From NCBI GenBank assembly GCA_027311105.1, contig DAICZN010000111.1, positions 1 through 32,057 on the forward strand: a stretch of DNA of 32,057 nt, written 5' to 3'. This stretch comes from Gallionella sp. Its GTDB lineage: Bacteria > Pseudomonadota > Gammaproteobacteria > Burkholderiales > Gallionellaceae. Below the pieces are notes generated by a model. That model made no database searches, was not told the origin of the DNA, and was given only the letters and a program-made list of their open reading frames with translations. A program made the translations under genes and the position numbers. Positions 1-32,057 of this stretch are shown here, one piece after another. Numbering within the stretch: the stretch's first letter is position 1; each line of letters begins with the position of its first letter.

Positions 1-25
1 TTATCCCACAATGTCGAAAATCCGC

Positions 26-47
26 GTGGGCACAAAAACCTGCCCAC
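26..47 (-). terminator. Possible terminator hairpin after acnA
   Basis: A 7-bp inverted repeat (GTGGGCA / TGCCCAC) with an 8-nt loop begins 8 nt past the acnA stop codon on the minus strand. The downstream minus-strand sequence has only a short T-rich stretch (GGATTTTC), so it is a weak candidate for an intrinsic terminator. It could also be a 3'-end stabilising hairpin. Confidence 0.35.
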
Positions 48-55
48 CCTACTGT

Positions 56-2768
<2,713 letters not shown>

Positions 2769-2807
2769 GGCAGGCTCCGAATGTGCGGGACGTAAATTCA
2801 GGATGCG

Positions 2808-2813
2808 ATTATA
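2808..2813 (-). promoter_or_regulatory. -10 element for acnA
   Basis: A perfect TATAAT is read on the minus strand about 40 nt upstream of the acnA ATG. No convincing -35 hexamer is seen at 16-18 nt, so the promoter may need an activator or may be weak. Confidence 0.4.
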
Positions 2814-2860
2814 AGGCGTTGCACCGTGTCCGTCTTGTCAGGTTGGCTTTATTTATATCT

Positions 2861-2900
2861 TCCTGCCCGGCAGGATTGGAATTAATATGTTCCTGTCCGG
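2861..2900. promoter_or_regulatory. Palindrome plus direct repeat in the acnA / c-di-GMP gene divergent region
   Basis: TCCTGCC-C-GGCAGGA (2861-2875) is a perfect 7-1-7 palindrome. Its left part, TCCTGCCCGG, recurs with one mismatch as TCCTGTCCGG at 2891-2900, exactly 30 bp (about three helical turns) downstream. The arrangement resembles paired operator sites for a dimeric regulator between two divergent genes. The regulator is unknown, and the site could belong to either gene. Confidence 0.35.
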
Positions 2901-3084
2901 GGCTATAAGCTATATTGATGAATCTGCAACACAGGGGGCATTGCGTGGCCGGTGATTTGGAGTGTCCATTTGGCAACAGTGCTGCCCCGGGCCGCCATCG
3001 CGGCTTGGCGCGTTGCGCCGGCCCTCATGCGCCGCTGTGCGCCGGGCATGCATTCCCTCTGCGACCCGATCGATGGCCCCGCCC

Positions 3085-6000
3085 ATGATGACGGCCAGAT
3101 TATTCAAAAATCGTACATCCATCGATGCCGTGAAACTGCTGTCGGTCGCGCTGGCATACTTTGTCTGCGGCAGGCTGGGCCTTGCCCTGCCATCCGTCGA
3201 TTCCCACATTACCCTGATCTGGCTGCCTACCGGCATTGCCGTGGCGGCCCTGCTGCGCTGGGGTTATATCTGCTGGCCGGGGATACTCCTGGGCGCGCTG
3301 GCGACCAATTATTCGATTGATTCATCCCCGTTGCTGGACAGCTGCATCGCGCTGGGGAATACCGCCGGGCCACTGCTTGCCGCATGGATGCTGCAACGAT
3401 TGAAATTCCAGCGCGCACTGGACCGTGCCAGGGACATCCTGTTGCTTGTCTCTGCCGCAGCATCGGGGATGCTGGCCAGCGCCAGCGGAGGGGTGATCAG
3501 TCTGCGGCTGTTCGGGGTGCTGCCGGCGCAGGACATCGGCCTGGCCTGGCTGTCCTGGTGGGCGGGCGATGTCGTGGGCGTGCTGATGGCGGTGCCGCTG
3601 CTTCTGAATATTTCCCGCGCAGAATTGAAAAAATTATCGGCGCAGCGGGCGGAATTCCTGGCCTGGACTGGGCTTACACTGGTCCTGGTCTGGGGCGTGT
3701 TTTTCCTGAACCGCGATATCGGAAACGGTTCGTTGCCGCTGGTTTTCATATTGTTGCCGCTGGTCGTCTGGGCGGCGATGCGCTTTGGCATAGCGGGCTC
3801 GTCATTGGCGCTGCTGCTGCCGGCGGGCGTCGCCGCAGTGGCGACCGGTCTGGGGGCCGGACCGTTCCATACCCAGTCAGCCTCGCATGGCTTGATTGTG
3901 TTGTGGTTGTATCTTGCCACGCTGGTTGTGGTCAATCTGATGGTTGCGGCGCTGCAGTCAACACGAAAAAAAGTCGAGGAATCTCTCAACCTGGACAGGG
4001 ATTTTAATGAGGCACTGATTCAATCGCTGCCGGGCATATTTTACGTGTTTGACACATCCGGGCGCTTTTTGAGGTGGAACAAGCAGCTTGAGAAAGTGCT
4101 GCATTGCAGCAGTGAAGAAATCGCCCGCAGCCATCCGCTGGATTTTTTTTCAGGCACTGACCGCGGCCTGGTCGAGGAAAATATCCGCAAGGTCTTCACG
4201 GACGGAGAAACCGTTGTCGAAGCCGCGCTGGTGGCTAGAAATGGCGTAAAGATCCCCTACTACTTTACCGGACGGAGAATTCAATATAACGGGGAAGCGG
4301 TGCTGGTCGGCATGGGGATAGATGTTGCAGAGCGCAAACAGGCGGAGCAGCAGCTTGTCGCAAGCGAGCTGCAGCTGCGCACCATCTTCGAGACCGGGCC
4401 GGAGTGCGTGAAACTGGTTGCGGAAGACGGGACCCTGCTGCAGATGAACCCCGCCGGCTTGCGCATGCTGGAGGCGGACACGCCCGAACAGGTCATCGGA
4501 CATGAGGCGCTTGGAATCGTGCTGCCTTCATATCGCAAGGACTTTGTGGCGCTGATGCGGCGGGTGTTTGCGGGCGAGTCCGGCCACCTGGAATTCGAGG
4601 TGACCGGGCTGAAGGGCAGCAGACGCTGGCTGGAAACCGATGAGGTGCCGATGCGCGATGCGCAAGGCCGGATCACCGCGATGCTGGGAGTAACCCGCGA
4701 TATCACCTCGCGGAAACAGATTGAACAGAAATCGGAAGTGCTGATGCGCCGCCATCAGGCACTGATGAAGTCCGCGCTGGAGGGTATCCACATCATGGAT
4801 ATGCGCGGAAACCTCGTTGAGTTCAATGATACTTTCTGCCAGATGCTGGGCTATACCCGGGAAGAAGCGGCAAAACTCAACGTGGCCGACTGGGATGCGC
4901 AATGGTCGCGGGATGAACTGATGCAACGCTTCAAACACCTGATCACGGTGGATGGCGCCTTGTTCGAGACCCGGCACCGCCGCAAGGACGGCGCCGTGAT
5001 CGATGTGGAGGTCAGCACCACGGGGGCCGATATAGAGGGCGAATATTACCTGTATGCCTCCAGCCGTGATATTACCGCGCGCAAGAAGGCTGAAATTGAG
5101 CTGCGCGACAGTGAACGGAAATCGCGCATGTTGATGGATAGTGCGGCAGATGCGGTGTTTGTTGCGGACCCGGCAACCGAAAGCTTGCTGTATATCAACG
5201 AACGCTTCGAATCTGTCCTGGGCTATTCGCGGGCAGAACTGACCGGCAGCAACATGTTTGACCTGGTGACACCCGCTTTTCGCGACGTCTACCGGGAACG
5301 TTTCCGCGGCATCGTTCAATCGGGCGGGGTGACGACCCGAGAGATCCGCTTGAACCGGAAAGACGGGAGCAGCGTGTCATTCGAAATGAATGTGGTCACC
5401 CTGCCGGATGGAACCTTGTATGGAGCTTGCCGCGATATCACCGAGCGCAAGCGCGCCGACGAGGCATTGCGCATCGCTGCGGTTACCTTCGATACCCAGG
5501 AGGCGATCATGATCACCGCGCCTGACGGCAGAATTTTGCGCGTCAATAAATCCTTCCATGACATTACCGGCTATGGTTCGGATGAGGTGATCGGGCAGAA
5601 CCCGCGCATCCTGCAGTCCGGCCGGCACAATGAGGCTTTTTACCAGGCCATGTGGTCAGCCTTGCACGATACCGGCAAATGGGCCGGAGAGATTTGGGAC
5701 AAGCGCAGGGACGGCAGCGTCTATCCGAAATCAATGACCATCACGGCCGTATACAATGGCCAGAAACAGGTATCGCATTACGTCGCGGTGTTCCGCGATA
5801 TCAGCAATCTGAAGCAATCCGAACAGGAAATCCACCAGCTGGCCTTCTACGACGCGCTGACCAGGCTGCCGAATCGCCGTTTGCTGCTGGATCGTTTGCA
5901 GCAGGCGATGGCGACCGGCTCACGCTCCGGCAGGTATGGCGCATTGCTGTTTCTGGATCTGGACCACTTCAAGAACATCAATGACACGCGCGGGCATGCG

Positions 6001-7140
6001 GCGGGCGATGAGTTGTTGGTCGCCGTGGCGGACCGCTTGCGCGACTGCGTGCGCGAGGGCGACAGCGTGGCCAGGATGGGCGGCGATGAATTCGTGGTGG
6101 TGCTGGAAAATTTGAGCAGCACGGAAAATGAGGCGGCGGCGCTGACCGAATCGATCGCGGAAAAGATACTCGGTGAGCTGGATAAGCCCTATGTGCTTTC
6201 CGGGTTTGAGTGCCTTTCCACGGTCAGTATCGGCGTCAGCCTGTTTCTCGGCCACCAGGAAAGCGCGGCTGATCTGCTCCAGCACACCGATGTCGCCATG
6301 TACCAGGCCAAGGCCCAGGGGCGCAATGCCATCCGCTTCTTCGATCCGCACATGCAAACGGTGCTGCAGGCGCGCGCCGCACTGGAAGCGGACCTGCGCC
6401 ACGCGCTTGAAAAACAGCAGTTCCGCTTGCAATACCAGATCCAGGTAGACAGGTTGCGCCGACCGTTGGGGGCGGAAGTATTGTTGCGCTGGGAACACCC
6501 CCAGCGCGGCCTGATTCCTCCAGACGAATTCATTCCGTTGGCCGAGGAAACCGGGCTGATCGTGCCGATCGGTTTGTGGGTATTGCAAACCGCCTGCGCG
6601 CAGCTCGGGAAATGGCAGAATGACGCGCTGACCCGCGACCTGACGCTGGCGGTGAATGTCAGCGCCAAACAGTTTCGCCAGGCTGACTTCGTTGCTTATG
6701 TACAGCGCGCGCTGCGGGAGAGCGGTGCAAAACCGGCTCGCCTCAAGCTGGAATTGACCGAAAGCACGGTGCTGGACAACGTGGCGGACACCATCAGCAA
6801 GATGCATGAAATCAATGCCTCGGGGGTAAGTTTCTCGATGGATGACTTCGGTACCGGCTACTCCTCGTTGCAGTACCTCAAACTGTTGCCGCTGGACCAG
6901 ATCAAGATAGACCAGTCCTTTGTGCGCGATATCGTGACCGACCCCAATGATGCCGCCATCGTGCAGACCATCATCGCGATGGCGGAGACACTGGGATTTG
7001 ACGTTATTGCAGAAGGTGTTGAAAACGAGGCGCAACGCGAGTTCCTCGATTTGCGCGGCTGTCCTGCTTTCCAGGGTTATTTGTTCAGCAGGCCGGTACC
7101 AATAGAACAGTTTGAGGCGTTGTTGCGCCAGGGTATCTGA
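3085..7140 (+). CDS. MASE1-PAS(x5)-GGDEF-EAL membrane c-di-GMP signalling protein
   Basis: This is a bifunctional-type enzyme of c-di-GMP turnover, anchored in the inner membrane. Residue numbers follow the 1392-aa ORF from GTG 2962. A MASE1 multi-helix sensor spans about 55-335, then five PAS domains about 345-460, 465-585, 590-713, 718-833 and 838-950. GGDEF follows (DALTRLPNRR near 963, intact GGDEF 1040-1044, and inhibitory I-site REGD 1031-1034 five residues before it). The C-terminal EAL domain has the signature EVLLRW near 1172. NVSAKQF, ELTES, DDFGTGYSS, KID and EGVE are all present, so phosphodiesterase activity remains plausible. The first ~37 residues of the ORF are Cys/Arg/Pro-rich and unlike a membrane N-terminus. 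I therefore prefer ATG 3085 (or 3073/3088), though no start has a good Shine-Dalgarno. The ligands sensed by the PAS domains are unknown. The gene is transcribed alone, diverging from acnA and converging with the kinase gene. Confidence 0.9.
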   Translation: MMTARLFKNRTSIDAVKLLSVALAYFVCGRLGLALPSVDSHITLIWLPTGIAVAALLRWGYICWPGILLGALATNYSIDSSPLLDSCIALGNTAGPLLAAWMLQRLKFQRALDRARDILLLVSAAASGMLASASGGVISLRLFGVLPAQDIGLAWLSWWAGDVVGVLMAVPLLLNISRAELKKLSAQRAEFLAWTGLTLVLVWGVFFLNRDIGNGSLPLVFILLPLVVWAAMRFGIAGSSLALLLPAGVAAVATGLGAGPFHTQSASHGLIVLWLYLATLVVVNLMVAALQSTRKKVEESLNLDRDFNEALIQSLPGIFYVFDTSGRFLRWNKQLEKVLHCSSEEIARSHPLDFFSGTDRGLVEENIRKVFTDGETVVEAALVARNGVKIPYYFTGRRIQYNGEAVLVGMGIDVAERKQAEQQLVASELQLRTIFETGPECVKLVAEDGTLLQMNPAGLRMLEADTPEQVIGHEALGIVLPSYRKDFVALMRRVFAGESGHLEFEVTGLKGSRRWLETDEVPMRDAQGRITAMLGVTRDITSRKQIEQKSEVLMRRHQALMKSALEGIHIMDMRGNLVEFNDTFCQMLGYTREEAAKLNVADWDAQWSRDELMQRFKHLITVDGALFETRHRRKDGAVIDVEVSTTGADIEGEYYLYASSRDITARKKAEIELRDSERKSRMLMDSAADAVFVADPATESLLYINERFESVLGYSRAELTGSNMFDLVTPAFRDVYRERFRGIVQSGGVTTREIRLNRKDGSSVSFEMNVVTLPDGTLYGACRDITERKRADEALRIAAVTFDTQEAIMITAPDGRILRVNKSFHDITGYGSDEVIGQNPRILQSGRHNEAFYQAMWSALHDTGKWAGEIWDKRRDGSVYPKSMTITAVYNGQKQVSHYVAVFRDISNLKQSEQEIHQLAFYDALTRLPNRRLLLDRLQQAMATGSRSGRYGALLFLDLDHFKNINDTRGHAAGDELLVAVADRLRDCVREGDSVARMGGDEFVVVLENLSSTENEAAALTESIAEKILGELDKPYVLSGFECLSTVSIGVSLFLGHQESAADLLQHTDVAMYQAKAQGRNAIRFFDPHMQTVLQARAALEADLRHALEKQQFRLQYQIQVDRLRRPLGAEVLLRWEHPQRGLIPPDEFIPLAEETGLIVPIGLWVLQTACAQLGKWQNDALTRDLTLAVNVSAKQFRQADFVAYVQRALRESGAKPARLKLELTESTVLDNVADTISKMHEINASGVSFSMDDFGTGYSSLQYLKLLPLDQIKIDQSFVRDIVTDPNDAAIVQTIIAMAETLGFDVIAEGVENEAQREFLDLRGCPAFQGYLFSRPVPIEQFEALLRQGI

Positions 7141-7232
7141 GTATCGGTCTGGCGGCAGGCATGCTGTTGATACAACCCTGCCGGATATTAACGTGTTGCG
7201 TGATTCTGCCCTGCGCAAGCGGCTTTCCGGGA

Positions 7233-8534
7233 CTACCGTTTCAGCGCATCAATTTCGGCCGCGGAGCCCGCGGAAATATTGCGTGGCGTAAACCTGTCCT
7301 CCATGCATAGCAACGCGCTGCCATAGGCAGCCTCACAATGTATCGCTGCGCTGACCGGTATACCGAGCAATCTTTCGCGCAGCTTTCCCCATACTGCATT
7401 TTTTGCCCCGCCGCCGCTGGTCACGACCCGTGTGAGTGGCGGCGCGCCCAGTTCGGCGAGCCTGGCATAGCCCGCCACTTCGATACGAGCCAGACCCTGC
7501 AACAATCCATGCAGGAATTCCGCATCATTGCCTGGACGCGGTTTCAGTCTTGGTTCCAGCTGCGCATCGCTGACCGGGAATCGTTCGCCGGTTCCGGCCA
7601 GCGGGTAATAATCCAGCGGGCTGTCCTGAAGCGGGTCGATTCCAGCGCTCAGGGAAACAAGCCGGGCATCGTCAAAATAACGGCGAAATACGCCCGCTCC
7701 GGCGTTCGATGCGCCGCCCGCCAGCCACAGGTCGCCGTGGCGGTGGCTGTATACGCCGTACTCCGCGGCCTCGATGCGCCGTGTCGAAAGCTGCTTGAGC
7801 ACCAGCGTGGTGCCCAGCGTCGTCACGCCGACTCCCGTCTGGCTGACGCCGGCGGCGATGAAGGCGGCTGTGCTGTCGGTGCTGCCAGCGTGAATGGCGC
7901 ATTGCGGATTGATGCCGAAATGCGCCGCGATGTCGGGCCGGATTTTCGCTATCACTGCGCCGGGCGCAACCACCTGCGGCAACAGGTGGGTGTGCGGCAA
8001 AGTCATCAGCCAGTCCGGCCAGCGCAGGGCTTCCGCGTCGTAGCCGGTCTTCAGGGCATTGTGATAATCGCTGATGCCGGGCTGCCCGCCGAGCAGGGCG
8101 GTGAGCCAATCGGCCTGATGCAGGAAATACGCGGCCCGTTCATGGCCGCTTTGCCGGGTCAGCCACAGAAACTTGGCAAGCCCCGAAGTGGCGCTGCAAA
8201 CAATATGGTCGTTAGGCGCGATGAGCCCGAGTTGTCCGGCCTGTTGCTGCGCGCGCTGATCGTTGTATAACAGCGCAGGTGAGCAGGGTTCCAGCTGCGC
8301 ATCGCACAGCAGCACCGTGCCGGAGGTGGCGTCCAGCGCCAGACCTTGCAATCCGGCCGCAATGTGTCGCGGCAGCGCACGGAGCAGCGCGTGCAGCGCG
8401 GCGCGCCATTCGGTCGGGGATTGCAGGGCGGAGCTGGGATAGGCGATGCGCTGTTCCCAGACGACGGTTTTGTCATCGTCGATAACGCAGGCACGCGCGC
8501 CGGAGGTGCCGAAATCCAGTCCCAGGTACATCAT
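7233..8534 (-). CDS. FGGY-family carbohydrate kinase, probably a pentulose (D-ribulose-type) kinase
   Basis: The 433-aa protein has the actin-like ATPase fold of FGGY sugar kinases, which phosphorylate ketopentoses, polyols or similar sugars with ATP in the cytoplasm. Visible motifs are the N-terminal phosphate loop LGLDFGTSGARACVID, the likely catalytic-base region GSTDSTAAF, TTLGTTLVLK, and the C-terminal adenosine-site motif TSGGGAKNAVWGKL. It is shorter than xylulokinase or glycerol kinase (about 480-500 aa). The DATSGT motif and overall length fit the compact cyanobacterial/plant group shown to act on D-ribulose, so that substrate is an inference. ATG 8534 is followed directly by a second ATG, and neither has a clear Shine-Dalgarno. 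It lies 21 nt after queF on the same strand and is probably co-transcribed, though no metabolic link to queuosine is known. A weak inverted repeat near 7154-7182 beyond its end lacks a T-tract. Confidence 0.8.
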   Translation of the reverse strand: MMYLGLDFGTSGARACVIDDDKTVVWEQRIAYPSSALQSPTEWRAALHALLRALPRHIAAGLQGLALDATSGTVLLCDAQLEPCSPALLYNDQRAQQQAGQLGLIAPNDHIVCSATSGLAKFLWLTRQSGHERAAYFLHQADWLTALLGGQPGISDYHNALKTGYDAEALRWPDWLMTLPHTHLLPQVVAPGAVIAKIRPDIAAHFGINPQCAIHAGSTDSTAAFIAAGVSQTGVGVTTLGTTLVLKQLSTRRIEAAEYGVYSHRHGDLWLAGGASNAGAGVFRRYFDDARLVSLSAGIDPLQDSPLDYYPLAGTGERFPVSDAQLEPRLKPRPGNDAEFLHGLLQGLARIEVAGYARLAELGAPPLTRVVTSGGGAKNAVWGKLRERLLGIPVSAAIHCEAAYGSALLCMEDRFTPRNISAGSAAEIDALKR

Positions 8535-8555
8535 GAACGAAACATTATGGCCGCA

Positions 8556-8975
8556 TCAGCCCCGGGTGCTGGATTGGGCGTCGAAGCGGTTCAATTCGAT
8601 CCGGGGTCCGGGCTGCCAGCCCGGCTTGCGGTGTTCCGCGGTTACCGCGGTGAATATGCCGCCGCGCACGTAAAACCTGGCGGTGAGGCGCATGAAACGC
8701 GGCTGGATGGCGGCGGCCAGGTCGTCCAGGATGCGGTTGGTGACGTCCTCGTGAAAATGCCCTTCGTTGCGGAACGACCAGATATACAGCTTGAGGCTTT
8801 TCAGCTCGACGCACTTTTGGTCCGCGATGTAATCGAGTATCAGCGTGGCGAAGTCCGGCTGGCCGGTCTTGGGGCACAAACAGGTGAACTCGGGTATCTC
8901 CATGTGGATATGGTAGTCGCGCTGCGGGCCGGGGTTGGGGAAAGTTTCAAGAGTTTTAGAGGGTTGCGTGGCCAT
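8556..8975 (-). CDS. queF: NADPH-dependent 7-cyano-7-deazaguanine reductase (preQ0 reductase)
   Basis: QueF reduces the nitrile of preQ0 to the aminomethyl group of preQ1 with two NADPH, a step towards queuosine in tRNA wobble positions. The 139-aa length from ATG 8975 matches the short (unimodular, B. subtilis-like) type. The catalytic cysteine is C34 in [10 protein letters not shown] with the partner Asp at 41. The substrate-binding VELKSLKLY and [11 protein letters not shown] motifs are intact. The ORF track starts 19 codons earlier, but that extension ([19 protein letters not shown]) is not family-like and overlaps the promoter region, so ATG 8975 (MATQPSKT) is preferred. The gene diverges from smc across a 50-bp gap and precedes the FGGY kinase by 21 nt. 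No other que genes are in the window. Confidence 0.93.
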
Positions 8976-8976
8976 G

Positions 8977-9005
8977 TTGGTATGCCTGTCCGGTTCGGTT
9001 AGAAT
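8977..9005 (+). promoter_or_regulatory. Candidate sigma-70 promoter for smc
   Basis: TTGGTA (8977-8982) and TAGAAT (9000-9005) are separated by 17 bp and end about 20 bp before the proposed smc GTG start. The match is reasonable by eye and unconfirmed. Confidence 0.4.
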
Positions 9006-9012
9006 AGCGCGC

Positions 9013-9018
9013 ATTATA
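9013..9018 (-). promoter_or_regulatory. -10 element for queF
   Basis: A perfect TATAAT is read on the minus strand 38 bp before the queF ATG. No good -35 is visible. It overlaps the smc promoter and leader region, so the two divergent promoters may compete. Confidence 0.4.
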
Positions 9019-9025
9019 AAACGTT

Positions 9026-12000
9026 GTGGCAACCAAATTGCGTTTATCCCAGATTAAGTTAGCCGGTTTCAAATCCTTCGTAGACCCCACCCACATCGCG
9101 CTGCCGGGGCAGATTGTGGGCGTGGTCGGCCCGAACGGCTGCGGCAAGTCCAACGTGATCGACGCGCTACGCTGGGTGCTGGGCGAGTCCAAGGCTTCCG
9201 CACTGCGCGGCGAGACCATGCAGGACGTGATCTTCAACGGCTCCAGCAAGCGCAAGCCGGTTTCGCGCGCCAGCGTCGAACTGGTGTTCGACAACTCGCT
9301 GGGCAAGGCGAACGGCCAGTGGGCCAGCTATGCCGAAATTTCCATCAAGCGCGTGCTGCAGCGCGACGGCGATTCCAGTTACCACATCAACAACCAGCAC
9401 GTGCGGCGCAAGGACATCACCGACATCTTCCTCGGCACCGGTCTGGGGGCGCGCGCCTACGCGATCATCGAGCAGGGCATGATCTCGCGCATCATCGAGG
9501 CCAAGCCGGAAGAATTGCGCATCTTTCTCGAGGAAGCGGCCGGGGTTTCCAAATACCGCGACCGGCGGCGCGAGACCGAATTGCGCATAGCCGACACGCG
9601 CGACAATCTGCTGCGCGTCAGCGATATCCTGCAGGAACTGGAAAAACAACTGGTGCATCTGGGCGCCCAGGCCGAAGTGGCAAAACAATACCGCGCCCTG
9701 GAGAATCAGCGCGACACCACGCAGCGTTTGTTCTGGCTGGTGAAGAAACAGGAAGCCGAAGCGCAGCGCGCAAGGTTTGCGCAGGCCACCGAAAAAACCC
9801 GCACCGAACTGGAAGCCGAGACCGCGCGGCTGCGCGACATAGAAAACCAGCTGGAAACGGCACGCAGCGGGCATTACCAGCTTTCCGATGCGCTCCATGC
9901 CAGGCAGGGTGATCTGTACACGGCGAATGCCGAGATTGCGCGGCTGGAGCAGCACATCAAACATGTCGCCGAGCAACGCCAGCGCATGACGCAGCAGCTT
10001 GCCAATACCGAGCGGCAGATCGAACAGCAGAAGCAGCAGCGCCAGGGCGTGCATGCACTGCTGGAACATTGGCAGCGCCAGCAGGAAGGTGCCGGAACCA
10101 AAGCGGCGGAAGCCGGGCAGCTTGCCGAGGCGGAAGGCCGGAACCTGCCGCAGGCGGAGCAGGCGGCGCGCATCGCCCAGGAACGACACAACGAATTGCA
10201 GCGCGAACATTTGCTGTTGCAGCAGAAAATGCAATTGGCCGAAACCCAGCGTGACAACCTGCAACGCAACATCCAGCAGCTGGATTCCCGGCGCCTGCGC
10301 CTGCTGATGGAAAAGGACAATCTGCCGAGTGCCGACGGCAATGCGCTGCAGCAGGCGCAGCAGCAACTGTCCGAGCTCGAAATGGAGCGCGCGGAACAGG
10401 TCGAGAAACTGGCGCACCTGCAGGAACAACTGCCGTTGGCGGATACGCAGCGGGGCAACCAGCGCGATTCCCTGCAGCAGCAGGAGCGGGTGCTGGCGCA
10501 GACCGAGGCCAGGCTGCAGGCCTTGCAGCAGTTGCAGCGCCAGATAGACAGCGACAAGAACCTCAACGCCTGGCTGCAGCAGCACCAGCTGGATAACAAG
10601 CCGCGCCTGTGGCAAGCCATACGCATCGAGAGCGGCTGGGAAGACGCGCTGGAAGCCGTACTGCGCGAACGCCTCAACGCGCTGGCCCTGCCCTCGCTGG
10701 ATACCGCCGCTGCCTGGAGCGATGCGCCTCCGGCCAAGCTGGCGTTGTTTTCCCCGTCCGGCAACGGGCAGGATGATGGCGGGCCGGGCCAGCTGAAATC
10801 TCTGCTGAGTTATGTGCAATGCCAGGACGCGCAGGTGTTGCCGGTGATGCGCGACTGGCTGAACGGCGTCTATGCCGTGGCGGACGTTGCGCAGGGTTAT
10901 GCGCTGCGCGCGCAGTTGCCGGCGGGCGGCTGGTTCGTCACTCCGCAGGGACACCTGATCGGCGCGCACAGCGTGCTGTTCCACGCGCCGGACAGCCAGT
11001 TGCACGGCGTATTGGCCAGGCAGCGCGAGATCGAAAAACTGGAGCTGGAACTGGTCGAGCAGAACCGCAACGCGGAATATTCCAGGCAGCAGGTCGCCGA
11101 GGCCGAGCAACACTATCAGTCCATCGAGATGCAGATCGCCCCGCTGCGCACCGGCGGCAACGAATTGCAGCAGCGCCTGCACGGTCTGCAGATGAACATA
11201 CTCAAGCTCAACCAGGCGCATGAGCGCAGTGTGGAGCGCACCGCCCAGATCGAGAGGGAGATGCAGGAAGTCGCCGACCTGCTCGGCACCGAACAGCGCC
11301 AGCAGGAAGGCATAAACGAACAAATGCTGATACTGCGCGAGCAGATCGCCGAGTTTTATGCGCAAGTCGATGCGGCGCAACGAGATGCCAATGCGCAGGA
11401 AATCGCGTTGCGCGAGCAACGCAGCCGCGCGCAGCATGCGCAGCATGCCTTGCAGGAAGCGCGCTTCTTCGCCAAGACCTGCACGGAGAAAATAGCCGAC
11501 CTGCAGCACAGCGTTCAGCAGATCACCGATGCGCTGGCACAGTTCGAGCAGAGCCTGGAGCAGTTGCGCGCCGATCTGTCGGTCGGCGAGGACGACACGG
11601 CCCGGCAGCAATTGCAGGCAGCCTTGCTGGTGCGCCAGGCCTGCGAGCAGGCGCTGGGCGAAGCGCGCAATATTCTGGAAAATGCCACGGTAAATCTGCA
11701 GAAGTTCGAGCAGGAACGGATGGCCTGCGAACACAAATTGAATCCGCTGCGCGAGAAGCTCGGCGAACTGACGCTCAAGGAACAGGAAGCGCGCCTGCAT
11801 TTCGAGCAGTGGTCAGAGCAGTTGCAGGGTGTTGACGAACAGGCGCTGCTGCCACTGCTGGAAGGAAACAACAAGCCGAATGCGCTGCAGGCCGAGTTGA
11901 ACCGGCTGAACGACGGTATTGAGGCGCTGGGCGCGGTGAATCTCGCGGCGCTCGAGGAATTGCAAGCCGCCACCGAGCGCAAAGCCTACCTGGATGCACA

Positions 12001-12553
12001 GGCCAAGGACCTGAACGAAGCGATGGCAACGCTGGAAGACGCGATACGCCGCATCGACAAGGAATCGCGCGATCTGTTGATGGACACCTATAACCAGGTC
12101 AACCGGCACTTGTCGGAAATGTTCCCCGTGCTGTTTGCCGGGGGCGAGGCAAGACTGGTGCTGACCGGGGAAGAAATACTGGACAGCGGCGTGCAGGTGA
12201 TGGCGCAACCGCCGGGCAAGAAAAACAGCTCTATACATCTGTTGTCCGGCGGGGAAAAGGCCCTGACCGCGATCGCGCTGATATTCTCGCTGTTCCAGCT
12301 CAATCCGGCACCGTTCTGCCTGCTCGACGAAGTGGACGCGCCGCTGGACGATACCAACACCGAGCGGCTGTGCGCGCTGATCAAGAAAATGTCGCAGCAC
12401 ACCCAGTTCGTGTTCATCAGCCACAACAAGATCACGATGGAACTGGCCCAGCAACTGGTGGGCGTGACCATGCAGGAGAAGGGCGTATCCAAGGTGGTGG
12501 CGGTGGATATCGAGGAAGCCTTGCGCTTGCGCGACGAGGTGCTGGTCGCGTAG
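9026..12553 (+). CDS. smc: Chromosome segregation/condensation ATPase SMC
   Basis: Smc is the ring-forming ATPase that, with ScpA and ScpB, compacts and separates newly replicated chromosomes. The 1175-aa length is typical. The N-terminal ATPase half has Walker [10 protein letters not shown] (about 35-43) and the GFKSFVDPT start block. Long Gln/Glu/Arg-rich coiled coils run about 170-510 and 680-1010, flanking a hinge at about 525-670 ([10 protein letters not shown] to [10 protein letters not shown]). The C-terminal half carries the ABC signature LLSGGEKAL (about 1072) and Walker [13 protein letters not shown] (about 1098). The GTG at 9026 gives [15 protein letters not shown] at 9038 ([14 protein letters not shown]) matches many betaproteobacterial Smc starts equally well, and neither has a clear Shine-Dalgarno. 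In many relatives zipA and ligA follow smc, whereas here a terminator and a convergent tatA follow. Confidence 0.96.
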
Positions 12554-12555
12554 CA

Positions 12556-12585
12556 GGGGGAGTTGTTTGCATCCCCCGTTTGTTC
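12556..12585 (+). terminator. Intrinsic terminator of smc
   Basis: GGGGGA and TCCCCC form a 6-bp GC-rich stem with a 10-nt loop, starting 3 nt after the smc stop and followed by GTTTGTT. It separates smc from the convergent tatA. On the minus strand there is no T-tract, so it probably works only for smc. Confidence 0.6.
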
Positions 12586-12601
12586 AAATCATGGAACAGC
12601 C

Positions 12602-12820
12602 TTAAACGCCGGTCGTTGTGCGTTCTTTTTCCTTGCTTGCGCCGGTCTGGTCGCGGTCCCTGATCTGCATCGGAGTTTGGTCATCGGAGCGCATGCCTTC
12701 CCTGAAGCCCTTTACCGCGCCGCCGAGATCGCTGCCGATGTTGCGCAGCTTCTTGGTGCCGAAGATCATCACGATAACCAGTAATACGATCAGCCAATGC
12801 CAGATGCTTAGTTCGCCCAT
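12602..12820 (-). CDS. tatA: Twin-arginine translocase subunit TatA
   Basis: TatA oligomerises to form the membrane passage of the Tat system, which exports folded, often cofactor-bearing proteins. This 72-aa protein has a polar residue at position 3 (E3), one N-terminal transmembrane helix ([16 protein letters not shown]), the FG hinge at F20-G21 and an amphipathic helix ([12 protein letters not shown]) followed by a charged tail. The start ATG 12820 has a strong AAGGAGAG Shine-Dalgarno. It is an orphan here: tatB and tatC are not adjacent, and TatE is an alternative name for such a lone paralog. A TATAAT lies just upstream, so it may be transcribed on its own despite following DUF3501 by only 43 nt on the same strand. 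Confidence 0.92.
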
Positions 12821-12850
12821 TTCGCTCTCCTTGGGGTAGCAGGAACGGGC

Positions 12851-12856
12851 ATTATA
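12851..12856 (-). promoter_or_regulatory. -10 element for tatA
   Basis: A perfect TATAAT on the minus strand lies about 31 bp before the tatA ATG, in the short gap after the DUF3501 gene. No strong -35 is seen. Confidence 0.4.
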
Positions 12857-12863
12857 GCCAGAA

Positions 12864-13442
12864 TCAGCGCAGATCGCCCGCCAGGGAATTGCGCACTTCC
12901 GCCGGCACTTCCACTTCCTTGCGGTAACCGGGGTGGTCTATGCCTGCACGCAGGACTGCTCCACGCCTGATTGCGCCAACCATTTCCGGCGTGAGTTCGA
13001 AGCGCAGGAAATGTACCGCAGAGGTCTTGTCTTCGGTCTCCCTGTCCATGTCCTCGTTGGCGATCGGATAAACCTTGCCGCATCCTTCAGCCTGTATCCA
13101 GATGGCTTTCTCGATGCCGAGCAGACTGGCGAGGGCCACACGGCGCTCTTCCACATCCTCGTACTCAAGCATGAAAGTCGCCTTCCAGTTGCTGCCATCC
13201 GGTATGAGAGAGTTGTAGACATCCAGTTCCTGCTGTATGCCTTCCGCTTCGAAGATGCGCTCCAGACGCAACATTTCCTGCACCTGGTATTGCATCGTGA
13301 GGCTGTCCTCGAAATACAGCGTGGCGTGAGCGCCGATGGCCAGTCTGCGCTTCGCCTTGTGCGCCATGACCTTGGCACGGAATTCGGGCCGGATGCGGGC
13401 GTATTGTTCCAGGCTATACAGTTTTTCGCGGGTTAATTGCAT
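12864..13442 (-). CDS. DUF3501 family protein
   Basis: This 192-aa soluble protein has no signal peptide and no membrane segment. I recognise the DUF3501 family ([23 protein letters not shown] start, then [20 protein letters not shown] and [11 protein letters not shown]), whose biochemical role is unknown. A conserved region with acidic and aromatic residues ([10 protein letters not shown]) is near the C-terminus. The single Cys (EGCGKVYP) does not suggest a cluster by itself. ATG 13442 has an AGGAAG Shine-Dalgarno. It lies 18 nt after the Fe-S oxidoreductase gene, so translation from one mRNA with rubrerythrin is likely. By my recollection, rubrerythrin, this Fe-S protein and DUF3501 recur together in proteobacterial genomes, which argues for a shared oxidative-stress role. 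That function is inference. Confidence 0.8.
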
Positions 13443-13460
13443 GTTCGTAATTCTTCCTGT

Positions 13461-14795
13461 TTAAATATCATATGCCATGCGCAGCAGGGTGATCGGGTGT
13501 TCCGGCGCGCGGCCGTCCTTCAGGCCGTTCTCGATATGGTGGCCGGCCATCGCGCAGTCGCTGCCGTAATGCTTGGCTTCGGCTTTCTTTACGCGTTCCA
13601 CCACCGGCATGACGATTTTCATTGCCGATGCATGGAATTCCTTTTTCACGGCATAAGTGCCGTCGTGGCCGGAACAGCGCTCGATGATTTCCACCAGCGT
13701 GTCGGGTATCAGCGACAGGGCTTCGCGGGTCTTCTGGCCGATGTTCTGCACGCGCTGATGGCAGGCGGCGTGATACGCCACCTTGCCCAAGGGTTGCCTG
13801 AAGTCGGTCTTGAGTTTGCCTTCCCTGTGACGCAGCATCAGGTATTCGAAAGGGTCGAAGAAGGCTTCCTTCACTTTCTGCACCTCGGGATCGCCGGGGA
13901 ACATCAGCGGCAGTTCCTGCTTGAACATCAGCACGCAGGAGGGAACCAGCGCGGTCAGGTCCCAGCCTTCATCGACGAGTTTGGCCAGTACCGGGATGTT
14001 GAATTCCCTGGCTTTAACCACCGCTTCCAGATTGCCCAGCTCCAGTTTGGGCATGCCGCAGCAGCGCTCCTGTTCAGCCAGCGTGACGGGAATGCCGTTG
14101 TGCTCGAACACCGCAACGAAGTCTTCGCCCGGCCCCGGCTCGTTGCGGTTCATGTAGCAGGTGGCGAACAGCGCGACCTTGCCCGTGGTTTTTCCGGCGG
14201 GTTCAGCCTGGGAGGAACTGCGATGTTGAGAAAGACGGCTGCGCAGCGAGTTGCTATGGAATTCCGGCAGCCATGCATCGGCATGTATGCCCGCCACGGC
14301 TTCCAGTCCCTTGCGCGCAACGCCGATCTTGTTGACCGCATTCACCACCTGGGCGACAACCGGGATGCCCGCCAGACTGCCGACGGTGTCGGTGCTGGTC
14401 AGTACCCGGTCGCGCAGTTTCACGTCGCCCTGCCGGTACTTCACGGCCTTGGCCCTGAGCATCAGGTGGGGGAAGTCCACGTTCCATTCGTGCGGAGGCA
14501 CATAAGGACACTTGGTCATGTAGCACAGATCGCACAGGTAACAATGGTCCACGACCTTGACATAATCGGCCTTGGCGATCCCATCCACTTCCATGGTCGG
14601 GGATTCGTCCACCAGGTCGAACAGCGTCGGAAACGACTGGCACAGACTGACGCAACGGCGGCAACCGTGGCAAATGTCGAAGACCCGTTCCAGTTCCTTG
14701 TGCAACGATTCCTCGTCGTAAAAATCCGGATTATTCCAGTCCAGCGGGTGACGGGTGGGGGCTTCAAGATTGCCTTCACGGGTAGTGTTAGCCAT
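13461..14795 (-). CDS. Two-cluster Fe-S oxidoreductase of the HdrD/GlpC type
   Basis: This 444-aa soluble protein resembles heterodisulfide-reductase D-like and GlpC-like subunits, which pass electrons through two [4Fe-4S] clusters to a Cys-rich CCG domain. The clusters are visible as C42-x2-C45-x2-C48-x3-C52 and C85-x2-C88-x2-C91-x3-C96-P. The first CCG block is intact (ERCCGMPKLELG). The second reads ERCSGHDGTYAVKKEF, with Ser in place of the second Cys, so only one full CCG site is expected. The ORF track begins at TTG 14819, but ATG 14795 (MANTTREG) has an AGGA Shine-Dalgarno 8 nt upstream and is preferred. It follows rubrerythrin and precedes DUF3501 by 18 nt. Because the rubrerythrin lacks a rubredoxin domain, this protein is a good candidate for its electron donor. 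That is inference, and the true partner and donor are unknown. Confidence 0.82.
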   Translation of the reverse strand: MANTTREGNLEAPTRHPLDWNNPDFYDEESLHKELERVFDICHGCRRCVSLCQSFPTLFDLVDESPTMEVDGIAKADYVKVVDHCYLCDLCYMTKCPYVPPHEWNVDFPHLMLRAKAVKYRQGDVKLRDRVLTSTDTVGSLAGIPVVAQVVNAVNKIGVARKGLEAVAGIHADAWLPEFHSNSLRSRLSQHRSSSQAEPAGKTTGKVALFATCYMNRNEPGPGEDFVAVFEHNGIPVTLAEQERCCGMPKLELGNLEAVVKAREFNIPVLAKLVDEGWDLTALVPSCVLMFKQELPLMFPGDPEVQKVKEAFFDPFEYLMLRHREGKLKTDFRQPLGKVAYHAACHQRVQNIGQKTREALSLIPDTLVEIIERCSGHDGTYAVKKEFHASAMKIVMPVVERVKKAEAKHYGSDCAMAGHHIENGLKDGRAPEHPITLLRMAYDI

Positions 14796-14830
14796 GGCAT
14801 CGTCCTGTGCGTATTTCAAATCGGGGAAAG

Positions 14831-14855
14831 TCCGGCCGCGGAGGGCACGGCCGGA
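14831..14855 (-). other. Intercistronic hairpin between rubrerythrin and the Fe-S protein
   Basis: An 8-bp GC-rich perfect stem (TCCGGCCG / CGGCCGGA) with a 9-nt loop sits 20 nt past the rubrerythrin stop. On the minus strand it is followed by CTTTCCCC, not a true T-tract. It could partly terminate or protect the rubrerythrin message, so that rubrerythrin is made in excess over the downstream genes. Confidence 0.45.
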
Positions 14856-14875
14856 ACAGAGTTACGAATCAGGGC

Positions 14876-15295
14876 TTATGCCTTGAACTCGGTGAGAGCT
14901 TTCTGGTAACGGTTGGCGTGGGAACGCTCCGCCTTGGCCAAGGTTTCGAACCAGTCGGCGACTTCAGTGAAGCCTTCCGCACGGGCAGTCTTGGCCATTC
15001 CGGGGTACATGTCGGTGTACTCGTGGGTCTCGCCCGCTACGGCGCTTTTCAGGTTGTCTTCGGTGCCGCCGAATGGCAGGCCGGTGGCGGGATCGCCGCA
15101 TTGCTCCAGATATTCCAGGTGTCCGTGCGCATGACCGGTTTCCCCTTCAGCGGTGGAGCGGAACAGCGCGGATACATCGTTGTAGCCCTCGACATCGGCC
15201 TTGGCTGCGAAATACAGATAGCGGCGGTTGGCCATGGATTCCCCGGCGAAAGCGTCTTTCAGGGATTGCTCGGTTTTGCTTCCTTTCAGTTTCAT
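14876..15295 (-). CDS. Rubrerythrin-type di-iron protein without a rubredoxin domain
   Basis: Rubrerythrins reduce hydrogen peroxide to water at a di-iron site in a four-helix bundle. All expected ligands are present in 139 residues: E19 ([11 protein letters not shown]), E52 and H55 (AEGETGHAH), E89 and E92 (AGETHEYTD), and E123 and H126 ([11 protein letters not shown]). Classic rubrerythrin is about 190 aa with a C-terminal rubredoxin [Fe(Cys)4] domain. Here the chain ends after the bundle, with a single Cys (C66), as in sulerythrin-like forms. It therefore needs an outside electron donor, plausibly the adjacent Fe-S protein. ATG 15295 has a GAGG Shine-Dalgarno about 8 nt upstream. It lies 150 nt downstream of oxyR on the same strand, with an OxyR-like site between them. 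Confidence 0.92.
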
Positions 15296-15401
15296 GTTAG
15301 TTACCTCACTCTGGTTGAAAAAATTGACTGTCGATCAAGTTACCCTATGTCACCGGGGCAGCTTACTACTTTGCTGACAGGGCAAGAAGTAAATTGTTTC
15401 G

Positions 15402-15416
15402 ATAGTTGCAATCGAT
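15402..15416. promoter_or_regulatory. Candidate OxyR binding half-site upstream of rubrerythrin
   Basis: ATAGTTGCAATCGAT matches the OxyR unit ATAGnTnnnAnCTAT at all but one defined position. It also forms a TCGAT-N7-ATCGA inverted repeat with the T-N11-A layout of LysR-type operators. A second unit at the usual 7-bp spacing is not convincing. Location between oxyR and rubrerythrin fits peroxide control of the operon. The promoter hexamers are not resolved. Confidence 0.45.
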
Positions 15417-15445
15417 AAAATAGATTGAGCCGAAAATATCGTTTG

Positions 15446-16357
15446 TCATTCCACAGCCAGGGTTCCCGGAGGCAATAATTCTTTGAGAAGCTTCGCCAGA
15501 CCTTCCATCGTGGGCGCCAGCGGAGAGCGCCGTCGCCAGGCCAGGCCGATGGTGCGCGATGCGCCTGGAGCGACCAGCGGACGCAGTGCGACACGGGTAC
15601 CGATGTCATGAGATTGCATACCGGCCAGTGCCGGGATCAGCGTGACTCCGAGCCCCATGCCGACCATCTGGCGTAGTGTCTCCAGGCTGGTCGCGCGTAT
15701 CTCCTCATTGTCCAGTCCTTCCAGGCGGCAAGCCTCCAGAGCCTGGTTGCGCAGGCAGTGCCCTTCTTCCAGCAGCAGCAGGCCGGCACGGACCAGCTCA
15801 TCGATATGCACCTCTTTTGCGGCGGCCAGAGCATGGCCGGCAGGTACAGCGGCGAAAAACGGTTCGCAGAATAACGGTGCGATTTCCATCGCGGGGTCGT
15901 CGAAAGGCAGGGGTAGCGCAAGCAGGCCGGCATCCAGCTTGCCCCCGGTCAAGTGGGCAAGCACATGCGGTGTCATCTCCTCGCGAAGGAACAGCCGCAG
16001 TTTCGGAAAATGTTCATGAAGCGGCGGGAGGACATGGGGCAGGTAATACGGCCCCAGTGTCGGGATGACCCCGAGGTGAACGGAACGCGCCATGGGATCC
16101 TTGATCTGCTGCGAGAGCTCATGGATGCGGTTGGTTTCCTCGATGATACGCCGGGCAGAATCGACAATTTCACGTCCTGCCGGGGTGAGCGTCGCGTTTT
16201 TCAGGCTGCGGTCGAAAAGCGCGAGCCCGAGATAATCCTCCAGTTTCCTGATCTGGGTCGACAGCGTGGATTGGCTTACGAAGCAGGCCTCCGCCGCGCG
16301 GCCGAAGTGACCGGTATCCGCCAGTGCAACCACATAGCGCAGTTCCTGCAGCGTCAT
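15446..16357 (-). CDS. oxyR: Hydrogen-peroxide-sensing LysR-type regulator OxyR
   Basis: OxyR activates peroxide-defence genes after forming an intramolecular disulfide. The 303-aa protein from ATG 16357 (MTLQELRYVVALADTGHF) has the LysR winged helix-turn-helix (FGRAAEACFVSQSTLSTQIRKLE, shortened: VSQSTLSTQIRKLE) at about 17-40 and a substrate-binding-like C-terminal domain. The redox pair is C201 and C210 in EGHCLRNQALEAC, equivalent to C199/C208 of E. coli, which makes this OxyR rather than another LysR protein. The ORF track starts 12 codons earlier at 16393, but ATG 16357 has an AAGG Shine-Dalgarno 7 nt upstream and gives the normal OxyR N-terminus. It is followed by rubrerythrin on the same strand and preceded by dinG with a 72-nt gap. 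Confidence 0.93.
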   Translation of the reverse strand: MTLQELRYVVALADTGHFGRAAEACFVSQSTLSTQIRKLEDYLGLALFDRSLKNATLTPAGREIVDSARRIIEETNRIHELSQQIKDPMARSVHLGVIPTLGPYYLPHVLPPLHEHFPKLRLFLREEMTPHVLAHLTGGKLDAGLLALPLPFDDPAMEIAPLFCEPFFAAVPAGHALAAAKEVHIDELVRAGLLLLEEGHCLRNQALEACRLEGLDNEEIRATSLETLRQMVGMGLGVTLIPALAGMQSHDIGTRVALRPLVAPGASRTIGLAWRRRSPLAPTMEGLAKLLKELLPPGTLAVE

Positions 16358-16429
16358 GGTTTGCCTTATGTACGGTGATTTTGATGAATCCACGCAAGCT
16401 CTCCGAAATATGTATTGCGGTTCATTTTA

Positions 16430-18361
16430 TCAATGGGGAACCGATTTGAAGAAATCAACCGCCTCCGCCTCGACCCTGGTTCGTTTCATCGGCGGCAGGC
16501 TTTGCCAGATGCGCTTTCCGTAGGGTTTGCTGATCAAGCGCGGGTCGCAGATCATCAGCACGCCCCTGTCGGTTTCATCCCTGATCAATCTGCCGGCACC
16601 CTGTTTCAGCGTGATGATGGCGCGCGGCAGCTGGTATTCCATGAAGGCGTTGCGTCCCTGCTTGTTGAGTTGCGCGATGCGCGCCGCGAGCACAGGGTCA
16701 TCCGGCGTGGCGAAAGGCAGTTTGTCGATGATTACCAGCGACAAGGCTTCGCCGCGCACATCCACGCCTTCCCAGAACGATTGGCTGCCGAGCAGCACCG
16801 CGTTGCCGAGCGTGCGGAAACGCGTCAGCAACTCGTTGCGCGAGCCCTCGCCCTGCAGCAGCAGCGGGTAGTCCCAGCCGCGCCGGTCGAATTCCGCCTG
16901 CAGTATCTCATGCGCGCGCTGCATCGCGCGCAGGCTGGTGAACAGCAAAAAGGCGCGGCCTTGGCTGGCTTCGATCAGGGGCAGCGCGGCCTGCACCACG
17001 GCCTCGGTGTAGCCTTCACTGTTCGGCTCGGGCAGGTTGGCCGGCACATACAGCAACGCCTGTTCGGCGTAGTTGAACGGGCTGTCCCAGCACGCGGTCC
17101 TGGCCTTGAGCAAGCCCATTTCACCCTGGTAGTGCGAAAAATCCTGCTTTACCGCGAGCGTTGCGGAAGTGAATATCCACGCGCGCGCACTGCCGCCGAT
17201 CTGCTTCTCGAATATCTCCGCAATGGACAGCGGTGTGGTGTTGAGTTGCAGGGAGTGGTGGAAAACTTCCAGCCATCTGACCTGGTCCGGCTCGTCGCCT
17301 GTTTGCCACTTGGCCAATTGTTGCGAAAGCGCCTGAGCCCTCTGCCAGCAGTTCTCCAGGCCTTCGCTGCGCTCCGCCTGTTTCTCCAGCAAGCCGCACA
17401 GCTGCGCCAGCTTCTCGCCCAATATTTTCAACGCGGGCGCGAACTCCTTGAAACTCTCCGTCGCCGTGGCAGGCATGCGCCCTTCCTTCTTGAACACCAG
17501 CCTCAGGTCGCGCGCGGCCTTGTCCATTTCGTCGCAAGCCTTGGGCAACTGCGCAAAATCCTTGGCGGAAACCGCCGCCTCGACGCGCGTGTCGTGCGCC
17601 AGATCGAGCAGCAACGTGGTGGACAATGTTTCGCCGAAGAACAGGCTGGCGGTCTCCGGCAACTGGTGCGCCTCGTCGAAGATCACCGTGTTGCAGGCCG
17701 GCAGCAGTTCCGCCACACCCTCGTCGCGCAGCATCACATCGGCGAAGAACAGATGATGGTTCACCACCACGATGTCCGCCTTCATCGCCTCGGTGCGCGC
17801 CTTGAGCACGAAGCATTCCTTGTGGTTGGGACATTCCTGCCCGAGGCAGTTGTCGCGCGTCGAAGTCACCTGCATCCAGATAGCCGCATTCTCCGGCACA
17901 TCGGCCAGCCCGCTCTTGTCGCCCGAATCGCTGACCTTTGCGTAGCTCTTGATCTTGCCCAGATGCCTGATGTCCTCGCGCGTCTTGAACATACCGTCAG
18001 ATTCGGTGCGCGCCAGATGGTAGTGGCACACATAATTCGAACGCCCCTTGAGCAACGCCACCGACACCGGCGCCTTCAGCGCATCGCGCACCATGGGCAG
18101 GTCCTTCTGGAACAACTGGTCCTGCAGATTCTTGGTTCCGGTGGAGATGATCACCTTGCCGCCGGCCAGCAGCGCCGGCACCAGATAGGCGAAGGTCTTG
18201 CCGGTGCCGGTGCCCGCCTCGACGACCAGTATCGCGTTGTCGCGTATCGCCTCGGCAACCGCGAGCGCCATCTCGCGCTGCTGTGCGCGCGGACGGAACG
18301 ATGCCACCTCTGTGGCAAGCGGACTTTGTTCGGAGAAAAAACGTTCGACTTCGGCGGACAC
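16430..18361 (-). CDS. dinG: ATP-dependent DNA helicase, DinG/YoaA (XPD-like Fe-S) family
   Basis: This is a superfamily 2 helicase that unwinds forked DNA, D-loops or R-loops in the 5'-3' direction and is tied to DNA damage tolerance. The 643-aa protein has Walker A EAGTGTGKT (48-56), TGTKNLQDQLF, DEAH (229-232) and a C-terminal helicase block with QSFWEGVD and QGAGRLIRDETDRG. Four cysteines, C112, C172, C177 and C183 (YVCHYH, NCLGQECPNHKEC), are placed as the XPD/DinG [4Fe-4S] ligands. Length and motifs fit the shorter YoaA type at least as well as E. coli DinG (about 716 aa), so the symbol is tentative. The start is GTG 18361 without a visible Shine-Dalgarno. I found no clear LexA box upstream. 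Confidence 0.88.
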   Translation of the reverse strand: MSAEVERFFSEQSPLATEVASFRPRAQQREMALAVAEAIRDNAILVVEAGTGTGKTFAYLVPALLAGGKVIISTGTKNLQDQLFQKDLPMVRDALKAPVSVALLKGRSNYVCHYHLARTESDGMFKTREDIRHLGKIKSYAKVSDSGDKSGLADVPENAAIWMQVTSTRDNCLGQECPNHKECFVLKARTEAMKADIVVVNHHLFFADVMLRDEGVAELLPACNTVIFDEAHQLPETASLFFGETLSTTLLLDLAHDTRVEAAVSAKDFAQLPKACDEMDKAARDLRLVFKKEGRMPATATESFKEFAPALKILGEKLAQLCGLLEKQAERSEGLENCWQRAQALSQQLAKWQTGDEPDQVRWLEVFHHSLQLNTTPLSIAEIFEKQIGGSARAWIFTSATLAVKQDFSHYQGEMGLLKARTACWDSPFNYAEQALLYVPANLPEPNSEGYTEAVVQAALPLIEASQGRAFLLFTSLRAMQRAHEILQAEFDRRGWDYPLLLQGEGSRNELLTRFRTLGNAVLLGSQSFWEGVDVRGEALSLVIIDKLPFATPDDPVLAARIAQLNKQGRNAFMEYQLPRAIITLKQGAGRLIRDETDRGVLMICDPRLISKPYGKRIWQSLPPMKRTRVEAEAVDFFKSVPH

Positions 18362-18501
18362 GGTGGGGGTGTTATCCAGACTAAAAGTGATATGGTTGTT
18401 TGCCGAGGGCAGCGTTATAGTGCGGCGTGGATTTTACGCGATTGATTGCGGGATAGGTTGAGAGTGAAGTCTGGAACTCAAATAATCCATTAACCAGTTA
18501 T

Positions 18502-18527
18502 TCCCGCCCGCGCGGGAGAGTGTTTTT
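18502..18527 (+). terminator. Hairpin with T-run next to repeat copy A
   Basis: TCCCGC-CCGC-GCGGGA (18502-18517) is a perfect 6-bp hairpin followed by GAG and then GTGTTTTTT on the plus strand. It resembles an intrinsic terminator, but no plus-strand gene ends nearby. It lies in the 314-bp gap between dinG and the flavin reductase, and may be part of, or a landing site for, the adjacent palindromic element. Confidence 0.3.
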
Positions 18528-18528
18528 T

Positions 18529-18596
18529 GTTTGGAGTGTGCAGACATACCTGCGCTCTTAGATAGGATAGCGGCGACACGTCGCCGCACTCCAAAC
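18529..18596 (+). repeat. Palindromic repeat element, copy A
   Basis: This 68-bp unit is bounded by perfect 10-bp inverted ends (GTTTGGAGTG / CACTCCAAAC). Inside are two hairpin modules, a degenerate GCAGAC...CTGCGC and a perfect GCGGCGAC-AC-GTCGCCGC. It is homologous to copy B (20804-20868) in reverse-complement orientation. No protein can be encoded in it. It looks like a REP- or MITE-type non-autonomous element. No target-site duplication is evident. Confidence 0.75.
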
Positions 18597-18675
18597 TCAA
18601 ACCGGTTTCAGCTCGAAGCACAGCAGGAGACGATAGGGTCAGTATCAAATCCCCTTTGTTGAAAGGAGTGTTGAA

Positions 18676-19212
18676 ATGGCCAGGAAAAGATTTCCGATAT
18701 CCCGGGTTTACCGCCTGATGGAGCCCGGGCCTGTGCTGCTGGTCACCACCGCGCACAAGGGCAAGGCGAACATCATGACCCAGTCGTGGCACACGATGAT
18801 GGAGTTTGATCCGCCACTGGTGGGCTGTGTAATCAGCGGGCGTAATCACAGCTTCGATGCATTGGTCGCGACGAAGGAATGCGTGCTCAACATCCCGACT
18901 GTGGAACTGGCGAAGCAGGTGGTGGGCATAGGCAATTGTTCGGGAAAGAAAGTGGACAAGTTCGGGAGATTCGGGCTGACGCCGCTGCCCGCCTCGCGGG
19001 TGGCACCGCCGCTGATCGCGGAGTGCTACGCCAATCTCGAATGCAGGGTGGCCGATACGCGGATGGTGAACAAGTACAATTTCTTCGTGCTGGAAGTGGT
19101 CGGGGCCTGGATCGATACTGCCATGAAGAATCCGCGCACGCTGCACCATCAAGGCAAGGGTGTTTTCATGGTCGCAGGCGACACGATAAAGCTGCCCTCC
19201 AAAATGAAATGA
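18676..19212 (+). CDS. Flavin reductase / flavoredoxin family protein (FMN-binding split barrel)
   Basis: The 178-aa cytoplasmic protein belongs to the split-barrel flavin reductase and flavoredoxin group, which bind FMN and pass electrons from NAD(P)H or ferredoxin-like donors to flavin or other acceptors. Family features are the start RVYRLMEPGPVLLVTT, the flavin-phosphate region KGKANIMTQSWHTMM, PPLVGCVISGRNHS, and ECVLNIPTVELAKQV. It contains no Fe-S motif. ATG 18676 has a strong AAAGGAG Shine-Dalgarno. It is a single plus-strand gene between the dinG gene and the convergent emrB-type gene (9-bp gap), flanked on the left by palindromic repeat copy A. The physiological acceptor cannot be told from sequence. 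Confidence 0.82.
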   Translation: MARKRFPISRVYRLMEPGPVLLVTTAHKGKANIMTQSWHTMMEFDPPLVGCVISGRNHSFDALVATKECVLNIPTVELAKQVVGIGNCSGKKVDKFGRFGLTPLPASRVAPPLIAECYANLECRVADTRMVNKYNFFVLEVVGAWIDTAMKNPRTLHHQGKGVFMVAGDTIKLPSKMK

Positions 19213-19221
19213 GGGCGGGGT

Positions 19222-20763
19222 TCAATGTCCGCCGCGTTTGGCGACGAACGGGGGCTTTGCCCACCAGATCAGCAGGACCAGTGACAGCATCAGCGTGGCG
19301 GAAATCTTCAGGATCTGGTCGGTGGCCATGGTATAGGACTGGACGGTGACCAGGTTTTCCATATAGGCGTAAGCGGTATCGCCCGGCATGCCGAGACGGT
19401 GCAATTGTTTCAGGTAATCGTTTGCCACGGGATTGTATGGCTGGATGTTTTCCACCAGCCTGGCATGGTATTCGGAAGCCTTGCTGGTCCACAGCCAGGT
19501 GGTAATGGCCGTGCCGAAACTGGCGCCCAGATTGCGCATGAAGTTGGAAAGGCCCGAGGCGGCGGCAATACGCTCGGCGGGCAAGCCCGACAGGCCTATC
19601 GTGATCAGCGGCAGGAAGAAGCAGCTGATGCCGATCCCCATGTACAAGCGGCTGATCGCGATCGTCCAATAGTCGATGTCGGGCGTGAAGCGCGCGCTCC
19701 AGTACCCCACCAGCGCAAATACGATGAAACCGAACGTGGTGACGGCGCGCGCGTCAACGCGGGCTATGTTGGCCCCGACGACAGGACCGAGGATGACTGC
19801 CAGCACGCCGCCGAACGCCACGGATTTTCCCGCCCACAGCGAGGTATAGCCCTGATAGGTTTGCAACCACAACGGAATGATCACGACCACGCCAAAAAAA
19901 GCCATCATGCCCAGGAACAGGCATACCGCGCCCACCAGAAAATTGCGCCGCGCGAACAGGCGCAAGTCGACCAATGGGTGTTGTGCATCCAGTTCCCATA
20001 TGACGAACACCAGCAGCGCGAGCGCCGCTGTTGCCGCCAGCGTGATGATGGTGCCGGAGCTGAACCAGTCCAGCTCGTTTCCCTTGTCGAGCAGGATTTG
20101 CAGCGAGCCGATACCGACGATCAGCAGGGACAACCCGATCCAGTCCATTTTCTGGTCGCGCGTGCCGGGCTGAACCGCATCGCGGTGCGATAACATCGCC
20201 GCCACAGAAATACCGACCAGCAGGCCGACCGGCAGGTTGACCAGGAAGATCCAGTGCCAGGAGGCGTTGTCTGTCAGCCAGCCGCCCGCCAGGGGACCGG
20301 CGATCGGCGCGATCACCGTGGTCATCGCCCAGATGCCCAGCGCCAGCCCGCGCTGGTGCGGCGGATAGATAGCCGCGAGCAGCGTTTGCGACAGCGGTAT
20401 CATCGAAGCGCCAAACACCCCCTGAAGCACACGAGCGGCGAGCAACATCGGGAACGAGATCGAGGCCGCGCATAACAGCGAAGCCAGCGTGAACAGCAGG
20501 GTCGCCGCGACGAAGCTGCGCACTTCGCCAAAACGTCCGGCGAGGTATCCCGCCAGCGGCAGCATGATGGCTTCGGCCACCGAATATGAAGTGATGATCC
20601 AGGTGCCCTGCGTCGGGCTGACCGCAAAATCCCCGGCCATCGTGGGCACGGCGACATTGACGATGGTCAGGTCCAGGATGTTCATGAACGAGCCCATGCC
20701 GAGCGCCAGCGTTGCCAGTATCAGTTTGATGCCGCTGAGCGGGGCGATCTGCACGGAATTCAT
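19222..20763 (-). CDS. emrB: DHA2-family drug:H+ antiporter (EmrB/QacA type)
   Basis: This is an inner-membrane exporter of the major facilitator superfamily, 513 aa with about 14 transmembrane helices, the DHA2 (14-TMS) layout. Motif D1 (LDLTIVNVAVPTM) is in helix 1, the basic motif A loop (GYLAGRFGEVRSF) follows helix 2, and the antiporter motif C (APIAGPLAGGW) is in helix 5. With EmrA it would move hydrophobic drugs, uncouplers or fatty-acid-like compounds out of the cell by proton exchange. It follows emrA on the same strand with a 113-bp gap that is largely filled by palindromic repeat copy B. ATG 20763 has only a weak Shine-Dalgarno. No outer-membrane TolC-like gene is next to it. Substrate unknown. 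Confidence 0.9.
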   Translation of the reverse strand: MNSVQIAPLSGIKLILATLALGMGSFMNILDLTIVNVAVPTMAGDFAVSPTQGTWIITSYSVAEAIMLPLAGYLAGRFGEVRSFVAATLLFTLASLLCAASISFPMLLAARVLQGVFGASMIPLSQTLLAAIYPPHQRGLALGIWAMTTVIAPIAGPLAGGWLTDNASWHWIFLVNLPVGLLVGISVAAMLSHRDAVQPGTRDQKMDWIGLSLLIVGIGSLQILLDKGNELDWFSSGTIITLAATAALALLVFVIWELDAQHPLVDLRLFARRNFLVGAVCLFLGMMAFFGVVVIIPLWLQTYQGYTSLWAGKSVAFGGVLAVILGPVVGANIARVDARAVTTFGFIVFALVGYWSARFTPDIDYWTIAISRLYMGIGISCFFLPLITIGLSGLPAERIAAASGLSNFMRNLGASFGTAITTWLWTSKASEYHARLVENIQPYNPVANDYLKQLHRLGMPGDTAYAYMENLVTVQSYTMATDQILKISATLMLSLVLLIWWAKPPFVAKRGGH

Positions 20764-20786
20764 CGGCTTATTTTGAAATTAAGCGG

Positions 20787-20809
20787 CGTGAGTTGCGCTC
20801 ACGTTTTTT
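20787..20809 (+). terminator. Terminator-like hairpin with T6 on the plus strand, beside copy B
   Basis: CGTGAG-TTGCG-CTCACG (6-bp stem, 5-nt loop) is followed at once by TTTTTT on the plus strand. The layout is that of an intrinsic terminator, but both neighbouring genes run on the minus strand. If active it would stop antisense transcription from within emrB. The T6 is also the left end of repeat copy B. Confidence 0.4.
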
Positions 20810-20868
20810 GGAGTGCGGCGACGTGTCGCCACCTTCTGAGCGCAGACACGTCTGCGCACTCCAAAAAA
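20804..20868 (-). repeat. Palindromic repeat element, copy B, between emrA and emrB
   Basis: This 65-bp unit has perfect 12-bp inverted ends (TTTTTTGGAGTG / CACTCCAAAAAA) enclosing GGCGAC-GT-GTCGCC and the perfect hairpin GCGCAGAC-AC-GTCTGCGC. Reverse-complemented, it aligns with copy A along its length. It ends 8 nt from the emrA stop and begins 40 nt from the emrB start, so it is transcribed inside the operon and would fold into a branched RNA structure there. Confidence 0.75.
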
Positions 20869-20876
20869 TGCCCTGT

Positions 20877-22127
20877 TCACTTGCGCCCCAGGTTGCTTGC
20901 GATGATTTGTGCCACAAGCGCGTCGGCTGCCTTGATGTCCTGCGCGTACACCGAAGTGGCGGCGATCGCCCTGGTGCCGGGAAGCACGGTCAAGGCCGCG
21001 CCGCTGCGGTCGTGGGTGTCTATCGTGGCGTCCACGGACAGCCCGATGCGCAACGGGTGCTCCTGCAATTCCCTGCTGTCCAGCGAGATGCGCACCGGCA
21101 GGCGCTGCACGATCTTGACCCAGTTGCCGGTGGCATTTTGCGCCGGCAGCAGCGCGAACGCGGAACCCGTGCCCGGCGCCAGGCCGACCACGCGGCCATG
21201 GAACACGACGGAGTTGCCGTAGAAATCGGAAGTTATCCTGACCTGCTGTCCGATGCGCACGTTACTCAATTCGGTTTCCTTGAAATTGGCATCCAGCCAT
21301 ATCTTGTCGAGCGGCACGATTGCCATCAGCGCATCGCCGGGTTGAACCCATTCCCCGATTTGCACCGGGCGTTTGGCGACCTGTCCGCTGACCGGGGCCA
21401 GCACCCGGGTGCGCGCCAGCGCGAGCGCGGCCTCGCGAACCTTCACCGCGGCGGCGCGCACATTGGGGTGGTTTTCCAGCGAGGTATTGTCCACGCGCGC
21501 GCTGGAAACATCGGCCTGGTCCACGCTTTGGGCGATGGCCGAACTGCCGGCCCGCACCGCGCTGAGCGCCGCATCGTGCTGGGCGCGCGCCGCATCGCGG
21601 GCGGTTTGCGCGATCTGCAGGTTTTCCACCGAGATGAAATTCTGCCTGACCAATGATTCGCGGCGTTTGAATTCGGCCTCGGCCTGGGCCAGGGTCGCTT
21701 CGCTGCTGGCCAGTTCGGCCTGCGCCCGCGCCAGGTCGGCGCGGCGCTGCTCGATCAGCGGCAGGTTTCCCCGGCTGGTTGCATACAGGCCGCGCACCTC
21801 GCGCACCGCCGCAGCCAGCTCCGCTTCCGCGCCGTCCAGTTGCAGGCGCGCGTCGCTGTCGTCAAGTTGCACCAGCAACTGGCCTTCGATCACGGCCTGG
21901 GTGGTGTCCCCGAAAATGGATGCCACGGTCCCACGGGTCAGCGATGTCACCGCAACCACGTCGCCGCCCACATACGCGTCATCGGTGCTGCTGAACCATT
22001 GCCAGGAAAAATACCACCAGCCGAACACTGCGAGCAGAATGATTGCCGTCAATGCGGCGATGCGCAGCAGTATCCCGTTTCTTTTGCCGGGCTGTGCGGT
22101 TCCGGACTGATTTTCCTGGTTGCTCAT
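20877..22127 (-). CDS. emrA: HlyD/EmrA-family membrane fusion (periplasmic adaptor) protein
   Basis: The adaptor links an inner-membrane exporter to an outer-membrane channel. The protein (416 aa from ATG 22127) has a short cytoplasmic tail, one transmembrane helix (LLRIAALTAIILLAVFGWW), and the start of the biotinyl-lipoyl-like region (STDDAYVGGDVVAV, typical of EmrA). An Ala/Glu/Arg-rich alpha-hairpin follows at about 85-200, then the second lipoyl half (TRVLAPVSGQVAKRPVQIGEWV) and a beta-barrel (NFKETELSNVRIGQQV). The ORF track starts 16 codons earlier at ATG 22175; ATG 22127 (MSNQENQS) gives the usual short tail, but neither start has a strong Shine-Dalgarno. Together with the downstream emrB-type gene it forms a pump unit. 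A regulator gene of the MarR type is not adjacent. Confidence 0.88.
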   Translation of the reverse strand: MSNQENQSGTAQPGKRNGILLRIAALTAIILLAVFGWWYFSWQWFSSTDDAYVGGDVVAVTSLTRGTVASIFGDTTQAVIEGQLLVQLDDSDARLQLDGAEAELAAAVREVRGLYATSRGNLPLIEQRRADLARAQAELASSEATLAQAEAEFKRRESLVRQNFISVENLQIAQTARDAARAQHDAALSAVRAGSSAIAQSVDQADVSSARVDNTSLENHPNVRAAAVKVREAALALARTRVLAPVSGQVAKRPVQIGEWVQPGDALMAIVPLDKIWLDANFKETELSNVRIGQQVRITSDFYGNSVVFHGRVVGLAPGTGSAFALLPAQNATGNWVKIVQRLPVRISLDSRELQEHPLRIGLSVDATIDTHDRSGAALTVLPGTRAIAATSVYAQDIKAADALVAQIIASNLGRK

Positions 22128-22189
22128 GGTTGTTGTTGTTCTGGGTTTATGCGTTAGTGTCCGTGATTTTAGCATTCCCGATTATTCCG

Positions 22190-22474
22190 CAGTTGTTCAA
22201 ATTGGAACGGGCGCGGAACAGAAGCACCGGAACGTGAAGCTCCATCGGTGCCGGATCATCCAGGCAATCAACGGGCCGGATTTTGCTTGTGCGGATAGAT
22301 CGTGCAGGCCCGGTTGCAAGCGGGCGGTGGTGCATGGCCGGCATTCCGGGTTGTGCGGTGCGCTGAAAATGCATCAAGCCAATGTCCCCGGATTTATCCT
22401 GTAATTTTCTCTTGTAATTTTCCAAAGTCGGCATCAACATTGATGCCGGTACCCAAATTTCAGCAGGAGGAATC
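22190..22474. other. Divergent intergenic region between emrA and a lipoprotein gene
   Basis: This roughly 300-bp stretch holds no gene that I can support. On the emrA side is an imperfect palindrome (GTTCAAATTGGAAC). On the lipoprotein side a 10-bp direct repeat TGTAATTTTC occurs at 22400-22409 and 22413-22422, 13 bp apart. A perfect 8-bp hairpin follows (CGGCATCA-ACAT-TGATGCCG, 22429-22448) in the likely leader of the lipoprotein mRNA. Promoter hexamers could not be assigned with confidence. Confidence 0.4.
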
Positions 22475-22813
22475 ATGACAGGAATTTCACGTATGGCCGC
22501 AATTTTATTTGCCGTGGCATTGCTTGGTGCCTGCAGCTCGGTCAAGCTGGGCAGGGATTTTGACGTGAGCCTATTCACATCCAGGATAGAGCAGGGTGTC
22601 ACCACCCAGGATCAGGTTCGCTCCTGGCTGGGTGAGCCCGCCAGCGTGGGGGTCAGCCTGGCCACCGACGGTGAGCGCTTTGACGAATGGTCCTATTATT
22701 TTGCCGAAGGCAGGCTGCATAATCTGAGCACGGCCAAAATTAAAATCCTGCAGGTCAAGTTTGACAAGCAGGGCAAGGTACGCAGCTATGACTGGTCTGC
22801 GTCCAAGCAGTAA
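22475..22813 (+). CDS. Small outer-membrane-type lipoprotein with a SmpA/OmlA (BamE-like) fold
   Basis: The 112-aa protein has a type II signal peptide with lipobox LLGAC, so the mature protein should start at C20 carrying lipid. The residue after Cys is Ser, not Asp, which favours outer-membrane sorting. The body reads VTTQDQVRSWLGEPASV, then WSYYFAEGR and KILQVKFDKQGKVRSYDW, the helix-plus-strand pattern of SmpA/OmlA domains. This fold occurs in BamE and in many unrelated lipoproteins, so a role in beta-barrel assembly is not implied. ATG 22475 has a very strong AGGAGG Shine-Dalgarno. The TMEM175-type gene follows after 39 nt and may be co-transcribed. Confidence 0.82.
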   Translation: MTGISRMAAILFAVALLGACSSVKLGRDFDVSLFTSRIEQGVTTQDQVRSWLGEPASVGVSLATDGERFDEWSYYFAEGRLHNLSTAKIKILQVKFDKQGKVRSYDWSASKQ

Positions 22814-22852
22814 ATATTGCACGGGTGATATGTCTTGGCCCGGGGAGGAGAC

Positions 22853-23431
22853 ATGGGGAAGGGCCGCCTGGAAGCTTTCAGCGATGGCGTGATCGCGGTC
22901 ATCATCACCATCATGGTGCTGGAGATGAAAGTGCCGCATGGTTCGGACTGGCAGGCGTTGCAACCGTTGCTGCCGGTGTTCCTGAGTTATGTGCTCAGTT
23001 TCATTTATCTCGGCATCTACTGGAATAACCATCATCATATGCTGCACACGGTGCAACGCGTCAGCGGCGGCATCCTTTGGGCGAATCTGCATTTGTTGTT
23101 CTGGCTATCGCTGGTACCATTCGTGACCGGCTGGATGGGCGAGAATAATTTTGCCGCGTTACCCACATCCCTATATGGGGTGGTGCTGCTCATGGCGGCG
23201 CTGGCTTACTGGATATTGCAGAATAGCATCATCTCGGTTAACGGCGGCAATGCCGCGCTGCTCGCCAAAGCTGTGGGGCATGACCGCAAGGGTAAGATTT
23301 CGCCATTGCTGTATGCGATCGCGATACCGGTGGCGTTCTGGAGCCAGTGGCTGGCGGGGGCGTTATACGTAGCGGTTGCTGTCATGTGGCTGATCCCCGA
23401 CAAGCGCATCGAGCGCGTCATGACCGAATGA
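22853..23431 (+). CDS. TMEM175/DUF1211-family membrane protein, putative potassium channel
   Basis: The 192-aa integral membrane protein has six predicted helices and the family signature at its N-terminus, GRLEAFSDGVIAVIITIMVL (R-x3-FSDG). Bacterial TMEM175 proteins form tetrameric potassium-selective channels whose pore is lined by the first helix rather than by a TVGYG filter. The ORF track starts at TTG 22835, but ATG 22853 has a strong GGGGAGGAG Shine-Dalgarno and gives MGKGRLEAF, the usual start. It lies 39 nt after a BamE-like lipoprotein gene. Bacterial members have one such repeat, as here. Its role in this cell is unknown. Confidence 0.85.
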   Translation: MGKGRLEAFSDGVIAVIITIMVLEMKVPHGSDWQALQPLLPVFLSYVLSFIYLGIYWNNHHHMLHTVQRVSGGILWANLHLLFWLSLVPFVTGWMGENNFAALPTSLYGVVLLMAALAYWILQNSIISVNGGNAALLAKAVGHDRKGKISPLLYAIAIPVAFWSQWLAGALYVAVAVMWLIPDKRIERVMTE

Positions 23432-23548
23432 AATCGTGTTGATCTCCATGCCGGGTTGAGCTCGCTGCAATTTTATTGACGGCAAGTTGTGGCTAGTGTG
23501 CTCGTGCAGAGTTATGGCGGATAATGTGCTGACTTGGTGAATTAGCGG

Positions 23549-24205
23549 ATGTTTTGCATGCTCATCAGAACCCGGAGAAACTCGAAATTGGTGAATTATC
23601 TACTCAAGCCCCTGGGCTATTTGATGGCACTGGCCTTGTTGCTTTCTGCCTGCACGACCACACGCCTGAATTCGGTCTGGAAAGACCCGTCCTATAACAC
23701 GCGGCCCACCGAGATCATGGTCATCGGGGTGGTCAAGAGTCCGCTCGCCAGGAGAGTTTTCGAGGATGAATTTGTCGCGCAGCTGGAGGCGCGCGGCACA
23801 GCGGCGATCGCAAGCTATACTGTCCTGCCCGAACTGCAACCAGATAACCGCAAGGCCATCGCGGCCCAGGTAAAGGAGCTGGGGGCCGACGCTATCCTGA
23901 TTACCAGGCTGGTCAGCAAAAAGATCGTGCGCACCTACGTGCCGGCAACCCCTTATTTCCCGCCTTACTACAACTCGTGGCCCGATTATTACGGGTATGG
24001 CTACCAGTATATGTACTCGCCCGGCTATATGGCCGAAAATGAATACGCGATCATGGAGACCAATCTGTACCAGGCCGGAACCGACAAGCTGATCTGGGCG
24101 GCCTCTGCCGAAACAGGCCTGAGCGATTTGAACGAGGGTCTCACCCGGGGTTATATCAAGGTCATGGTGAGGAATATGATAAGGCTGGGCTTGCTGGACA
24201 AATAA
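23549..24205 (+). CDS. Hypothetical lipoprotein, DUF4136-like
   Basis: This is a secreted lipoprotein with signal sequence MALALLLSAC (lipobox LSAC), probably anchored in the outer membrane. The body begins TTTRLNSVWKDPSY, then EIMVIGVVKSPLARRVFEDEF and KELGADAILITRLV. A Tyr/Pro-rich stretch follows (ATPYFPPYYNSWPDYYGYGY) before a C-terminal YIKVMVRNMIRLGLL. This pattern resembles uncharacterised DUF4136-type lipoproteins; the function is unknown. The start is uncertain. ATG 23549 gives a long 34-residue leader. TTG 23588 or GTG 23591 (VNYLLKPLG) lies behind a GGAGAAA Shine-Dalgarno and gives a more typical leader of about 20 residues. The 117-bp gap upstream contains a GATAAT hexamer at 23519 but no clear -35. 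Confidence 0.75.
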   Translation: MFCMLIRTRRNSKLVNYLLKPLGYLMALALLLSACTTTRLNSVWKDPSYNTRPTEIMVIGVVKSPLARRVFEDEFVAQLEARGTAAIASYTVLPELQPDNRKAIAAQVKELGADAILITRLVSKKIVRTYVPATPYFPPYYNSWPDYYGYGYQYMYSPGYMAENEYAIMETNLYQAGTDKLIWAASAETGLSDLNEGLTRGYIKVMVRNMIRLGLLDK

Positions 24206-24240
24206 CCCGGCTCCCATTTCCCGGCAGCTAATGTCCTGTT

Positions 24241-24263
24241 GCCCGGATGCAGGAACCCCGGGC
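24241..24263 (+). other. Hairpin between the lipoprotein gene and radA
   Basis: GCCCGG and CCGGGC form a 6-bp stem with an 11-nt loop in the 82-bp gap. There is no T-tract, so termination is uncertain. Confidence 0.25.
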
Positions 24264-24287
24264 GTATCGAACCAATAAAAGGCTGGC

Positions 24288-25646
24288 ATGGCAAAAGCAA
24301 AAACGATTTATTCCTGCACCGAATGCGGCGGACAGGTGGCGAAGTGGCAGGGGCAGTGTCCGCATTGTGAAGCATGGAACACGCTTGTCGAGAGCGTCGC
24401 CGAGATTGCGCCAGGCGGCAAGAACCGTTTCAGCGCGCTGACCGCAACAGGCAGGGTGCAGATGCTATCCGAGGTGGAAGCGGCAGAAGTGCCGCGCACG
24501 CCGAGCGGCATAGCGGAATTCGACCGGGTGCTCGGCGGCGGGCTGGTGCAGGGGGCGGTGGTGCTGATCGGCGGCGATCCTGGCATCGGCAAGTCCACCC
24601 TGCTGCTCCAGGTGCTGGCGCACCTGTCCCGGCAACAGAAAACACTGTATGTGAGCGGGGAAGAATCCGCACAGCAGATTGCCCTGCGCGCAAAACGATT
24701 GTCGCTGGATGCAAGCAGCCTGCGCCTGTTGGCGGAGATCCAGCTGGAAAAGATCCAGGCCGCCATTGCGCACGACAAACCGGACGTGGTGGTGATCGAC
24801 TCCATACAGACGGTTTATTCCGAGCAGCTCACTTCGGCGCCGGGCTCGGTGGCCCAGGTGCGCGAATGCGCCGCGCAGCTCACGCGCGTAGCCAAGAGCA
24901 GCAACATCACCATCATCCTGGTCGGCCACGTGACCAAGGAAGGCGCGCTGGCCGGCCCGCGCGTGCTGGAACACATCGTCTACACGGTGCTGTATTTCGA
25001 GGGCGACACCCATTCCAGCTTCCGCCTGATACGCGCGTTCAAGAACCGCTTTGGCGCGGTCAACGAACTGGGCGTGTTTGCGATGACCGAAAAGGGCCTG
25101 CGCGAGGTGAGCAACCCCTCGGCGCTGTTTTTGTCGCAGCACGGCGAACCGGTCGCCGGCTCCTGCGTGATGGTCACACAGGAAGGCACGCGACCCTTGC
25201 TGGTGGAGATCCAGGCGCTGCTCGACGAAGCCCACTCGCCGAACGTGCGGCGGCTGTCGCTGGGGCTGGAACAGAATCGCCTGGCGATGCTGCTCGCGGT
25301 GCTGCACCGCCACGCGGGCATTGCGTGTTACGACCAGGACGTGTTCATCAATGCGGTGGGCGGCGTGAAGATCACCGAGCCGGGGGCGGATCTCGCGGTG
25401 ATCCTTGCGATGGTCTCCAGCCTGCGCAACAAACCGCTGCCGGCAAAGCTGGTGGTGTTCGGCGAAGTCGGTCTGGCGGGCGAAGTGCGTCCCGTGCAGC
25501 GCGGCCAGGAACGTTTGCGCGAAGCCGCCAAGCTGGGGTTCACGCAGGCCATCATTCCCAGGGCCAACGCACCCAGGCAAAAGATTCCGGGCATGGAAAT
25601 CATCGCCGTGGACAGGGTTGAACAGGCGGTGGACAGGATGCGGTGA
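24288..25646 (+). CDS. radA: DNA repair and recombination protein RadA (Sms)
   Basis: RadA is a RecA-related, hexameric DnaB-like helicase that helps extend strand exchange and process branched recombination intermediates. The 452-aa length is typical. It has the N-terminal zinc finger (C10-x2-C13 ... C24-x2-C27 in YSCTECGGQVAKWQGQCPHC), Walker A GGDPGIGKST (about 95-104), the RadA-specific KNRFG motif, and a C-terminal Lon-like domain (LPAKLVVFGEVGLAGEVRPV) without protease activity. ATG 24288 is preceded by an AAAAGG Shine-Dalgarno. It is a single gene between a lipoprotein gene and the fatty-acid operon. Confidence 0.96.
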   Translation: MAKAKTIYSCTECGGQVAKWQGQCPHCEAWNTLVESVAEIAPGGKNRFSALTATGRVQMLSEVEAAEVPRTPSGIAEFDRVLGGGLVQGAVVLIGGDPGIGKSTLLLQVLAHLSRQQKTLYVSGEESAQQIALRAKRLSLDASSLRLLAEIQLEKIQAAIAHDKPDVVVIDSIQTVYSEQLTSAPGSVAQVRECAAQLTRVAKSSNITIILVGHVTKEGALAGPRVLEHIVYTVLYFEGDTHSSFRLIRAFKNRFGAVNELGVFAMTEKGLREVSNPSALFLSQHGEPVAGSCVMVTQEGTRPLLVEIQALLDEAHSPNVRRLSLGLEQNRLAMLLAVLHRHAGIACYDQDVFINAVGGVKITEPGADLAVILAMVSSLRNKPLPAKLVVFGEVGLAGEVRPVQRGQERLREAAKLGFTQAIIPRANAPRQKIPGMEIIAVDRVEQAVDRMR

Positions 25647-25804
25647 GGATTTTTATTGGCCACTCGCTTCCGGCCGGCAAGCGGGAAAGCGGCAACCAGA
25701 TGGAAATCATTTGGAGCAAGCCGGCTTAGTTCGTTGTTGTGCTGCTTGTTGTATCGCGTTAAAGTGCGGCTGCACAAAAAAACAAATTCGGAGATACAGC
25801 GACC

Positions 25805-28240
25805 ATGGCATTAACCGTATTAATTTCACTGGCGATATGCGTCATGCTGGCGTTTTACCGCGCCTCGATTACCAGCTGGGTGCTGGCGGCGTTGGTAATC
25901 GTGCCGGTGGTTTCGATACAGGCAAGTTTTTCGGACTATGTGCTGATTCCGGTGGGCATTGCCCTGCTGTTGTTTATCGTGCTGTTCGGGATACCCTACG
26001 TGCGCCGCAATGTGGTGAGCGGCGCATTGCTTAAAATCTTCCGCAACATCCTGCCGCAGATTTCCGCCACGGAACAGGAGGCGATCGATGCCGGAACCGT
26101 GGGATGGGAAGGCGAGTTGTTCAGCGGCAACCCGGACTGGGACAAATTGATGGCCTTCCCGAAGTGCGGATTGAGTGCCACGGAACAGGCCTTTCTCGAC
26201 AATGAGGTCGAGCAGTTGTGCGCCATGCTGGACGATTGGGACATCACGCATAACCGCGCCGATCTGCCCCCCGAGGTCTGGCAGTACATCAAGGACAAGG
26301 GTTTCTTCGGCATGATCATACCCAGGCACTATGGCGGGCTGGAATTTTCCGCGCAGGCGCATTCCGCGGTGGTGTGCAAAGTGGCTTCGCGCAGCGGCAC
26401 GGGCGCAGTCACGGTGATGGTGCCCAATTCACTGGGGCCGGCCGAACTGTTGCTGCACTACGGCACGGAACAGCAAAAGGAAAAATACCTGCGCCGTTTG
26501 GCCCGCGGTCTGGAAGTGCCCTGCTTCGCGCTTACCGGCCCGTTCGCGGGTTCCGATGCCGGCGCGATCCCCGATTATGGCGTGGTTTGCCACGGGGAAT
26601 TTGCCGGGCAGCAGAACGTGCTGGGGATGCGCCTGACCTGGGAGAAACGCTATATCACGCTGGCGCCGGCAGCCACGCTGCTCGGCCTGGCGTTCAAATT
26701 GTATGACCCGGAACACCTGCTGGGAGGCGAAGCCGACCGCGGCATCACGCTCGCGCTGATACCCACCGACACCCCGGGGGTGCAGATCGGGCGCCGGCAT
26801 TTCCCGCTGAATTCCGCTTTCCTGAACGGCCCGACGCAGGGCAAGGATGTGTTCATCCCGATGGAGTACATCATCGGCGGCACCTCGCGCGTGGGCCAGG
26901 GCTGGCGCATGCTGATGGAGTGCCTGGCTGCGGGCCGTTCGATCTCATTGCCCGCCAGCAGCGTGGGCGGCATGAAACTGGTCGCGCGCACCAGCGGGGC
27001 CTATGGCCGGGTGCGCAAGCAGTTCAAGGTGCCGATAGGCAAATTCGAGGGAGTGGAAGAACCCCTGGCGCGTATCGGGGCCCACACCTACATGGTGGAC
27101 GCGGCACGCCGCTTTACCGCCCTGGCGCTGGACATGGGCGGCAAGCCATCGGTGATCTCGGCGATCATCAAATATCATTCCACGGAGCGTTGCCGCATCG
27201 TCATCAACGACGCGATGGATGTCCACGGCGGCAAGGGTATCAGCCTCGGGCCGGACAATTATCTGGGCCGTTTCTACCAGCAGATGCCGGTCGCCATCAC
27301 TGTGGAAGGCGCGAACATCCTGACCCGCACACTGATGATCTTCGGCCAGGGGGCGATTCGCTCCCATCCCTATGTCCTGAAAGAAATTGCTGCGGTGCAT
27401 GATCATGACCGCCAGCGCGCCCTGCACCAGTTCGACGAGGCGCTGTTCGGGCATATCACCTTTGCATTGAGCAATGCGGCGCGCAGCCTGGTGTTCGGGT
27501 TAACCGGCGGGCGTGGCATAGCAGCGCCAGAGGGCCTGGAAACCCGCCGCTATTACCAGCACCTGACGCGTTTCTCGGCGGCTTTTGCCTTCAGCGCGGA
27601 TGTGGCGATGGCGGCGCTGGGCGGCTCGCTGAAGCGCCGCGAGAAAATCTCCGCACGGCTCGGCGATGTATTGAGCCTGATGTATTTGTGCTCTTCGGCA
27701 TTGAAATGTTTTGAAGATGACGGCCGTCAGGCAGAAGATCTGCCGTTGCTGGACTGGTCCATGCAGGACGCGCTGTACAAGATCCAGCAGGCATTCGATG
27801 GCGTGATCGAGAATTTTCCGAATGCCTGGGTACGGGGCTTGTTAAGCGTCCTGGTTTTCCCGCTGGGTAAAGGTTTGTCTGCGCCGTCCGATCACCTCGG
27901 ACACCAGATCGCCACGCTGTTGATGAAGCCCGGCGATGCGCGCGATCGTTTGACCGGGGGGATCTACGTTCCCGAGGATGAACAGGATCCTGTGGGTGCG
28001 CTGGAAGCAGCCCTGGCCAGCACACTGGCCAGCGAACCTTTGCTCGCCAGCCTGGAAGAAGCGCGCAAGGCGGGCAAACTAAAGGCGCTGGAGGAGCCGT
28101 TGCGCATCGCCGAAGCACGCGATCTGGGCATCATTACCCCGGAACAGGCCTTGCAATTGGAAAGGGACTACGCGCTGCGCCGCAAGGTCATCATGGTGGA
28201 TGATTTTGCGCCTGAGCAGTTGCGGGCGGCACGGGTATAA
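25805..28240 (+). CDS. fadE: Acyl-CoA dehydrogenase, FadE type
   Basis: This FAD enzyme catalyses the first oxidation of beta-oxidation, making trans-2-enoyl-CoA from long acyl-CoA. At 811 aa it matches E. coli FadE (about 814) rather than the usual 380-aa dehydrogenases. Two N-terminal membrane segments (TVLISLAICVMLAFY and VLIPVGIALLLFIVLFGIPYV) are followed by the dehydrogenase domain. Motifs include PCFALTGPFAGSDAGAIPDY, GMRLTWEKRYITLAP, RHFPLNSAFLNGPTQGKDVF and TVEGANILTRTLMIFGQGAIR. The C-terminal DUF1974 region (GGSLKRREKISARLGD, then FPLGKGLSAPSDHLG) is complete. ATG 25805 has GGAG about 11 nt upstream. It is the first gene of a four-gene run with an SDR, an acyl-CoA ligase and a thioesterase. 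A 158-bp gap separates it from radA. No electron-transfer flavoprotein genes are adjacent. Confidence 0.92.
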   Translation: MALTVLISLAICVMLAFYRASITSWVLAALVIVPVVSIQASFSDYVLIPVGIALLLFIVLFGIPYVRRNVVSGALLKIFRNILPQISATEQEAIDAGTVGWEGELFSGNPDWDKLMAFPKCGLSATEQAFLDNEVEQLCAMLDDWDITHNRADLPPEVWQYIKDKGFFGMIIPRHYGGLEFSAQAHSAVVCKVASRSGTGAVTVMVPNSLGPAELLLHYGTEQQKEKYLRRLARGLEVPCFALTGPFAGSDAGAIPDYGVVCHGEFAGQQNVLGMRLTWEKRYITLAPAATLLGLAFKLYDPEHLLGGEADRGITLALIPTDTPGVQIGRRHFPLNSAFLNGPTQGKDVFIPMEYIIGGTSRVGQGWRMLMECLAAGRSISLPASSVGGMKLVARTSGAYGRVRKQFKVPIGKFEGVEEPLARIGAHTYMVDAARRFTALALDMGGKPSVISAIIKYHSTERCRIVINDAMDVHGGKGISLGPDNYLGRFYQQMPVAITVEGANILTRTLMIFGQGAIRSHPYVLKEIAAVHDHDRQRALHQFDEALFGHITFALSNAARSLVFGLTGGRGIAAPEGLETRRYYQHLTRFSAAFAFSADVAMAALGGSLKRREKISARLGDVLSLMYLCSSALKCFEDDGRQAEDLPLLDWSMQDALYKIQQAFDGVIENFPNAWVRGLLSVLVFPLGKGLSAPSDHLGHQIATLLMKPGDARDRLTGGIYVPEDEQDPVGALEAALASTLASEPLLASLEEARKAGKLKALEEPLRIAEARDLGIITPEQALQLERDYALRRKVIMVDDFAPEQLRAARV

Positions 28241-28311
28241 AAGCATTCCGACGATAAAAACTCTCGTTCTCCGGGACAATGTATGGGCAAATTTTGAAAG
28301 AGATTCCGGGA

Positions 28312-29148
28312 ATGAACGATCTGCATGGCAAAGTCATTTTGATTACCGGCTCCACCCGCGGAATCGGGCGGGAGATCGCGCTGCGTTGCGCGCGCGATGG
28401 CGCGAAGGTGGTGATCACCGGAAAGACGGCAACGGCGCATGCCAAATTGCCGGGCACGATACATACGGTTGCCGATGAGGTGGTGCAAGCCGGCGGCCAG
28501 GCGCTGGCGATCCAGCTGGATGTGCGCGACGAGCTGGCGATCAAGTCTGCGGTGGAACAGGTGGTGGGGCATTTCGGCGGTATCGATGTGCTGGTCAATA
28601 ACGCCAGCGCCATCAGCATGACCACCACACTGGAAACGACACCGAAGCGGCTCGACCTGATGTGGGACGTGAACATGCGCGCGACTTTTCTGGTTTCGCA
28701 GGCCTGTATTCCCCACCTCAAACGCGCGGCCAATCCGCACATTCTTACCCTGTCGCCGCCGCTCAACCTGGATGCCAAATGGTTTGCCCCGCATCTGGCT
28801 TATACGATCTCGAAATATGGCATGAGCCTGTGCACGCTCGGCCTGGCGCGGGAATTCGCCGCCGATGGCGGCGGGGCCGGGGGGATAGGGGTGAACTGCC
28901 TGTGGCCGCGCACCACCATCGCCACTGCCGCCATCGAGTTCAATTTTCCGGCAGCGGTGCTGCGCGCTTCGCGCCTTCCCGCCATCATGGCGGATGCGGC
29001 GCACGCGATCCTGACGCGCGACAGCCGCACCTGCAGCGGGAATTTTTTCATCGACGAAGATGTATTGCGCGCAGCCGGGGAGAGCGACTTCGCGCAATAT
29101 GCGGTAGCGCCGGGTACGCCGCTGTTCAACGATTTGTTTCTGGGTTGA
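28312..29148 (+). CDS. HSDL2-like short-chain dehydrogenase/reductase
   Basis: This 278-aa NAD(P)-binding oxidoreductase is of the SDR superfamily. The cofactor motif TGSTRGIG is near the N-terminus. KTATAHAKLPGTIHTVADEV, NNASAISMTTTLETTPKRLDLM, HILTLSPPLNL, the catalytic YTISK with MSLCTLGLA, and LWPRTTIATAA closely follow the HSDL2 (hydroxysteroid dehydrogenase-like 2) pattern. HSDL2 relatives are linked to fatty-acid metabolism, but their substrate is unclear. ATG 28312 (MNDLHGKVILITG) fits the family N-terminus; the ORF track's ATG 28279 adds 11 residues and cannot be excluded. It follows fadE by 71 nt and precedes the ligase gene by 16 nt. A 3-hydroxyacyl-CoA or related chain intermediate is a reasonable guess for the substrate, by context only. 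Confidence 0.82.
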   Translation: MNDLHGKVILITGSTRGIGREIALRCARDGAKVVITGKTATAHAKLPGTIHTVADEVVQAGGQALAIQLDVRDELAIKSAVEQVVGHFGGIDVLVNNASAISMTTTLETTPKRLDLMWDVNMRATFLVSQACIPHLKRAANPHILTLSPPLNLDAKWFAPHLAYTISKYGMSLCTLGLAREFAADGGGAGGIGVNCLWPRTTIATAAIEFNFPAAVLRASRLPAIMADAAHAILTRDSRTCSGNFFIDEDVLRAAGESDFAQYAVAPGTPLFNDLFLG

Positions 29149-29164
29149 TTCACAGGGGAGTGAA

Positions 29165-30976
29165 ATGCGAGAGAAGCATCGGGATTTGATTACGCCGGAA
29201 CAGGCAGGCACTCTGCACGGCTTGTTTCTGGAACGGGTAAAACGCACACCCGGCAATATCGCCTACCGTTATTTCGACGTGCATCGCGAAGCATGGTTGA
29301 CCCTCACCTGGGCACAGACTTTCGACCAGATGACGCGCTGGCAGGTGGCGTTGCAGCGCGAGGGGCTGATACCGGGCGACCGCGTTGCGCTGATGTTGCG
29401 CAACTGCCCGGAATGGGTGATGTTCGAGCAGGCCGCGATGTCGCTGGGATTGGTGGTGGTGCCGCTGTATACCGTGGACAGGCCGGACAACGTTGCCTAC
29501 ATCATCAATGATGCACAGGTGAAAGTGCTGCTGTTCGAGACTGCCGAGCAGTGGCAGGCGCTGCGCACGGTGCGCGATCAGCTCGGTGGAATCAAGCGCC
29601 TGGTCAGCATCGACAAAATACCGGAAGACAGCGAACCGCGCCTGCAATGCGCGCATGATTGGCTGCCGGCACAGGGCAGGAAGGGCTGGGAACGCGTGCG
29701 CGACCGAGATACGCTGGCCACCATCATTTATACCTCCGGCACCACGTGGAAACCCAAGGGTGTGATGCTGTCGCACTACAATATCCTGTACAACGCCTAT
29801 GAAGCGTTCATGGCGATCAGTTTAAGTTTTGACAGTTCCGACATTTCGTTGTCCTTCCTGCCGCTGTCGCATACTTTCGAACGCACTGTGGGCTATTACA
29901 TGCCGATGATGGCCGGTGAGATGGTGGCCTACGCGCGTTCCATTCCGTTGCTTGCCGAAGACTTGTTGACTATCCGGCCGACCGCGCTGATCGCCGTGCC
30001 GCGCATCTACGAACGCATTTACAACGCGATCCATGCCAAGCTCGAAGAGGGGCCGCCGTTGCGTCGCAAGCTGTTCAAGCTTGCGGTGGATGTGGGCTGG
30101 CACCGCTTCGAGCGCCAACAGGGAAGGGCTGCCTGGCACCCGAAGTTATTGTTGTGGCCGCTGCTGAAACGGCTGGTGGCGGACAAGGTGATGGACAGGC
30201 TGGGGGGCCGTTTGCGGATATCCCTGAGCGGCGGCGCGGCCCTGTCCCCCAAGGTGTCGCGCCTGTTCATCGCGTTCGGCCTGCCGCTGATCCAGGGTTA
30301 TGGCCTGACCGAAACCAGCCCGGTGATCAGCGCAAACCATGTCGACGACAACTATCCCTCCAGCGTGGGCCTGCCCTTGTCCGGCATAGAAGTGCGCATC
30401 GGTGAGCACAACGCGCTGCTGGTGCGCGGCCCGTCCAATATGCTGGGCTATTTGAACAACCCCGCTGCCACGGCCGCGATGATAGACCAGGACGGCTGGC
30501 TGAACACCGGCGATACCGCGCGCATCAGCGAGACAGGGCACATCTACATCACCGGCCGGCTCAAGGAGATCATCGTCATGTCCAATGGCGAAAAGGTGCC
30601 GCCGGCCGACATAGAGGAAGCCATCCTGCGCGACCGCCTGTTCGAACAGGTGATGGTGTACGGCGAGGGACGGCCCAAGCTGGTGGCGCTGGCGGTGGTC
30701 AATCCCGAACAATGGCAGGCATTCGCGCAACAGGTTGGGGTGCGCGCCGACATGCCGGAAGCGCTGCATGACAGCCGTGTCGAGCAGCAGGTTCTGGACC
30801 GCATCGCGGAACAGATCAGGGAATTCCCGGGGTACGCGAATGTGCGCCGCGTGCTGCTGCTGACCGAGCAGTGGAGTATAGAGAACGGCTTGCTGACGCC
30901 CACCCTCAAACTCAAGCGCCCGCAGGTGGCAGCGCGTTACGCCGAACAGATCGAACAACTTTATGAAGGACGTTAA
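29165..30976 (+). CDS. Long-chain acyl-CoA synthetase (AMP-forming), with an unusual P-loop residue
   Basis: This enzyme activates free fatty acids to acyl-CoA through an acyl-AMP intermediate. The 603-aa protein has the AMP-binding P-loop IIYTSGTTWKPKGVMLSH, adenine-site GYGLTETSPVIS, TGDTARISETGHIYITGRLKE and the C-terminal GEKVPPADIE, typical of the FAA1/long-chain group. The odd point is Trp (TGG) in TSGTT-W-KPKG, where the family nearly always has Gly (or Ser). A single G-to-T change from GGG would explain it, and a bulky residue there would likely disturb the ATP phosphate loop. The rest looks intact. ATG 29165 has a GGGGAG Shine-Dalgarno. It lies 16 nt after the SDR gene, and the thioesterase start follows 2 nt after its stop. 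Exact chain-length preference is not readable. Confidence 0.9.
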   Translation: MREKHRDLITPEQAGTLHGLFLERVKRTPGNIAYRYFDVHREAWLTLTWAQTFDQMTRWQVALQREGLIPGDRVALMLRNCPEWVMFEQAAMSLGLVVVPLYTVDRPDNVAYIINDAQVKVLLFETAEQWQALRTVRDQLGGIKRLVSIDKIPEDSEPRLQCAHDWLPAQGRKGWERVRDRDTLATIIYTSGTTWKPKGVMLSHYNILYNAYEAFMAISLSFDSSDISLSFLPLSHTFERTVGYYMPMMAGEMVAYARSIPLLAEDLLTIRPTALIAVPRIYERIYNAIHAKLEEGPPLRRKLFKLAVDVGWHRFERQQGRAAWHPKLLLWPLLKRLVADKVMDRLGGRLRISLSGGAALSPKVSRLFIAFGLPLIQGYGLTETSPVISANHVDDNYPSSVGLPLSGIEVRIGEHNALLVRGPSNMLGYLNNPAATAAMIDQDGWLNTGDTARISETGHIYITGRLKEIIVMSNGEKVPPADIEEAILRDRLFEQVMVYGEGRPKLVALAVVNPEQWQAFAQQVGVRADMPEALHDSRVEQQVLDRIAEQIREFPGYANVRRVLLLTEQWSIENGLLTPTLKLKRPQVAARYAEQIEQLYEGR

Positions 30977-30978
30977 TC

Positions 30979-31380
30979 TTGGATGACCATCAGCACACCA
31001 CCCTGCCCCAGCGCGAGCCGACCATACGCGTGGTTGCGATGCCCAGCGATTGCAACTTTACCGGCGACGTGTTCGGCGGATGGATCATGGCCCAGGTGGA
31101 TATTGCCGGGAGCATTCCCGCTTTGCATCGCGCCAGGGGCAGGGTGGCCACGGTCGCGGTGAATTCCTTCGTGTTCAAGCAGCCGTTGTTCATGGGCGAC
31201 TTGGTGAGCTTTTATACGAATATCGTCAAGGTCGGGCGCACTTCCATCACGGTGAATGTAGAGGTGTATTCGCAGCGCGATCCGGCCAAACCGGTTTGCG
31301 TCAAGGTCACCGAGGCCACGCTGACCTATGTGGCAGTCGGTGAAGACCGCAAGCCCAGGGTTGTTCCCCCTGAAGAATAG
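30979..31380 (+). CDS. Acyl-CoA thioesterase, YciA/hotdog family (TTG start)
   Basis: The protein hydrolyses acyl-CoA to free acid and CoA. The 133-aa hotdog fold carries DCNFTGDVFGGWIMAQVD, the conserved helix region with the likely catalytic Asp and the Gly-Gly turn, and later NSFVFKQPLFMGDLVSFYTNI and TEATLTYVAV. The start is TTG 30979, 2 nt past the acyl-CoA ligase stop. A GAAGGA Shine-Dalgarno inside the end of the ligase gene sits about 8 nt upstream. The next ATG lies too far in (VVAMPSDCN) and would remove the first strand. Its position suggests translational coupling and a role in balancing acyl-CoA made by the ligase. YciA is the closest-looking named relative. Chain specificity is unknown. 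Confidence 0.88.
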   Translation: MDDHQHTTLPQREPTIRVVAMPSDCNFTGDVFGGWIMAQVDIAGSIPALHRARGRVATVAVNSFVFKQPLFMGDLVSFYTNIVKVGRTSITVNVEVYSQRDPAKPVCVKVTEATLTYVAVGEDRKPRVVPPEE

Positions 31381-31401
31381 GCGCATGATCACACGGAGTT
31401 T

Positions 31402-31423
31402 CCGGGTTGGTTTTTAACCCCGG
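31402..31423 (+). other. Weak hairpin after the fatty-acid operon
   Basis: CCGGGTT and AACCCCGG pair with one bulged C around a T-rich loop (GGTTTTT), 22 nt past the thioesterase stop. There is no T-tract after the stem, so termination is doubtful. The rest of the 158-bp gap up to the GDSL gene shows nothing clear. Confidence 0.25.
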
Positions 31424-31538
31424 ATCCGGTAATCCGCGCAGTGCAAATTGGAACATCAGGAATAGACGGTTTTTCGCAATTACGGGAATGCCTTGCAGCT
31501 TGCCTGGAATCTTGATCAATCAACCCGGGAGAATTCAA

Positions 31539-32057
31539 ATGCGTCAATTCAAGTTAAGTTCAGCTTTGCTGGTCATCGTGATTCTGGCGGGTTGCGGCGG
31601 CGGCAGTGATGTCCCCGCCAAACCGAAATTTGCCTCGCAGGTTTCGTTTGGCGACAGCCTGAGCGATGTCGGCTCGTACGATGTAGGGATCGTGAATGCG
31701 TATGGAGGCGGGCAGTTCACGATCAATGCCGCCTCCAGCGTCAAGGCTGTCACGCCGACCAACTGGACCGAGTTCACTTCGCTCAGTCTGGGCCTGGGTA
31801 TGCCGTGTGCTGCAGAGACAGGTCTGAATGATGGGAGTACTACACCGTCAAGCACAAATGTGGCGATGGTATCTTATACTGCTTGTACAGGCTATGCCCA
31901 GGGCGGCTCGCGCGTGACCCTGCAGCCGGGGATAGGGAATTATCAGACACCTCCTGGTGGCTTTGCGCTGACCGTGCCGGTCGCGACGCAAATCAGCAAT
32001 TATCTTGCCACGCATGCTACGCCTAATGCACCGGGCAAGTTTACGGGCAATGAAATC
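31539..32057 (+). CDS. GDSL/SGNH-family esterase lipoprotein, 5' part only
   Basis: This ORF is missing from the track because it runs off the window end without a stop; 173 codons are visible. It starts at ATG 31539 with a GGGAGA Shine-Dalgarno. The signal peptide MRQFKLSSALLVIVILAGC ends in a lipobox LAGC with Cys at 19, followed by a Gly-rich linker CGGGSD. The block I motif FGDSLSDVGSY carries the predicted nucleophilic Ser of GDSL/SGNH lipases and esterases. Blocks with the oxyanion Gly/Asn and the catalytic Asp-His pair would lie beyond the window. The region after block I (SSVKAVTPTNWTEFTSL, CTGYAQGGSRVTLQPG) resembles bacterial secreted SGNH esterases. It is probably surface- or periplasm-anchored. 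The substrate is unknown. Confidence 0.85.
   Translation, partial: MRQFKLSSALLVIVILAGCGGGSDVPAKPKFASQVSFGDSLSDVGSYDVGIVNAYGGGQFTINAASSVKAVTPTNWTEFTSLSLGLGMPCAAETGLNDGSTTPSSTNVAMVSYTACTGYAQGGSRVTLQPGIGNYQTPPGGFALTVPVATQISNYLATHATPNAPGKFTGNEI

Follow-up and report, generated by a model that had tools for sequence, protein, structure and literature searches.

The window, a 32,057-nt stretch of DNA from the iron-oxidising bacterium Gallionella sp., carries four genes that all lie on the minus strand and are transcribed in the order oxyR, RBR, RFO and DUF3501. The oxyR gene (15,446–16,357) specifies a 303-aa LysR-family peroxide sensor whose best NCBIfam model is OxyR (PRK11151; 1.4e-79), and is separated by a 150-nt intergenic region (15,296–15,445, minus strand), the presumed promoter, from the gene for a 139-aa aerobic-type rubrerythrin (RBR; 14,876–15,295). 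The RFO gene (13,461–14,795), encoding a 444-aa CCG-type Fe-S oxidoreductase, begins 80 nt downstream of the RBR gene, and the DUF3501 gene (12,864–13,442; 192 aa; PF12007, 245 bits, 5.3e-73) follows 18 nt downstream of RFO. Open reading frames and profile matches bore out the gene positions and identities proposed in an earlier note on this DNA, which had listed OxyR, a rubrerythrin, an Fe-S protein and, 18 nt on, DUF3501. The source genome is 1.75 Mb in size and 65.5% complete, and its nearest named relative is Candidatus Gallionella acididurans, whose DUF3501 is 97% identical. Scans for promoters and terminators returned chance-level matches only. After DUF3501 lies a TatA-like gene (PF02416; 12,601–12,820, minus strand), with a TATAAT-like sequence in between; since this gene adjoins the trio only in two Gallionella relatives (L002 and L022) among the loci examined, it probably does not belong to the module.

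Judged by their sequences, RBR, RFO and DUF3501 of the window are the aerobic-type RBR-RFO-DUF3501 system already described by Cardenas et al. in 2016, who delineated this RBR lineage, named RFO, reported co-occurrence of all three genes in 185 genomes and hypothesized that RFO makes up for the loss of the rubredoxin domain (PMC5114695). The window agrees with this system in the three protein families, in their linkage and co-occurrence, in the lack of a rubredoxin domain and in the role proposed for RFO, and shows no essential difference; its adjacent OxyR is paralleled in Sideroxydans lithotrophicus, where OxyR also adjoins the trio (PMC7852563). The trio has further been described in Acidihalobacter (PMC7760498) and traced to protist mitochondria, some of which inherited this peroxide-defence system of aerobes as well (PMC7050145). 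The earlier note's statement that the trio lacked a functional description thus needs narrowing: we found no biochemistry of the trio in the literature, but its naming, its survey and the very same donor hypothesis date from 2016.

RBR consists of a ferritin-like/rubrerythrin domain alone (PF02915), and neither Pfam nor NCBIfam profiles revealed a C-terminal rubredoxin domain within its 139 aa. Correspondingly, the NCBIfam rubrerythrin model aligned only over positions 3–144 of 194, scoring 130 bits versus the 200 required. Seven residues that we take to be the di-iron ligands from knowledge of rubrerythrin structures (E19, E52, H55, E89, E92, E123 and H126) proved invariant in 69 sequences, in agreement with the claim that this rubrerythrin keeps all of its di-iron ligands without a rubredoxin domain. 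Its nearest PDB relatives are the B. pseudomallei-type Rbr (4di0, 8fuh and 9onm) and sulerythrin (1j30), and by sequence RBR belongs to the sulerythrin/ferriperoxin group devoid of a rubredoxin domain. Ferriperoxin of Hydrogenobacter thermophilus, a rubredoxin-less RBR of the same lineage as is sulerythrin, is an NADPH-FNR-dependent peroxidase that is essential for aerobic growth (PMC3317640). It differs from the window system in that it was assayed with NADPH-FNR, while the RFO gene is unlinked to it (PMC5114695).

RFO was identified by the PF02754 and GlpC models, by invariant motifs and by its AlphaFold model. The protein has two intact N-terminal four-cysteine motifs (C42/45/48/52 and C85/88/91/96), followed by two CCG-type sites of which Pfam calls only the first (PF02754). 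Site 1 (C213...C245C246...C287-V-L-M290) comprises four cysteines and a methionine, and site 2 (C345H346...C374SGH377DG...C414) comprises three cysteines. The RFO-specific substitutions, namely C-x-L-M at site 1 and C-S-G-H-x-G at site 2, remained unchanged in 28/28 sequences with identities down to ~40%. GlpC emerged as the best NCBIfam family, with a score (219.1 bits) under the equivalog cut-off of 278 and with RBR and DUF3501 as neighbours of RFO instead of the glpAB genes by which GlpC is recognized. E. coli GlpC is 29% identical to RFO and has both N-terminal [4Fe-4S] motifs as well as C213, C245, C246 and C287 in common with it, whereas RFO stands apart in its C-x-L-M at site 1, its longer N-terminus and its second site. 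Because GlpC reads C...CCG...CETC at site 2, where RFO reads C-H...C-S-G-H-x-G...C-A-M-A, two lost cysteines and the gained H377 mark the RFO group.

While a PDB sequence search with RFO gave no match, its AlphaFold model (pLDDT 85.7) matched the folds of LutA and HdrB, and RFO therefore has the CCG double-domain fold in common with LutA and HdrB/HdrD. In contrast to these proteins, RFO is without complete five-cysteine sites, the sites that hold the non-cubane clusters of HdrB, and dehydrogenase or Hdr subunits are absent from its vicinity. A true HdrD was rejected as an identity for RFO, as the C-x(n)-CCG-x(n)-CxxC signature is incomplete at both sites (C-V-L-M at site 1; C-S-G-H and C-A-M-A at site 2) and invariably so in relatives. 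What the earlier note had called an HdrD-like protein with one full CCG site is hence CCG-type with two [4Fe-4S] motifs, as proposed, but closest to GlpC and with neither site bearing five cysteines. The fold of the model, together with kinship to GlpC, which hands electrons to the quinone pool, might indicate that RFO is itself a catalytic partner, i.e. a modified CCG enzyme that acts on a thiol, disulfide or quinone and couples that pool to peroxide reduction; a link to a thiol or quinone pool had also been raised in the earlier note. The invariant incompleteness of both five-cysteine sites argues against such a role, as does the finding that no conserved membrane or flavin partner was found beside the trio, and we regard it as distinctly improbable.

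The AlphaFold model of DUF3501 (pLDDT 90.4) superposed with a TM-score of 0.90 on 3fjv, the crystal structure of a B. pseudomallei member of this family that was made public in 2009 under the description 'novel protein of unknown function'. Beyond 3fjv, a Foldseek search against the PDB yielded only matches with a TM-score of at most 0.37, which were dismissed, and thus no other credible fold. An alignment of relatives revealed no invariant cysteine, making it unlikely that DUF3501 is a redox carrier, and a function as electron carrier was rejected for this reason. Residues 131, 134 and 139 are invariant, although they map to, or next to, the part of the model with the lowest confidence. The conserved loop 127–142 (window positions 13,017–13,064) includes this least confident part, and we infer from the model that it may constitute a partner-binding segment. 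Together with the invariant RFO-specific motifs, this flexible, conserved loop provides concrete residues for testing.

Linkage of the three genes was scored in 399 evenly drawn Pseudomonadota genomes, with RFO called present at E ≤ 1e-60 and a close RBR defined by at least 77% identity to the query. DUF3501 was present in 25 of these genomes, and the identical 25 genomes held RFO and a close RBR, with the next-best RBR being just 54% identical and stemming from genomes without RFO and DUF3501. Comparison of coordinates revealed that the trio genes adjoin one another in all 25 carriers; an arrangement in which DUF3501 and the Fe-S protein mostly occur apart from rubrerythrin, against which the earlier note had asked its proposal to be checked, was not seen. 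The carriers span many families, and the occurrence of both carriers and non-carriers within the same family (f2) implies joint gain or loss of the trio genes. RFO was present in all 65 loci that extended far enough upstream, and 63 of these showed the RBR-RFO-DUF3501 order on a single strand. The two exceptions, from Imhoffiella (L045) and Thiocapsa (L079), carry RFO and DUF3501 with no close rubrerythrin on the locus. A fusion of RFO to DUF3501 was not encountered among the loci examined, though a natural one has been reported for Nitrosomonas.

The OxyR of the window carries the redox pair C201-x8-C210, the counterpart of the peroxidatic and resolving cysteines C199 and C208 of E. coli, and the same C-x8-C pair is present in the OxyRs beside the trio in relatives. 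In 20 of the 65 loci, the gene immediately preceding RBR, in the same orientation, encodes an OxyR with this pair (a count that excludes the partial match in L028 and the distant one in L078), and these regulators fall into two lineages with about 70–97% or about 37–41% identity to the window OxyR. The OxyR box in the 150-nt region of the window is weak (best match at 13/20 consensus positions; p ~0.06 versus shuffles), and several relatives, e.g. L053 and L067, have clearer boxes at the equivalent place. In B. pseudomallei, the homologous genes bpss1837–1839 (a hypothetical protein, a 'ferredoxin' and a rubrerythrin) were jointly upregulated after H2O2 exposure (log2 3.3–3.4), with bpss1837 by gene order presumably corresponding to DUF3501. 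This response depended on sigma-E (PMC4175613), showing that OxyR control is not universal. In this Gallionella, the trio is probably controlled by the adjacent OxyR. The perfect co-occurrence and adjacency (25/25), the recurrent OxyR linkage and the published Burkholderia H2O2 co-induction make the proposal that rubrerythrin, Fe-S protein and DUF3501 form a peroxide-reductase module under OxyR a well-supported one.

As to how this module would work, the reading that we hold to be reasonably probable is that of an OxyR-linked RBR peroxidase with RFO as its donor and DUF3501 as a non-redox partner. Upon H2O2 exposure, OxyR would raise transcription of the operon, and RBR would use its di-iron site to turn H2O2 or organic hydroperoxides into water or alcohol. 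RFO would serve as a GlpC-like Fe-S relay that replaces the lost rubredoxin domain, drawing on the quinol pool, a ferredoxin or a flavoprotein reductase as candidate electron sources. We infer that electrons would then flow via the two [4Fe-4S] clusters and the modified CCG sites to RBR, with DUF3501 docking or assembling RBR, perhaps through loop 127–142. Trio and OxyR linkage, H2O2 co-induction, the peroxidase activity of ferriperoxin, the invariant RFO motifs and the HdrB/LutA fold speak for this reading, while the weak OxyR box of the window and the sigma-E dependence in B. pseudomallei speak against it. So do two further observations, namely that ferriperoxin turns over in vitro with NADPH-FNR alone and without RFO (PMC3317640), and that in Thermoproteales RBR and DUF3501 occur in the absence of RFO (PMC5114695). 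These might in turn indicate that RBR is fed by a general-purpose donor (ferredoxin-NADP reductase, ferredoxin or thioredoxin reductase), with RFO and DUF3501 acting at a different step, e.g. the maturation or repair of the di-iron site or the reduction of iron destined for it; indeed, the B. pseudomallei Rbr binds metal promiscuously and only partially (PMC12585693), suggesting that its loading may need help. As RFO is never absent from RBR-DUF3501 carriers in the Pseudomonadota sample, and is built as an electron relay, we deem such an arrangement rather unlikely.

Some related operons carry an additional gene. A ferritin of the EncFtn-like type (short s-FLP class; 95 aa; closest PDB entry 3k6c) is encoded within the operon or just behind it in 20 of 80 DUF3501 loci (including L005, L008, L013, L016, L017, L020, L070, L074 and L076), either between RFO and DUF3501 or directly after DUF3501, whereas none was found in the window, in its own incomplete genome or in that of the Gallionella relative L002. 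The ferroxidase activity of RBRs in some organisms and the presence of this neighbour could be read as signs that the module chiefly handles iron, by ferroxidation or storage, and not peroxide clearance. Such a purpose is very unlikely in view of the OxyR linkage, the induction by H2O2 and the peroxidase activity and phenotype of ferriperoxin. Returning to RFO as the donor of a peroxidase, we can tentatively extend this reading, as a possibility that we would not call probable: RFO might derive from GlpC, with CCG sites that have been reshaped into an unusual Fe-S or mixed-ligand centre dedicated to reducing the di-iron peroxidase, with DUF3501, whose fold no other solved protein shows, as obligate docking or assembly partner and with some lineages adding a shell-free EncFtn-like ferritin for iron uptake.

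Whether s-FLPs are encapsulated was considered unclear in a 2024 review (PMC11202242). Of 10 s-FLP operon genomes tested, including some that are incompletely assembled, nine showed no encapsulin shell gene. A second, separate set comprised 16 genomes of at least 93% completeness that contain strong EncFtn-like genes; here, shell genes were likewise absent from all 14 genomes with the short form, and occurred solely in the two genomes whose EncFtn ends in a GSLK/GSLR-type targeting peptide. This distribution leads us to favour a probably shell-less function of the s-FLP.

Follow-up and report, generated by a model that had tools for sequence, protein, structure and literature searches.

A GGAG-tagged family of REP doublets in Gallionella and its association with a distinct clade of RAYT transposases

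The two palindromic elements in the 32,057-nt window, the whole stretch of DNA analysed here, which is contig C28 of the 1.75-Mb, 65%-complete Gallionella genome G000, are best explained as REP doublets, that is, non-autonomous mobile elements similar to REPINs and BIMEs, of a GGAG-tagged family spread by a RAYT of a distinct clade (probability about 0.93). REP doublets moved by a RAYT are a known kind of element. The GGAG-tagged family itself is apparently undescribed: we did not find its sequence described as a known repeat in the literature, and the GGAGTG repeat is absent from the text of PMC3733652. The core idea of an earlier sequence-only reading of the window, namely a dispersed REP-like element with a matching RAYT and hairpins under selection, is supported by the analysis.

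Doublet A (66 bp, 18530..18595, minus strand) lies between the end of the helicase gene region (helicase ORF 16430-18361, minus strand) and the flavin reductase gene (18676-19212, plus strand; Pfam Flavin_Reduct), and occupies the same place in the sister genome G074. Doublet B (65 bp, 20804..20868, plus strand), which has T6/A6 ends, lies between the stop of the gene for an emrA-type HlyD membrane-fusion protein (20877..22175, minus strand; Pfam HlyD_3 and HlyD_D23) and the start of that for an emrB-type MFS transporter (19222-20763, minus strand; Pfam MFS_1). The sequence-only reading had correctly placed the two copies as a pair bracketing flavin reductase and emrB, and its description of GGAGTG/CACTCC ends around two internal hairpin modules was borne out. 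Both elements have the layout TTTGGAGT - palindrome - spacer - palindrome - ACTCCAAA; the palindromes are of two types, GCGGCGACnnGTCGCCGC and GCGCAGACnnGTCTGCGC, and each element contains one of each. The type 1 REP of doublet A (18570..18592, minus strand; GGAGT followed by GCGGCGAC GT GTCGCCGC) has a perfect 8-bp stem and matches the pattern exactly, as does the type 2 REP of doublet B (20840..20862, minus strand; GGAGT followed by GCGCAGAC GT GTCTGCGC). The type 1 REP of doublet B (20810..20832, plus strand; GGAGT followed by GCGGCGAC GT GTCGCCAC) has one mismatch to the pattern, and the type 2 REP of doublet A, read from the window sequence, is decayed (18533..18555, plus strand; GGAGT followed by GTGCAGAC AT ACCTGCGC). 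The two had been called inverted copies, and they indeed share the strongest repeat in the whole window, a 24-nt pair (18572-18595 and 20807-20830) that is 100% complementary and far above chance, but the label is less informative than it sounds because each unit is itself nearly palindromic. The proposed conservation of the hairpins as palindromes holds only in part for this pair, in which copy A has a decayed GCGCAGAC-type hairpin and copy B is broken at one base, and clearly for the family.

Across the family, the REP unit consists of GGAGT and an 8-2-8 palindrome (arm, 2 nt, arm), usually in a hetero-doublet of about 53-55 bp. A partner was detectable for 19 of the 29 seed REPs and belonged to the other type in 18 of these 19, and doublet length peaked at 53 and 55 bp in a set that includes loci picked by the doublet pattern. 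The 8-2-8 geometry was also fixed among REPs that were gathered near RAYT genes on the head alone. Each doublet pairs two oppositely oriented REPs across a short spacer, as REPINs and BIMEs do, and the two REP types can pair together to form one long hairpin. The canonical 5' GT[AG]G tag is absent from the hairpin foot; instead, GGAG was present 1 nt from the foot in 25/25 distinct REP sequences, which had been collected through a GGAGTG search. Stem changes are compensatory and the palindrome is maintained. Among heads with at least 5/8 pairs, a selection that favours pairing but not two-sided change, 92.5% of stem cells were paired versus 77.7% in shuffles, two-sided changes occurred in 27 cells versus 9.1, and stem covariation reached 0.369 versus 0.130, with 0/500 shuffles as high. 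The covariation was destroyed when the stem partner was slid. These compensatory changes support the proposal that the hairpins are under selection.

Further copies are present in the genome that contains the window, at about seven sites (two on C28 and one each on C109, C61, C67, C121 and C63); A, B and the C109 copy are doublets, C67 carries a decayed doublet, and the others read as single REPs. Within the genus, an exact 16-mer occurs in 9/37 genomes; the reversed 16-mer was absent from those nine and matched once among the 61 genomes covered, and that genome lacks the element. Exact matches to the long pattern fell mostly in genomes titled Gallionella or Gallionellaceae. Genomes reached from the collection scan have 5-29 motif matches each, including 20 and 23 in two genomes titled Verrucomicrobia, 27 in a Desulfosudis-titled MAG (spread over numerous contigs as long as 284 kb) and 24 in a Sumerlaeota-titled MAG, the phylum labels being those of the record titles alone. 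A pattern search of about 398 other Pseudomonadota genomes returned three single one-mismatch matches, no more than the control and at chance level. The family is therefore sporadic yet widely scattered, and its copies occupy several to many non-orthologous sites per genome, a dispersal typical of REPINs and BIMEs. Copy number is low compared with the usual REP family, for which more than 100 copies per genome is a usual, although not strict, feature (PMC2817692). On contig C125 of genome G011 (L038 and L045), tandem GTGCCGGTGCCGGAACAAAAG units directly adjoin two near-identical element copies about 1 kb apart.

A first cognate RAYT was found in genome G015 (L157:1830-2363, minus strand), between arrays of TTTGGAGTGC palindromes. 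Searching with its protein revealed seven more, 63-75% identical to this reference, in G014, G029, G003, a Nitrosomonadales MAG, a Gallionellaceae MAG, a Desulfosudis MAG and Verrucomicrobium AV43. GGAGTGC palindromes lie on both sides of 8/8 of these genes, mostly less than 200 bp away, and both single REPs and head-to-tail arrays occur around them. The palindrome (at least 6/8 stem, fixed geometry) is present at 46 of the 63 GGAGTG sites in the cognate loci that were examined, compared with 0/53 such sites in other RAYT loci. The eight proteins form one clade (support 100/99, in a tree with few outgroups and long branches), with an invariant NHYH motif and catalytic Tyr. All eight match both Pfam Y1_Tnp and NCBIfam REP_Tyr_transpos, the first member scoring over the cut-off of the latter, and the nearest PDB sequence is 4er8, TnpAREP. 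The AlphaFold model is of modest confidence (pLDDT 58), and its 29 best PDB fold matches are all Y1 transposases. Across the 37 genus genomes, the RAYT is present in 4/9 with the REP and 0/28 without it (Fisher p = 0.002, a guide only, since these genomes are related to one another). At four loci (L162, L163, L193 and L195) the open frame of the cognate RAYT continues across the REPs that precede it. Some annotated starts may consequently be wrong and take in residues encoded by the REPs.

The matching RAYT suggested by the sequence-only reading thus exists in eight other genomes, embedded in palindromes of this family, but it was not found in G000 (65% complete), in its sister G074 (100% complete) or in G107. 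The RAYT appears to have been lost in the lineage of the window, and on this distribution the window copies are probably orphans, immobile relics of past activity. An order-wide RAYT search of 300 genomes, none of them a known carrier, found no cognate, and a plasmid search gave only two weak relatives, one with a GTAG palindrome. The cognate was not among the loci returned by a first genus-wide Pfam survey, its score lying right at the Pfam cut-off. The two RAYTs that G000 does encode were ruled out as cognates, being flanked by other REPs. One (L158, G000:C102:7000-11100) has GTAGGAGCGGGC-type palindromes at 1939-2002 and 2699-2716, indicating that a second REP family coexists in this genome; the other (L159, G000:C44:1-3000) has GTAGGGTGGGCAC inverted repeats at 81-120 and 711-751, and a one-mismatch copy of the head of that repeat occurs at 40-52 of the window. 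A RAYT of Verrucomicrobium AV71 (L196, 42% identical) was also ruled out, as it has a GTAG palindrome and not GGAGTG.

Comparison with relatives revealed insertion polymorphism. The emrA-emrB site is empty in eight relatives, where the two genes share a GTGA overlap. Only G000 and G074 (EmrB 98% identical) have a doublet there, exactly at the overlap, and the junction alignment shows the emrB start moved further downstream. GTGA stands on both sides of copy B, which at this one site is compatible with a duplication or with none. In the E2 gene on C109 of G000, a doublet occupies the linker that follows the lipoyl domain without closing the reading frame; one half of this copy is present in G107 (97% identical) and none of it in G074. 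The differences at the E2 linker and at emrA-emrB arose by gain or loss between genomes that are very closely related. For copy A, none of the relatives compared keeps both flanks without the element. At the emrA-emrB junction of another genome (L226, G032:C31) there is a different repeat, CCTTCGACAAGCTCAGGGCGAACGG, in inverted copies within an intergenic gap of about 540 bp, which makes this site a possible hotspot for insertion. A more distant Gallionella (L252, G064:C1) has an apparent further element insertion near the E2 linker, at 1466-1640, and the Ala/Pro linker may tolerate the element repeatedly.

Could the copies have been moved by something other than a RAYT? A MITE-like element with terminal inverted repeats (TTTGGAGTGC..GCACTCCAAA), mobilised by the DDE transposase of an unrelated IS, would account for whole doublets with inverted ends and, at the single site of copy B, for the flanking 4-bp GTGA as a possible target duplication. 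It is nevertheless very improbable, given that REPs near RAYT genes are also found singly or in head-to-tail arrays, that the RAYT is physically embedded among the palindromes, and that each half is a palindrome in its own right, with compensatory changes. Slightly less probable still is that the elements are fixed regulatory RNA or DNA structures, such as an intercistronic mRNA stabiliser, kept by function and not mobility. Copy B does lie inside the emrAB operon with a very stable predicted RNA fold (-42.4 kcal/mol, z -7.7), and both copies persist in G074; however, the genomic contexts are unrelated, presence is sporadic, copies stand at non-orthologous sites in relatives, coding sequence has been invaded and close relatives have empty sites, all of which argues against a fixed structure. 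In addition, no Rfam family matched the elements at the gathering score, which also favours the core idea of the sequence-only reading, and an intrinsic terminator scan called neither element. Copy B could have acquired a local regulatory role after insertion; whatever effect the window copies have today would be confined to their surroundings, copy B standing as a stable hairpin between the emrAB cistrons, whose ends overlap in relatives.

The sequence-only reading also held that recombination between the copies could invert or delete the flavin reductase-emrB block. The repeats are indeed perfect over 24 bp, inverted and 2.2 kb apart, but 24 bp is short for RecA-dependent exchange. In G074, which shares 95.5% DNA identity across 4.5 kb, both copies are retained and their order with the block is unchanged, and no rearranged block was seen in the relatives compared. 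The claim is not upheld, and a role as a homologous inversion or deletion site is about as improbable as a fixed regulatory function. Set against the REP-doublet reading are the failure to find the cognate RAYT in G000, G074 and G107, the low copy number, a tag other than GT[AG]G, movement deduced from insertion polymorphism, and a link between tag and enzyme residues that is a correlation.

By analogy with the TnpAREP enzymes of E. coli and Stenotrophomonas, the RAYT of the distinct clade, an HUH/Y1 transposase, would recognise the single-stranded hairpin together with a GGAG guide, and would cut and rejoin the hairpin DNA, allowing doublets to reach new sites. The published REP tag is GT[AG]G (PMC6006769, PMC8266576), with degenerate forms GYAG, GYRG, GTRG, GTMG and GTGG reported (PMC3733652), and E. 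coli TnpAREP contacts GTAG through W94, Q95, E100, H101 and R104 (PMC6006769). Aligned via the PDB sequence match, the cognate clade has W, Y/F, D, S and T at these five positions, with W, D, S and T invariant (n=8), whereas the two GTAG-associated RAYTs of G000 retain H and R there (WQRRFWEHHIR; WSPAYHDHALR). The E-to-D change alone is also known in GTAG subclasses. The pairing of the GGAG tag with altered guide-contact residues is suggestive, as a correlation only. We put forward tentatively, at somewhat below even odds, the joint reading that a GGAG-recoded RAYT clade carried a near-unchanged REP pair across phyla (hosts being Gallionellaceae, Nitrosomonadales and the Desulfosudis-, Verrucomicrobia- and Sumerlaeota-titled genomes), that the REP has been more constant than its transposase, and that the contact changes explain the tag. 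REPs have been described as species-specific and GT[AG]G-tagged, so a different tag, a matching enzyme change and the same pair in distant bacteria would make this family a natural experiment on how RAYTs choose hairpins and on whether REP systems pass from one phylum to another. It also provides clean empty and filled sites, one of which breaks the stop/start overlap of two efflux genes.

The elements can be compared with several known systems. Like REPINs and BIMEs (Bertels & Rainey 2011, PMC3116915), they consist of two inverted REPs with a short spacer that can form one long hairpin, show compensatory changes, are mostly intergenic and RAYT-linked, and have singlets that look like remnants; unlike them, they carry GGAG in place of GTAG/GTGG, combine halves of different REP types, are low in copy number, and have near-identical REPs in genomes assigned to different phyla. 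Small palindromic elements in frame within genes, resembling the E2 linker copy, are also represented by the Rickettsia RPE as cited in PMC3733652; in comparison with that cited account, most GGAG copies are not in frame and a cognate transposase is known. The GTAG- and CGTC-tagged REP superfamilies (PMC3733652) are similar in being tagged short palindromes with hetero-dimers and insertions in flexible protein parts. The enzyme resembles RAYT/TnpAREP (PMC2817692, PMC6006769, PDB 4er8) as an HUH and Tyr Y1 transposase of about 177 aa, and its gene, flanked on both sides by cognate REPs, resembles a REPtron (PMC2817692, PMC6006769). By its motifs, NHYH, W[YF] and YV..NP, it is nearest by description to the small subclass 2.8, in which GT[AG]G is the REP tag described.
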